From: Alviniconcha marisindica
Lineage: Eukaryota; Mollusca; Gastropoda; Provannidae
Assembly: GCA_018857735.1 (NCBI GenBank)
Contig: JABMCL010003271.1
Location: 1,483,501-1,547,500 of the forward strand
Direction: 5' to 3'
DNA length: 64,000 bases
Position numbers and translations under genes: made by a program. The notes under the pieces were generated by a model. That model saw nothing but the letters and a program-made list of their open reading frames with translations, was not told where the DNA came from and did not search any database. How positions within the stretch are numbered: the stretch's first letter is position 1; every line of letters begins with the position of its first letter. Positions 1 through 64,000 of the stretch are shown here, in pieces.

Positions 1-2
1 AC

Positions 3-356
3 ATTTCATCCCTACCTTACGCCACACTTCAGCAGCAGGCATGGTTACTGTCAACTCTCCAGAGAGGAGCAAATGATCAACGTGCAACGGAAAACTGGAC
101 ATTCAAAGCTCAGGCACCATATATTCACACACGTCTGCACTGGAGAATCCTGGGTGCACTCCTGCAGTACATCAGCTATGATAGTGGAACACCTTCTGCA
201 GGACTGTTAGACCCACCAAAATCTGAGAGCACACTATGGCCCTGTGGAGAGAGCACACTATGGCCCTGTGGAGAGAGCACACTATGGCCCTGTGGAGAGC
301 CTCCAGCTTACAGCAGTATATCATCATACGTCCCAGCTACTGGAGTTCCTGTGTGA
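3..356 (+). CDS. Possible exon of an unidentified gene, cut by the window edge
   Basis: One plus frame is open from the window edge to a TGA at 354-356, about 117 codons with no start needed. The translation has mixed composition and ends in a Ser/Tyr/Pro-rich stretch (PPAYSSISSYVPATG). It contains an in-frame 24-bp repeat, three copies at 225-296, each encoding ESTLWPCG. A donor-like GTGAGT begins at 353, so this may be an internal exon rather than a terminal one. I do not recognise the family. It could equally be a chance open frame, because no flanking exon was found downstream. Confidence 0.3.
   Translation: MSSLPYATLQQQAWLLSTLQRGANDQRATENWTFKAQAPYIHTRLHWRILGALLQYISYDSGTPSAGLLDPPKSESTLWPCGESTLWPCGESTLWPCGEPPAYSSISSYVPATGVPV
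225..296. repeat. 24-bp tandem repeat, 3 copies
   Basis: Three exact head-to-tail copies of a 24-bp unit at 225-248, 249-272 and 273-296. The period is a multiple of three, so the surrounding open frame is preserved. Confidence 0.9.
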
Positions 357-593
357 GTGAACAACAAAGTGGAAAAAGAAGCAGCTCATGCTAACTGTGT
401 GTAACTGTTCCTGCCATCTCCCTAGAATGGTGGGTACAAAAGTACTGTGATGTGAGCTGATGATGAAATGTGAATTGGTTTGGGTGAAGTAGGTGGAGAA
501 AAAGGACTTTGAAACCGCATTTTGTCATCAACAGTTGATTGTATTACATCGTGATTTGGGTAAGCGCTCAGCAAATGTACACAGGGTGTTTGC

Positions 594-886
594 TATCATT
601 GGCAGGAGCAGCCACAAGTATCATTTTTGTCGGGACAAAAGACATGTTTTGTTGCGACAAACACATGTTTGTTGTGATAAACGTATGCATGTCACGACAG
701 AACTTTTGTCACGACAAAATTATGTTTGTTGTAAAAAAATATTTATTGCAACAAACACATGTTGGTCACGACAAAAGTTTTGTCGCAACAAGCATATTTT
801 TGCTGCGACAAAAGACATGTTTTGTCGTGACAAACATGCGTTTGTCGTGACAAAAATGATACTTGTGGCCACTCCTGCCAATGATA
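594..886. mobile_element. Foldback/MITE-like element with internal palindromes
   Basis: The first about 45 bp (TCATTGGCAGGAG, then CCACAAGTATCATTTTTGTC) recur inverted at the right end, with only a few mismatches. The element is flanked by TA on both sides, as expected for a TA-target insertion. The interior is about a dozen variants of a short palindrome of the form TTTGTCGYGACAAA joined by ACATG-like linkers, so single strands would fold strongly. There is no transposase frame. Non-autonomous MITE or foldback element is an inference from the structure. Confidence 0.7.
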
Positions 887-1188
887 ATTTTCTTGTCTTG
901 ATGTATTTTACATCAATATTCACATCAACACTGTAGACAGATAAGACATAGGGTGTTTTAGTTCACTTGAAGTGTTTTACACCAATGTTCTCATCAGCAG
1001 TGTGGACAAATGTACACAGGGTGTTTTTCTGACTTGATGAGTTCAGTTTTCTGGACAGGTGTTCAGACATTTATTTCCAGGTTTGATGTATTTTGCTGTG
1101 GTGTTCTCATTGGTACTTTGGGTGAATGTTCATGGGTGTTCTCTTGACTTGATGTATTTTGCACCACCAACATCTCCGTGATAGAACC

Positions 1189-1250
1189 GTACTGGTTGAC
1201 TGGGTGTGAAACACCAAATTACTTACTTCTGGTCAACACTGTAGACATAT
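1189..1250. repeat. Short dispersed repeat, copy 1
   Basis: This sequence, starting ACTGGTTGACTGGGT, recurs at 5432-5490 with a few substitutions. The pair looks like fragments of a dispersed element of unknown class. Confidence 0.5.
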
Positions 1251-1969
1251 ATAAATACATACGCTGTTTTCCTTCCTTGGTGTATTTTACATCAGCCTTC
1301 AGGTCAGCATCCTGTGGGCAAATGTACATGTTTTTATTTAGTTTAGTTTTTTTGTTTTTTTGTTTGCTGACTTGCTCATTCACCCTAGTGTTTGGGTCAG
1401 CATTTTGAGGGCAGATGTACACAGGATGTTTTTTCATTGGGACTGTTTGTTATTTGTGTGGTGTGCATGATCTGGGTTGGCCAAATGTGTTTAACTTGGT
1501 ATGTGTAGTATAAGTTGGTGTAGTTATTCTTTGAAAGTGTATTTGATGGCCATGTGCAAAGTTCATCCAGACTTGGTGATATGTTTGTGTGAAGGTGTAA
1601 ATATTGTTGATTGATGTGTATTGTTGAGCAGTACACATCTGTTCTGCTATGAATCATCCCCGATCAAATATATGGAGAAATCATTGCAATTTAATGCACT
1701 GCATTGTTTGATCAAAATGTTACTTTTTCTCATGATGACCCATCTAGTTGCACAATATGGCAAAAAATGCTGACTGACAATTTTACCAAAATTTTGCTGA
1801 AGCCTTTTGCTTCTTGTTGAATTAAAATCTGAGTATGATATGATTCATTTGAACTGTCTGGTTTCATTTTTCCCCCTGTTTGACAATGGATTCTTCCATA
1901 AAAGCCAAGTGGTAGCTTTACTAAACTGAACTGGGTGCATCTGTGGATGCAGTGAATGTATGGATGTGT

Positions 1970-2050
1970 GTAAGCATGTCAGTAAGTAAACATGGTGCTT
2001 AACATCCACAGAAACCATAAGGCTTATTAGGGATGGGGTAAGCATGTCTC
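1970..2050. repeat. Fragment of the ACGTCCACAGAAACC dispersed family
   Basis: Contains CATGGTGCTTAACATCCACA followed by a stretch ending GGCTTATTAGGGA. The same core is found near 12,440, 13,870, 35,495 and 61,990, so this is an interspersed repeat. The fragment is short and non-coding. Confidence 0.6.
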
Positions 2051-3915
2051 TCAGGATGACAGAGATATATATACAGTCACATGACATACAGCACAATTAT
2101 GGATAAAATCAATAAATGCAGATGAGTTTCTGAGTTAGTGTGTTTAGAATAAAGTCTTATTATTGTCTTCGTGATGCATATGTGGGTTCTTTTCTTTGAA
2201 CATATGTCATAATTACTCATTTCTTGGGCTATCTATGTAATAAAAATGCCTCTGAAAGAGTACATAAGGCAAATCAAAATAATTCACAATGTAGCACTCA
2301 AAATAATGTTCTAAGTTAGGGCTCTTTGGCAAATCACACAATATTCCTAGGCCTGAAACTACAGTGAAAGTACCATTTAAAAAGCCCTACCCAAAAATAT
2401 TCTAACTCCTGAAAAAGCTATCTAACTCCTTTCTCAAATATGCAAATTATAGCATGCAGGATTGGGAAATATTCTTAAGTCCTGTAAAAGTGTAAGGTCA
2501 GAGAAGTATTCCGGGAAATATTCTAAATCCTACGTGGTCCAGAAATATTCCGCTACTGTCATCACAGTTCATGTGGTTTGAATTGTTTACTGGGGGGGGG
2601 GGGGGGGGCAGAATTGCAGGAGTGCCTGTGCCATAAATATATGGTTATATGTATTATATGTAGGGTATGCATGTATGCAACTTATGTGGTTGCATGTTTG
2701 TGGTGGGGGGGGGGGGGGGGGAGATTTTGTCAATCTTATTGTCATGAGCCATTTGTGATGTATTTATTTCACTCATTTTGTGAACTAATGTGTGTTGAAA
2801 TGTATTGTGATGAGCCACTAAATGTTAGTATTTCAGGTCATATGACTTCTTTTCTACATTAAATTTTAACCGATTATGTGTAAGGACAGTTTTAATATCA
2901 ATTTTCTTCCAAACAGTACATTTAAATTCAACCCAAAGTAAATTGCTTTCATAAAAATAAAAAATAAAGTTACAGTGACTGAAGTTCTTAAGCTACTCTA
3001 CCCATGTTTTTATGCTATTAATTTTTTTAATTTTTTTAAATGAGGGAAAAAAGGAGCAATACGCATGTCAGTGAATAAAAAGAAGACATATTTTTTAGTG
3101 TGATTTGAGTGGGCTGGGTAGCAGGACTGATGTAGTCACCTGAAGTCATACTGTTTTTTGGTCGTCTGATGTCTAATTCCCTATTGACCAAACTGGAACA
3201 ACAACCTCAAGAAAATTGACTGCAAGCATTCTGGAAAAAGATCAAAACACATAAAAGGTTAAGATACTTTTTTTGTTAGGACAAAAACAACAACAACAAC
3301 AACAACAACAAAGGTGCACAGTTTTGGCTTAGACATCCCTGACTTGGTAAACAGTTTTGGCATGATAACATTAACAATTTTAAAAAACCCACTTGGTTGT
3401 GCATGGACATTTTCCTGTTATGGCGATCAGGTAATTGTGTATCTGCAACAGTAACATTCACCAAACATGAAGCTGGTTTCGAACCTTCTGCTGGATTTAG
3501 GGTGCTGCAAAGTGAAGCTGATACCCCCCCCCCCCCCCACAAAAAAAAGAACAAAGATTGATGAAGCTTGCCACGTGATTATAATACTGCTGCTGCCTGT
3601 CGTTCTCTATGAATCATTGAATGTCTCAGACTGCAATAGTTCATCTGTCTCACAATGTGCTTTGCATACATTCAGCACTAACTGATTGTGGAGTACAATC
3701 ATTGCAACATCTGTTGCAAGGGATTTACACTGGAACACAAAATCTTCAGAATTCCTGATCCACTAACCCATTGTGCAATTGTTTTGTACTAGGCTTGGCA
3801 CAGGATCTGTATTTCTTCCATATTTGGACAGAGCGAGAATTGGAGAAAAAAACTTGGCTTTGAATTGATGGATGGAGAGTAAATACAGTTTTATTAAACC
3901 TATATATATTTATAA

Positions 3916-3958
<43 letters not shown>

Positions 3959-5790
3959 GTTAGTGGTCTCTTTATTACATGTATAGGTACATTTATTAAG
4001 GTTTTTTATTTGTGTTGATCGCTAGAGGTTGCAGTGATGCTTATTGCTGTTTAGAATGGGACTTTTGAATTTTATCTGATCCACTGTTGGTGTTGCTGCT
4101 GTGCTTTATTCATTGAGAAATCCTCTCGCCTGATATACTAAGTCCAACTATGCAGATGTTGCATGTTCACTGTTGTTTGATAAACTTCCATTCATTTGTG
4201 TGTGTGTGTGTCTGCCTTTGGTTTTTGTTGGTGTTCCATGGCTAGGTACACATCAAATTTTTGTTTGATTTTAATGTATCCTTCAGTTGTGTCTTTGAAA
4301 TCATCATGTGAAGTTGAAAAGGTAAATAATTGTTCTGTGAAAATTATGTGAAAGTTTTGTCAAGAAATTCATCATTTGTTTTCTGGTTAAGGCCACAGAG
4401 GTAGATTGTGTTTGTTAGATTAGTAAAATTGCTGTTAGTATTAGACTAATACTGTTAATAACTTTTGTCCATGGACTACACACTGTGTACTTCCTGTTAC
4501 TGTGTATGGCATCTTTTAGTAACTGGCAATCGGCAAAAGTAATCTGAACTGTTGCATGGTCAAAGATTACACTGTACATGGTCAAAGGTTATGCGGTACA
4601 TGGTCAATGGCTATGCTATACATGTTGGTGTTTTCTGGGTCATTGTGAAATGACTCTTTAACTTTACTTGATGATAACCTCTTGGCGCTCAGTCAGTTTT
4701 GGTGACCTCAGCCTTTTCTTTTTTTTAGGCCACGAGACTGTCCAAACATAAAACAGTTGTCTTTCCAAAAATGTGTAAGTTTTCATGGACCCTTGCTCCA
4801 CCCCCCCCCCCACACACACACACCCCCCCCCATCCCCCTTCTCTTCCTGTTTGTTCACCCCTCCCCCAGCCCAGCTTTCTCTTAGTATGTCTTAATTTGT
4901 TCACTGTATTTTGTTGTTGTTTTGTTTTGGTTTTTTTGTTTGTTGCTTTTTTCTTTCTTTTTTCCTGTTTTTGAGATTTGCAAGTGGTAGCAATTGTTCA
5001 GTCACACAATGTAATAGTGTCTTTGAGATGTACTGCATTTTTACTTTTAAGTCACACAATGTGATAGTGTCAGAGATGTACTGCACTTTTATTTTTAGTC
5101 TCATGTATAATTTGTTTGAAACATGTCTGTTCCATTCCACTTGGTGGTGCGCACCACTTGTTACTGCCCTCGTTATTAAACCATGCAGCTATGGCACGGA
5201 ATCCTTATCTCTTCCCACGTCCAGACTGGTACAGCTGCAATCCAGCCAGCCTTTACAAGGTACAAAGATCATTGTTTAGGCTTCAGTATTACTAGTCTTT
5301 GTTCAAAAGACAGTACCTCACTCTTTTTTGTTGATGTCCTTTGAGTGGATCTATTTTTTTGAAAAATGTAAAACATTTACAAGTGGCTTTTTAAAAATTA
5401 TTTTTTAATTTATTTTCCCCCCCTGATATAACTACTGGTTGACTGGGTATAAAACACCAAATTACTTAATAAAGGCTGTAGACATTTATGCATATTGATG
5501 CTTCCAGTCTCACACTGTAATCACTTTAAGATCTTTTTCTTTTTTTTGACTGGTGGAAAGAAAATATGGTTTGATGCAGAAGAGACAATGTCAAATTACA
5601 CAGAAACGGTGAAAGTGATGTTTTTTGACAAGACTTCTTTTACAGTTGAGTTCACACTTTGTGAGCTTGTTGCCCATGTGGACAAAGCTGGCATCATTAA
5701 CGTTTAAAGTAATTTTACCATTAAAATTAAGGGCAATCGGTGAATAAATGAGGCATTTACAGCCTCTGCAAAAGCTTCATGATGACATTT
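2050..5790. other. Non-coding stretch with no gene recognised
   Basis: AT-rich sequence with simple tracts: poly-G near 2591-2609 and 2705-2721, (CAA)n at 3287-3311, poly-C near 3524-3538, (TG)n(AG)n at 3918-3956, and C-rich sequence at 4799-4870. One plus frame at 5537-5707 looks somewhat protein-like but has no family match I know and no clear splice context. A second copy of the 1189-1250 repeat lies at 5432-5490. Confidence 0.6.
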
Positions 5791-5914
5791 TCTTGGATGT
5801 TTTAAGTTAGTTACTTGATTTAAAATTGTGTATGAGGATGATGATTTAAAATTGTGTATGAGGATGACCTCTGTTTAGCTTCCTATATATCAGTTTCAGA
5901 GGACTTGAACCATT

Positions 5915-6565
5915 GTCACTGTCACATAAGAATTTGACAAAAAAACATTTAGACAGTTATGCTTTTTTTTCAAGTTTGGATGTCAGTCACCACAGTATAT
6001 TTTGCCCCCTCAGTTTTTGTGGTATTGTGTATTTGTACTAATGTACAATGTACATCAAGTCATATGCTCTGTCACATAAGAATGTGAAAAAAATAATTCG
6101 ACAGTTATGCTTTTTTCTTCTTCTCCATTTTGGATGTGAGTCAACACAGTATATTTTGCCCCTTGAGTTTTTGTGGTATTGTGTATTTGTACTAATGTAC
6201 AATGTACATCAAGTCATATGCTCTGTCACATAAGAATGTGAAAAAAATAATTAGACAGTTACGCTTTTTTCAAGTTTGGATGTCAGTCATTTGAATTTGA
6301 CAAAAAAACATTTAGTCAGTTATGCTTTTTTTCCCCACGTTTGGATGTCAGTCATCACGGTATATTTTGCCCCCTTCAGTTTTTGTGGTATTGTGTATTT
6401 GTACTAATGTACAACATACATCAAGTCATATGCTGTGTCACATAAGAATGTGAAAAAAATAGACAGTTACACTTTTTTCTTCTTCTCCATTTTGGATGTG
6501 CGTCATCACAGTATATTCTGCCCCTTGAGTTTTTGTGGGATTTTGTGCTGCTGTACAGTGTACAT
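5915..6565. repeat. Tandem repeat of about 150-155 bp, about 4 copies
   Basis: GTCACATAAGAATGTG, TTTTGCCCC and GTGTATTTGTACTAATGTAC recur in fixed order near 5920, 6071, 6226 and 6437. Copies differ by substitutions and small indels; one unit is shortened near 6290. Confidence 0.8.
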
Positions 6566-7044
6566 CAAGTCGTATGCTGTAAGGTGCATGTGCTTGCTTT
6601 ATAAGTGAGACTGTACCATCCATTGTTTAAGTTATGGTTGCAGAGGCTGTAACTTTTTATAAAAATAAAATCTTTTTTTTGATTTTATACCGCCTGTATA
6701 CCATGGATACAGAAAATAAGATTTCCTCTGCTGAAAATTCACACATTCATAGGGTCTGTTGAGCAGGTCAGAGTGCTAGTTATCTACTGCCAACAGTTCA
6801 TCTGTTCTAATTTTGGCATTTCTGGTTCATTCAGTTTCATTTTTTTCCCACTCCTCCTTCAACAGTTGTTATGAATTATGGATTAGACTGTTTATTTTGG
6901 ATTTGATGAACCGTGCATTTTTCCTCTGCATGTGTGTGTGTGTATGCGTGCGTGTGTGTGAGGGAGAGTGTTGCACATCCACAAACAGCAAGAGGTTTTC
7001 ACACCCCTACAGCCTCTTCTTCAGTACTTCTTTATGTCCTCAGA

Positions 7045-7275
7045 GACAGCATAGACTATTAGCCATAGTTCAGGAGCTGTGTGAGAGTCAAGGTGGAAGT
7101 CCTGGGCTGTCCATCCTAACGAGCCTTCTGGTTTCCGAGGACGTAAAGAATTATTGAACTGTGCTTCGGCATTGGTCACAACTTGTCCCTAATATGTCAA
7201 CTGACATCTGAGGACATTAAGCATCACTTCACCACCACCTAGACTATTAGGGATGGCCCAGGACGGCCACCTCAA
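7045..7275. mobile_element. SINE-like dispersed repeat
   Basis: This stretch, with GAGCTGTGTGAGAGTC, GTCCTAACGAGCC-like and GACATTAAGCA motifs, recurs at 61,321-61,495 with about 85-90% identity by eye. Its end, around GGACGGCCACCTCAAC, also resembles 35,540-35,570. There is no open frame. SINE is an inference from length and dispersal. Confidence 0.6.
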
Positions 7276-7350
7276 CTTTTACAAGCAAATTTTCAGACAA
7301 TTTTCACACCCTTTCTAAAACTTGCAACGGGTAAGCAGACATCCATTAAA

Positions 7351-7857
7351 CCCAATAAACATGCCGGATCCGATTCGGAAGCATTTTGGTTACGGCCAGT
7401 TATAGCCAGCATGCAGCCATTATGGCTGGATTGTATATGCCTGATACAACTTCCCGCATGTGATTCAGTTCTGTTTTTCCAAAGAAGACATGGATCACAT
7501 TGTGCAAAACCGATCTGGATCCGATCTGGATGGCCTGATCAGGTTTTAGGCAAACACATCTCTTCTGGAAGCAAGTCAGTGGGTCAGAATCATCGGGCCC
7601 AGTTTCTGGCAGAATGCAACTGGCCCGCCACCAGTTTCACACTTCCAGACTCAGTTGCATTCTTTCACAGATGGCCCAGATCATATTGTGCACAACCAGC
7701 CTGGGTCCGATTGGGTTCTGGCTGACTATGTCAGGTTTTGGCCAAATGGATCTGGTCCAGAAGCAAGCCTGTGTGCGAGAATAATCCAGCCTGCTTCTGG
7801 CCAATGCTTCCAAGCAGATCCAGACCAGATGCGGATTGGATCTGGCATGTTTACTGG
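7351..7857. mobile_element. Foldback element of about 500 bp
   Basis: The left end (CCAATAAACATGCCGGATCC, then GGAAGCATTTTGG) is found inverted at the right end (GGAAGCATTGG, then GATCTGGCATGTTTACTGG on the plus strand). The interior is rich in GATCTGG/CCAGATC variants on both strands. The overlapping open frames read the same palindromic material and are not genes. No transposase is present, so it is probably non-autonomous. Confidence 0.6.
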
Positions 7858-8499
7858 CAAGGTTCATTTCGCTGCAGTGATGTGCTGCTGCACCAAGGGT
7901 GCTGCTGCATAAATCCTGAAGAAACCAAAAGACTACAACTTTTTCTGACTGGTGTCAATCAGTGCCATTTTCTCCTTCATCATTTTGCTTCTTCTCTTTA
8001 TCATCTTTATTACTGTGTCATGTCATGGCCTCTTTTCTTCCAACCCTTACCCCAGCTTGTCTGCTGTGACTAATCTTTGCCTCAGCACACATGCAGGGTT
8101 TGGGTACATCCAGTTCACACTCAGGGCATGAACATTGACCAAAGAACATCACTGAAGTTCCTAAACTTCCTACTGATTGGTTGAAGGTGACATGGTCTCA
8201 CAGCAAAGGCCCTAGGCCTAAATCTGAAAGACCCATGTTCTGAAAAACTATGAAAACGACTGGAGCAGCACACGTTCTTAATATATATAAAAAATCTTCT
8301 AATAGCTAGGCCTACACTTGGTCTGGAAACCCCTGGCTTAGAGAGTTTTACATTCCAAGACACTTTTTCTGCAATTCTTCTATGCTTTCATACTTTGCCT
8401 GACTTAACTGAGTGCATTTTCACACACTTTTAGTAGAGTTATGCGATTTCAAGTTGTAATAATGTGATATACCCCCATTTGGATGTGATGTGCACACCC

Positions 8500-9800
8500 T
8501 GGTGTGTGTGTGTGTGTGTGCATGTGCAAAACAGCTTTGTAGAGTACATATGTGACTGCTGCAGGTTTACACACTTGTGTGACAACGACAAGTTTACATA
8601 CTTCTGATTGTCACAGGCTGATGTGTGAGCAAGGTTTTCAGCTCATGGGCTTTCTGTTCCTTGCTGTTTAAGTTTGTGTGACCACCGCAGCTTCACAGAA
8701 ATGTACATTCTTGCATGAGTAATATCGGAGTACTGTAGTATGACTGCTGCAGGTTTTCATGGGTGAACACATGTTTGACTGTGTGGGCATTACAGATTTA
8801 CATACATATGTGGGTACTATATATTCATAATAAAAATAAAAAGGAGAAAAAATATGTGTCATTACTGCAGGTTTACATAATTTAGATCATCCCGAGGTGA
8901 CCCAGTGCGGTTGAAAGGATGTTAAAATCCAATCACTAATAACTTACATAATTAAGAAAACCACTTTTGATGTATGAGTGCTACTGTTTTGCATACATCG
9001 TACCACATGTGTAATTAAGAAAACCATTTTAGATGTATGAATGCTACTGTTTACATACATCATACCACATGTTCTGTATGACCACCACAAGTTTACATGT
9101 GTGACTATGTGCATGTATTACTGCTACATGTGATATATGAATGGCATCTTGAGTTATGCCTGCTGCACATTGACTTGCATAACTACTACATGCTGGCACG
9201 TGTGTCTACAACAGGTTAACGTATGTGCAACACATTAACATGTCTTGTACAGGCTGACAAACATGACTCTTGCAGTACAGGTTAACGTGACTATGGTGGC
9301 TTCACATGTGACTACTAATACTATGCATTGACATGTGTGACTACCACAGGTTGACAAATGTGACTGACAGCTTGACATGTAACTACTAGTAAGTACTACA
9401 CACTGATGTGTGACTACCACCAGTTGACGTGTGTGACTGTGACAGCATGACATGTGACTGCCAGTAGTGTCCTAGTCTCCTACACATTGACATGTGTGAC
9501 AATCCCCAGTTAATATGTGTGACTGATAGCATTACTGCTATTAATTAATACACGTTGACACATGTGACTACCACAGATTGATGTGTGACTGTGACAGCTT
9601 GACATGTGACTCCTGGTAAGTACTACACAGTAACATGTGTGACTACCACAGGTATACATGTGTGACTATGACTTCATGACATAATTGTATATTTATATTA
9701 TACGTGACTACTACACACTGACCTGTGTGACTTCCGTAGGTCGATGTGTAACTACAATGTGACTGCTACAAGATTGCATGTGTGATCACCACAGTGACAT
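8500..9800. repeat. Degenerate minisatellite (GTGTGACTACCACAGG type)
   Basis: The phrases ACATGTGTGACTACCACAGG, TTGACATGTG and GTGACTGTGACAGC recur dozens of times with irregular spacing of roughly 20-60 bp. The array is old and diverged. No gene is seen. Confidence 0.7.
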
Positions 9801-10796
9801 GTTGTTAGGCTTTCGGTTATTGGAGTAAGTTGTCTTATTTTGAAAGTGCAGGAATACAATGTATTACTTGCATGTGGGGGCTTTCTTACGCATGCACATA
9901 CCTGCATGGTAACGGTTTGGACATGACGGCTTTGTGTTGCATGTGAAATTGTACCATTTGGATGCGAGGGTTTGTTACACAGATATGCATGTACTGTACT
10001 GTGTGGACTTGATGGCTTTGTGTTACACACAAATTACTATTATTTTGCATCATTTGTATATTGAGGACTTAGTACAATGGGGTAGTTTTAAAAATCTGCT
10101 GAATGTATTATTGCTGCTTGCAAACTCTTGACCTAAATAAGAATGGTGAAATGATGTCTGGCCACTATAGGTGCACAACTACATTGAAATCTTGCTGCTG
10201 AAATCTACGTGCCATCAACTTATCTGCATCAAGGAAGTTGTGAGTAAAATTCTGTTTGATGGAAATCACTGCATACATAACAAGGATCACAGATGCTGAG
10301 ATGACTCACATTAAGAACAGAAAAATAATACAGGCGTTTGCTAAAACTTCAGACTTTGCTTGAGGTTTCAAATGGGCCGTGCGGTCAGACAAGCCTGTGT
10401 GGACAACTAAAGTCTAATTCAGGTTATCATTAAGCAATGTTTGAAAGCTGCAGTTTAAAACTAAAAGATGTTTAATGAAAATCAAAAAATAAATCTCAGT
10501 GTTTTAAGTAGGGATTGTTCCTTAATTTAAATGCATGGTACACTCACCAAAAGATCTGTGCACAGGATATAATTTAGATCTATGCACATATAACAATCAC
10601 AAATTTGTAAAGTCAATTGGATGAGACAACTCATAAAATGAGTTTAGGTATTAATAACTATTACCTTTCTCACAAGCATTGACCATTTATAGGCAAACTG
10701 GCATGAATAGAATTAAGTGCCTGAGTCACTATAATTTCAGATGAGAGCTCTAAACTTTGACTTCTCATAAAAATGTTGATGGAGTCAGTGAGGCAG
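9801..10796. other. Non-coding stretch with nothing recognised
   Basis: AT-rich sequence with no conserved coding segment, structural RNA or clear repeat array on either strand. Confidence 0.6.
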
Positions 10797-10797
10797 C

Positions 10798-11073
10798 AGT
10801 CACACAAAATGGTAGCAACTTTGTTTTGTGTCATACTGTTTAAAAGAATCAGCCATCCCTAAATCTACTGCTTTGTCCAAGAAGGCTGGCCTCTCTCTGA
10901 TAGGCACAAGACATCCAAATAAACTTAGAATCAAAGGGTCACACAAAATGGTAGCAACTTTCGTGTCATACTATTTAAAATTATTAGCCATCCCTAAATC
11001 TACTGTTTTGTCCATGAAGGCTGGTCTCTTTCTGACAGGCAAAAGATATTCAGATAAACTTAGAATCAAAGGG
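10798..11073. repeat. Tandem duplication of about 138 bp
   Basis: The segment starting GTCACACAAAATGGTAGCAA is present twice head to tail (about 10798-10936 and 10937-11073), differing by a few substitutions and a short deletion. The open frame across it simply reads the duplicate. Confidence 0.85.
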
Positions 11074-11099
11074 TTTTGTTTGAAAATGCTCCAGTGATG

Positions 11100-12430
11100 G
11101 TATTTTTATTTTAGGATCTTACTAATACTTGCATCAGTGATGCTTTGTGTGATTCAGCTGTAGAAAACTCGTCACAGAGCCTGGCTTAAAGGTACCAGCT
11201 GCCTCTTGATCTTGTTCCATGAGTAGCGTGAGTTCCTCTTTTGATCGGGTCTGATGTCAAAGTGGGTGGTGCACACAAGTGAGCTAGGACACATCATTTT
11301 TGCGTGCAACCCGGTCTCATTAATTATTACTCCTGAAGCGGGGGTTACAAAATTATGATCAAGGGAGCATTTCAAAATATTTTAAACTTTTTATTGTGAT
11401 CTTTTCTATCTGTTGGACTGAAGCTGTTTTGAGACGATGTAATAACTTTGATAACATGAAGTTTACCTGCTTTCAAACTTAGAATTTGCAGAAAGCTGTG
11501 ATTGCCCTTTTGCAGTTTGAGTCAACTGGGGATTTGTTCTTTTTGCTGTTTCATATATATATATATGAAAGTGTTTTCTGTGGGCATACTTTTTCAGGTT
11601 GTTGAATTATATAATTGCGTATGAGGGTATATGATTGGAGATTACTAATAAAATGTTTTTAAAAAAAATCAACAAGGAATGGCAACTTAATGAGATTGGT
11701 TGTAATGTGTGAAGCTGTATCATCTCTGTCTGCTGTCTGTATGTGTGTGTGTGTGTATGTCTGTCTCACCCCCCCCCCCCCCCCCCCCGACACACACACA
11801 CACACTACACACACACATGCAAACTGAACAACAAAAGAGAAAACTACTCCCAGAATGTCCACACCACATATACTGATCAGTGCAGGCTGCTGTAGCTAAC
11901 ATGTTTCCGAAGGTCCCAATATTTCATAGGGCCTTTGCTGTGGCAGCTAGGCTCACTACAATGTATTTAGAGACATCATAAGGGATAAACTAGCACTTTA
12001 TATATATATCAAAATAAAAACAACAAACTGGCATAAAAGTTCCCAAATTTTTGGCTGACACCTTCCTCAGGGGTTTGTTCTTAACAACTGAACGTGGGTA
12101 AAAACAGTTCACACAACAATTCTAAAATGCCAGGTGACTAAAACTCGAATAAAAAAACAATGACTGAGACCGATACATATATATTTTTAAAGTGCAAAAT
12201 CTTGTCCCTAGAGACCATTTTAAGCGCATACACACGCACACACACACACACAAAGGTACCTGCACATACAGGCATTCAGACTAGACAAAGCTAAATACAC
12301 ACAGCTTAAAACGGGCAGCAAACAGCCGGGAGACTTGGAACGGATAAAGACATCAGCAGGGAACAGAACTGATGGGGGGGGGGGGGGATGCCTGTGTGAA
12401 AAAAGTGGTCAGAAATGGCTGTGCAAGTAC
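11100..12430. other. Non-coding stretch with simple repeats
   Basis: (GT)n near 11741-11757, poly-C near 11769-11788 followed by (CA)n, short TA tracts, and (CA)n near 12233-12252. No coding segment is recognised. The sequence lies upstream of FPGT, but no promoter element could be assigned. Confidence 0.5.
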
Positions 12431-12880
12431 CAGTAAGTAAACATGGTGCTTAACGTCCACAGAAACCACAAGTACCAGGACCATTTTGCTTTATATATAC
12501 GTCCACAGAAGCGAGGTGGCTTATTTGGGACGGGGACAGGGGGGAGACGAACGAGTGAAGGCTCGACCGCGGATACCGTCCGAAAAAGTCCGGAGAGACC
12601 GTGGACCGCCGCCAGAACAATGGAAGTGTTAAGGCGATTTCCCCTCGCCATTGCCCAGCGACCTGTGCACTGCGCAATTGCTGTTTCAACTGCTGTGCTT
12701 GGGCAGTCACAAAGACAATGTCCGTTGCACGAACAACTTGAACAACTCGAAGCGAAAGAAGTCAAACTTTCGCAGCCCAGCTCCACCTCCCTACTCATGA
12801 TCTCTTCTGGGCTAACTTGAAGGTCCAGCTCCACCTCCCTCCTCTAAGATCTCTAGATCTTTTGATCTCGCCTGGAACCT
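12431..12880. mobile_element. Dispersed repeat of about 400 bp, copy 1
   Basis: This block recurs at about 61,985-62,380 in the same orientation. Shared landmarks include CGGAGAGACCGTGGACCGCC, ACAATGGAAGTGTTAAGGCG, a TTTCGCAGCCCAGCTCCACC-type stretch and CAGCTCCACCTCCCTCCTCT. By eye the copies are about 85-90% identical. The start carries the ACGTCCACAGAA core shared with several shorter fragments. The three overlapping open frames here are non-genic. Confidence 0.75.
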
Positions 12881-13075
12881 TGTCACAAGATCCTTTTATA
12901 AGCACAGAACAGGTATGCTCAAGTCTTCAAGTCAAGGGTCAAGGACATGCAATAGTCAGAGGTGAAGGGTCACGATCGAAACTGAGCGAAGGGAGGTAAA
13001 CCTTAAGGATCAAGGGCATTCACCCTGCCAAGCAAACAAAATACCGGGCCACGCGTTACACTGCTAGTGCTAGCC

Positions 13076-13139
13076 ATGGAGTCACAGGCGATCGCCAGAA
13101 ACATGAGACGGCTCCTCGAAGACTACAAAAGTTTGAGAG
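13076..13139 (+). CDS. FPGT: FPGT coding exon 1
   Basis: Encodes MESQAIARN through SLRG (21 codons plus one base). It ends at a GTATAC donor at 13140. Its phase fits exon 2, and its basic, helical sequence matches the N-terminus of known FPGTs. Confidence 0.8.
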
Positions 13140-14153
13140 GTATACATATTATATACACATAAACTCGACGGGAGGCGACTTCGTGGCTGGTTGGCTAATG
13201 CGTGGACTGTAAACCCAGGGTTCGACTCCGCGTCCAGTTAATAACTAGTCTACTAATTAAGTAATTTACTACTACTACTGTACTAGTATTAGTAGTAAAG
13301 ATCGTTGCACACGTTAACGGTAACGCTAACACAGTAACATTAAACAGAGTTATTTATAAACAGTTGGAACAGCTTGCCATCCGACACTGTATGTGCTGGA
13401 ACACTGAAATCTTTATTTATTTTTAAACAATAAAAGGAAAAAAAGAAGAAAGACCTCAAACTGTCAAAGTCTAAACAGACATTGGGATTATGGGAACATA
13501 GATTAATCTGCACAAATGTTGACGAAACCAAGCTAGGACCCCTGTCTCTGTCAACCAAGGCAGCATGTGCAGGTATAAAGCAACTTGACAAATCCACATG
13601 AACTTGATGAAGCGCCAGGGAAAGGGCCTCAGCCTTCCAACTGGGACAACTGTCATGTGAGTGTGTGCAATGAAACCATTACTCAACGTGAAGGGTCATG
13701 GACATGGGAAAAGTAGGGCCTGTATTGATTGCCTGGGACAGCACAGCTGTACTAAAATGACTTAAAATGGGCACACAGTTGTTTGTGTTTCCTTCTCTCA
13801 TCATGCACGATAGCCCATGTTCTTATCACATATCAGTAGAGGTGTACATGGAGAGACAGGAGCAGCAGTAAGTAAACATAGTGCTTAATGTCCACAGAAA
13901 CCATAAGGCTTATTAGGGACAAGTGGGAGGAGCAGCAGCACCGTGAACCATGCAATATTGTCAGCATTAGCAGAGCCAGTCTTTAGTCCTGAATCCTGAG
14001 CCAGCTGCTGAATGTTGTGCCGAGTTTGGTTTCTAGTGCTGTAGTACTACTAGTAGTACTAGTAGTAGTACACTGCAGCTTGTGTGAGTGTGTGTGTGTA
14101 CTGTGTGTGTGTGTAAATTGTGTATAACTATACATGTATGTATCACATTCACA

Positions 14154-14218
<65 letters not shown>

Positions 14219-14244
14219 GTATAACATTCACAGAGCAGTTTGTG

Positions 14245-14287
<43 letters not shown>

Positions 14288-17200
14288 GCAAGGACATGCA
14301 TGAGATTTTTGTGTCATGTGTGTGTTGGCCTGTCACTCAGTGATCTTTGCTTTGTTTGTTTGTTGGAGTATTTATAATTTAATGACTGGTTGACTTCGTT
14401 TTCTTTTTTCTTCTTGTAAATTTTTGTTTTGGACTATAATAATATTAATATATATATATATGCTCAGAAGAGAAATAGCACATGAAAGAACATATTGTTA
14501 TTACATGTATTAGCAGTGGTATTAAATTATTTATATTATTTATTATGAGATCAAAACACATTTAAGGTAAAATCAAACAAAAACAAAACAACCCAAAAAA
14601 CATGCACTTCTTTTTGCTATTTCTTTTTAGTAGGACAGTGTAAACATGGACTTCTGGGGGCATAGTCATAGATGCCTAAAATCTTCTTGGCAATGGACAA
14701 AGCACTAACAGTATTGTATATATATATATATGGTACAAAACAATAATAATTAATAACTTCACTGGGTTTTTTTAATCGGTATTTCTATGGGTAGTTCTAC
14801 TTCTACTTCTAGTTCTACATAGTAACTGGGCATACTTTGTTTTAAATGAGTGCAGCTGTTTTCATTTACAAAAAACTGTCCGCACACTTTTGTATGCATA
14901 GAGGGCTTCAGGCTGTCTGTCATGAACACTTTAGGCAATCTGAACATCACTGTTAATATCCCCCCCCCCCCCCTCAAATCAACCAAACAATGGCTGCCAG
15001 TGCTTCCCTCACAAGCCAAGCTTAGCAGCAGAGTTAGGTTGATCCCAAACAAAATATTTAAGATGTGTAATTATGACATGTTCATTCATGATGAGAGAGC
15101 ATTGTTATATCAGCTGCAATCAAATGGTGCCAGTTACAATCATTTGAATGCTAAATCACAGACTCCAGTTGTAATGCATTCCACCAGTCAATACAATGTC
15201 AGTCATAAGGTGGTCAGATTGAAAGCTTGATGCTAAATCACAGACTTGTTGTAATGCATTCCACCAGTCAATACAATGTCAGTCATAAGGTGGTCAGATT
15301 GAAAGCTTGATGCTAAATCACAGACTCGTTGTAATGCATTCCACCAGTCAATACAATGTCAGTCATAAGGTGGTCAGATTGAAAGCTTGATGCTAAATCA
15401 CAGACTCGTTGTAATGCATTCCACCAGTCAATACAATGTCAGTCATAAGGTGGTCAGATTGAAAGCTTGATGCTAAATCACAGACTCGTTGTAATGCATT
15501 CCACCAGTCAATACAATGTCAGTCATAAGGTGGTCAGATTGAAAGCTTGATGCTAAATCACAGACTCGTTGTAATGCATTCCACCAGTCAATACAATGTC
15601 AGTCATAAGGTGGTCAGATTGAAAGCTTGATGCTAAATCACAGACTCGTTGTAATGCATTCCACCAGTCAATACAATGTCAGTCATAAGGTGGTCAGATT
15701 GAAAGCTTGATGCTAAATCACAGACTCGTTGTAATGCATTCCACCAGTCAATACAATGTCAGTCATAAGGTGGTCAGATTGAAAGCTTGATGCTAAATCA
15801 CAGACTCGTTGTAATGCATTCCACCAGTCAATACAATGTCAGTCATAAGGTGGTCAGATTGAAAGCTTGATGCTAAATCACAGACTCGTTGTAATGCATT
15901 TCACCAGTCAATACAATGTCAGTCATAAGGTGGTCAGATTGAAAGCTTGATGCTAAATCACAGACTCGTTGTAATGCATTCCACCAGCCAATACAATGTC
16001 AGTCATAAGGTGGTCAGATTGAAAGCTTGATGCTAAATCACAGACTCGTTGTAATGCATTCCACCAGTCAATACAATGTCAGTCATAAGGTGGTCAGATT
16101 GAAAGCTTGATGCTAAATCACAGACTCGTTGTAATGCATTCCACCAGTCAATACAATGTCAGTCATAAGGTGGTCAGATTGAAAGCTTGATGCTAAATCA
16201 CAGACTCCAGTTGTAATGCATTCCACCAGTCAATACAATGTCAGTCATAAGGTGGACAGATTGAAAGCTTGATGCTAAATCACAGACTCGTTGTAATGCA
16301 TTCCACCAGTCAATACAATGTCAGTCATAAGGTGGTCAGATTGAAAGCTTGTGTCGAAAGAGGCAGGCGTTAGAAATAGAATTTAGCACAGAACCCTCTG
16401 CCATGGTTGTCTTCATTAACTGGTAGATCTATCTGAGTGTCTAATTTGAGGCTTGTCTTGATCATCAAACTATCTGGAATGTTTCTGTTTTGTTTTTCCC
16501 CATGCCGTTCTTTGATCTTCACTCAGTCACTGGTAAAAACTAATGCTGCCTGAACCAGTACATTACAATTATGAATACAACTGTAATCGGTTTTTGTCAT
16601 CATCTGTATGGCATTGATTCATTGTTGTCAGTGTTACATTATGGTGAAGCATTGCTGTTTTCTCACTGCAGGAAGGAGTTGCAAGAGTGGCTGTGGGAGC
16701 ACCATGTGGACTGCTGTGGTCATCACAACAGCAGATGAAGCGCAGCGCCAAGCCTTTGAGCAACAGATCCAAGACAAAAATGACCGCAGGGAACTGCCCC
16801 GTGATCTTCCGATTCATGTTGTGTCTGACCCACCCGGACCCAGGCTAGGTCTGTAATGATGCACACAGTACAGAAGACTTCAGTGTGTCTGGAGACAAAT
16901 TTGTCTTTTGACAGGATAGTAGACGTAATAGTTAATCATATATTATATATATCTATCAATAATCAATAACATTGGTAGTCAGTAACAATCTAACATTTTC
17001 TCAACTCCTCTTCACTAGCCCTTGTTGAAGCCCTTTGGCTTCACACTCCCTCCATCCGCCATCCTCCCTGTCCACTCTCACACTTCTTCCCCCCCCCCCC
17101 CCCCCCCAACACACACACACCTCACCCCCACAAATCCTGATTTACACTCTTGCACACTCACAACACACACACATACACACCCTGTACATACTCACTAATA

Positions 17201-19470
17201 TTAACAGTGATGTTCAGATTGTCTCATGGCTGACATTTAGCTGCGTGTATTGTAAGACTGAATCTGTTATGTGTTACTTAGTGAGGTGGAATATGCCATG
17301 TGTGCAGGCGTCTGTGTGTGTGTGATGGGTGTGATCTAGTGAGTTTGCAGTTCTAAGCGAGAGCAGATGATTCTGGTGCGGGACTATAATATATATATAT
17401 ATATATATATCAACTCTAGTATTTTCAGAAATAGGCCATGTTGGCTGAGCATTGCCAGAACTCTGTGTGTGTGTGTGTATGTGTGTGTGTGAGTGTAACA
17501 TGGTTATTGTTTGATAAGCGATAATGGTAGACTACATACAATATTTAAGATTCTGTTTGTTTGAAAATGAAATGTATGTTAGTGTGGTTTTTGTCATAAG
17601 ATGCTTGTACAGTGCAGTGAGTTTAACACTGGCTAGAGAACAGCTCTTTATAAGAATTATTTATTATTATTAATATTTATATACATGTATACTTTTGCTT
17701 GTGATGAGGTGATCTGTGTTTTGCCCTTATATGATCTTCACAGTTATTGGGAACTAACATATCAGGGGAGTAACTTATTTCATTCTGGCACCGCGACAGC
17801 ACTGTAAACACTGGGAACGAATGAGTGTTCATTCATTTCAATACATTTCAGGCAATGGCGGCTCCACCCTCGTAGCACTGGAGTTCCTGCATGGTGTGTA
17901 TGGGGACAGCCTGTACCAACACAAGATCCTGCTTATCCATGCCGGAGGCTGGAGCCAGCGTATGCCTAGCGCCACCATCCTGGGTAAGATCTTCGCTGCC
18001 ATTCCCCATGGGGAACCACTCTATCAGATGCTGGATCTTAAGCTGGCCATGTACTGCCCGCTGGTGCCTCACCTCGCTCCAGGCATCTTCCTCGTCTGTG
18101 CTGATGACTTCCTGGTGTACGATCTAGGTGAAGCTGCTGACTGGTCGATTCCAAGCTTGGGTTTTACAGCGCTCGCGCACCCCTCTCCCATCAGTGTGGG
18201 CCGGATGCATGGTGTGTATGTTGTTGACGGTGCAGAAAAGATTGACACCAAGAAACCAGTGGTGGTTGTGGAGTGCCTGGAGGTTCTGCAGAAGCCCTCT
18301 GATGACCGCATGAAAAGCAGAGGAGCATTGCTGAAGTCAGAAACTGGTTGTTTTGAGTTTGCAGATGGGATCCGCTTGGATGGAGAAGTGGTGTACACGG
18401 ACAGCTGTTTTTTCTTTGGTGTGGATGTGGTGAAGAGACTGCTGAGGCTCAAAAAGGAGATTGGAACCATCAGCTGTGAGATCGATGCTTATGGAGATTT
18501 CCTGCAGGCGCTGGGACCCCGTGCCACTGACGACTACATCTTCAACACTGCCAACATCTCGCAGATGTCCTCTGACCTGACGCAGGTGAGAAAAAAGGTC
18601 TTTGGCGCTATGCGCGGATGTGACATCCACCTCCTCATTCTCAATGCATCCAAATTCATCCACATCGGCACCACCAAAGAGTTGATCTATCATTTCTGCC
18701 AGGATGGGGAGTTTCAGTCCCAGATGGCCTTGCAGAGGGATGTCTTTAACTGCTGGCAGAAGGGAGAAGGGTCAGACATGGGAAACGGAAATGGCAGAAA
18801 GAACACGAGCTCCAACTCTGAGAGGACCCAGGGGTGTGTGATGCACTCGGTTCTGATGGTTTCATCATCTGTGGCACCCACCTCAGTGGTGGAATACTGT
18901 CGCTTTGATGTCGCAGTAACTGTGGAGGATGGCACTATCATCAGCAACTGCCAGTGGCTGCAGTCTGAAAATCCTTGCTCTCAGCCTCTCATCTTGCCAG
19001 CAGAGACGTTCCTCCACACTGTTTCGGTCCTGCACCAGGGTGTCACATACTACGTCACCATCTTCTTTGGCATCTCAGACAATCTGAAGACATCGGTTCC
19101 AGCTCCCAGCCTTGCCAGTCTCTCCTTCCTCAAGACAACGCTGGGCTCCGCTCTCAAGCACTGGGGGCTGTCAGCAGAGGATGTTTCTCCTCATGCACGC
19201 AGGTCAGAGGCCAAGGTCAGTCTGTGGACGCTCAAGTTGTACCCTGGCACCGCCACAATGACGCAGTCTTTGGAGTTGGCACTCGACATGCTTTCATGTG
19301 TGCAGAATAAATGCTCACTGTCAAAATCCTTAACACCAAACGATGGCGCTTTCTTTTCTCTCTCCGATGCGCTTGCTCAGAAAGACGTTGCCACGATGCT
19401 CAACTTCCGCAGACAACTCTTTGACGAGATCCAGTCGAGTCGAGCCCAGACTGTAAAGGCTGCATGCTGA
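13076..19470 (+). CDS. FPGT: Fucose-1-phosphate guanylyltransferase (GDP-L-fucose pyrophosphorylase), three exons
   Basis: FPGT joins L-fucose-1-phosphate and GTP to give GDP-L-fucose and pyrophosphate, a cytosolic step of the fucose salvage pathway. Coding exons are 13076-13139, 16672-16848 and 17852-19470. They join in phase 1 at both introns with GT-AG borders, giving 619 aa against about 590-610 in vertebrates. The ATG has G at -3 and G at +4. The order matches the family: a short basic helical N-terminus (MRRLLEDYKSLRG), VVITTADE near residue 37, the Gly-rich nucleotide-binding motif GNGGSTL at 81-87, HAGGWSQR at 110-117 with GKIF following, CADDF, and CEIDAYGDFLQALGP near 289-303. The C-terminal region fits the fucokinase/FPGT family (PF07959). 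A Gly/Asn/Ser-rich insertion near residues 390-405 looks longer than in the human protein. Identification is secure; exon 1 is supported by phase and resemblance. Confidence 0.95.
13165..13240 (+). other. tRNA-like sequence (Pol III A and B box), probably a SINE head or tRNA relic
   Basis: Within FPGT intron 1, GTGGCTGGTTGGCTAATGC resembles an A box/D arm, and GGGTTCGACTCC is a near-perfect B box/T arm. Between them CTGTAAA could be a GTA anticodon loop. The anticodon stem pairs poorly and no good acceptor stem is seen, so a tRNA-derived repeat is more likely than a working tRNA. Confidence 0.45.
13865..13925. repeat. Fragment of the ACGTCCACAGAAACC dispersed family
   Basis: CAGTAAGTAAACATAGTGCT followed by GTCCACAGAAACCATAAGGC and TTATTAGGGAC matches 1970-2050 and the start of the 12,431 repeat. 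It lies in FPGT intron 1. Confidence 0.6.
14084..14284. repeat. GT microsatellites
   Basis: Two long (GT)n tracts (about 14158-14214 and 14240-14284), preceded by shorter GT runs and a CTAGTAGTA palindromic tract near 14,040-14,070. They lie in FPGT intron 1 and account for the Cys/Val and Thr/His open frames. Confidence 0.95.
15145..16352. repeat. 80-bp minisatellite, about 15 copies, in FPGT intron 1
   Basis: The unit starts GAAAGCTTGATGCTAAATCA and repeats every 80 bp with very few differences: CCAGTTG instead of CGTTG in the first and a late unit, and single substitutions near 15,901, 15,989 and 16,255. This near-uniformity indicates recent amplification or active homogenisation. The unit shows no resemblance to FPGT exons. 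Confidence 0.97.
16672..16848 (+). CDS. FPGT: FPGT coding exon 2
   Basis: Acceptor TCTCACTGCAG precedes 16672 and the donor GT is at 16849. It encodes RSCKSGCGSTMWTAVVITTA, then the segment ending DPPGPRL, the region just before the GNGGSTL motif. The last base supplies position 1 of the split Gly codon. Confidence 0.93.
   Translation, partial: EGVARVAVGAPCGLLWSSQQQMKRSAKPLSNRSKTKMTAGNCPVIFRFMLCLTHPDPG
17085..17505. repeat. Simple repeats in FPGT intron 2
   Basis: Poly-C near 17090-17107, scattered (CA)n, (TA)n at 17389-17410 and (GT)n at 17463-17492. No other feature is seen in this intron. Confidence 0.85.
17852..19470 (+). CDS. FPGT: FPGT coding exon 3 (catalytic and C-terminal part)
   Basis: Acceptor CATTTCAG ends at 17851 and the exon is open to TGA at 19468-19470. 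It carries 539 of the 619 codons, including GNGGSTL, HAGGWSQR, GKIF and CEIDAYGDFLQALG. Such a long terminal exon is also typical of vertebrate FPGT. Confidence 0.97.
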
Positions 19471-22000
19471 TGATGTTCTGACTCCTTTGTGACCACTGTC
19501 ACAACACTAGCATCCCATTGTCAGTTGTTTTATTGATTGGTTTGGCAGCACTGTAGGCCCACTTGATATGTTGCTGAAACAAATGAGCTGCCAGCCAGGC
19601 CAATGGCTTCACAACGCTGACCATGATGACTCACTTTATCATTTATTTGGCAGTCCAAAAATATGGAGCTGGCAGATTTTCATTGCTCAAGTCAGTTAAG
19701 TAGACTTGGGTAACTTGAAATGCTTTTTAGGTTATTCATAAGTATACAGATGTTATTTATAATATATATATATAAATAGGACATGAGCACAGAGCAGTAT
19801 GAATATGATTGAATGAGCTACATGGGATACACTGAAAATAATGTCATCATGGAACTGTTAGTGTTACTGTTAAACTGGCCCCCCTCCGCATCTCCCCCAG
19901 GGCAATGTGTTGTGCCAGTTCTTGATATTCCCAGTGACTTTGTAACAATGTAATGGGATGATGCAAAGTGCTAAACCCTGTTCCCTCCTTATGTTACACA
20001 GCATATTGTTTTTGCTGTGACAGTATTGAAATATATTTTTGAAAATCAAATCTCAAGACAGAGTGGGAGCTGAGTGATGGGATGGAAATTGTTTTTAGTA
20101 CTTATTTCCAAGTCTAACTGACCTGGAGTGCAAATGTGGACTTGAGTCAAATTTTCATAACCTGTAACTTTACAGGATGTGCTCTTATGGTGGAGATATG
20201 TCCACCTTGTACGTGTAGTTTTACATTGGATATAATATATATACTTGTATGCCATGTGATATTGACTTTAAGAAAAAAAAGTACTTCATTGAGTTACCTT
20301 ACCTGAGTAAGGCACAGCAGCCACAAGAGCTTCACCACCCGTTCCTATCACTGTATCAGTGTGTGCAGTATTTTCGTGTGTCCAAACAATGGTATCAGTA
20401 CGGCTGTGTGTTTGGAATTTTAACATGCGCACAGATATAGATGTTAATGCTTGATTGCACACAGGGGCTGTATGGACACTAATATATATATATATATATT
20501 CATTGTAGGCAGTTCAGGTCTCTGTTGTGTCCCTTTCTATGTCATGTGTCACATTGTGACACCAGCCAAGCTCCTTTAATTCCCTCGTTTGTTGACAGTG
20601 TGACTAACGTTCTTAAGGAGTCTGTCTGGTACATGCATGCATGGCTTGAAGTTGAACACACAAGCAGTGACTGGTCCATGTATTCAGTGGAATTGTATCT
20701 TCTATGGTTTCTCTCTCTTTGGTAACTAACATGCTTTACAAAAAACCCAATATATACCTCCCTATATATATGTTTATCATGGGATATGTTGCTATGTTAG
20801 TGTGCAACCTGGAATGAGTCCAGGTTGGTAAATGGGAAATGGTTGAAAAGTTGGGTGTTTTAATGCATGGTACTATTAAAAGTATTATCGTTTTGTTGGA
20901 TATATTGCATTACATGCTGTGTGCTGGCTCACCAGGACATTAATTTCATGATTGTTGTGATCAGGGCTGATGTTAGTAATAGTGTGATTAATATGGATCA
21001 TAATGGTATGTTTAATGGGTACTTAGATGTGTTTGTGTGATGCAGTATTTTTATGTGGTATTATTTCAATGATATGGAATAAGTATTTTTATTGTGACTA
21101 GATCAGTAGATGCATGATGTGATTGGGGCTGTTATTAATATTGTGATTAATATGGAGCATAATGGTACTCTGTTAAATAATGGACAGTTAGGTGTGTGTG
21201 TGTGCAGTTGCACGGGTAGTATTTTTATATAAGATTTCAGCAATTTAATTTTTATTAACTAGTTGCTGTGCTAATATTCTTCTTCAGATCATTATAAATT
21301 GCAGTTGTATTAATGTTAATATGTGTGTATATGTGTTTGTAGGGGAGATAATAGTGTGTGTGGGTGTGTGTGGGGGGGGGGGGGGGGGGTAGACATTCAA
21401 TTGGCTGTTGTTTTCTATGCCACCCAGAGATCATGATTCCATGCTTGTAGTTGTAGTAATATATATTTTTATTATGTTAATGTGGGTGTGGGCCTGTTTG
21501 TGGATGTGTGAGTGCTGTTTTTGGCTGACAATGGGGGTGGTGGGTTAAGAATATGAGTAATGAATGACTGTGCGTTTATATGATCCTAGAAGCAATCCTT
21601 GTACTTGGATCTAAGTGAACCAGAAGAAAGAGTTTTAATTTATGCACTTACCATAAATAGATAAAGTTCTTTTGAATTTGAATACTGTCCAAGAAATTTG
21701 AAGCACTGTTATTGACACCATGGCTAGTCAGCCAGTCTATAAAAACAACAACAACAGCAACTGATCATTGCATTACTTACATAGATCTGCAAGTTTTTAT
21801 GTGAACCAAAGAGAGTAAAGCAAGACCACTTTTAAAACAAACTTCTTCTTTTTCCGTTCTTTATTTCAGCATGTTCAACAATAAATAAGAACAATCTATG
21901 AGTTTATCCCACAATTCATAACAAAGTTTCATAATTATATGCATCTATATGTAGAATATAGGGAGAAGTTGCAGGACCTGACTCTCATTTCTCAAGAAAT
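19471..22000. other. FPGT 3' flank, no further gene
   Basis: AT-rich sequence with TA tracts (19760-19775, 20482-20500), poly-G at 21371-21389 and a diverged duplication of about 150 bp (about 20,955-21,095 versus 21,115-21,250, sharing GTGATTAATATGGA and CATAATGGTA). The FPGT 3' UTR probably lies here. No AATAAA occurs close to the stop; ATTAAA at about 20,875 and AATAAA at 21,880-21,885 are the visible candidates. Confidence 0.5.
20285..20500 (-). mobile_element. SINE fragment related to 42,970-43,290
   Basis: CAGTGTGTGCAGTATTTTCG, AATGGTATCAGTACGGCTG-like sequence, GCACACAG and GGGGCTGTATGGAC align in order with the body of the tRNA-headed element at 42,970-43,290. The copy is diverged and lacks the tRNA-like head. 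Confidence 0.55.
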
Positions 22001-22920
22001 GGACTTGTTGGTCAGCAGTCACCTGTAGACTGGCTTCTCTCACCAGGGGACTGGCTGTTCACCAGGAGACTGGTTGGTCAGCAGTCACCTGTAGACTGGC
22101 TTTTCACCAGTGGACTAGTGGACTAGGTCACCAGCTGGGCTGGCCAGTCACCTGTAGACTGGCTTCTCACTAGTGGACTAGTTTACGAAGAGACTGGTCA
22201 GTCAACCGGGGGACCAGCCAGTCATAAGGGACTGGTTGGTCACCAAGGGACTCAGTTTGGTGGTCACCAAAGAACTGGTCAGTCACCAGCAGTCTGGCTA
22301 GTCGCCAGGGGACTGGCAAGTCATAAGGGGATTGGTTGGTCACCAGGTCTGAATTATCTGTCACTTTAATGCAGTTCATAACAAAGTTCCGTAAACATGC
22401 ATCTGATCTGCATGTCAAGTAGGTGCAACCATTGCACTGTTACCCAGTTGTCTATTGAGCCAGGCTGATCAGTCACCAGTCATGGCTGATCAGTCACCAA
22501 GGGACTAGTTGGTCACCAGGGGACTGTTCAGTCACCGGCAGTCTGGTCAGTCGTCAGGGGACTCTGTCGTGTCTTTATTGGCAAAGGCCGGCCAGTCTTG
22601 TCTTTTGTTGGCAAAGGCTAGTCTCTTGCATGTTAACTGGCAGTCTTACTGTTTCTGCTAACAAAGGCTTGTCTGTTGCACTCTATTGACCTTTGGCTTT
22701 GGGGCTGTCTTTACTGGCAAAGGTTAATGCCTCTTACCAACCAGTCTTGCAGAGATTCATTGGCAAACTCCTGTCTCCAACCAGTCAGTTTTGGTGTCTT
22801 TACTGGCAAGGGACTGGACGCTCAGTCCTCAATGCATTCTTACCAACCAGTTTGAGTTTTGACTGGCAAAGGCCAGTCTGTTGCATCGTACCAATCAGTC
22901 TCATCTTCACTGGTAAAAAA
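22000..22920. repeat. Degenerate minisatellite of about 20 bp (GACTGGTCAGTCACCAGGGG type)
   Basis: Variants of GACTGGTTGGTCACCAGGGG recur many times from about 22,000 to 22,570. They grade into a second type with TTACTGGCAAAGG and TTACCAACCAGTC from about 22,570 to 22,920. No gene is present. Confidence 0.85.
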
Positions 22921-22929
22921 ACTGGTCTC

Positions 22930-23760
22930 TCACACTGTCACAGACACTGTGGCTTGTGGTGTGTGTTAACACTGAGGCCAGCACACAGCTATGAGAAAGG
23001 AAGCAATGTCCAATTCCTATTGTACACACAGACTGCACACATGACAATGCACACCATGAGGCTAATAATAAGTTGTACTAATGCCTATTGCTCAACTCTC
23101 CTGTAACAGAGACAACAACATATGATTATTTAAAAAAAAAAAAAAAAAAGTAGAAGAAAAAAAGGTAGAAGATTATAACAACAGAATAATTTGAGAAACA
23201 ATACAGGATCAGTTCAAATACAGAAGCAGCTGTAGAGAGTTATTGCTGTGACTTGTAAGAATCCAACACACCCCAGATCTCTAAGTTTTCATGTACCATT
23301 TGGTCACAACAGAAGAATGACTTTATTTAAGCTGCAGTGACTGTAGTAATACTAATAGAGGTTTTTGCCTGTCAAAATTGGAACACACACACACGCGCAC
23401 ACACACACAAACAGAGAAAACAAAAGCAAACAACAAAACCAACAACATGCCCCTATCTACCCATAACTGATCAGTTTACATGTACTCAGCCACCTGTTTC
23501 ACCAAACGCAACAATGATACTGTCACAGGCATCAACTACATGACAATGGCATATCACAGGCACTAACTACGAGGCAATGACATTGTCACACACCTGGCAT
23601 TAACTACACGACAATGACATCACCACAGGTATTAACTACACAACATTGAAACTGCCACTGCAGTTTCAGAGTTTAATATATACACAGAAAAGTCACCAAA
23701 AGGTGTCAGATTAACCAGTACATGGATTAAAGCAGTTCTGACAAGACACTATGGTGAAAG
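22930..23760. other. Non-coding stretch with weak repeats
   Basis: Poly-A near 23,133-23,149, (CA)n near 23,386-23,410, and a weak repeat of about 40 bp with GGCATTAACTACACGACAATG-like phrases at 23,525-23,645. Confidence 0.6.
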
Positions 23761-23764
23761 GTAC

Positions 23765-24370
23765 TGGTACTGAGACACACCAGGACAGCACTAAGACACC
23801 AGAACAGTACTACGTCACACCAGGACAGTACTGAGACACATCAGGATAGTACTGAGACACACCAGGACAGCATTAGGTGACCAGGATAGTACATCAGTCA
23901 TGCCAAGTTCTGTCCTGACCAGGGTAGTACGTCAGTCATGCCAAGTTCTGTCCTGTTCTGACCAGGATAGTACATCAGTCATGCCAAGTTCTGACCAGGA
24001 TAGTACATCAGTCATGCCAAGTTCTGTCCTGTTCTGACCAGGATAGTATGTCAGTCATGCCAAGTTATTTTCTGACCAGGATAGTAAATCAGTCATGCCA
24101 AGTTATGTTCTGACCAGGATAGTACATCAGTCATGCCAAGTTATTTTCTGACCAGGATAGTAAATCAGTCATGCCAAGTTATGTTCTGACCAGGATAGTA
24201 CATCAGTCATGCCAAGTTACGTTCTGACCAGGATAGTACATCAGTCATGCCAAGTTACGTTCTGACCAGGATAGTACATCAGTCATGCCAAGTTATGTTC
24301 TGACCAGGATAGTACATCAGTCATGCCAAGTTACGTTCTGACCAGGATAGTACATCAGTCATGCCAAGCC
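23765..24370. repeat. Minisatellite, about 20-bp then about 38-bp units
   Basis: It starts with GGACAGTACTGAGACACACC units, then a 38-bp unit containing GACCAGGATAGTACATCAGT and CATGCCAAGTTA in about 12 copies up to 24,368. Confidence 0.92.
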
Positions 24371-24374
24371 AGAA

Positions 24375-25140
24375 GTAAGTCACAGCAGGCCACTACAGAG
24401 ACACCACAGAGAAGTACCGAGTCACCACAGGGAAGTACTGAGACACCACAAGGAAGTACTGAGTCACCACAAGGAAGTACCGACTCACCACAGGGAAGTA
24501 CTGAGACACCACAGGGAAGTACTGAGACACCACAGGGAAGTACCGAGTCACCACAGGGAAGTACTCAGTCACAGCAAGGAAGTACTGGGTCACCACAGGG
24601 AAGTACTGGGTCACCACAGGGAAGTACTGAGACACCACAGTGAAGTACCAAGTCACCACAGGGAAGTACTCAGTCACAGCAGGGAAGTACTGGGTCACCA
24701 CAGGGAAGTACTGAGCCACAGCAAGGAAGTACTGGGTCACCACAGGGAAGTACTGGGTCACCACAGGAAAGTACTGAGTCACCACAGGGAAGTACTCAGT
24801 CACAGCAAGGAAGTACTCGGTCACAGCAGGGAAGTACTGGGTCACCACAGGGAAGTACTGAGCCACAGCAAGGAAGTACTGGGTCACCACAGGGAAGTAC
24901 TGAGCCACAGCAAGGAAGTACTGGGTCACCACAGGGAAATACTGGGTCACCACAGGAAAGTACTGAGTCACCACAGGGAACTACTGGGTCACCACAGGGA
25001 AATAATGGGTCACCACAGGAAAGTCCAGAGTCGCTGCATGGAAGTACCGAGTCATTGCAGGTAAGTGCTGTGTTGCCACAGGGAAGTACTGAGTCACCAC
25101 AGAGGAGTACCAACTTGCAGCAGGGAAATACTGAGTCACC
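24375..25140. repeat. 21-bp minisatellite (GTCACCACAGGGAAGTACTG)
   Basis: About 35 copies of a mostly 21-bp unit. Because 21 is a multiple of three, long frames stay open on both strands (STETPQG repeats on plus, QYFPVVT repeats on minus). There is no start context, splice structure or family match, so I treat these as repeat translation. Confidence 0.95.
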
Positions 25141-26170
25141 ACAGGAAATACTGAGTCACAGCTGGCCAGTTCAGTCATGCCACAGCGGAATAATGAGTCA
25201 CAATTAGAACAGCATTTGGTCACAGCATGCCAGTACTGAGTTACAGCAGGCCAGTACCGAGTCACAGCAGGACAGTTCAGTCATGCCACAGCACCACAGG
25301 TCCCATTCGGAACAGATTACTGAGGTCACAGCAGGTCAGTACTGGGTCACACCATGACAGTACACAGTCAAACCAGGCCAGAACCGAGTAACACCAGGTC
25401 TGTACGTGATCCAAGTAACACCAGGCCTGTGCGGGGTGGGGTCACAGCACGTCAGTACTGGGTCACACCAGGACAGTACACAAACCAGGCCGGAGCAGAG
25501 TAACGCCAGGTCTGTACTAAGCAACACCACGCCAGTACAGGCTCACAGCAGGCAAGTGTGGGGTAACAGCAGAGCAGTGCCAAGCCACGCAGCACCAGGT
25601 CAGTTCTGAGACACGGCTGGCTAGTACCAACCCACACCGGGGCAGTGCACAGTCGGGCCGGGTCAGAACCCAGCAGCGCCAGGTCAGTACGGAGTCAGTC
25701 ACCCTACGAGAGTCTGACACACCAAGATATAGTGCCACAGTATCAAGTCAAACCAGGGCAGTACTCAGGCGTGGGAATCTGCCCTTCACACCACCACCCC
25801 CACCAAACACACAAAGGTGGGCAGGCGGGTGGAACGTTACTGACCAGCACTACTGGTTTGCAGGCAGCAGCAGAGCAAGGGCAGGGTGGGGCTGAGGATG
25901 ACAAAAGAGGCAGTCTGGCTCTTTTCTGTTTTTCAGAACAGCTTTGGCAAACTATGTCTTGATTTGATTTTTTTTACCTCCTTCTTCTTTCTTTTTCTTC
26001 TTTGTGTACATGTGTGCTGCAGCTGTTGTTCTTTGTGTGATTTTGTTTTTGTTTTTAATATGAAAGTCGCCAAGCAGCAGAAGAATCAAATACATGCCTG
26101 AAAAACACCAGGACAGTACTGAACCAAACCAGAGCAGCAAAGGAGTCCCACCAGGACGGCACTGAGACAC
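25140..26170. repeat. Degenerate continuation of the CAGTACTGGGTCACA minisatellite
   Basis: Units such as CAGTACTGGGTCACACCAGG continue with growing divergence to about 25,760 and again near 26,100. A unique stretch lies between, at about 25,770-26,095. No gene is recognised. Confidence 0.75.
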
Positions 26171-26171
26171 A

Positions 26172-26800
26172 CCATCGCGCCAGTACAGATCAAGTCACAC
26201 CACACCCATACACAGGGTGACACCTGGCCAGTACAGATCAAGTCACACCACACCCATACGCAGGGTGACACCTGGCCAGTACAGTCACACAAGGCCAGTA
26301 CTGAGTCGCACAGAACAGTACTGAACTACAGTAGGACAGTGCACTGAGTTATATCAGGCCAATACTCGGTCACGGGTCACATCAGGACAATAGTCATGCC
26401 AGGGCACTACAGTGGGTCACATCAGGACAGTACTCGGTCACGGGTCACATCAGGACAGATCAAGTCACACCACACCCATACGCAGGGTGACACCTGGCCA
26501 GTACAGATCAAGTCACACCACACCCATACACAGGGTGACACCTGGCCAGTACAGATCAAGTCACACCACACCCATACACAGGGTGACACCTGGCCAGTAC
26601 AGATCGTCACACCACACCCATACACAGGGTGACACCTGGCCAGTACAGATCAAGTCACACCACACCCATACACAGGGTGACACCTGGCCAGTACAGATCA
26701 AGTCACACCACACCCATACACAGGGTGACACCTGGCCAGTACAGATCAAGTCACACCACACCCATACACAGGGTGACACCTGGCCAGTACAGTCACACAA
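26172..26800. repeat. 48-bp minisatellite in two blocks
   Basis: The unit contains CAGATCAAGTCACACCACAC and GGGTGACACCTGGCCAGTA. There are two copies at about 26,187-26,282 and about seven at 26,457-26,790, separated by a segment that is itself duplicated at 26,791-26,968. One unit lacks three bases near 26,605. Confidence 0.95.
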
Positions 26801-27490
26801 GGCCAGTACTGAGTCGCACAGAACAGTACTGAACTACAGTAGGACAGTGCACTGAGTTATATCAGGCCAATACTCGGTCACGGGTCACATCAGGACAATA
26901 GTCATGCCAGGGCACTACAGTGGGTCACATCAGGACAGTACTCGGTCACGGGTCACATCAGGACAATAGTCATGCCAGGGCACTACACTGAGTCACATCA
27001 GGACAGTACTCGGTCACACCAAGTGCCAGGACACCACTCTTGGTCACATCAGGACAGTACTCAGTCATGTCTGCATGGATACTACACTGGATCATGTCAG
27101 GCCAGTACTCAGTCATGCCCGGGCACTACACTGGGTCACAGCATGACAGTACTAGGTCATGCCAGGAGACTACACTGGGTCACATCAGGACAGTACTCGG
27201 TCACGCCAGGGGACTACACTGGGTCACATCAGGACAATACTCAGTCTTGCCAGGACACTACGCTGGGTCACATCAGGACAATACTCAGTCACATCAGGGC
27301 ACTACACTGGGTCACATTAGGATAGTACTCAGTCATGCCAAGCACCAGGACACTACACTGGGTCACATCAGGATAGTACTCAGTCATGCTGAGGCACTAC
27401 ACTGGGTCACATCCGGACAGTACTCAGTCACACCAGGACAGTATCGAGTCACACCAGGCCAATACTGGGTCACACTAAGACAGTAATGAG
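26800..27490. repeat. Degenerate minisatellite (GGGTCACATCAGGACAGTAC)
   Basis: Units combine GGGTCACATCAGGACAGTAC and CATGCCAGGGCACTACACTG at about 50-60 bp spacing. The stretch 26,791-26,968 duplicates 26,282-26,458 almost exactly. Confidence 0.88.
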
Positions 27491-28715
27491 CACTGGCACA
27501 GTCATACACGGGAATTACATTTTAAAGGTACAGCTTAAGTCACTGTTTTGTCACGATGATGCACATTTCATTAACAGGAAGACAGAGCAGGAAATAGCTA
27601 CTGTTCAAGTACTTAGCTTTAATGCTTTGGAGTGTGCATAGCAAGAAAAAATAAAATCATAGGTCATGTCAGAGTGCAATATAACGACAGTAAAACAACA
27701 GTTTCTGAAATATATTGTATACTCAGTACATAGAGGAGTGAGGGATGAGGTTTATGGATACATAAAGAGAGTTGCACAACAAATGTTTAACTAGCAGTCT
27801 GAGCATGAGAAATCGCTGGCAAGTTCACTTCCAATACTATACACCAACATGCAAGAGACCAAATAGGCTGCAGAATAACTGGCGCACCATCTTGTTTCAT
27901 ATACATGCATTTGATCTGAGGAATCTAAAGGGATCTTCAGACTCTTGACAGACCTGTTTGCACTCAAATACAGGTTAGAGTACACGTTATAAAAGACCCG
28001 TTTACACTGAAATACATATAAAATACACATTTTTTTTTTAAATAGTATTTTTAGAAAAGTTAGAGTATTTTCATTTCTTTTCTGTTTCATGATGTTCTCA
28101 GAGAAAATAATCAGAAAACAATTCCAACACAACTTCCAGAAAAATGGTGAATGCTTGTACTTTGCAGTGGAAATACAAGCCTTGCTTTGAATTGCCAGAG
28201 AATTCGGTGCTGAGACTACACAAAGTACAATACAGAAACCTACACTACGGCAGTGAGAGGTCACAGACTTACACATGTCCCACTGAAAACCCAGAACTGG
28301 GCATATTTTGGACTGGTAAACAAATGAACTGTATAACATATTAACAATCAACATGTCTAGAAATATTCATGATGATTTTTTTTTTTTGATTTTTTAAATT
28401 TTCATATGCTCAAAATTTAGGCATACAAAATACACCCAAATCATGAGTAAAACACATCTGCCTTGAGAACGAGCTGACTTCTATGGATCTCAACGACAGT
28501 CAGCATGCATTTTCAGGCCATGGTTCCCATTTGAACAGGCACAACCTCATCAGGTATTTCATGAAATTAACACTGGCGGCTACTGCTCATGCCGGCCGCA
28601 CCTTATAATGGTCCAACTAGTACAAGCAGATCATAAAATTACCAGAAATGATTCAAAACATGTTGAAACCCTTTCCTTGTCACATAGGTATCCTGAATTG
28701 AGCCAGAACTGTAAA
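27491..28715. other. Non-coding stretch with no gene recognised
   Basis: AT-rich sequence. Opposed open frames at about 27.8-28.35 kb share no recognisable motif and overlap each other, so neither is called. Confidence 0.55.
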
Positions 28716-28779
28716 CCTATTTTGTGTGTGAGACTGTTAGGCCTCTAGTTAACAGCAAAAAAACAGAGAGAAAGCAAGC

Positions 28780-29290
28780 CTTTTTGTTGTGTCCACGTAT
28801 TTGTCCCGTTGAAAATGACCAATCGTGACTGTGTCCCTGTAAGTGCATGGACAGTCTGCACTTAACAATCGCATGATAGTCACTGTGTCCCAATAAGAGG
28901 TACAGGGATGGGTAGTCTTTTTTGTAGTTGCATAGCCTGTGACTGTGTCCCCGTACTAAGTGCATAGACAGTCCTCTCTTCTAAGACTGTAAGAGTGAGG
29001 TCTGGCGGATTCTGTGTCCCTTTATAGAGTGCATGGTTGAAGTCTGGTGGATTCAGTGTCCCTTTATAGAGTGCATGGTTAGTCTTTCCTCTCAAAGTCT
29101 GATGGACTGTGACCATGCCCCTGGGATGGACTGCGACCATGTTCTACACCCAGGGCCTGGATAGTCCACTTCTCCACAATCCAATGGCTTGTGCTCGATA
29201 CCAAGGCCCTGGATGGTCCATCCCCTAAAGATGAATAACTAACCGTGACTGTGTCCTTACACCTGCTACATGGACTGTCTTCTCTCTGGT
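28780..29290. repeat. Degenerate repeat of about 60 bp (GACTGTGTCCC type)
   Basis: GACTGTGTCCC, TAGAGTGCATGGTT and AGTCTTCTCT-like phrases recur irregularly, with one clear tandem pair near 29,003-29,075. Confidence 0.65.
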
Positions 29291-29479
29291 CACCGAGTCA
29301 GATCAATGTCATGTGTATGGGTCTGGATAGTCCCAAATAACTTCCATCCGAAAAGCAGACAGAGTGTTTTCTGTCTTCCTCTGATCAAATTCTTGGAATG
29401 CTGTGAACAAAGAAGTGGTGTGGGGGATGGGAGGCTGCAGAGGGGGCGGGGTTCAGTTCAGAGGCACAGCTACATGGGC

Positions 29480-30300
29480 AACACAAACGAAGTGTTCAGT
29501 TTTCAAGAGAGTGGATGGGACAGCCATGTCAGCAACACAAATGCGCAAATGAAGTGTTCAGTTTTCAAGAGAGTGGGTGGGATAGCCATGTCGGCAACGC
29601 AAATAAAGTGTTCAGTTTTCAAGAGAGTGGGTGGGATAGCCATGTCGGCAACGCAAATGAAGTGTTCAGTTTTCAAGAGAGTGGGTGGGATAGCCATGTC
29701 GGCAATGCAAATGAAGTGTTCAGTTTTCAAGAGAGTGGGTGGGATAGCCATGTCGGCAACGCAAATGAAGTGTTCAGTTTTCAAGAGAGTGGGTGGGATA
29801 GCCATGTCGGCAACGCAAATGAAGTGTTCAGTTTTCAAGAGAGTGGGTGGGACAGCAATGTAGGCAACGCAAATAAAGTGTTCAGTTTTCGAGAGTGGGT
29901 GGGATAGCCATGTCGGCAACGCAAATAAAGTGTTCAGTTTTCGAGAGTGGGTGGGATAGCCATGTCGGCAACGCAAATAAAGTGTTCAGTTTTCGAGAGT
30001 GGGTGGGATAGCCATGTCGGCAATGCAAATGAAGTGTTCAGTTTTCAAGAGAGTGGGTGGGATAGCCATGTCGGCAATGCAAATGAAGTGTTCAGTTTTC
30101 AAGAGAGTGGGTGGGATAGCCATGTCAACAATGCAAATGAAGTGTTCAGTTTTCAAGAGAGTGGGTGGGATAGCCATGTCGGCAACGCAAATGAAGTGTT
30201 CAGTTTTCAAGAGAGAGGGTGGGATAGCCATGTCAGCAACACAAATGAAGTGTTCAGTTTTAAATAGAGTGGGCGAGATAGCCATGTAAGCAACATGAAA
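29480..30300. repeat. 54-bp minisatellite, about 15 copies
   Basis: The unit contains GAAGTGTTCAGTTTTCAAGA and GAGTGGGTGGGATAGCCATG. Three consecutive units near 29,875-30,000 lack two bases (52 bp). The period keeps frames open on both strands (MKCSVFKRVGGIAMSATQ on plus, a PTLLKTEHFICVADMAIP type on minus). The frame changes at the 52-bp units argue against coding use. Confidence 0.95.
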
Positions 30301-30689
30301 GAAGTGTTAAGTTGCTGTTTTTGAAAAGGGAAGGGGGTGGGGGGGGGGGGGGGGGAATCATGTGGCCAACAAGAAAGAAGTGTTCGGGGAGTGGGGGGTG
30401 GGGAAGAATTTTCTTATGCAAAAACTGCATGCATCGATAAATGCACAAACACACTTAAGATATATGAACTGCCAAGGTGTGAATATATCACAAAGACAGG
30501 TAACTCGGGCATCTAACACTAGAAAGGCAAGCATCTCACAACAGAGAAGGATTATCGCAGTCTAAACATAAAACAGGAGCAAATTCGTAAGTGACTCACA
30601 TTCACTAACCCCCCCCAAACCCCTCTTTTGTGAAATAATGCATACTGCTTACAAGTGTTTGACACACAATGTTTTACCACACTCCATCC

Positions 30690-31200
30690 AGGCTTTGCTA
30701 TCCATCACCCTCCCTGCAAACTTTGCCATAATTAGTTATGCTACTGAAGGGGCACTTCTTATCTCTGTGCATTAGTCTGCTGACCCCTCTGTAAAATCTG
30801 CGAAACGTTGCAGTACTATGTGGAAGCAACATAGTGTTGAAGCCTGCACATAAACATTGTGTGCATCCGCCACTAGAAGAAAAAAAAGTTCCATCTTGAT
30901 TCAAACAATTTTGGTTTTATTTGTGCTGGCATAAGTAGCGTGGGTGGTTTTAAGAGAAATGTGGCCTTATATATTTTACAGTTTGAGTTGTGTGTGTGGT
31001 CACAAACTTACTGCCATTCGAACACATACAACAACAATCTGGAAACCTACAGCGTAACTAATTATGGCTGCAGTTGGTGGAAGGATGTTGTAAACCAATA
31101 CTTGGAAATTGTGTCAACATCATTCAAAATGTCACAAACATGTATACAGACTGCCAAACAGCTGTCTCTGTATGCTAGAACTGCTGAGGACCTGGTTTCG
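30690..31200 (+). mobile_element. Dispersed repeat of about 500 bp, copy 1
   Basis: This block is present inverted at about 39,300-39,830. Landmarks shared in order (reading plus here, minus there): ACTGAAGGGGCACT, TATGTGGAAGCAACAT/TGTGGAAGCAGCCT, GATTCAAACAATTTTGG, TTTTATTTGTGCTGG, and GGAAGGATGTTGTAAACCAA. It is moderately diverged and has no convincing open frame. Confidence 0.7.
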
Positions 31201-31299
31201 GACATTTCTCCACACAACTTCCTCACTCCAGCAAATGCAAACTGCCACAGAGTACGTCTAACAAGGTCTGAAGGCTGTGACACAACCTACTTGTAAGAA

Positions 31300-34200
31300 G
31301 CCATCAACAACACTGGCAGCATCGTAGTTCCGTTTTCACCAGAATTGTAGCCAGGTTGTCTCCCTTGAACACAGCCACACTGATATGTATATGATTTTGT
31401 TTATGTATTTTAATAATCACATGAAGAGTGAGCTGGATCAAGTAAGAACTTACCAAGAAATACAACTGTTCATTTCCACAACTCTTTGACGATAACCAAT
31501 GTGATCTTAAAATGTGGCCAAGGTTGGTTAAAAAACCGACCATGTTAAGCTGAGTTAAACTTTATTCAAAAGCGATCATTACATGCAAGGGCAAGATCTA
31601 GGGAACAGGGAGGGTGTGGTAATACTCACCTGCGATGCTCTTTCCTGCCTTGTTTGTAGCACAGTGCCCTTTTTGTCAAAATTAGCGTGCAAACTACCTT
31701 CTTCTCTGAGCATTGCTTTGCCATTTGGGGCACATCCTCACCTTTCGGTACCCATGCTTTGTTAATCGCTTTGCTCAGAGTTTCAAAATGACACAGCCAG
31801 GTTTCGCTAGCAGTTCATAAAGATGACTTGGTTAGAAACTTACATGCATCTTGAGGAGCATGCTTGACTATGCTAGTGTTACCGCATCCCTCTAGGGCCT
31901 CAAAATATGGGGGAATCCACCTTGCATAAAAAATTCAAGTTAGTCTTGCCAATGCAGCATTCTGGATGCACTCCCTGATAAAATATTCAGGGCACTGGCT
32001 ATTTTCTAAAAAAAAGCATTAAAACAAAAAAGCAAGTGTCTTCATCGATAAAATGTTCAGGGTACTGGCTATTTCCTCCAATAAAATGTGAGTGTCTTAA
32101 TCAACAATGGCCTTTATGCATGCAACCAACTCTTTGCTGTACTTTTTGCCCTGGCTGTCAAAAATGCTTGTTTTCCCACTCTAAAAATGTTTCACCCACC
32201 AGAAAACAGTTGCTTTTGAAGAAGCAGATGATGGGTTTGCAGATCATCAGAGCTCAGAGAAAATGTCTACCCCAGACTGTCTAAAAATGATGCGTACCTT
32301 GACGTAGGACTGAAAATCGGTAGTGGAGGGAGTCAGGCTTTCCATCATTTTTTCAGGCAATGTCTGTAACATGGCTCCAAAGAGTTGTGAAATATGCACC
32401 TTGTTCTTTTTCCTGTTCTCTTTTGCACACATATACTTCAGGCTTTGCCTAAGTTTATTTTCCGATGATGACATTTGTTCTTTTGGGGGTCAAATTGTGC
32501 AATGAATTCATTCAAAGGGGGGTCTTATCTAAGATTGAGACAACCTTGTATTGTGGCATCAGAGAAACTGCAACATCAATTTTAAAGGTTCTGCCAGGCC
32601 TGGCCTGCTGGCTTGTCACAGAACCTGACACTGATCATTACAATGACCCACACAGTTTTTTTTATGCAAGCTGATAATGTTACACAGATGTACAGTCGTG
32701 GGTTTCAAATGAAAGTGTTCAAGAAAGTAAATGACAAGATCCTTTCAAAAGTGTGTGTGAATGTGAGTGTGTGTGCATGTTTGCATTCAGCTAAGACTAG
32801 TATAACTATATGTGTATGTATTCTGCTACGACTAGTATTTAACTATTAACTATAACAGTGTATCACTATCAGAACACACAAGTCACATCATTACAAAGCA
32901 GACTCAAATGGAAGAATGTGGCATAACAAGAAGAGCAAATGCTCAGTCAACTCACAGTCAAAACAGGAAAATACTTTCATGTTTCTCCAACTGCCATGTG
33001 ACCTTGAGAAAGGGTTGAGGTCACTTAAACAGGCATGAATGTGTAAAGCTTGAGAGAGGGCATCGCCATGCACAATATCAAATATCTTACTCCAACGGCA
33101 TCTAAGAAAATACAAATGGAAATATCTGTTATTTAAACAGTGTCCAAGCAAGGGTCAACATAAAGATTTTACTCCTTCAAGAAAAAGAAAAAAACACAGC
33201 TACCAGTCAAAATGTGCAATGTAATTTGTATGCAGGATTTAATCCAAGCATTTTACAATCACACAACCTTTTCAGTTTGACTAGGCCACATTTAGTAAGC
33301 TAGTAAAAGCATTATATATATATGCAACCATGTCACTGTAAATAACAGCTCCACAAAGTTTAACTCAGTTGCATCAGCTGTTGCTTTCCAATATCTCTGT
33401 AACCCTGAAAACAGATTAAGGCTCCAAGAAGGTTTAATCCTGCGCAAAGTTTGAAGTGGTAAGTGGATTTCACAGCATCAGGGTGAACTCTAATGTTAAG
33501 GTTTTTGCCCCAGATGGTCAGGCAATACTGACCAAAACACAGACTTGCAAGACTGTTCGCCTGTGTCAAAGAGAAAAATTCCAAGACTCAGCCAAACTTA
33601 CATCATAGTTTTGATCATTTTCAAGTATCAGGTATAGGACATTATTTCATACTGTGCCACAAGTTGCCTTGGGCCTACTTGAATACACTAACATCTGACA
33701 GCATAAAAAAGAAACTCAAAGGCATATTTTATTCAGAACTGTTTGAATAAATGGACAAACTGCCTATATCTTCCAGTTTCAATCTCTGTTTTCAAGTCAA
33801 CAAGAAAAATCTCAACAAGTGCACATCATAAACAATCATGTACAAGCACATTATTACGACAATCTATAAATTAATTGATAAACACTTCCAGAAAAATATT
33901 GTATTTCCTCCAATAAATGACCCAAAATAGAATTGGGCTAGCTGAGGTGGTTGGCAAAAGCAACAACAACAACAACAACGCACATGAAGAGCAGAAAGGC
34001 AGGAAAAATTCCACAGCAAAGAGCAAATGGTTGGAGAATGGAAAGTACATCATGTCGTCTGATGAAAATCCATCTGGTTAAGTTGTAATGCTAGCTTCCT
34101 CAAAGAAAACCTTGAGACATGACAAATACACAGTACACTAGCATGCAAATTAACTTGCTGCTTTTTACAGAATCAACCACGAATGTGTGGTAGAATTAAG

Positions 34201-36189
34201 CACATGCTTCAACACACCCACGACACACCCACACGGCATACATGAAGGACACATCCACTAAACATGATGCATCCACAACACACTCATTCATCAACTAAGC
34301 TTATAAATAATGTAAGAACTGAACCTGTTGCACTTTCATACCAGATCAAATGGTTAATTCCTAATCTTCTGAAATATACTTCTTCTTTTTTTAAAGAGAC
34401 CTGCATCATCTGAACGTTCTGTTTCAGGTATACAGTTTTTAAATTTCTCCTTTGTTTTGGGAGATGCTGATTTACTACTAATCAACTGTTACTGAGTCCA
34501 TTACCAGTTTGGATCCTTTAATGATCAGATCACACTCTTTCCGTTTCCAAAACTAAAAAGAACATTATGCAGAGGCTGCAAAGATTTCATGCCATTTTCT
34601 GCATTTACAGATTTAGCCTATGCTGCAACATGCACAGTGCCTCCAAAATTAAAATGGTACACTCAAGTACTAGTTCCCAAACCTAAAGTGTTATGCTCGT
34701 ATATAATGATAATCAAGTTCCCAAACCTAAAACATGATCCCAGAGTAGCAAATATCCCAAACATGAAATGCTGCACTTTGGTTTATCACCCAATCCATTT
34801 ACATTCTTTTTTCAACCTGCAGTCAGATTGTTTAAACTGTTTGTAATATTCATCCCCAGTTTCTTGATGTGCATTTGTCATCAACACATAACCCCCATGT
34901 AACCAGTGTAACTTAATAATCCCTGCAACATGATCCCAGTTCGCTGTCAGTGTCATATCACATTTGAACTCAAATATATAGGGACAGTAATTTCCTATTT
35001 TAGTGTCTTAAATTACTGCTTTATTTCACTTCACTGTTCTTCATTTTTGGATTGCACTTGCTGTCTGGGAAGCCATTCAGCCTCATGAAGCAATACTTTT
35101 CTAATTTTATGGCTGTGTTATGCATCAAACACATATTTTATTCCCGCATCAGTCACCAAACAGTAGTTCACCCATTTTTCAGTGACATCACACAACATGC
35201 AAAACATTGGATCCTGATGGATACAGTGGGGAAACATTGCTTCCCGAGGCCAAATGGCATTTCAAACAGCAAGTGAAACAGTAGGTGTGAGGCAAAAGTG
35301 GACAAAAATAATTGGACTTTAAATGAAAGCAATCATTCAGGTCACTAAAACAGGCAATCACTAAAATATAGTTACAACGGGGGTACCCCAAATATAGTGT
35401 CTTTGGGGTCAAGATTGACATGGGACGATACATAAATTGTAATCAGAAAACAATATTGAGAGTTGCCCCTTGAAGTCTGTTCAGTTCACTGTTGCTTTAC
35501 GTCCACAGAGACCCTAAGGACTATCAGGGACGGGGAGCCTAGGATGGCCACCTCAACTTTCACACAGCGCCTGAAGTCTGACTGAACTTTCTATCATGTA
35601 CAGCATGCATTCAAACTAAACCCAAGGTGTCATACTGCACTCTGGTGCAATATTCTTCCTGCCAGAACGGCACTCAGTTTCACCTGCCATACACACGTAC
35701 CTCACATGCTGCTTTGACAACAATTTCCCATCAGAAACCATCACAGAAGTATTGACACAGAAATTATATCACATCAGCAAGAAACAACAACAGTAAAACA
35801 AGCCTCTTGTTTGTCTCTTGTTTCCATCCACACATGCATACACATTCCATAAGAAGAATGCTCTTTTTATACGCCCACAATCAGTACCGATACCTAAGAT
35901 TCTTCTTTTTCTCTCACATTCACCCACAGAAACGCACGTGCACACACACAGTATACACACACACACAACTACACCACACACAAAATCACTCCGTGCATTC
36001 AGCAGAAACAATACTGAGGAAACATTTTTCATCACAATCACAGTGCTACTGAAAACGCTTTCAGCTGACAACAAGGTGAGAGGAGAGCCTCTCTCTCCAA
36101 AGTCAGCAAAACAATATAGAACCAACAATCTCCTCTGGGCACCCACACAGAAACACTCGGTCTTGCATCTACTCACTGCCCAGTCACAT
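31300..36189. other. Downstream flank of the PP2C gene, no gene recognised
   Basis: AT-rich sequence. On the minus strand, AATAAA complements at about 35,020-35,025 and 33,728-33,733 are candidate poly(A) signals for the phosphatase gene. A (CAA)n tract lies at 33,960-33,979. A palindromic ACCTTGA/AAGGTCA-type repeat is present near 32,998-33,030. No coding segment is recognised. Confidence 0.5.
35490..35575. repeat. Fragment of the ACGTCCACAGA dispersed family
   Basis: GTTGCTTTACGTCCACAGAG followed by CTATCAGGGACGGGG and GGATGGCCACCTCAACTTTC matches the other family members. Confidence 0.6.
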
Positions 36190-36390
36190 CTATTTGAACT
36201 CAAACCCATTGTGGAGGTCTGGGAGATGTGGAGCAATGCCGCCACGGGAAGGGCGAGCGCACTTGCGAGCGAGGTCAGCATAGGTGGCGCCGTGCAGGAA
36301 GCAGACGAGGACAACGGTCATGTTGTCGCAGCCCAGGCCCCCCATCTGGCAGTCGGGCGCCAGGCAGCGCATCATCAGCTCTTCGCAGAT
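36190..36390 (-). CDS. PP2C coding exon 9 (last)
   Basis: Starts ICEELMMRCLAPDCQMGGLG, then CDNMT, and ends at TAG (36190-36192) after NGFEFK. D277 of CDNMT is a metal ligand in the family. The acceptor is CCCCTAG. Confidence 0.96.
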   Translation of the reverse strand: MCEELMMRCLAPDCQMGGLGCDNMTVVLVCFLHGATYADLARKCARPSRGGIAPHLPDLHNGFEFK

Positions 36391-39300
36391 CTAGGGGAGG
36401 GGAGGGACAACAAAACCAGTTTACTTCCCAAGTTCCTCACGCTTCTCAGTCATGATGACACAGACAGGGTAACAAGCTGCCTATACTGTTTCATGCTTCT
36501 TCTCCATCAAATAAAGCTTTGATTACTTGTCCTTCACGCACTTCTTCATTGCAGTCGTAACGACGGCATAAAAGCTTTTCCTTCCTCAGTGTTTTTTCAT
36601 CATAAACTGTAAAGATGGGATACAGGTTGTTATCTCCTCACACCTCTTCAACATAAGCAAAAAGAGTGACATTTACTACAGCCTCTGATTTTTTAAAAAT
36701 CTAGATCTGAACAGAACGTGAAGGTTGGCACTACAGTTAGCTGTAGAGAGGGCCGTCCTTGTTACCATCTTGACTCAGCCATATTTTTTCCTGGGAGCCA
36801 AGACCACCCCAATTCAAAACAGGAAGCATTCTGACTGTCACACAGACTCACAAATGAAAAATGTGAGACATAATCCAAGTCCCTACATATCAACTCACCA
36901 CATCAGGCTCCATGCGCTGTGCAATGCGTGCACGAACAAACTCCACCACCTCCTGGTTGGTAAGCACATCCCATATTCCATCACACGCCAGCAAGACAAA
37001 CTCGTGATCGGCCGTCACAGGCTTCTCTATGACATCAGGGTAAGCTGCAGGGCAAAATCAAATGCACTGGCGGTCAGCTGCCACAAGATTCTCTGTCATG
37101 TTAGGCTAAGCTGTTCACAGAACAAACAGGTGACTGGCTGCCACACCTGGCCTACTAGGGTAAGCTGTTTACAGAACACATCAACACATGCAATGTCAAG
37201 TTCACAGTTTATGCTACATGGTTTCTGGCATCTTCAGTGTGCTGTTCACCTGTTTCATACCATGTGTCTCCATTCTTCACCTCTCTTGCTCTGTTCACAC
37301 TCAGTGTGCTGCTGCCTGTCTCACACCACCACATATTTTTGTTCTCCATCTCTCTCCCTTCACTGTCATCATTGCCTGTCTCATACCTTTAACAACCACA
37401 CAAAGTTCCGATCTCATCAGGTAAGAACTTGCTAAGTAACACAATATTAATTCCTGCTACTGCCATACCACTGCCACCTTTGAAATACGGTCACGGTCAG
37501 TACAAATAGTTAAAGCTCAAGAAGAACAAACATTATGCAGTTCGATGCTGAATATATATTATTACTGTATCAACCCTCCCCTGAAAGGAGCTTTCACCAC
37601 ATCAGACAGCCCATAGATAATTGTTACACAACTGCATTTCTCCATGAAATTAACAAATATTCTGGAGTTGTTTCTCTCCCTCTCCAGTGTTTTCTTTTGC
37701 TACATCATGATACTAGGGCACTGCTGGAATTCAACGGTCTCCACAAGCCCAGATGTGAACGACAAAAAGTCTGAATCTAACCAACAGTAAAATTATTACA
37801 TTAACCCCAATGCAATGTGGCGTCAGTCTTAAACTACTTTCGTTGTGCCCTCATTTGAGACTTGGTAAGCCACCAGCAGGTTCCAAGGAGAAGGGAAAAA
37901 CAAACAACACACAACTGTTCTACCTGTCACAATCTGCTCCTCGGGCCTCTTCTTTTCGTTCTTCTTGAACACAAAGTCTCCCAGTGCCCTGGACAGTGCC
38001 AAGTTGCCTGCAACAACAAGTTCTGTCATGAAACACCACTCCGGACAGTCTCAGTCAAACAATGAGATGGAGGGAGGGTGGGGGGTGGGGGGCAGGAAGC
38101 ATGGGCTAGGGGCCCCAGCAGAAGCATATTCATGTGCTAGACCACTGTCTTTGAAATAAATAAAATAAAATAAAAACAGCCCACTTGCTTACTTTACACT
38201 GGGTTTGTCTGAAGAAGCATGTTTGTATGCAGGCTGGCCGAAGCTCATCTGTCAGTCGGCGGGTGACGATAGGTCAATTACAGCTAGATGTTGGATAAGA
38301 AGGTACACCAGCTGAACTTGCCCCAGCTCTTTTGCTGAACTCTCCCCAGCTCTTTTAACTCCCAAATCATATAGCAATCATGGCTCTGTGCATGCTGGGT
38401 GAAAAAGCGCACCGTTGACTCTGTTGAACTCCACCCAGCCGCCGGCAGCGATGATGCGGCGCGACTCCACCTCATTGCTGGGCTTGTGGTCGAAGGACAG
38501 CTGCTCCACTTCTCCGGCCACGCTGGCCACTGCGCGTGAGTCCCCAACGTTGCCCTGTCATGCAGCAAACAACACTCTCAATCGTCAGGTTGAGTACGGA
38601 CAGGCTGGGTAGGTTGAATCAGTTCAGTTTAGGAAGTTCGGTCTGACAGATCAGTGAGTTCAACTGAGGCTAAGATCAAACAACACCCAAAACTGTCAGG
38701 TTAAGGTCTGGTCTGATTAGTTTAAGTGAAGGAGTTTTGTCTCAAAGTTGAGCAGTTTTACATTAGAGGAAGTCTGATTTCACTACTCAAATGCAGCAGT
38801 TGCCATGTAACCGTCACTAAATTATAGAGAGAAGAAACGTGTGCTACATACACAGTACATCTTTCCATCTTTCAGCAACACAACCACTGCTGTGGTTCCG
38901 GCCAGGTCATCTTTTAATGTGTCATCTGCCAACATAAAAACAAACCTATATTTGAAACATGTTCTTTACAATGTATTTATATACAAATTACACAAACGAC
39001 AACTCCCCTGTTTGCAAAACACAGATCCGGTTTGCAAAGATGCATGCTGTGCCTGAAGTCTAACTTCCTGTTACACAAGGGACGCAACCCACCAGGCAGT
39101 TAGTCTGTAGCACTGGCCTACCTCATACAAGGTTACATAAGTTGACAAAGTAGTCATTTTGTGACCAGCTATAATAACAGCAACCCATTTTTTTCTTCTT
39201 CTACAGGACCCTTCAGCTGATGATCATGTACCACCACGATCATGTACCACCATACCAGGTTTGGTTACAAAAGGTTGAGCAGTTCCGAGCATGTATCTCC

Positions 39301-42236
39301 GGGACAAGGCCCGAACACATGGGACAAACGGACATGACCATTCCAACGTATCCCATTAACTTATCAAGACACAACATAAACACAACTGCAGGTCAACACC
39401 CAAACTCCAAGCATTGGTTTACGACATCCTTCCTTCAACCACTGCCATATTTAGTTATGTCATAGGTTCCTGAAAATTGTCAGCTCACGAGCAGTTTTTC
39501 GTTGGTGCTCAAACAGTGGTAAGTTTGTTACAAACGACTCAAATAAAACAAGGCGTGCCATTCACAGCCGCCAACAAAGTTTACACCAGCACAAATAAAA
39601 CCACAATCATTTGAATCGAGACGGAACTCTTTTTCTCTCTTTCTTTTTTACCTGGGGTGGAGGCGTCTCATGTTTATGTGGGTGCTTGGGCACTAGGCTG
39701 CTTCCACAGTCATATTAGTACCCAAACCTTTCGGAGGGCGCTGACCATGAAGTGGACAGCTGTGTGGAGATAAAGAGTGCCCCTTCAGTGGCATAACGAA
39801 ATCTGGCAGAGTTTGGAGGAAGGTGCCGGAAAGCAATGTTCAGAGTGTGGTCAACACCATTACAAGATACTTAATTTTTTATGTTTTTGCCAAAAAACAA
39901 AACAATATAAAAACAACCCCACCGCAGAACTGACACTAGTGACAGAAAATAAAACAGCACAACATGAAAGTCCAGTGTGAACTGTGATGGTCTCCATTGC
40001 CTGTGTTAATGGTGTGCAGTGAACAGTCTCTCATTCTCACCTTTCATCATTTCCTCATCCAGAGCAAGGAACCCTTGTCGAATGGCTTCACTCACATTGC
40101 CTCGGGCTGAAACATCAAACACAAGCTTTTTGCATCGAGTATTTGTATTCATGCAAATCACCACTGAGACATAATTCTTGTGTGTCCCAACACCTCAAAA
40201 GTTATTAAGTTCTCCTGTGAATGGATGCACCACTGTGCATTTAACACAAAGTGTGTGTTTGCCACATACTGCTTGAGCGGTAGTTACAGAGTAAGTGACA
40301 AAAGGTCATGCCACTGAACTTTAAGAAAAAAATAAAACCTATTTTTCTTTCTTTTTAAATGTCATTATCACGATCATGCATCTTGTTCACCATTTTACAG
40401 ATACAACTATTTGACGAAGTGATATTACATGTTATTCTGACACAGCTATTTTCTTTTCTTTTTTTAATTTGCTAGTTTCAGGTGGCATTTTTTAAAATTT
40501 CCTTCTTTTTTTTTTTAACCTCAGGAAGGGAGCTTTTGTATGCGACCATGTTTCCATTTCTGCTACTCTTTGCTGCCCACCTTGTGAATGAACACAAGAG
40601 TGCACACTGACAGTAAACACAGCCCAGGTGACGACTACGATATTTAACATACAGTGTACACTCACAGTAGGCTGCCTGGGAGATGACTTGTTTGTGCAGA
40701 TGGTTGCCTGCATAGTGAGCTACTTTTACCCCTGAAACAGAAAACAATTCCAACATTAACTTTAAAATGTATTGTACTGTGTAGACTATAGCTCAACCCA
40801 AGCTATGTCATCATGAAAAGCTTCAATCTTAAAATTCTGAAGTCAAGGAATCAAAAATGGCATTTGCTTGCCTTCTGTGTGCATTGTGCGTAGACCATAC
40901 AAGATAAAAACAAACAAAAATACTGCACACTCTCCCCACCCTTCCTTCTAATAGTTAATACTTGTAAACATAACCCTTCTCCCTTCCACATCATACACTC
41001 ACAGTCCACTCTCTGCCCTTTCTCACACAGATGCACGCACACACACACACACAGGGTGATAATGCCCCACCCCACGCACACACACGTGTATGCACAGAGC
41101 TTACCCCCATGGCCATCAAATACTCCAAAGAAGCTGGCATCCTTATCACCAGGTAGAGTGAGGAGATGGGTGTGGGCATCCTCCATGTCTAATAAAGTTC
41201 AGGATAAACATTGCGCTCTGGATTTATAAACACAGTTCTTCCCAAAGAGATTAACTGAATTACAAGCATAACTCTGTTTTTGTCAATGAAAATGAATGTT
41301 ATTCAATGATTCATGGCTTCAGGTTTGCAGATGACGGGACAAGAAGAGCAAATTTTACACTCAGAATCAGATGAAACATTCAAATGCAAAACTTGACAAA
41401 AAGTGTTTGTCAGCTATGGTCACACCAGTCGCACAAAGCATACTGCGTATGATCTTGCTATGTGGCAACCATTACCATACACCTTTCTTTTTCTTTTTTT
41501 AACTACGATGAACAATCTACAAAATACAGTTTGCAATTCCTTAATTAATGTTTCTGACAATACTGACAGTGACACACTTATGGCCTTGAAACGAGGTCAA
41601 AGTCACCAAGCCTGGTATGAACCTGTAGACCCAGAGCAAAGATATTATCATGCAAAGTTTGAAAGACCTTAAAAAGTGTTCACAAACAACTAGCAAACTA
41701 GCAAATCAGAAAACATGTCAATTATCTCTACTGAATATAATTATGTGCAAGCCAAACATAATGATATAAATAATCTAGATATGTAAATTGTAATAAAAAA
41801 ATATGCCAAGTTTCAACTTAATCAAAAAAAGATCAAAACAATTTCAGTTAAAACTATCTGACATTGCTGTGACCTTGAAATAAGGTCAAAGTGACTGAAA
41901 ATGAAAGTGGCATGAATGAACAGGTAAAGGTCGATGAGAAGTTCATTAGCTGCCAAAGTGCCATCATGCAAATTTTGACACAAAACTATCATATAATTCA
42001 TTAACTGTGTTGTCCAAGAAAACTGCAATGTTAAAGTTTTCAACATGCCTGGACACTCAACTGGCAAACAGGCCAGCGATCGGCCAGTTCAGCCAGTGAG
42101 CTACTGCAGTCATGAGTCACCAGTTAAGGATACTGATTCTCCATCCCTGCATGCATGATGAGCCCACCTTCACTTGGCTGTTTTCACACTTGAAGGAATC
42201 TTTGGTGGTCACCGGCTCTGACAACGTCTGCCCCAT
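36190..42236 (-). CDS. PP2C-family (PPM) Ser/Thr protein phosphatase, nine coding exons
   Basis: A metal-dependent phosphatase that removes phosphate from Ser/Thr of proteins. Coding exons on the minus strand: 42236-42134, 41188-41105, 40731-40666, 40106-40041, 38925-38852, 38554-38413, 38007-37924, 37044-36899 and 36390-36190. All borders are GT-AG and phases agree throughout, giving 321 aa. Metal-site residues are present: E37-D38 in MEDAHTH, D59-G60 in DGHGG, D228 in ACDGIWD, D277 in GCDNMT; GDSRA is at 135-139. It resembles C. elegans T23F11.1 and its animal relatives in length and sequence rather than vertebrate PPM1A/B, lacking a long C-terminal extension. The MGQTLSEPVT start fits an N-myristoylation signal (Gly2, Ser6), suggesting membrane attachment. 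An acceptor-like AG two bases before the ATG suggests an upstream 5' UTR exon, not located. Confidence 0.95.
36899..37044 (-). CDS. PP2C coding exon 8
   Basis: Encodes AYPDVIEKPVTADHEFV, LLACDGIWDVLTNQEVVEFV and RARIAQRMEPDV. The donor GTGAGT follows at 36898. It contains the metal ligand D228. Confidence 0.95.
37924..38007 (-). CDS. PP2C coding exon 7
   Basis: Encodes NLALSRALGDFVFKKNEKKR then PEEQIVT. NLALSRALGDF is the highly conserved PP2C motif. Borders are TTGTTGCAG and GTAGAA. Confidence 0.96.
38413..38554 (-). CDS. PP2C coding exon 6
   Basis: Encodes GNVGDSRAVASVAGEVEQLS, FDHKPSNEVESRRIIAAGG and WVEFNRVNG. The GDSRA and DHKP motifs are diagnostic. The donor is GTGCGC, weaker than the others. 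Confidence 0.96.
38852..38925 (-). CDS. PP2C coding exon 5
   Basis: Encodes DDTLKDDLAGTTAVVVLLKD then GKMYC. The GTTAVVVL strand is conserved in PP2C. Phase 1 in, phase 0 out, with donor GTATGT. Confidence 0.95.
39300..39830 (-). mobile_element. Dispersed repeat of about 500 bp, copy 2, in PP2C intron 4
   Basis: Inverted relative of 30,690-31,200; see that entry for shared landmarks. It lies in the intron between the exons at 40,041 and 38,925. Confidence 0.7.
40041..40106 (-). CDS. PP2C coding exon 4
   Basis: Encodes (S)RGNVSEAIRQGFLALDEEMM then K. Phase 1 on both sides; acceptor ATGTTTCAG, donor GTGAGA. Confidence 0.93.
40666..40731 (-). CDS. PP2C coding exon 3
   Basis: Encodes GVKVAHYAGNHLHKQVISQA then AY, directly following DGHGG. 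Acceptor TGTTTCAG, donor GTGAGTG, phase 1 on both sides. Confidence 0.94.
41105..41188 (-). CDS. PP2C coding exon 2
   Basis: Encodes MEDAHTHLLTLPGDKDASFF then GVFDGHGG, with three of the metal-site residues. The acceptor is TTTATTAG and the donor is GTAAGC. Confidence 0.96.
41560..41990. repeat. Two copies of a palindromic AAGGTCAAAGT repeat in PP2C intron 1
   Basis: GGCCTTGAAACGAGGTCAAAG (near 41,582) and GTGACCTTGAAATAAGGTCA (near 41,870) head similar stretches, each followed by ATCATGCAAA-like sequence. A third relative is near 32,998. This is a dispersed family of unknown class. Confidence 0.5.
42134..42236 (-). CDS. PP2C coding exon 1
   Basis: Encodes MGQTLSEPVTTKDSFKCENS, QVKVGSSCMQGWRI and the first base of the next Asn codon. 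The donor GTATCC is at 42133. VGSSCMQGWR is strongly conserved in this subfamily, which fixes the frame. The ATG has G at -3 and +4. Confidence 0.94.
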
Positions 42237-42429
42237 CCCTGCACAAACCCTTGAAAATAAAACACAGCCCAACCTGAGGACAGCACCTTGCACTTACCTT
42301 GAGCTGATGTGACAATTTATCACATTCTACAAAAGCTATTAATGATTATAATTATTAAGTATAATTAATGGTTTAAGTAGATATGCACACAATAACTGTA
42401 GCAAAAATTGGGTACTGATATTAGTTGTG

Positions 42430-42960
42430 GCGTAAGTACTGTGAGAAGACAAAGGTTTTCAGTTTGGTTTTAGAAGATGACAGCGGTGAACAGTTTTGAA
42501 CTCAACAGGTCTTTTGTGGGAGTGAATTCCAAATGTGGGGTCCAAAGCAAGAGAAAGTGCAAAAGCCATTGTTTCATTTTCAACACACAGGTGTCAGAAG
42601 AGGAGTGTAGACATGTATACATGTTGTAATTTAGAGAGGTAAGCAGGACCTGGATCATTTATAGCACTGAAACCATTGAAACACAATTACACATGTATAA
42701 TACCATTAAGCCACTTTTTACTTAATAAGTTCTGAAATGAGAGCCATTTTTCCAGGAGAAGTCTAGAGTGGTGGTGACTGGTTGAACAAGAAAATGAGTC
42801 TTTCACTATTTTCAGCAAAGTACCTGCAGACTGAACACTGGGGTCTGAAGCACTGAAGGTGAATGCCAAAAGATACTTTAACTGAAACAGCTCCCAGACC
42901 ACATAGCAATAAACAGATACACATGCTGTCAGTGACTCAGTATAAATTACTATTACTTAT
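42430..42960. other. Upstream flank of the PP2C coding region
   Basis: No gene recognised. The sequence has a repeat-like character (GGAATTCCAAATGTGGGG-type phrases on either strand) that may continue past the SINE to about 44,700, but no element class could be assigned. Confidence 0.35.
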
Positions 42961-42964
42961 TAAT

Positions 42965-43292
42965 ATTAGGTTACCTTACCTGGGGAACATACAGCAGCTG
43001 CAAAAGCAAACTATCCATTCCTACCACAACCAGTGTGTGCACTGTTTTTGTGTCCAGATAATGGTATGGCTGCCAGTGGCAATGTTTATGGTTTTTTAAT
43101 GTGCACACAGATGTTGATGCATGTGAAAGAATATGGGGGCTGTACAGACAACATAAAACTAAGCGAGTCTGCATTGAAACAGTGGAAGTTGACTCTGGGA
43201 GAAAAATCCTTTGCTGCACTGGGGACTCAAACCTGAATCAGCACTGCACCTGGCTTTTCAGTTGGATGCTCTGCCAACTTAGCTATCCCCAC
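42965..43292 (-). mobile_element. tRNA-derived SINE
   Basis: Read on the minus strand from 43,292, the head has GGGGATAGCTAAGTTGGCAG (A box), CATCCAACTGAAAAGCC (anticodon-arm-like) and GGTTTGAGTCCCC (B box), then a body of about 240 bp. The body recurs, diverged, at 20,285-20,500. Pol III promoter boxes plus a dispersed tail fit a tRNA-SINE; the mature tRNA fold is imperfect. Confidence 0.7.
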
Positions 43293-43619
43293 CCACAGTG
43301 ACATGGTGAAGTTAAGAAACTATCCTCTTGGACTTTGGAGCATGAGCTGCATCACCATGGCCATCAAATGCTTGCTAAGTTGGCAAACTATCCAGCACAT
43401 TTATCTAACTAGAGAGCAACTGAATACAAACAACTTTCTCACACACTTACAGTTAAACTAGTTAACTTACACATGTATGCAGTCTAAGCACATGGATATA
43501 TTATACATCCACAAATTTAGACATTGGTTTCAATGAGCACAATATTTGCGCTTAGTAAGTAGTAGTTAGTATTACTATTAGCAACTTTGCCAGTTTTGTG
43601 ACTTAGTGCCAAAGACTAA

Positions 43620-43873
43620 AGAAACTTAATAATAATAATAACAATGGAAATTTGTAAGTGCCCTACCTATCAAAAAAGATTTCAACAGCTCAAGGTGTGT
43701 ACACAAGGAAGAATAGTAACAACATACTACAACAAAAACAACAAAAATACACATTCACTTACTTCATCACACACACACACAAATATGCATGCATGCAGCA
43801 CATACACACGCAAAAGTGACATGCGTGCAGCATGTACGCATTGATACAGGCAAGTCAACAGGAAATGTGGGCT

Positions 43874-43905
<32 letters not shown>

Positions 43906-44715
43906 TTGGCAGAGGAAACAAAGAAATTTAGGAGTTTGGTCCATGGGCTGAGATGTGAGAGGAATAGTGTGGTTTTGACTTTGAGTTGAGTTTTGAACTG
44001 GGATTTTGTTGCAGCATAGCATACAGAATATGTGAGTTTAATCCATCTGACAGGGCCCAGATGGGAAAACGTGCGTTGCCCTTGGAACTTTTTCTTTCGT
44101 TTTGGAATCCAAAAAGTGTGGGTGTCACTGTCAGCCGAGGAACGCAATGAACATGACGGGAGGTACAGGTAAAGTAGGTCAGACAAGTAAAGCAGGGCAG
44201 TTTCTGAGACTACATCACATTCACAGCACATGGGAGACGTTATAGTTTATATTCAATTCTTTGAGCTACTGGAAGCCAGTGCAGCTTTGTCAAGAGTGGT
44301 GAAGCATGAGTGCGTTTAGAATTAGAGGTCTTGAAAATGAGTCTGGCAGAACAATTTTGAACCTTTTGAAGTTTTTTAATGAGCTGTTAGTGTTAGGGCA
44401 TTCCTGACAAAATACCACTTTACCAGGGATGTGACAAGGGTTTTGGTAGCCTCAACTGTGAGGACATGTCTAACTGAACTAATTCTATGCAGCTCCAGGT
44501 AGGTAGACTGACACTTTACTAACTTGTTGTTTTATCAAGAGGTTATCATCGAAAATCATGCCTAGATTCCTGACTGACTTTGAGAACTGAATTTCACTTT
44601 CACCGATTATGATTGAAAGTGGAAGTTTTGGTGAGTTCTGAGGATCAATAAGCAGCAATCAACTTACCAGCACTTAGTGATTTACCATGCTCAACATTCA
44701 AACAAAATGTTTTCT

Positions 44716-44777
<62 letters not shown>

Positions 44778-44780
44778 GAA
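43620..44780. repeat. Simple-repeat-rich stretch
   Basis: (AAT)n near 43,628-43,642, (CA)n near 43,768-43,782, a run of about 31 G at 43,874-43,904 and (TA)n at about 44,717-44,775. Between them no coding segment is recognised. Confidence 0.85.
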
Positions 44781-47124
44781 CACTGTCACTGAATTTTAAC
44801 AAACTGGGCCAAACACCAACTGACCAAATGAAAAACTTTCCTGAAAATATTTATGATTTCCTATTGATGCAATAATGCTGACAGTGATACACCGATAGGG
44901 ACCCATGTTTTCACTTCAGTTCCCCTCTAAAACAGTCAAACTGAACATGATTGTAACCCCTGCTATGTATTCAGGTTACACTTACAGCCAATGCAAACAC
45001 AAAGGTTTTCTGTTCTATGCATTGCTCAACTAGTTGGTTGGCACCTTGTTGTGAATCAATGTATGTGATTGTGACTGTGATGTTGCATACCAATTATAAC
45101 ACCAAACTTCCTGAGAAATTCTGTTTTCTGGATCTGGATCTGTACATTGCAGGGACCATTTTTGGCCATTTTTGCAATGGAACTGGGAGAGCGCAATGCA
45201 AATATAAAAAAATTACGTAAAAAGAATAGTCTGTGTGGTTCCATTTTACAGTCCCTATTTCAAATATTTAAAAACTGGCTAAAACGCATTTCTGCTCTGA
45301 CTGCCTATGTGTGGGGGGCAGCCCCTTGTAGTGCTCTCTGCCCACTGCTGATGAAAATGCAGTGACAGAGTCTGCTGTGACTACAATATCTTCTAGCTTG
45401 TTCCAGTCAGTATTTTTTAAATTTTATTTATATTTTCTATATTAAGAAGTCAGTCAATGCTTGATCAACTATCTTACAATGGACTGAAAATGAATATGCA
45501 TTTACCCCCCCCCCCCCAATTTTGTTGTTGCATGGTTGCATGTTGCTGCACACATGAATTGTTATAGATCTATTATTATGTCCAAGAAACAACTCAAAGT
45601 TGGAGAAATTGTGCATACATGTTGCAAATATTGGCTTGGGCTTGATTAGATTCGTAAAACTACACGTATTAGTACTATTACCCTGGACAAATTGTAACAA
45701 CCATACATGTATGCTCTCGTGATTACTGTGTGCAAACGAAGCGTGTGGTGGTGCTGTGAACGGCTGAAGGGCACATCGCGTGTTTGTCGCATAATTTCAA
45801 CGACAGCATGCACTTCCGACTCAAGTGGAACACAAATCCACAAAAAGACCAATACCTGTTTCAGGGCTGTAGAACTTTCTGATGGAGCTGAAGAAATTTC
45901 ATCGACGATGAAACAAACGGGATCACAAACGTTGACAGCGAAACTGTGTATGGATTTCTATCCTTGTCACAACCAAAAACAAACTTGCTCGAGCGCTTAA
46001 AAAATAGTTCTCAAAATATTCTCACAGATACAATTAAATTTGGAACATGTTGTTGTCAAATACATAAAATCAAATCAAATTATACTATATCTGAAATAGT
46101 TGTAGAAAAAGCTGCACTGCAGATCTTAAATACAGTAATAATTGAAAAGGAAGTTATGCGTACGAATATCTAGTTGTGCTTTTCTTTCTTTTTCTATTAT
46201 TTGGACTGCTGTATGGATTTACCTATTATTATGGAAACACACGCTCCTTTTCAAAGTTATCCTGATATGTGAATACTTATTATTAGTCCAGAGTGTTTTT
46301 TATTTACTTTAATCAAGTCGTCAATTTCTCATTAGTTTTCCTTGGAATCGATATTTACTGCCCTTCTAGCATTTGTTACGGGAAATAACTCTAAATCTGT
46401 GTCTGTTACTCTGTGCCCTGTGTGGAGAGGGCCAGTAAGCACCAAATCGTCTGCGGCTGCGACGATTGGCTGTTTGGTTGCGAAACGCAAAACACCGTCT
46501 TCAACTTCTTACTTGTTTCTTTCTACTTGCATTATGAGTAGCCATAGTCATCATTTTGACTATTCTGTCCGATGTGCCTGTTGCGGCACCCACTGCCGTA
46601 TCACTGAGTGCTCCGCACTGCCGAAAATGACACTGAACTTGAGTCGGCCGGTTGTAAGCCCTACCCGTCGGGTTCAGCTTAGGCCTTTCAGTCAGGGCAC
46701 ATCAGTGATAGCTGATTGACCCGAAGGAGACACACATGCAGAAAAGCTCTCTCTGGCACTGCGGCAAAGATTGAGGTGACCTGCCTGCAGACCACCAAGT
46801 TCAGTCATCAATAGCCACTGACTGATCAAAACTCAGTTGGCCCCAGACTTGAAATGCTCCCCCCCCCCCCCCCCCCCCCCCCCCACGGCCACCACCTCGA
46901 CTCGACTCAAGAGCCTGCGTACCATTAGTTGATGTTTTGAGCCCACTCAACCACCGCACTGCAGTCTCAGCTTGTAAAGTAACTGACTGTGCGGGCATTG
47001 AGCGCTGTTACTTTAATCCTGAGCCACCGTTAATTTTGTGTAGACTATGATAATATGTTTCCCGGCTCCACACGACACCCATTTATAAGCAATGACTCGC
47101 TGAACTTTTATTCCTAATCTAAAG

Positions 47125-47188
<64 letters not shown>

Positions 47189-47397
47189 ACACTAACCACC
47201 ACCACCACAAAATTCAGTGACAGTGCCGCACCCCCCGACTCCGAAGAAGCTGAGCGCTTACTGGCTCTATCTCGGCGAGGTGGGCCAGCGGCACAGGCTA
47301 TTAGTCCGTGACTGGCGAGTCAGACAATGTCAGTGAGTGAATGACAGAATTGGTCTTCCATTGAAGTTTTTCTGAGAGGACTGCTAATTCAGCGGCT
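44780..47397. other. Intergenic region between the PP2C and SMIM20 genes
   Basis: Holds poly-C at 45,506-45,518 and 46,859-46,884 and (CA)n at about 47,127-47,187. Local GC is higher, and CCAAT-box-like sequence (ATTGG, plus strand) lies near 46,464. The promoters of both genes, which point away from each other, probably lie here, but I cannot place a start site. A stretch at 46,925-47,030 shares GTTGATGTTTTGAGCCCACT-type sequence, inverted, with 54,570-54,600. Confidence 0.45.
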
Positions 47398-47512
47398 ATG
47401 TCTCACGCCACACGCTGGCGCTCAATAGTAGCCGTTGTCGCTGTTGTTGGCGGCATTGCTGCTGCTACATACCCAATTATTGTTGCACCTTACTTCGACC
47501 CTGAACCATGGA
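47398..47512 (+). CDS. SMIM20: SMIM20 coding exon 1
   Basis: Encodes MSHATRWRS, the membrane segment, and APYFDPEPW plus the first base of an Arg codon. The GTAAGT donor is at 47513. Confidence 0.92.
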
Positions 47513-48156
47513 GTAAGTTGTAGCTCACGTTCACGTTTGTCTTGCTTTTTGTATGCGCTCGTATGTATACACGTGCAGCGGTATTTATTATTACGTCTGG
47601 TTGTAGACTGTGTGGTTATGTGTGTGTGATGAGGAAGCTTAGATTTTAGATTTTTTTTTCTTAAACGGCCTTTTTAAAAGTGGAACTGCGATGGAGCTTC
47701 AGTGATTAAAGCAAGTCTAATCTAGCCCAGCTGCAACCCCCCCTCCCCTAGCCGCAGTCCCCCCCCCCCCCCTCCAGCCTCATGATGCCTGTACATTATA
47801 TATCATTATATGGCAAAATACATTGTGTGCAAAAATGCTTTGATGAGTATTGGGGAGGAGGGTGTAAGGGGTTGAAATTATATGACCTTGTTTTTATGAA
47901 GTGATTATTGCATCATGCAGAAGATGAGTGCTAGTCAGTCAGCCTAGTGATAAGCAGCATGCTGGTATTAACTATTATAATATAAATATTAGTATATTTA
48001 TGAATGGCACTGGCATAGAAAGATTTTTTACATAATTTCTTGGTGATTATATTGATATAACTAAAATGTGTGTGTGGTGTGATACGATTAAAAAAAAAAA
48101 AAAGAAAGAGAGAGAGAGAGAGATTGCTGGTTTTGAGAAGTTAGATGGAATGGTCA

Positions 48157-48224
<68 letters not shown>

Positions 48225-48822
48225 TGCTCATAGATCTCCATGCTTTATCTGCAAAGAGGTGCTGTTGTACACAAGGGTAATGTCAAAAGACTACTTTTGT
48301 GTGTGATTACTGTGAATAGGTTTGTAATTGCTCATGAATGCATGCTAGAACTACTATAGTCTATAGAGTATAGTGTGTTTGGATTGACTTTGTCGGTCTG
48401 ACTTAGGTATAGTTTTACATAATATATGAGAAGCACTTTAACTGTATGATTTATGCCTGAGCAGGGTTTAATTGTCCAGATGTGACCATGTTTAGTTCAC
48501 AGTCTGCAAAAATCCAGTTACGGACTAATTGACTCTCATAATACATGTATAATTAAACTTCCAAGCCCATCTCGATTCTCATCTGGATTCCTAACCCTAA
48601 GCCAGAAAGTGACCAGCTGCTGCAGGGCAGTTATGGGTGAAGTTTGACTGACAATGTGACATAACAAAGAAATACTCAGGCCAGAGATCTTTCTCCTATG
48701 AGGGTCCTGTAACGTGGAATAATCTGCCTTTCTCCATCCGCCACACACAAACATACTCCTCGTTTAAGTCACAGTTGAAAGCCCAGGGCTGTTTCCCAAA
48801 CCTTCCAGAAGAACCCAGTTTT

Positions 48823-48864
<42 letters not shown>

Positions 48865-49580
48865 TATTATGAATATGATATTATGATGCTCTTTGTATTT
48901 GATTTGCAATCATGAGATGTGTCCATGTTCCATGTACTGCTGCTTTGGCTGTCTTGATTGCATTAATTGTTCTGGGATGTGTGCATGTTTGCCTGCACTT
49001 TGCTGTTGGCGTTAAATCGTCTGGTGTATGCCTGTTTCATGTATTGATTCTGATGTTCATTCTTGTTCTGAATTGTGAAGTGCTTTGAACCTGTCTAAGG
49101 ATAAGGTGTTACATATTATTATTATTATTGTTATTATTATAACCTGTTAACACTTAACCAAAACCTGTGTCATAATTTTTCTTCTTTTTCTGTAGTACAA
49201 TGCCTCTAGAAAATTGTTTATTTGAAGGTAATAAACTTAATATCATCGGGTGTAATAAAGTTTATGCTCATGGTACTGTTACAGGACAGCAACAGAAGAT
49301 TGGCAGAGAGGGTATTGACAGAGAGAAAATCCAACCAGGAGGTAAGCTTACTGTGGTCAGGCATAGGACAAATGCTCACCTGGACAGTATGTATACATGT
49401 GTATACACTCACTGGACAAATAGGCTTGCCTGGACATATGCTCACTGGACAAATGCTCAGCAAAAATGTGTTGCATCCTGACATTTGATCACTGGGTTTA
49501 CACATAATACTAGTAATACCATTACCTCACACACACAGAGACACAGACACACACACACACACATGCACGCACGCACGCAT

Positions 49581-49617
<37 letters not shown>

Positions 49618-50389
49618 CACACACACACACACACACACACATACATACACACACATATATGCGTGGGCACACACATGCGTACATACACACACACACACAC
49701 ACACATACACACAAAGCAGGACTTACGCTGCATTTGTAAATACTTATTTATAGAACTTGCAGATCTTTTGTGAGACTGTTTTTAAGCCAACTCATGTTTT
49801 TACTTGGTGTCCTCTTTAACTTTTTGTGCCAGAGGATGAGTTTTTTTGTTTGTTTTGTTTTCTGACAAATATTTGTTGTATCCATTGGCATCGGATGGTT
49901 ATCAAATATCAGACGAGAGGCTTTGCCATCACTAGATGGAATTTCATCTGTTGAGGAGTGAGAGAGGAGAGAAGTGTTCAGGACTGTATGAGTGGATCTG
50001 AGTATTTTTTAAAAATTCTCTGGCAGGTTTTTGTAACACAGTTGTGAATTTCCATCAAAAATGATATTTTGCCATTTGATGTCTGATAATTGAGATGGGT
50101 TTCGGAATGTAACACAATTTTGATTAAAATGTTTATTTGATTTAGAACTAAAGTTTGTTAAAGTTGTTGGTAGTGGTTCCTGTGGATGCAAGTTTTACTG
50201 TTTCTGTCTGCAGCTGCCATCAAGGACATGAAACCTACCAGCAATGTTAATATTGTTTTGTCCTGTTTAAAGAAAGGCACTCATGGTTTAACCATTTATT
50301 GCATGTTTTAATTTTTGGTTGATGTTCATTCAGCTTTGTTGTTCTTTTTAGGGATGAAGATATGGACGGACCCATTTGACAGGAAGTGA
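47398..50389 (+). CDS. SMIM20: Small integral membrane protein 20 (MITRAC7), three exons
   Basis: SMIM20 is a small inner-mitochondrial-membrane protein that stabilises newly made COX1 during cytochrome c oxidase assembly. Exons are 47398-47512, 49285-49341 and 50352-50389, joined in phase 1 with GTAAGT and GTAAGC donors. The product is 69 aa; human SMIM20 is 67 aa. One hydrophobic segment spans about residues 9-31 (SIVAVVAVVGGIAAATYPII), followed by the family's YPI motif, a basic helix with GIDREKIQPGG (human has a similar GI..EDVQPPG), and the C-terminus MKIWTDPFDRK, which closely resembles the human KVWSDPFGRK ending. No cleaved presequence is evident, as in the family. ATTAAA at 50,715-50,720 is a candidate poly(A) signal. 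Confidence 0.93.
48090..48222. repeat. AG and TA microsatellites in SMIM20 intron 1
   Basis: Poly-A/(AG)n near 48,091-48,123 and (TA)n at about 48,162-48,221. Poly-C at 47,760-47,772 also lies in this intron. Confidence 0.95.
48590..49140 (+). mobile_element. 3' fragment of a non-LTR retrotransposon (LINE)
   Basis: A plus frame at about 48,676-48,825 reads YSGQRSFSYEGPVTWNNLPF then SIRHTQTYSSFKSQLKAQ. This matches the widespread C-terminal RSF.Y.GP..WN.LP..IR...FK..LK signature of LINE reverse-transcriptase ORFs. It is followed by a (TA)n interruption and by GTGAAGTGCTTTGAACCTGT with an (ATT)n tail at about 49,117-49,139, typical of CR1/L2-like 3' ends. The 5' part is missing, so the copy is dead. 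Confidence 0.75.
49285..49341 (+). CDS. SMIM20: SMIM20 coding exon 2
   Basis: Encodes (R)QQQKIGREGIDREKIQPG after acceptor CTGTTACAG. The donor is GTAAGC. A competing AG four to five bases further in would break the phase with exon 1. Confidence 0.9.
49531..49715. repeat. CA microsatellite, compound
   Basis: Imperfect (CA)n with GCACGCAC and ACATACAT variants in SMIM20 intron 2. Open frames across it are repeat artefacts. Confidence 0.95.
50352..50389 (+). CDS. SMIM20: SMIM20 coding exon 3 (last)
   Basis: Encodes (G)MKIWTDPFDRK then TGA, after acceptor TTCTTTTTAG. The DPF-basic ending is the conserved C-terminus of the family. Confidence 0.93.
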
Positions 50390-52519
<2,130 letters not shown>

Positions 52520-52530
<11 letters not shown>

Positions 52531-53345
52531 TCATGTCATATTGGCATTGCCACAGTGCCAGTCTGCCATCAACTGACCGTTTAACTCATGTTCATGTCAG
52601 ACTGGCATTGGCATTGTCACCAGGGTGAATTACCCAGAGCGTGTCCATGGTGCCAGTCTGCCATCAACTGACCATTTAACTCATGTTCATGTCAGACTGG
52701 CATTGCCACTAGAGTGAAGGCCCAGTGCGTGTCCATGGTGCCAGTTAACTGACCGTTTAACTCAATTTCATCTCAGACTGTCATTGCCACAGTGCAGTTT
52801 GCCATCAACTGACCATTTAATATTCATGTCAGACTGGCTTTGCCACCAGAGTGAAGGCCCAGACTGTGTCCATGGTGCCAGTTAACTGACCGTTTAACTC
52901 ATGTTCATGTCAGACTGGCATTGCCATCAGAGTGAAGGTCCAAAGCGTATCCATGGTGCCAGTTAACTGACCGTTTAACTCATGTTCATGTCAGACTGGC
53001 ATTGCCACCAGAGTGAAGGTACAGAGCGTATTCATGGTGCCAGTTAACTGACCGTTTAACTCGTGTTCATGTTAGACTGGCATTGCCATCAGAGTCAGTG
53101 AAGGCCCAGAGTGTGTACATGGTGCCAGTTAACTGACCGTTTAACTCAAGTTCATGTCAGACAGGCATTGCTTCCAGAGGGAAGGTCCAGAGCGTGTCCA
53201 TGGTGCCAGTTAACTAACCGTTTAACTCATGTTCATGTCAGACTGGCATTGCCACAGTGCCAGTCTGCCATCAGCTGACCGTTTAATGTTCATGTCAGAC
53301 TGGCATTGTCACCAGAGTGAAGGTCCAGAGCGTGTCCATGGTGCC
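52520..53345. repeat. Minisatellite of about 80 bp at the 3' end of the channel gene
   Basis: Units contain GTGCCAGTTAACTGACCGTT, TAACTCATGTTCATGTCAGA, CTGGCATTGCCACCAGAGTG and GTCCAGAGCGTGTCCATGGT, about 10 copies with length variants. The array runs to within about 35 bp of the channel stop codon. Confidence 0.92.
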
Positions 53346-53377
53346 AGTGTGCCGCCGGGTCCGAGCCCAGGTGGTAT

Positions 53378-53532
53378 TCATGTCGGCCTGCCCTTGGGAA
53401 GGACGTGGCGATGTAGAGTGCAGCACACTGCACGTGCTGCCCGCAAGCACAAGACGCACAGCAGCTCCAGAAATTCGGCCACCGACAGCAGGCTGGCTCC
53501 GATGAACAGTCCCATCTGACCGCCCAGCGTGC
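53378..53532 (-). CDS. DEG/ENaC last exon (TM2 and C-terminus)
   Basis: Acceptor TTTTTCAG precedes 53532. Encodes (G)TLGGQMGLFIGASLLSVAEF, LELLCVLCLRAARAVCC and TLHRHVLPKGRPT, ending at TGA 53380-53378. The first 16 bases are tandemly repeated upstream; see the array at 53,533-53,880. Confidence 0.93.
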
Positions 53533-53933
53533 CTGAAAAACACATCACCCTTAAAGTTGAAAAACACACACACCGCCCGTGAAGTTGACCGCCCAGTGTG
53601 CCTGAAGAAAATACATCACTCGTCAAGTTGACCGCCCAGCGTGCCTGAAAAACACACCACCCTTAAAGCTGACCGCCCAGCGTGCCTGAAAAACACACCA
53701 CCTGTCAAGTTGACCGCCCAGTGTGCCTGAAAAACACACCGCCCTTAAAGTTGACCGCCCAGCGTGCCTGAAAAACACATCGCCCGTCAAGTTGACCGCC
53801 CAGCGTGCCTGACTAACACCTGTGACCGCTTAGTATACCTGACAAACACATTAATTTTGACCGCTTAGTATTCCCGACAAACACAAACAAACACAGTTGA
53901 CCACAACACACTCACACACACTCACACACACAC

Positions 53934-53970
<37 letters not shown>

Positions 53971-55829
53971 CACGCACGCACGCACGCACACTTTACTGGA
54001 ACTCGCTTTTTCCGGGCCGTGTGTGTCTTGTATCAATGAGTGTGGATGTAGCTGTGCAATAATGCATGGCTTAGTTTGCATATATTTTAAATTATTGGCC
54101 TCGACTAGCACTGTGTGACTGATCTGATGTTTTTTCTTTCTCGGTGTGCATGTGTATGCCTCAGCGTGTATCTGTTTCCCCTGTGTTGTCTTGTTGCTCA
54201 GTGTAGGCCTTGACTGTGTGACTGCTCTGGTGCCTTTCCATCTCGGTGTGCATGTGTGTATGCCTCAACGTGTGTGTCAGTGTGCACGCACTCAAGCGGG
54301 TGCGTTTGCCGTGTCAGTGTAATGGTATCTCACCCAAAATGGTATCCAGGGTGTATTCTGGAACATGACGCACCTCGTAGCGCACCAAGTCGTCGTAAAA
54401 TATCTTCAGGTTCAAGTAGTTCTTCCTGAAAGTAACATTCACTATAATAATATTAGCATATACAGCTGGGTAAGTCTAGTGTATCCATAATGCATACATA
54501 ATTTCACCTTGATAACCCATGAAAATGACAATGTACTAATTTTCCTACCCCTGATAATTATACCCTATGTGGTTGGTTGGGCTCAAAGCATCAACTAAGT
54601 ACTAATTTTGCGCTACGTACTATGCTGTACTGAGTAAACTTACACTTCTATTGTAGTGGTCAAACACGCTCACCTGCATGTCTACACACACAGCCTATAT
54701 ATAACCAGTGTTTTATGAGCCCAAATGCTTCTCCTCTTAACCATTGCCAAACACACATATAAAAATTATAATACGCACGACAACGAATCGAATCGGGTCA
54801 CTGATGGCGTAGGACAACAGACATCAGACTCTACTCGACACCGGTGACCTGAATTCGATCCAGGTCATTGGTTACTCTTGACGACACACTTCTTTCTCTG
54901 CTTGACACCGCTGACCTAAATTCGATCCAGGTCGATCATTGGTGTCCCATGGCAACACACTTCTTTCTCTGCTTGCCCCGGTGACCTGAATTCGATCCAG
55001 GTCATTGGTTACCTTTGACAACACACTTCTTTCTCTGCTTGGCCACGGTGTCCTAAATTCGGTCCAGGTCATTGGTTACCCTTGACAACACACTTCTTTC
55101 TCTGCTTGGTCCAAGTGACCTAAATTCGGTCCATGTCACTGGTTATCGTTGACAACACACTTCTTTCTCTGCTTGGCCCCAGTGACCTGAATTCGATCCA
55201 GGTCATTGGTTACCCATGACAACACACTTCTTTCTCTGCTTGACACCGCTGACCTAAATTCGATCCAGGTCGATCATTAGTGTCCCATGGCAACACACTT
55301 CTTTCTCTGCTTGGCCCCGGTGACTTGAATTAGATCCAGGTCATTGGTTACTCTTGACAACACACTTCTTTCTCTGCTTGGTCTAGGTGACCTAAATTCG
55401 GTCCAGGTCATTGGTTATGATTGACAACACACTTTTTCTCTGTTTGGCCCCAAGGATCTGAATTCGATCCAGGTCACTGGTTACCATTGACAACACACTT
55501 CTTTCTCTGCTTGGTCTAGGTGACCTAAATTCGGTCCAGGTCATTGGTTATGATTGACAACACACTTCTTTCTCTGCTTGGCCCCAGTGATCTGAATTCG
55601 ATCCAGGTCACTGGTTACCATGACAACACACTTCTTTCTCTGCTTGACCGCGGTGACCTAAATTCGATTCGGGTCACTGCATGGTTACCCATAGCAACGT
55701 GCATCTTACAGAGCTGTTCAACGTTTCTTTTTCTCTTCCCTTTCTTCTGTCTTCTTTTCTCAGACATTTAAGGGATCAGCCTTACGGGACACACACACGC
55801 ACACACACACACACACACACACAACACAC

Positions 55830-55898
<69 letters not shown>

Positions 55899-55912
55899 AC
55901 ACCACACACACA

Positions 55913-55987
<75 letters not shown>

Positions 55988-58900
55988 CACACGCACGCAC
56001 AAACGCACAAACGCAACGCACACACGCACGCGCGCGCATGTTATATACATGTTATATTAACAGAGAGGAAAACGCGCCAGAGAGACGGGGGGCATTCCTC
56101 TTGGTACCACTGTTTGGCCCGACCTCTTTTAGTCCCAGTTCTGGGACCGTTCCCATAATTGAGTTAGACAGCCCCTACAAATCCAGCCTTCTTGGCCCGT
56201 TACCACATTGTCTGGTCAAATATATGTATATATAATACCAGAGTTCTGGACCCACTCACACGGATTATTGGGAACTCGGAAGTTGTCCAGGGAACTAAGC
56301 CAGACCGAGCTGTCTAGCCCACAGAGGTCGATAATTATGCGACTAAATATGTACAGGGAGAGAGACCAGCACACATGCCAACCCCTCGCCTACTATAATG
56401 TTATTACGAACAGTAGCTATAGAGTGTATTGGTGTTGCTACTGAAGCCTTGAACACTTGGAAACTAAACTTGCTATTAAAACTGCGAGGTCGGTACTGAC
56501 TGCATGGACAAGATCTTTTGGATACATATGCAGGCAGCAAAGCTCGTGACTGCCAGAAACACAACTGCCATTAACCCCTTCACTGCTCCAGCCTGTAGAA
56601 TTTCCGGGCTGAAAATTCAGTGCACAAACACGCCCGCTAAAAGTATATTTTGGAGGTTCTGTAACAAATCTAATTTCAATATTGTGCGTTTCGATAAAAA
56701 AAAAAATCCCTTCACATACTAATGCGAAAAATAAAAACAAAAAGGCTTACGGATTCAAATTTCGCACTTTTACTGGGTCGTTCTCAAGTGGCATCATGGC
56801 AGTGAAAGGGTTAATGCCGGACTATACAGCACTATACAACTATTCAGTTCCAAAGAAAGATTTTGCATGAGTACGTGACTGTTAGGAACCTCCTCCGTCC
56901 GACCTGCTTGTGCCGACCTCGATGAGTTGCAGCCTCTCCATCACCTCCCGAGCGACGTCGGAGGGAAACAAGGCGACGGAGACTCTCTCTCGGTACTCGG
57001 TTTTCTGGCACAGGCGCGGGCACGGGCATTCAGTGTTGTTCACTCGTCGTTCCAGCAGAGCTGCAGGACAAACCTGACACTTCAGGCAAGGTTGCATAGG
57101 CTAGCAATGCAGCAACAGGACAAGCTTTACACTTCAGGCAGAGGTTGCATAGGCTAGCAATGCAGCAACAGGACAAGCTTTACACTTCAGGCAGAGGTTG
57201 CATAGGCTAGCAATGCAGCAACAGGACAAGCTTTACACTTCAGACAGAGGTTGCAGCAACAGGACAAACCTGACACTTCAGGCAGAGGTTGTATAGACTA
57301 GCAATGCAGCAACAGGACAAGCTTTACACTTCAGACAGAGGTGGTATAAGCTAGCAATGCAGCAACAGGACAAGCTTTACACTTCAGACAGAGGTTGCAG
57401 CAACAGGACAAGCTTTACACTTCAGGCAGAGGTTGCATAGGCTAGCAATGCAGCAACAGGACAAGCTTTACACTTCAGGCAGAGGTTGCAGCAACAGGAC
57501 AAGCTTTACACTTCAGGCAGAGGTTGCATAGGCTAGCAATGCAGCAACAGGACAAGCTTTACACTTCAGACAGAGGTTGCATAGGCTAGCAATGCAGCAA
57601 CAGGACAAATCTGACACTTCAGGCAGAGGTTGCAGCAACAGGGCAAACCTGACACTTCAGGCAGATGTTGCAGCAACAGGACAAACCTGACACTTCAGGC
57701 AGAGGTTGCAGCAATAGGACAAACCTGACACTTCAGGCAGAGGTTGCAGCAACAGGACAAACCTGACACTTCAGGCAGAGGTTGCAGCAATAGAACAAAC
57801 CTGACACTTCAGGCAGAGGCTGCATAGGCTAGCAATGCAGCAACAGGACAGGTTTTACACTTCAGGCAAGTTGAGGCTGCAAGGTGATGCTAGCAATGCA
57901 GCAACAGGACAAGCTTTACACTTCAGGCAGAGGTTGCAGCAACAGGACAAGCTTTACACTTCAGCAGAGGTTGCATAGGACTAGCAATGCAGCAACAGGA
58001 CAAGCTTTACACTTCAGGCAGAGGTTGCAGCAACAGGACAAGCTTTACACTTCAGACAGAGGTTGCATAGGCTAGCAATGCAGCAACAGGACAAGCTTTA
58101 CACTGCAGACAGAGGTTGCAGCAACAGGACAAGCTTTACACTTCAGAGGTTGCAGCAATAGGGCAAACCTGATACTTCAGGCAGAGGCTGCAGCAACAGG
58201 ACAAGCTTTACACTTCAGACAGAGGTTGTATAGACTAGCAATGCAGCAACAGGACAAACGTTACACTTCAGACAGAGGTTGAAGCAACAGGACAAGCTTT
58301 ACACTTAGACAGAGGTTGCATAGACTAGCAATGCAGCAACAGGACAAGCTTTACACCTCAGACAGAGATTGCAGCAATAGAAAAATCTTTACATTGCAGG
58401 CAGAGGTTGCAACAATAGGACAAACTTAACACTTCAGGCAGAAGTTGCAGCAATAGAAACAATCTTTACATTTCAGGCAGAGGTTGCAACAAAAAAAAAT
58501 CCTGTACACTAGGTCAGTGGTTGCAACAAAAGAAAAGTAACAAATATTTGACACTTCAGACAGATGGTGTGCTAAGTAATAACTGGACAAGCTTTGACAC
58601 TTCAGGCAGAGGTTGCAGTAAAGAACACTAAGCCAAGATCTTTACACTTCGGGCAGAGTTTTGCTTGCAACAGACATATTGACTCAGCTACATGCAGACA
58701 AAGGACAAACTTACACTTCAGGCAGAGGTTGCATAGGCATGCAAGTTGGACAACATACAGACTTACACTTGAGCAGGGTTGCAGACACACTCCAGGACAA
58801 GCTTACACTCGGCAGAGGTTTCTCAAACACAATCGACAACTTACATTTCAGACAGTCTCAACACAGCCGTGGGACAAACTTTACACTTCTGGCAGAGGTT

Positions 58901-60367
58901 CCAACACAGCTGCGGGACAAACATTACATTGAAGGCAGAGGTTCCAGCACAGCTGTAGAACAAACCTTACATTCCAGGCAGAGGTTCCAACACAGCTGTA
59001 GAACAAACCTTACATTCCAGGCAGAGGTTCCAACACAGCTGTAGAACAAACCTTACATTCCAGGCAGAGGTTCCAACACAGCTGTAGAACAAACCTTACA
59101 TTCCAGGCAGAGGTTCCAACACAGCTGTAGAACAAACCTTACATTCCAGGCAGAGGTTCCAACACAGCTGTAGAACAAACCTTACATTCCAGGCAGAGGT
59201 TCCAACACAGCTGTAGAACAAACCTTACATTCCAGGCAGAGGTTCCAACACAGCTGTAGAACAAACCTTACATTCCAGGCAGAGGTTCCAACACAGCTGT
59301 AGAACAAACCTTACATTCCAGGCAGAGGTTCCAACACAGCTGTAGAACAAACCTTACATTCCAGGCAGAGGTTCCAACACAGCTGTAGAACAAACCTTAC
59401 ATTCCAGGCAGAGGTTCCAACACAGCTGTAGAACAAACCTTACATTCCAGGCAGAGGTTCCAACACAGCTGTAGAACAAACCTTACATTCCAGGCAGAGG
59501 TTCCAACACAGCTGTAGAACAAACCTTACATTCCAGGCAGAGGTTCCAACACAGCTGTAGAACAAACCTTACATTCCAGGCAGAGGTTCCAACACAGCTG
59601 CGGGACAAACCTTACATTCCAGGCAGAGGTTCCAACACAGCTGCGGGACAAACTTTACACTTCAGGCAGAGGTTCCAACACAGCTGTAGAACAAACCTTA
59701 CATTCCAGGCAGAGGTTCCAACACAGCTGTAGAACAAACCTTACATTCCAGGCAGAGGTTCCAACACAGCTGTAGAACAAACCTTACATTCCAGGCAGAG
59801 GTTCCAACACAGCTGCGGGACAAACTTTACACTTCAGGCAGAGGTTCCAACACAGCTGTAGAACAAACCTTACATTCCAGGCAGAGGTTCCAACACAGCT
59901 GTAGAACAAACCTTACATTCCAGGCAGAGGTTCCAACACAGCTGTAGAACAAACCTTACATTCCAGGCAGAGGTTCCAACACAGCTGCGGGACAAACTTT
60001 ACACTTCAGGCAGAGGCCCCCCAAACAGCTGTGCTATAAACTTTACACTTCGGGCAAAGGCTCTAATAATCTGCTAGATAAACTAATTGACACTTTAGGT
60101 AGATTTTCTACTACATCTATGGGACCACGTGCATGCTTCAGGCAAACAGTCTTCAAATAGGCACACTCTTCTGACAAATAGGCACACTCTTCATGGTACA
60201 TCAACAGCTGACGTTAACAAACCATTAGTTAAGTTCAACTTTCAAAGAATGTAGTGGACCAAACCAAGGCATGATTTAACAAGCAAGCTCTGTAGATTAC
60301 CTACCAGACTTCGCCAGATAGCAAGTGTACACATCTCGTAGCGTGCACAAGGGCAAATCAGGGTTTG
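53378..60367 (-). CDS. DEG/ENaC-family (ASIC-like) cation channel, last four exons
   Basis: This family forms trimeric plasma-membrane sodium channels gated by protons, peptides or force. Minus-strand exons seen are 60367-60305, 57060-56904, 54425-54334 and 53532-53378; phases agree at all three introns (1, 2, 1). They encode the end of the Cys-rich extracellular domain (NPDLPLCTLRDVYTC; then ERRVNNTECPCPRLCQKTEY and RERVSVALFPSD), the wrist segment (KNYLNLKIFYDDLVRYEVRH), and TM2 with the diagnostic GGQMGLFIGAS and a following SVAEFLELL. The GAS triplet is the selectivity-filter motif of the family. The protein ends about 26 residues after TM2 with a short Cys/Arg-rich tail. Exons for TM1 and most of the ectodomain lie beyond 64,000. 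ASIC, FMRFamide-gated and other ENaC-like subgroups cannot be told apart from this part alone. Confidence 0.9.
53533..53880 (-). repeat. 41-bp array carrying copies of the last-exon 3' splice site
   Basis: Read on the minus strand, each unit carries GTGTTTTTCAG followed by GCACGCTGGGCGGTCA, which is the real acceptor and the first 16 coding bases of the exon at 53532. Six good copies have their exon-like part starting near 53586, 53629, 53670, 53711, 53752 and 53793; two degenerate ones are near 53823 and 53858. The usual period is 41 bp. Confidence 0.92.
53905..53990. repeat. CA microsatellite
   Basis: (CA)n with GCACGCAC variants, inside the last channel intron. Confidence 0.95.
54334..54425 (-). 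CDS. DEG/ENaC penultimate exon
   Basis: Encodes (R)KNYLNLKIFYDDLVRYEVRH then VPEYTLDTILG, matching the family's segment just before TM2. Acceptor TTACTTTCAG, donor GTGAGA. Confidence 0.9.
54838..55690. repeat. 67-bp minisatellite, about 12 copies, in a channel intron
   Basis: Units contain GTGACCTGAATTCGATCCAG, GTCATTGGTTACC and GACAACACACTTCTTTCTCT. Substitutions are frequent. I see no resemblance to neighbouring exons. Confidence 0.93.
55785..56036. repeat. Long CA microsatellite
   Basis: About 250 bp of (CA)n with a few interruptions, in the same intron. The long Thr/His and Cys/Val open frames are artefacts. Confidence 0.97.
56037..56903. other. Channel intron sequence with nothing recognised
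   Basis: Unique-looking sequence without a conserved coding segment; only the donor end of the 57,060 exon borders it. Confidence 0.55.
56904..57060 (-). CDS. DEG/ENaC exon with the Cys-rich CPCPRLC segment
   Basis: Acceptor GTCCTGCAG precedes 57060. Encodes (A)LLERRVNNTECPCPRLCQKT, EYRERVSVALFPSDVAREVM and ERLQLIEVGTS plus two bases. The donor GTCGGA at 56903 is weak but is the one that gives the right phase. The C.CP..C..T.Y pattern is typical of the family. Confidence 0.88.
57061..58600 (-). repeat. 38/54-bp minisatellite derived from the adjacent splice acceptor
   Basis: On the minus strand the units read TGCCTGAAGTGTCAGGTTTG TCCTG, then TTGCTGCAACCTC. The first 25 bases are identical to the end of the native intron before the exon at 57060. 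About half of the units are 16 bp longer (with GCTAGCAATGCAGCAA on plus). Roughly 35 units, diverging toward 58,600. Confidence 0.93.
58600..60040 (-). repeat. 43-bp minisatellite carrying splice-acceptor-plus-exon copies
   Basis: On the minus strand each unit has TTTGTTCTACAG followed by CTGTGTTGGAACC. A subtype reads TGCCTGAAGTGTAAAGTTTG TCCCGCAG, then CTGTGTTGGAAC. This subtype matches the native intron-exon junction at 57,088-57,049 at about 35 of 40 bases. The core 58,930-60,010 has about 25 very uniform copies; 58,600-58,930 is degenerate. Confidence 0.93.
60305..60367 (-). CDS. DEG/ENaC exon encoding NPDLPLCTLRDVYTC
   Basis: Acceptor TTTTCCAG, donor GTAGGT. Encodes NPDLPLCTLRDVYTCYLAKS plus one base. 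The position matches the family's P....C segment between the CxC and CPCP motifs. It enters in phase 1, so at least one more exon lies upstream. Confidence 0.78.
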
Positions 60368-60639
60368 CTGGAAAAGAATAAAAAACAGCTGAAGAAAATC
60401 AACGTAACAAAATGAAAGTACTCGTGACACACGAATTACGTCCTACTATGCCTTTTTCTTACGGCCAAGAGACCATACGTGTTGTTGTTGTTGTTGATGT
60501 TTTTCAATTGTTTTTATACAGTTAAGCTATTATACTTCTTCTTAAAACCAAGCTGCCATACGTTTCTTACATCCAAGCTACTCTACTTTCAGTTGCCAAT
60601 TAAACTGACTTCTCATTTTCGCCATAAATAAAAGCATAG

Positions 60640-60753
<114 letters not shown>

Positions 60754-60799
60754 TTGGTCTTTTTTGTTTGTTTTACAAAAATGAAATACACGAACATTC

Positions 60800-61055
60800 A
60801 CGCGAAAGTGAGACTACAAGTCATGTCATACCTACGACGTCCACACTCCTAAATAGGAAGGGATGAACACTGACGCGTAAAAAACAAACGACAGCCACAC
60901 GACCACTCAGTCTATCCCCCCTCCCTCCCCCCTCCCCTCCCCCCCCCCCCACCTCTCTCACGTCCCCCCCCCCCCCCCCCCCCTGTGTATGGACGAAGAA
61001 TGGGCTGTAAACAAGACGGCACATACGACAGCCAAACCTTTTCTAATGGGATGAA

Positions 61056-61112
<57 letters not shown>

Positions 61113-61260
61113 CGCACCCCTCACACACACACACACACACACAACACAACAACCCCCCTCCCCCTCCCCCCCCCCCTACACGACCACCACCACCACCACA
61201 CACACGACAGCCATACGACCCCTCGATCTCTCTCCCAACCCCAACCCGCCACCACCCGCC
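60800..61260. repeat. C-rich and CA simple repeats with repeat relics
   Basis: C-rich tracts at 60,917-60,983 and 61,152-61,178, and (CA)n at 61,056-61,145. Short phrases CGACAGCCACACG and AAGGGATGAACACT resemble the 84-bp unit further right. Confidence 0.9.
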
Positions 61261-61320
61261 CTCCTTCCAAAGGGATAAACACTCCGGTCAGTATATATTG
61301 GGAGACATCATACCTACAAC

Positions 61321-61495
61321 ACCCATTGTTCAAGAGCTGTGTGAGAGTCGAGGTGGACGTCCTGGGCTGTCCGTCCTAACGAGCCTTCTGGCTTCCGTGG
61401 ACGTAAAGATTTATTGAACCATGCTCATGCATTGATCTCAGCTTGTCCCTAATATGTCAACCGACATCCGAGGACATTAAGCAACACAACCGAAC
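61321..61495. mobile_element. SINE-like dispersed repeat, second copy
   Basis: Matches 7045-7230 in order: GAGCTGTGTGAGAGTC, GTCCTGGGCTGTCC, CTAACGAGCCTTCTGG, GGACGTAAAGA, CTTGTCCCTAATATGTCAAC and GAGGACATTAAGCA. Confidence 0.65.
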
Positions 61496-61499
61496 CGAA

Positions 61500-61984
61500 C
61501 CTACAACAACCCCACGCCCCGTTTAAGGGGCGGACACACGTTACGCACAAGGGACGGAGACGTGACATTACATACGCCAGACAAACGCAGTCTCTTCTCA
61601 AGGAATAAACACTCGCGCCGAAGCAAAACAATTTACTGGACGCCACACGATACAGCCGAAACTAATCGGTTAAAGCAAGGGGAAAGCTGACGTATTCATC
61701 TTTGCTGGTCACTTGTGAACTCCGGCCTTTCCTTCACTTCTGTTCAAACGGCGGGCGCTCATTGCCTGGCGGATACAGTTCATCCTTTCCTAAATGTCAT
61801 GCTGTATTTGGAACGGACAGGTTGAAACCGACGATCTGCGCCGTTTCAGCCCTACAGCTATGCTGACTCACGATCCGTTTGACATTATGTTCGGATGGTC
61901 CTCCCCAAACATACGGCCAAAACGGCTCGTGTATTAGCGCTTTTACTTAGACAGCCACACGCCCTGTGAAGAGGTGAACACTCA
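61500..61984. other. Channel intron or upstream sequence, nothing recognised
   Basis: GC-richer sequence without a conserved coding segment on either strand. Confidence 0.5.
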
Positions 61985-62380
61985 CTTGACCATGTTGCTT
62001 TACGTCCGCAGAAGCGAGGTTGCTTATTAAGGACGGGGACAGAGGGGGAAGAGTGCGAGAGAGTGAATGTTCAACCATGGATACCGCCTCGAAAAAGACC
62101 GGAGAGACCGTGGACCGCCGCCAGAACAATGGAAGTGTTAAGGCGGTGTCCCCTCGCCATTGCGCAGCGACTAGTGCACTAACTGCGCAATTGCTGTTTC
62201 AACTGCCGTGCTGGGCAGAGTCACAAGGACAATGTCCGTTGCATTGTTGTTGAGGAACAACCCGAAGCGAAAGAAGTCCAACTTTCGCAGCCCAGCTCCA
62301 CCTCCCTGCTCATGATCTCCTCTGGGCTAACTTGAGGGTCCAGCTCCACCTCCCTCCTCTTGATCTCGCCTGCAACCCTG
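61985..62380. mobile_element. Dispersed repeat of about 400 bp, copy 2
   Basis: Same orientation as 12,431-12,880 and about 85-90% identical by eye. It lacks about 60 bp of the other copy's start and carries a few indels. Confidence 0.75.
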
Positions 62381-62384
62381 TAAT

Positions 62385-62860
62385 GTATGGTGAACACTCA
62401 CACGCTTAAACGGGACTTCATACATACATTTTACTGTGAAGGGATTGATATCTACACGTGTCAGCGGGACTTCATACACACGACATGTTGCTGTGAAGGG
62501 ATTATTAACACCCACACACGACATGTTACTGTGAAGGGATTAACACACACACGTGTAAGCGAGACTTCATACACACGACATGTTAATGTGAAGGGATTAT
62601 TTACACACACACGTGTAAGCGAGACTTCATACACACGATATGTATTACTGTGAAGGGATTATTAACACTCACTCGTGTAAGTGAGAATTCATACACACGA
62701 TATATTACTGTGAAGGGATTATTAACACCCACACACGACATGTTACTGTGAAGTGATTAACACCCACACGTATAAGCGAGACTTCATACACACGACATGT
62801 TACTGTGAAGGGATTAACACTCAAAGGGGTAAGCGAGACTTCATACACACGACAGCCATA
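62385..62860. repeat. Minisatellite of about 56 bp
   Basis: Units contain GTGTAAGCGAGACTTCATAC, ACACGACATGTTACTGTGAA and GGGATTAACAC, about 8 copies with length variation. Confidence 0.9.
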
Positions 62861-64000
62861 CGTGTTCTGAAGGGATATACTACCTAAACGCTGAAGCGAG
62901 TCATAAAACGTACGAGTAATAAAATGTACGACAGCCACAGTGACGTGATCTGAAGGGATGAACTACATTCACGCTGAAGCAAGTCATAATACATAGCCTA
63001 CGCACGTATATGTTAAGACACCTACGCACGTCTTGTGAAGAGATGAACTATATTCACACTGAAGCGAGTCATAGTACATAGCCTGTGAGTCATAACATGT
63101 ACGACAGCCACACGTCTTCTGAAGAGCTGAACTACATTCAAGCTGAAGCGAGTCATAATTATACATAGCCTACGAGTCATAACATGTACGATAGCCACAC
63201 GTCTTCTGAAGAGATGAACTACATTCAGGCTGAAGCGAGTCATAATACATAGCCTACGCACGTAGGCCAAGACACCTACGCACGTCTCCTGAAGAGCTGA
63301 ACTACATTCAAGCCGAAGCGAGTCATACTACATAGCATACGAGTAATAAAATGTGTCTGAAGGGATGAACTACATTCACACTGAAGAGAGTCATAATACA
63401 TAGGAGTCATAATATGTACGAGAGCCACACGTCTTCTGACGGGATGAACTACATTCAAGCTGAAACGAGTCATAATACATAGCCTACGAGTCATAATATG
63501 TACGAAAACCACACGTCTTCTGACGGGATGAACTACATTCAAGCTGAAGCGAGTCATAATACATAGCCTACGAGTCATAATTTGTACGACAGCCACACGT
63601 CTTCTGAAGAGATGAACTACATTCACACTGAAGCGAGTCATAATACATAGCATACGAGTAATAAAATGTGTCTGAAGGGATGAACTACATTCACACTGAA
63701 GAGAGTCATAATACATTGCATACGAGTAATAAAATGTTTCTGAAGGGATGAACTACATTCACGCTGAAGCGAATCATAATACATAGGAGTCATAATATGT
63801 ACGAGAGCCACACGTCTTCTGAAGGGATGTACTACATTTAAGCTGAAGCGAGTCATCATACATAGCCTACGAGTCATAACATGTACGATAGCCACACGTC
63901 TTCTGAAGAGATGAACTACATTCGCGCTGAAGCGAATCATAATACATAGCCTACGCACGTAGGCCAAGACACCTACGCACGTCTCCTGAAGAGCTGAACT
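62860..64000. repeat. Minisatellite of about 84 bp running off the window
   Basis: Units contain GAAGGGATGAACTACATTCA, GCTGAAGCGAGTCATAATAC, ATAGCCTACGAGTCATAA and GTACGACAGCCACACGTCTT, about 14 copies; several lack the last part. On the minus strand one frame reads CSSSLQKTCGCR. Confidence 0.92.

Follow-up and report, generated by a model that had tools for sequence, protein, structure and literature searches.

The 3,244-base intron that precedes exon B of a DEG/ENaC channel gene (57061..60304, minus strand, within the 64,000-nucleotide stretch of Alviniconcha marisindica DNA analysed here, the window) is almost wholly minisatellite, and units of its distal array repeat the intron-exon border. 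A further border-spanning array, absent from the original prediction, lies in front of exon D in this gene. We consider that these arrays probably arose by neutral tandem amplification of the splice junction, tolerated since splicing would use the exon-proximal copy (probability about 0.78). Tandem duplications of splice borders have been named "mirages" in amphioxus (PMC3087553), and the original prediction was thus wrong in stating that no named description existed; what is new here is the frequency of mirages and the host, whose FaNaC exons are those of a mollusc.

The DEG/ENaC gene and the array within intron A-B

The gene was modelled on the minus strand as four exons (a slash marks the border). 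Exon A (60305..60367, …PLCTLRDVYTCYLAKS) ends with a phase-1 donor, TCTG/GTAGGT; exon B (56904..57060, LLERRVNNTECPCPRLCQKTEY…), for which the predicted coordinates of both exon and preceding intron were correct, ends with a phase-2 donor, AGCAG/GTCGGA; the acceptor of exon C (54334..54425, KNYLNLKIFYDDLVRYEVRHVPEYTLDTIL) was placed from the frame and ASIC length; and exon D (53378..53532, TLGGQMGLFIGASLLSVAEF…) holds the second transmembrane segment and ends in the stop. The spliced 154 aa product of exons A-D matched Pfam ASC (E=5.8e-25), and matched ASIC2 (6l6p) in a single alignment across the three introns (E=5.8e-13). Exons upstream of A were not found among the 40 best matches, with the adjoining 100 kb included.

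Intron A-B contains 67 unit cores (at most 8 edits in 26; the native core counted). The distal array (58856..60016, minus strand) has 27 units of 43 bp, 26 of which carry the border-type sequence CAG/CTGTGYTGGAAC; the exon-like part is about 12 bases. These units are near-identical to each other, which in this one assembly is compatible with ongoing turnover. Degenerate units at 58500..58856 (limits approximate) separate the distal array from a proximal one (57092..58500) of mostly 38/53-bp units that have no exon-like part; this has 31 cores in total, and TTG replaces CAG in 24/24 of its units that fit the pattern. The native junction belongs to the array as a full unit (57049..57091; 31 intron and 12 exon bases) that is preceded by AAC and also ends in AAC, and its immediate neighbours are without the exon part. 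Since the proximal units have no exon part, a second history within the exon B array would be needed.

We examined how closely the junction resembles the units. Across the border 35/40 bases were identical between exon B and the 43-bp array, for a score of 55 compared with a maximum of 26 in 300 dinucleotide shuffles, and 25/25 intron bases, with none of the exon part, matched the proximal array, both identities agreeing with those first reported. It is very unlikely that exon B and the exon-like part of the 43-bp units resemble each other by accident, only the intron side having been repeated. The proximal units do end before the border, 12 bases are few, and tests ignoring register are weak, with the score of the exon-like part reached by 18/300 shuffles against the whole intron and by 5/1,000 against the distal array; but the in-register match (9/11) was equalled at only 22/121,556 other window positions and in 6e-5 of 200,000 shuffles, giving a chance probability of ~6e-5 to 2e-4, and arrays at exon D and elsewhere plainly span the border.

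Borders of the gene were compared with arrays (seven 60-base border windows by seven arrays, 300 shuffles each, retaining pairs equalled by at most 6 shuffles). Similarity of the seven tested borders to a 67-bp minisatellite in intron B-C (54841..55676, minus strand) was no better than that of shuffles, and an origin of this minisatellite from a border of the gene was rejected; a 13/15 base match between the exon A acceptor and the 43-bp array, for which 6/300 shuffles were as good, was taken as chance.

A second array, before exon D

The array before exon D (53545..53819, minus strand; TRF 53568-53819) adjoins the authentic border and is formed of ~41-bp units of the type TTTTTCAG/GCACGCTGGGCGGTCA. 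Six copies hold CAG plus 16-17 bases of the exon coding for TLGGQ, placing decoy acceptors at 53808, 53767, 53726, 53685, 53644 and 53601. The border and array are identical at 42/44 bases, for a score of 78 compared with a maximum of 25 in 1,000 shuffles.

The exon D array bears upon the order of events at exon B, where an intron minisatellite might have extended into the exon, so that the exon start was recruited from the repeat. This order of events is improbable. It would suit the first 12 bases of exon B, which encode a weakly conserved linker, and the one- or two-residue gaps seen within ~10 residues of the exon start in alignments to ASIC1, ASIC2 and PDPNaC1, as well as the shortness of the exon-like match and its weakness once register is ignored; yet the exon B start still aligns with ASIC2, the first gap being ~10 residues in, and the sequence repeated at exon D, as at other loci, encodes conserved parts of DEG/ENaC or chaperonin proteins. 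The repeated part lies inside the family match at exon D, at six other DEG/ENaC loci (L018, L020, L022, L021, L042 and L044) and at one chaperonin exon, and because it is coding sequence within these matches, the exon must have preceded the repeat in these sister cases. At exon B the same direction is suggested by the protein alignment, running through the weakly conserved linker, together with the sister cases.

Decoy acceptors and their predicted use

The original estimate of about 25 decoy acceptors upstream of exon B was close in number, as 26 were counted (CAG plus ~12 exon-like bases), but they are confined to 58.9-60.0 kb and none is closer than 1.8 kb to the real acceptor. With a generic acceptor matrix, all 26 scored 2.9-5.1 compared with 5.6 for the native site. 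By the same generic matrix, five other AGs in intron A-B (two of them within the proximal array) score at least as high as the native site, as do 4/6 of the exon D decoys relative to their own acceptor; because of these, position would have to decide which acceptor is chosen.

A functional role, in which decoys act as competitors or as a buffer for the real site while unproductive mRNA tunes channel output, would be in keeping with the computed consequences of decoy use: splicing at any of the 26 exon B decoys leads to a stop 26 bases on, and 5/6 of the exon D decoys lead to an early stop, the nearest (53601) being in frame and adding 23 residues. Repeat units reportedly serve as splice donors in human IFI6 (PMC4526556), and an intronic minisatellite of C. 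elegans is associated with genes having several alternative splicing choices (PMC4039745). Nevertheless we judge such a role unlikely. The exon B decoys score below the native site and are distant from it, the pattern-fitting units closer to that site are without CAG, and copies occur no more often at borders than in flanks (see below).

Other loci in the genome

Among 42 DEG/ENaC exon hits, 15 had at least two copies of their own exon in a flank, compared with 0/42 on the reverse strand; in this count flanks are common to L033/L018, L026/L012 and L027/L015, the intron scored for L033 is that of L018, and copies at L019 and L021 enter although their donor borders were not located by motif. Stops occur inside the match at 8/30 DEG/ENaC loci, and these are possibly pseudogenes or extend into arrays. 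Copies spanning the donor were found at L020, L022 and L028. Those extending just 3 exon bases past the site, at the acceptors of L014 and L029 and at one chaperonin donor, were counted apart, and most acceptors of the second-transmembrane type (7/9) were without copies, which counts against the origin favoured here. At locus L042 five extra copies are present, with 62 exon bases, whereas the 2,030 bases upstream of L048, a paralogue having the same exon start, contain none. Short matches occur at unit edges (AAC at exon B, TCA at exon D and TGAGCTGG at L042), and the part of L048 that was retrieved has TGAGCTGG once, in the exon. The chaperonin gene has border-spanning copies at 4/15 tested borders (15 of 16 were tested, with 3 of the 15 placed one or two bases off), two of the positives having only 6-7 exon bases.

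Delivery of the repeat by a dispersed element (introner or transposon) is scarcely credible. Some intron-making elements contain both CAG and GTAAG-type motifs, and the 43-bp units hold both CAG and a GTAAG motif. However, a DNA search of the same genome matched at this place only, in a search that skips very common words and so is not proof, compared with the same sequence over many loci that marks introners; and the 99th percentile of scores for 2,059 cross-locus pairs was 25, with the eight best listed joining related or neighbouring loci.

We also compared borders with nearby flank DNA, using family-match edges as an approximate stand-in for true borders. At least two copies were present for 22/83 edge windows, 93/209 random flank windows and 0/21 exon-interior windows, where the DNA searched was 1,400 bases to one side for edge windows and 700 to each side for random windows, and where low-complexity windows (1/84 edge, 43/252 random flank) were left out. 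Special targeting of borders was rejected from these counts. Array cover close to the edges was 18-37%, lowest beside the exon and mildly higher 50-200 bases upstream. Because borders are not enriched over nearby flanks, the border copies can be explained without invoking any special function, and neutral tandem amplification is therefore favoured.

Proposed origin of the arrays

Under neutral amplification, the intron end and first exon bases would have undergone a tandem duplication bounded by short matching sequences, and the duplicated unit then multiplied and homogenised through ordinary minisatellite turnover. The copies would accumulate on the intron side and be removed with the intron during splicing, because the machinery would pair the far end of the exon with the nearest acceptor; the protein would be unchanged as the intron lengthened. 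Border copies would thus be a neutral by-product, much flank DNA near the sampled exons being tandemly amplified and borders not being immune. The original proposal that repeat amplification of a splice junction could lengthen an intron is supported, the direction from exon to repeat being clear at the sister cases. We put at about even the chance that such amplification is a general and ongoing route of intron lengthening in this mollusc, affecting roughly one in four of the borders tested, both acceptors and donors, with housekeeping genes included, and leaving near-identical splice sites chosen by position; this would be a natural experiment in exon definition.

Comparison with known systems

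In amphioxus, mirage units extend across a 3' or 5' border, often contain AG/GT signals, are 10-72 or 150-160 bp long and are homogenised within a cluster (PMC3087553; PMC3902484), and regular splicing was supported by RT-PCR (PMC3087553). The mollusc arrays share the minisatellite-like tandem arrangement, the unit spanning the border with a splice signal, and an authentic border within the array. They differ in their host, in having 26 border-type units in one array and two arrays in one gene, and in affecting 15/42 exon hits of one family. A minisatellite of human IFI6 (6-16) supplies several splice donor sites (PMC4526556; PMC2572611) and so likewise repeats a splice signal, although there the signal is a donor and use of the repeat donors is reported, whereas at exons B and D it is an acceptor. 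Variable internal tandem repeats of human segmental duplications also place minisatellite units at exon-intron boundaries and can form novel introns, but they occur in recent primate duplicates with half in coding exons (PMC2812944), unlike the mollusc arrays, which lie in introns, including those of the chaperonin gene.

Mirages are hereby extended from amphioxus to a mollusc genome, where they appear to be common, a strongly constrained chaperonin gene being included. They offer a definite path by which introns may grow and also, following the proposal made for amphioxus, be gained (PMC3087553). Arrays of the exon D type would serve as a natural test of splice-site choice, as the competing acceptors are nearly identical over ~25 intron and 16 exon bases; because of this near identity, cDNA could directly reveal whether position sets the choice of splice site. 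The decoys may also mislead gene-prediction programs.

A channel gene with repeated splice junctions

The last four exons of a DEG/ENaC channel gene lie on the minus strand of the window: A (60367-60305), B (57060-56904), C (54425-54334) and D (53532-53378). With intron phases 1, 2 and 1, these gave an unbroken translation of 154 residues that matched Pfam ASC (E=5.8e-25) and aligned with ASIC2 (6l6p; E=5.8e-13) in a single alignment across all three introns. Two predicted public proteins (P0001, P0002) matched the exon C region (54314-54475, minus) at 95% and 87% over 39-41% of the query, so that close relatives or paralogues are present in public data; the match extended a few residues upstream of the modelled exon C acceptor. 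A 67-bp minisatellite in intron B-C (54841-55676) was unrelated to the tested borders of the gene. Elsewhere in the window, a 570-aa open frame (17758-19467, plus) presumably resembles a fucose-metabolism enzyme, and we take a segment at 40854-41198 (minus) to be a PP2C-like exon, both from their motifs.

Intron A-B (3,244 bases) held 67 unit cores, the native one included, in a search allowing up to 8 edits. Far from exon B lay 27 units of 43 bp (the distal array), followed by a degenerate zone and then a proximal array, mostly of 38/53-bp units, which reached down to the exon B junction. Segment 57091-57049, which holds the native junction, also counts as a unit, with 31 intron and 12 exon bases, and the AAC preceding it recurs at its end. 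The original prediction, that the junction before exon B is repeated as minisatellite units, was borne out: the border was identical to the distal array at 35/40 bases (score 55; maximum 26 in 300 dinucleotide shuffles), and the 25 intron bases said to be common to the junction and the 38-bp-type units were all identical in the proximal array, where the border alignment found no exon-side match past the border. The exon-like part alone matched in register at 9/11 positions, equalled by 6e-5 of 200,000 shuffles and at 22/121,556 other window positions. This part is short, and once register is ignored 18/300 shuffles scored as well against intron A-B, as did 5/1,000 in the distal-array comparison.

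The border position read CAG in 26 of the 27 distal units (CGG in the other) and TTG in all 24 pattern-fitting cores among the 31 proximal ones. The original description, with about 25 decoy acceptors, was right, with one correction: every exon-like decoy lay 1.8 kb or more away from the real acceptor. TTG in the near units (58500-57092, minus) may go back to a single founder unit or to selection against decoys close to the acceptor. Most 43-bp units (58856-60016, minus) also had a donor-like AAT|GTAAGG, accounting for 22/26 GTRAG sites of the scanned intron, and so combine acceptor-like and donor-like signals.

Exon D of this gene is preceded by a second array (53545-53819, minus), with six slightly differing copies of type TTTTTCAG|GCACGCTGGGCGGTCA spaced 41 bases apart (last interval 43). 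The exon D border matched one unit at 42/44 bases (score 78; maximum 25 in 1,000 shuffles), and the first 17 bases of the exon were identical to a unit (score 34; maximum 26 in 1,000 shuffles). The repeated exon part encodes TLGGQ, which opens the stretch aligning with GDIGGQMGLF of ASIC; here exon D is clearly older than its repeat copies. The junction repetition is confirmed: its kind is known, its extent unusual.

Predicted strength of the decoy acceptors

Acceptors were scored with a generic acceptor matrix. Scoring of the units, a check proposed with the original prediction, placed all 26 exon B decoys (2.9-5.1) below the native acceptor (5.6); among 182 AGs in the scanned stretch of intron A-B, five others scored at least as high as the native site, two of them within the proximal array. 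The AG at 58187, within the proximal stretch 58500-57092, scored above the native site. A stop lay 26 bases on from every one of the 26 decoys, were they used. At exon D, 4/6 decoys scored at least as high as the native acceptor, and use of 5/6 would bring an early stop; the decoy nearest to the real site (53601) keeps the frame and, if used, would lengthen the protein by 23 residues. Buffering of splicing by the arrays is a possible, though unsupported, function.

Frequency in other genes

A PF00858 profile search of the species' own assembly (817.6 Mb, 2,806 contigs) gave at least 54 matches. We sampled 42 exon hits: the four exons of the window, the 30 loci from this search and another 8 second-transmembrane exons. 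At least two same-strand copies of the own exon occurred in one flank (within 1,490 bases) for 15/42 hits, and the reverse-strand control gave 0/42. Exon B is outside the 15 because its 12 exon bases fall below threshold, and L033 is counted for the same intron as L018. With hand-curated borders (30 intended; selected partly for visible arrays), 11/28 had at least two site-spanning copies. In less biased subsets the figures were 2/7 window borders, 2/9 other second-transmembrane acceptors, and 4/15 chaperonin borders from two genes; one gene accounts for all four, and just 6-7 exon bases are included in two of them.

Among the acceptor cases are L018, L020, L022, L036, L042 and L044, and among the donor cases L020, L022 and L028. 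The paralogues L020 and L022 (contig C244, around 1,523 and 1,965) have one exon with junction-derived arrays at both acceptor (57 bp) and donor (25 bp). Chaperonin gene L050 (C2473:602300-612200) had spanning copies at four acceptors plus an array flush with a donor, and 13 copies spanning the border of its exon that starts DSRLVAGVAFKKTF, of which the best includes 25 exon bases; the pattern is therefore not limited to channel genes.

The DEG/ENaC exon hits L036 (C2682) and L025 (C1593) were reported within open frames of 5,983 and 1,848 codons. Exons of a FaNaC gene of this genome matched PDB 7yvb best (E=3.9e-37 and 1.6e-80), compared with 4.4e-9 and 1.9e-20 for 8on7; passages of PMC11993918 identify these as Aplysia californica and annelid FaNaCs, and describe FaNaCs from molluscs and annelids. 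These matches place the host among the molluscs, probably the gastropods.

Direction and mechanism

The paralogues L042 and L048 share one exon start. L042 (C244:755500-759500; array 2,285-3,015) has five extra copies of the acceptor plus 62 exon bases; L048 had no copy in 2,030 bases upstream of the exon. In L042, TGAGCTGG occurs at the array's left edge and again where the unit ends on the exon side; in the fetched part of L048 it is single, within the exon. Short bases are likewise common to the unit edges at exon B (AAC) and exon D (TCA). The edge matches in these three cases fit tandem duplication between short matches, which, few as they are, they suggest as the mechanism.

Borders as preferred sites of amplification were rejected: at least two copies were found in 22/83 hit-edge windows versus 93/209 random flank windows and 0/21 exon-interior windows. 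Since borders are not favoured, the simplest account would be a genome with highly active tandem amplification, tolerated at borders and not in exon bodies. The intact protein alignment suggests that splicing uses the exon-proximal copy. We hold it probable (roughly 0.78) that the junction was duplicated in tandem and amplified neutrally, with splicing at the exon-proximal site. That the repeat is instead older than the start of exon B is favoured by the first alignment gap to ASIC2, about ten residues into the exon, and by gaps of one or two residues closer to its start with ASIC1 and PDPNaC1; these gaps lowered our estimate for tandem duplication from 0.80 and made the older repeat slightly less improbable than before, and we consider it very unlikely.

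Relation to known systems

The belief that this arrangement had no named description did not survive the literature search; tandem duplications spanning intron-exon borders are known from amphioxus as mirages (PMC3087553). The arrays are mirages in a mollusc, one of many among the sampled genes. None of the papers in the search listings, some of which gave only part of the matches, described a mollusc mirage; most subscription papers lay outside the literature searched, so that absence is not proven. Passages of PMC3902484 give troponin C and PGBD5 as further cases, and those of PMC4526556 describe human IFI6, a donor-side counterpart of these acceptor arrays. Tandem repeats at exon-intron boundaries appear in human segmental duplications (PMC2812944). 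A C. elegans intronic minisatellite is linked to alternative splicing, without border duplication in the passages concerned (PMC4039745). Cone-snail introns with simple repeats are mentioned in PMC3862624.
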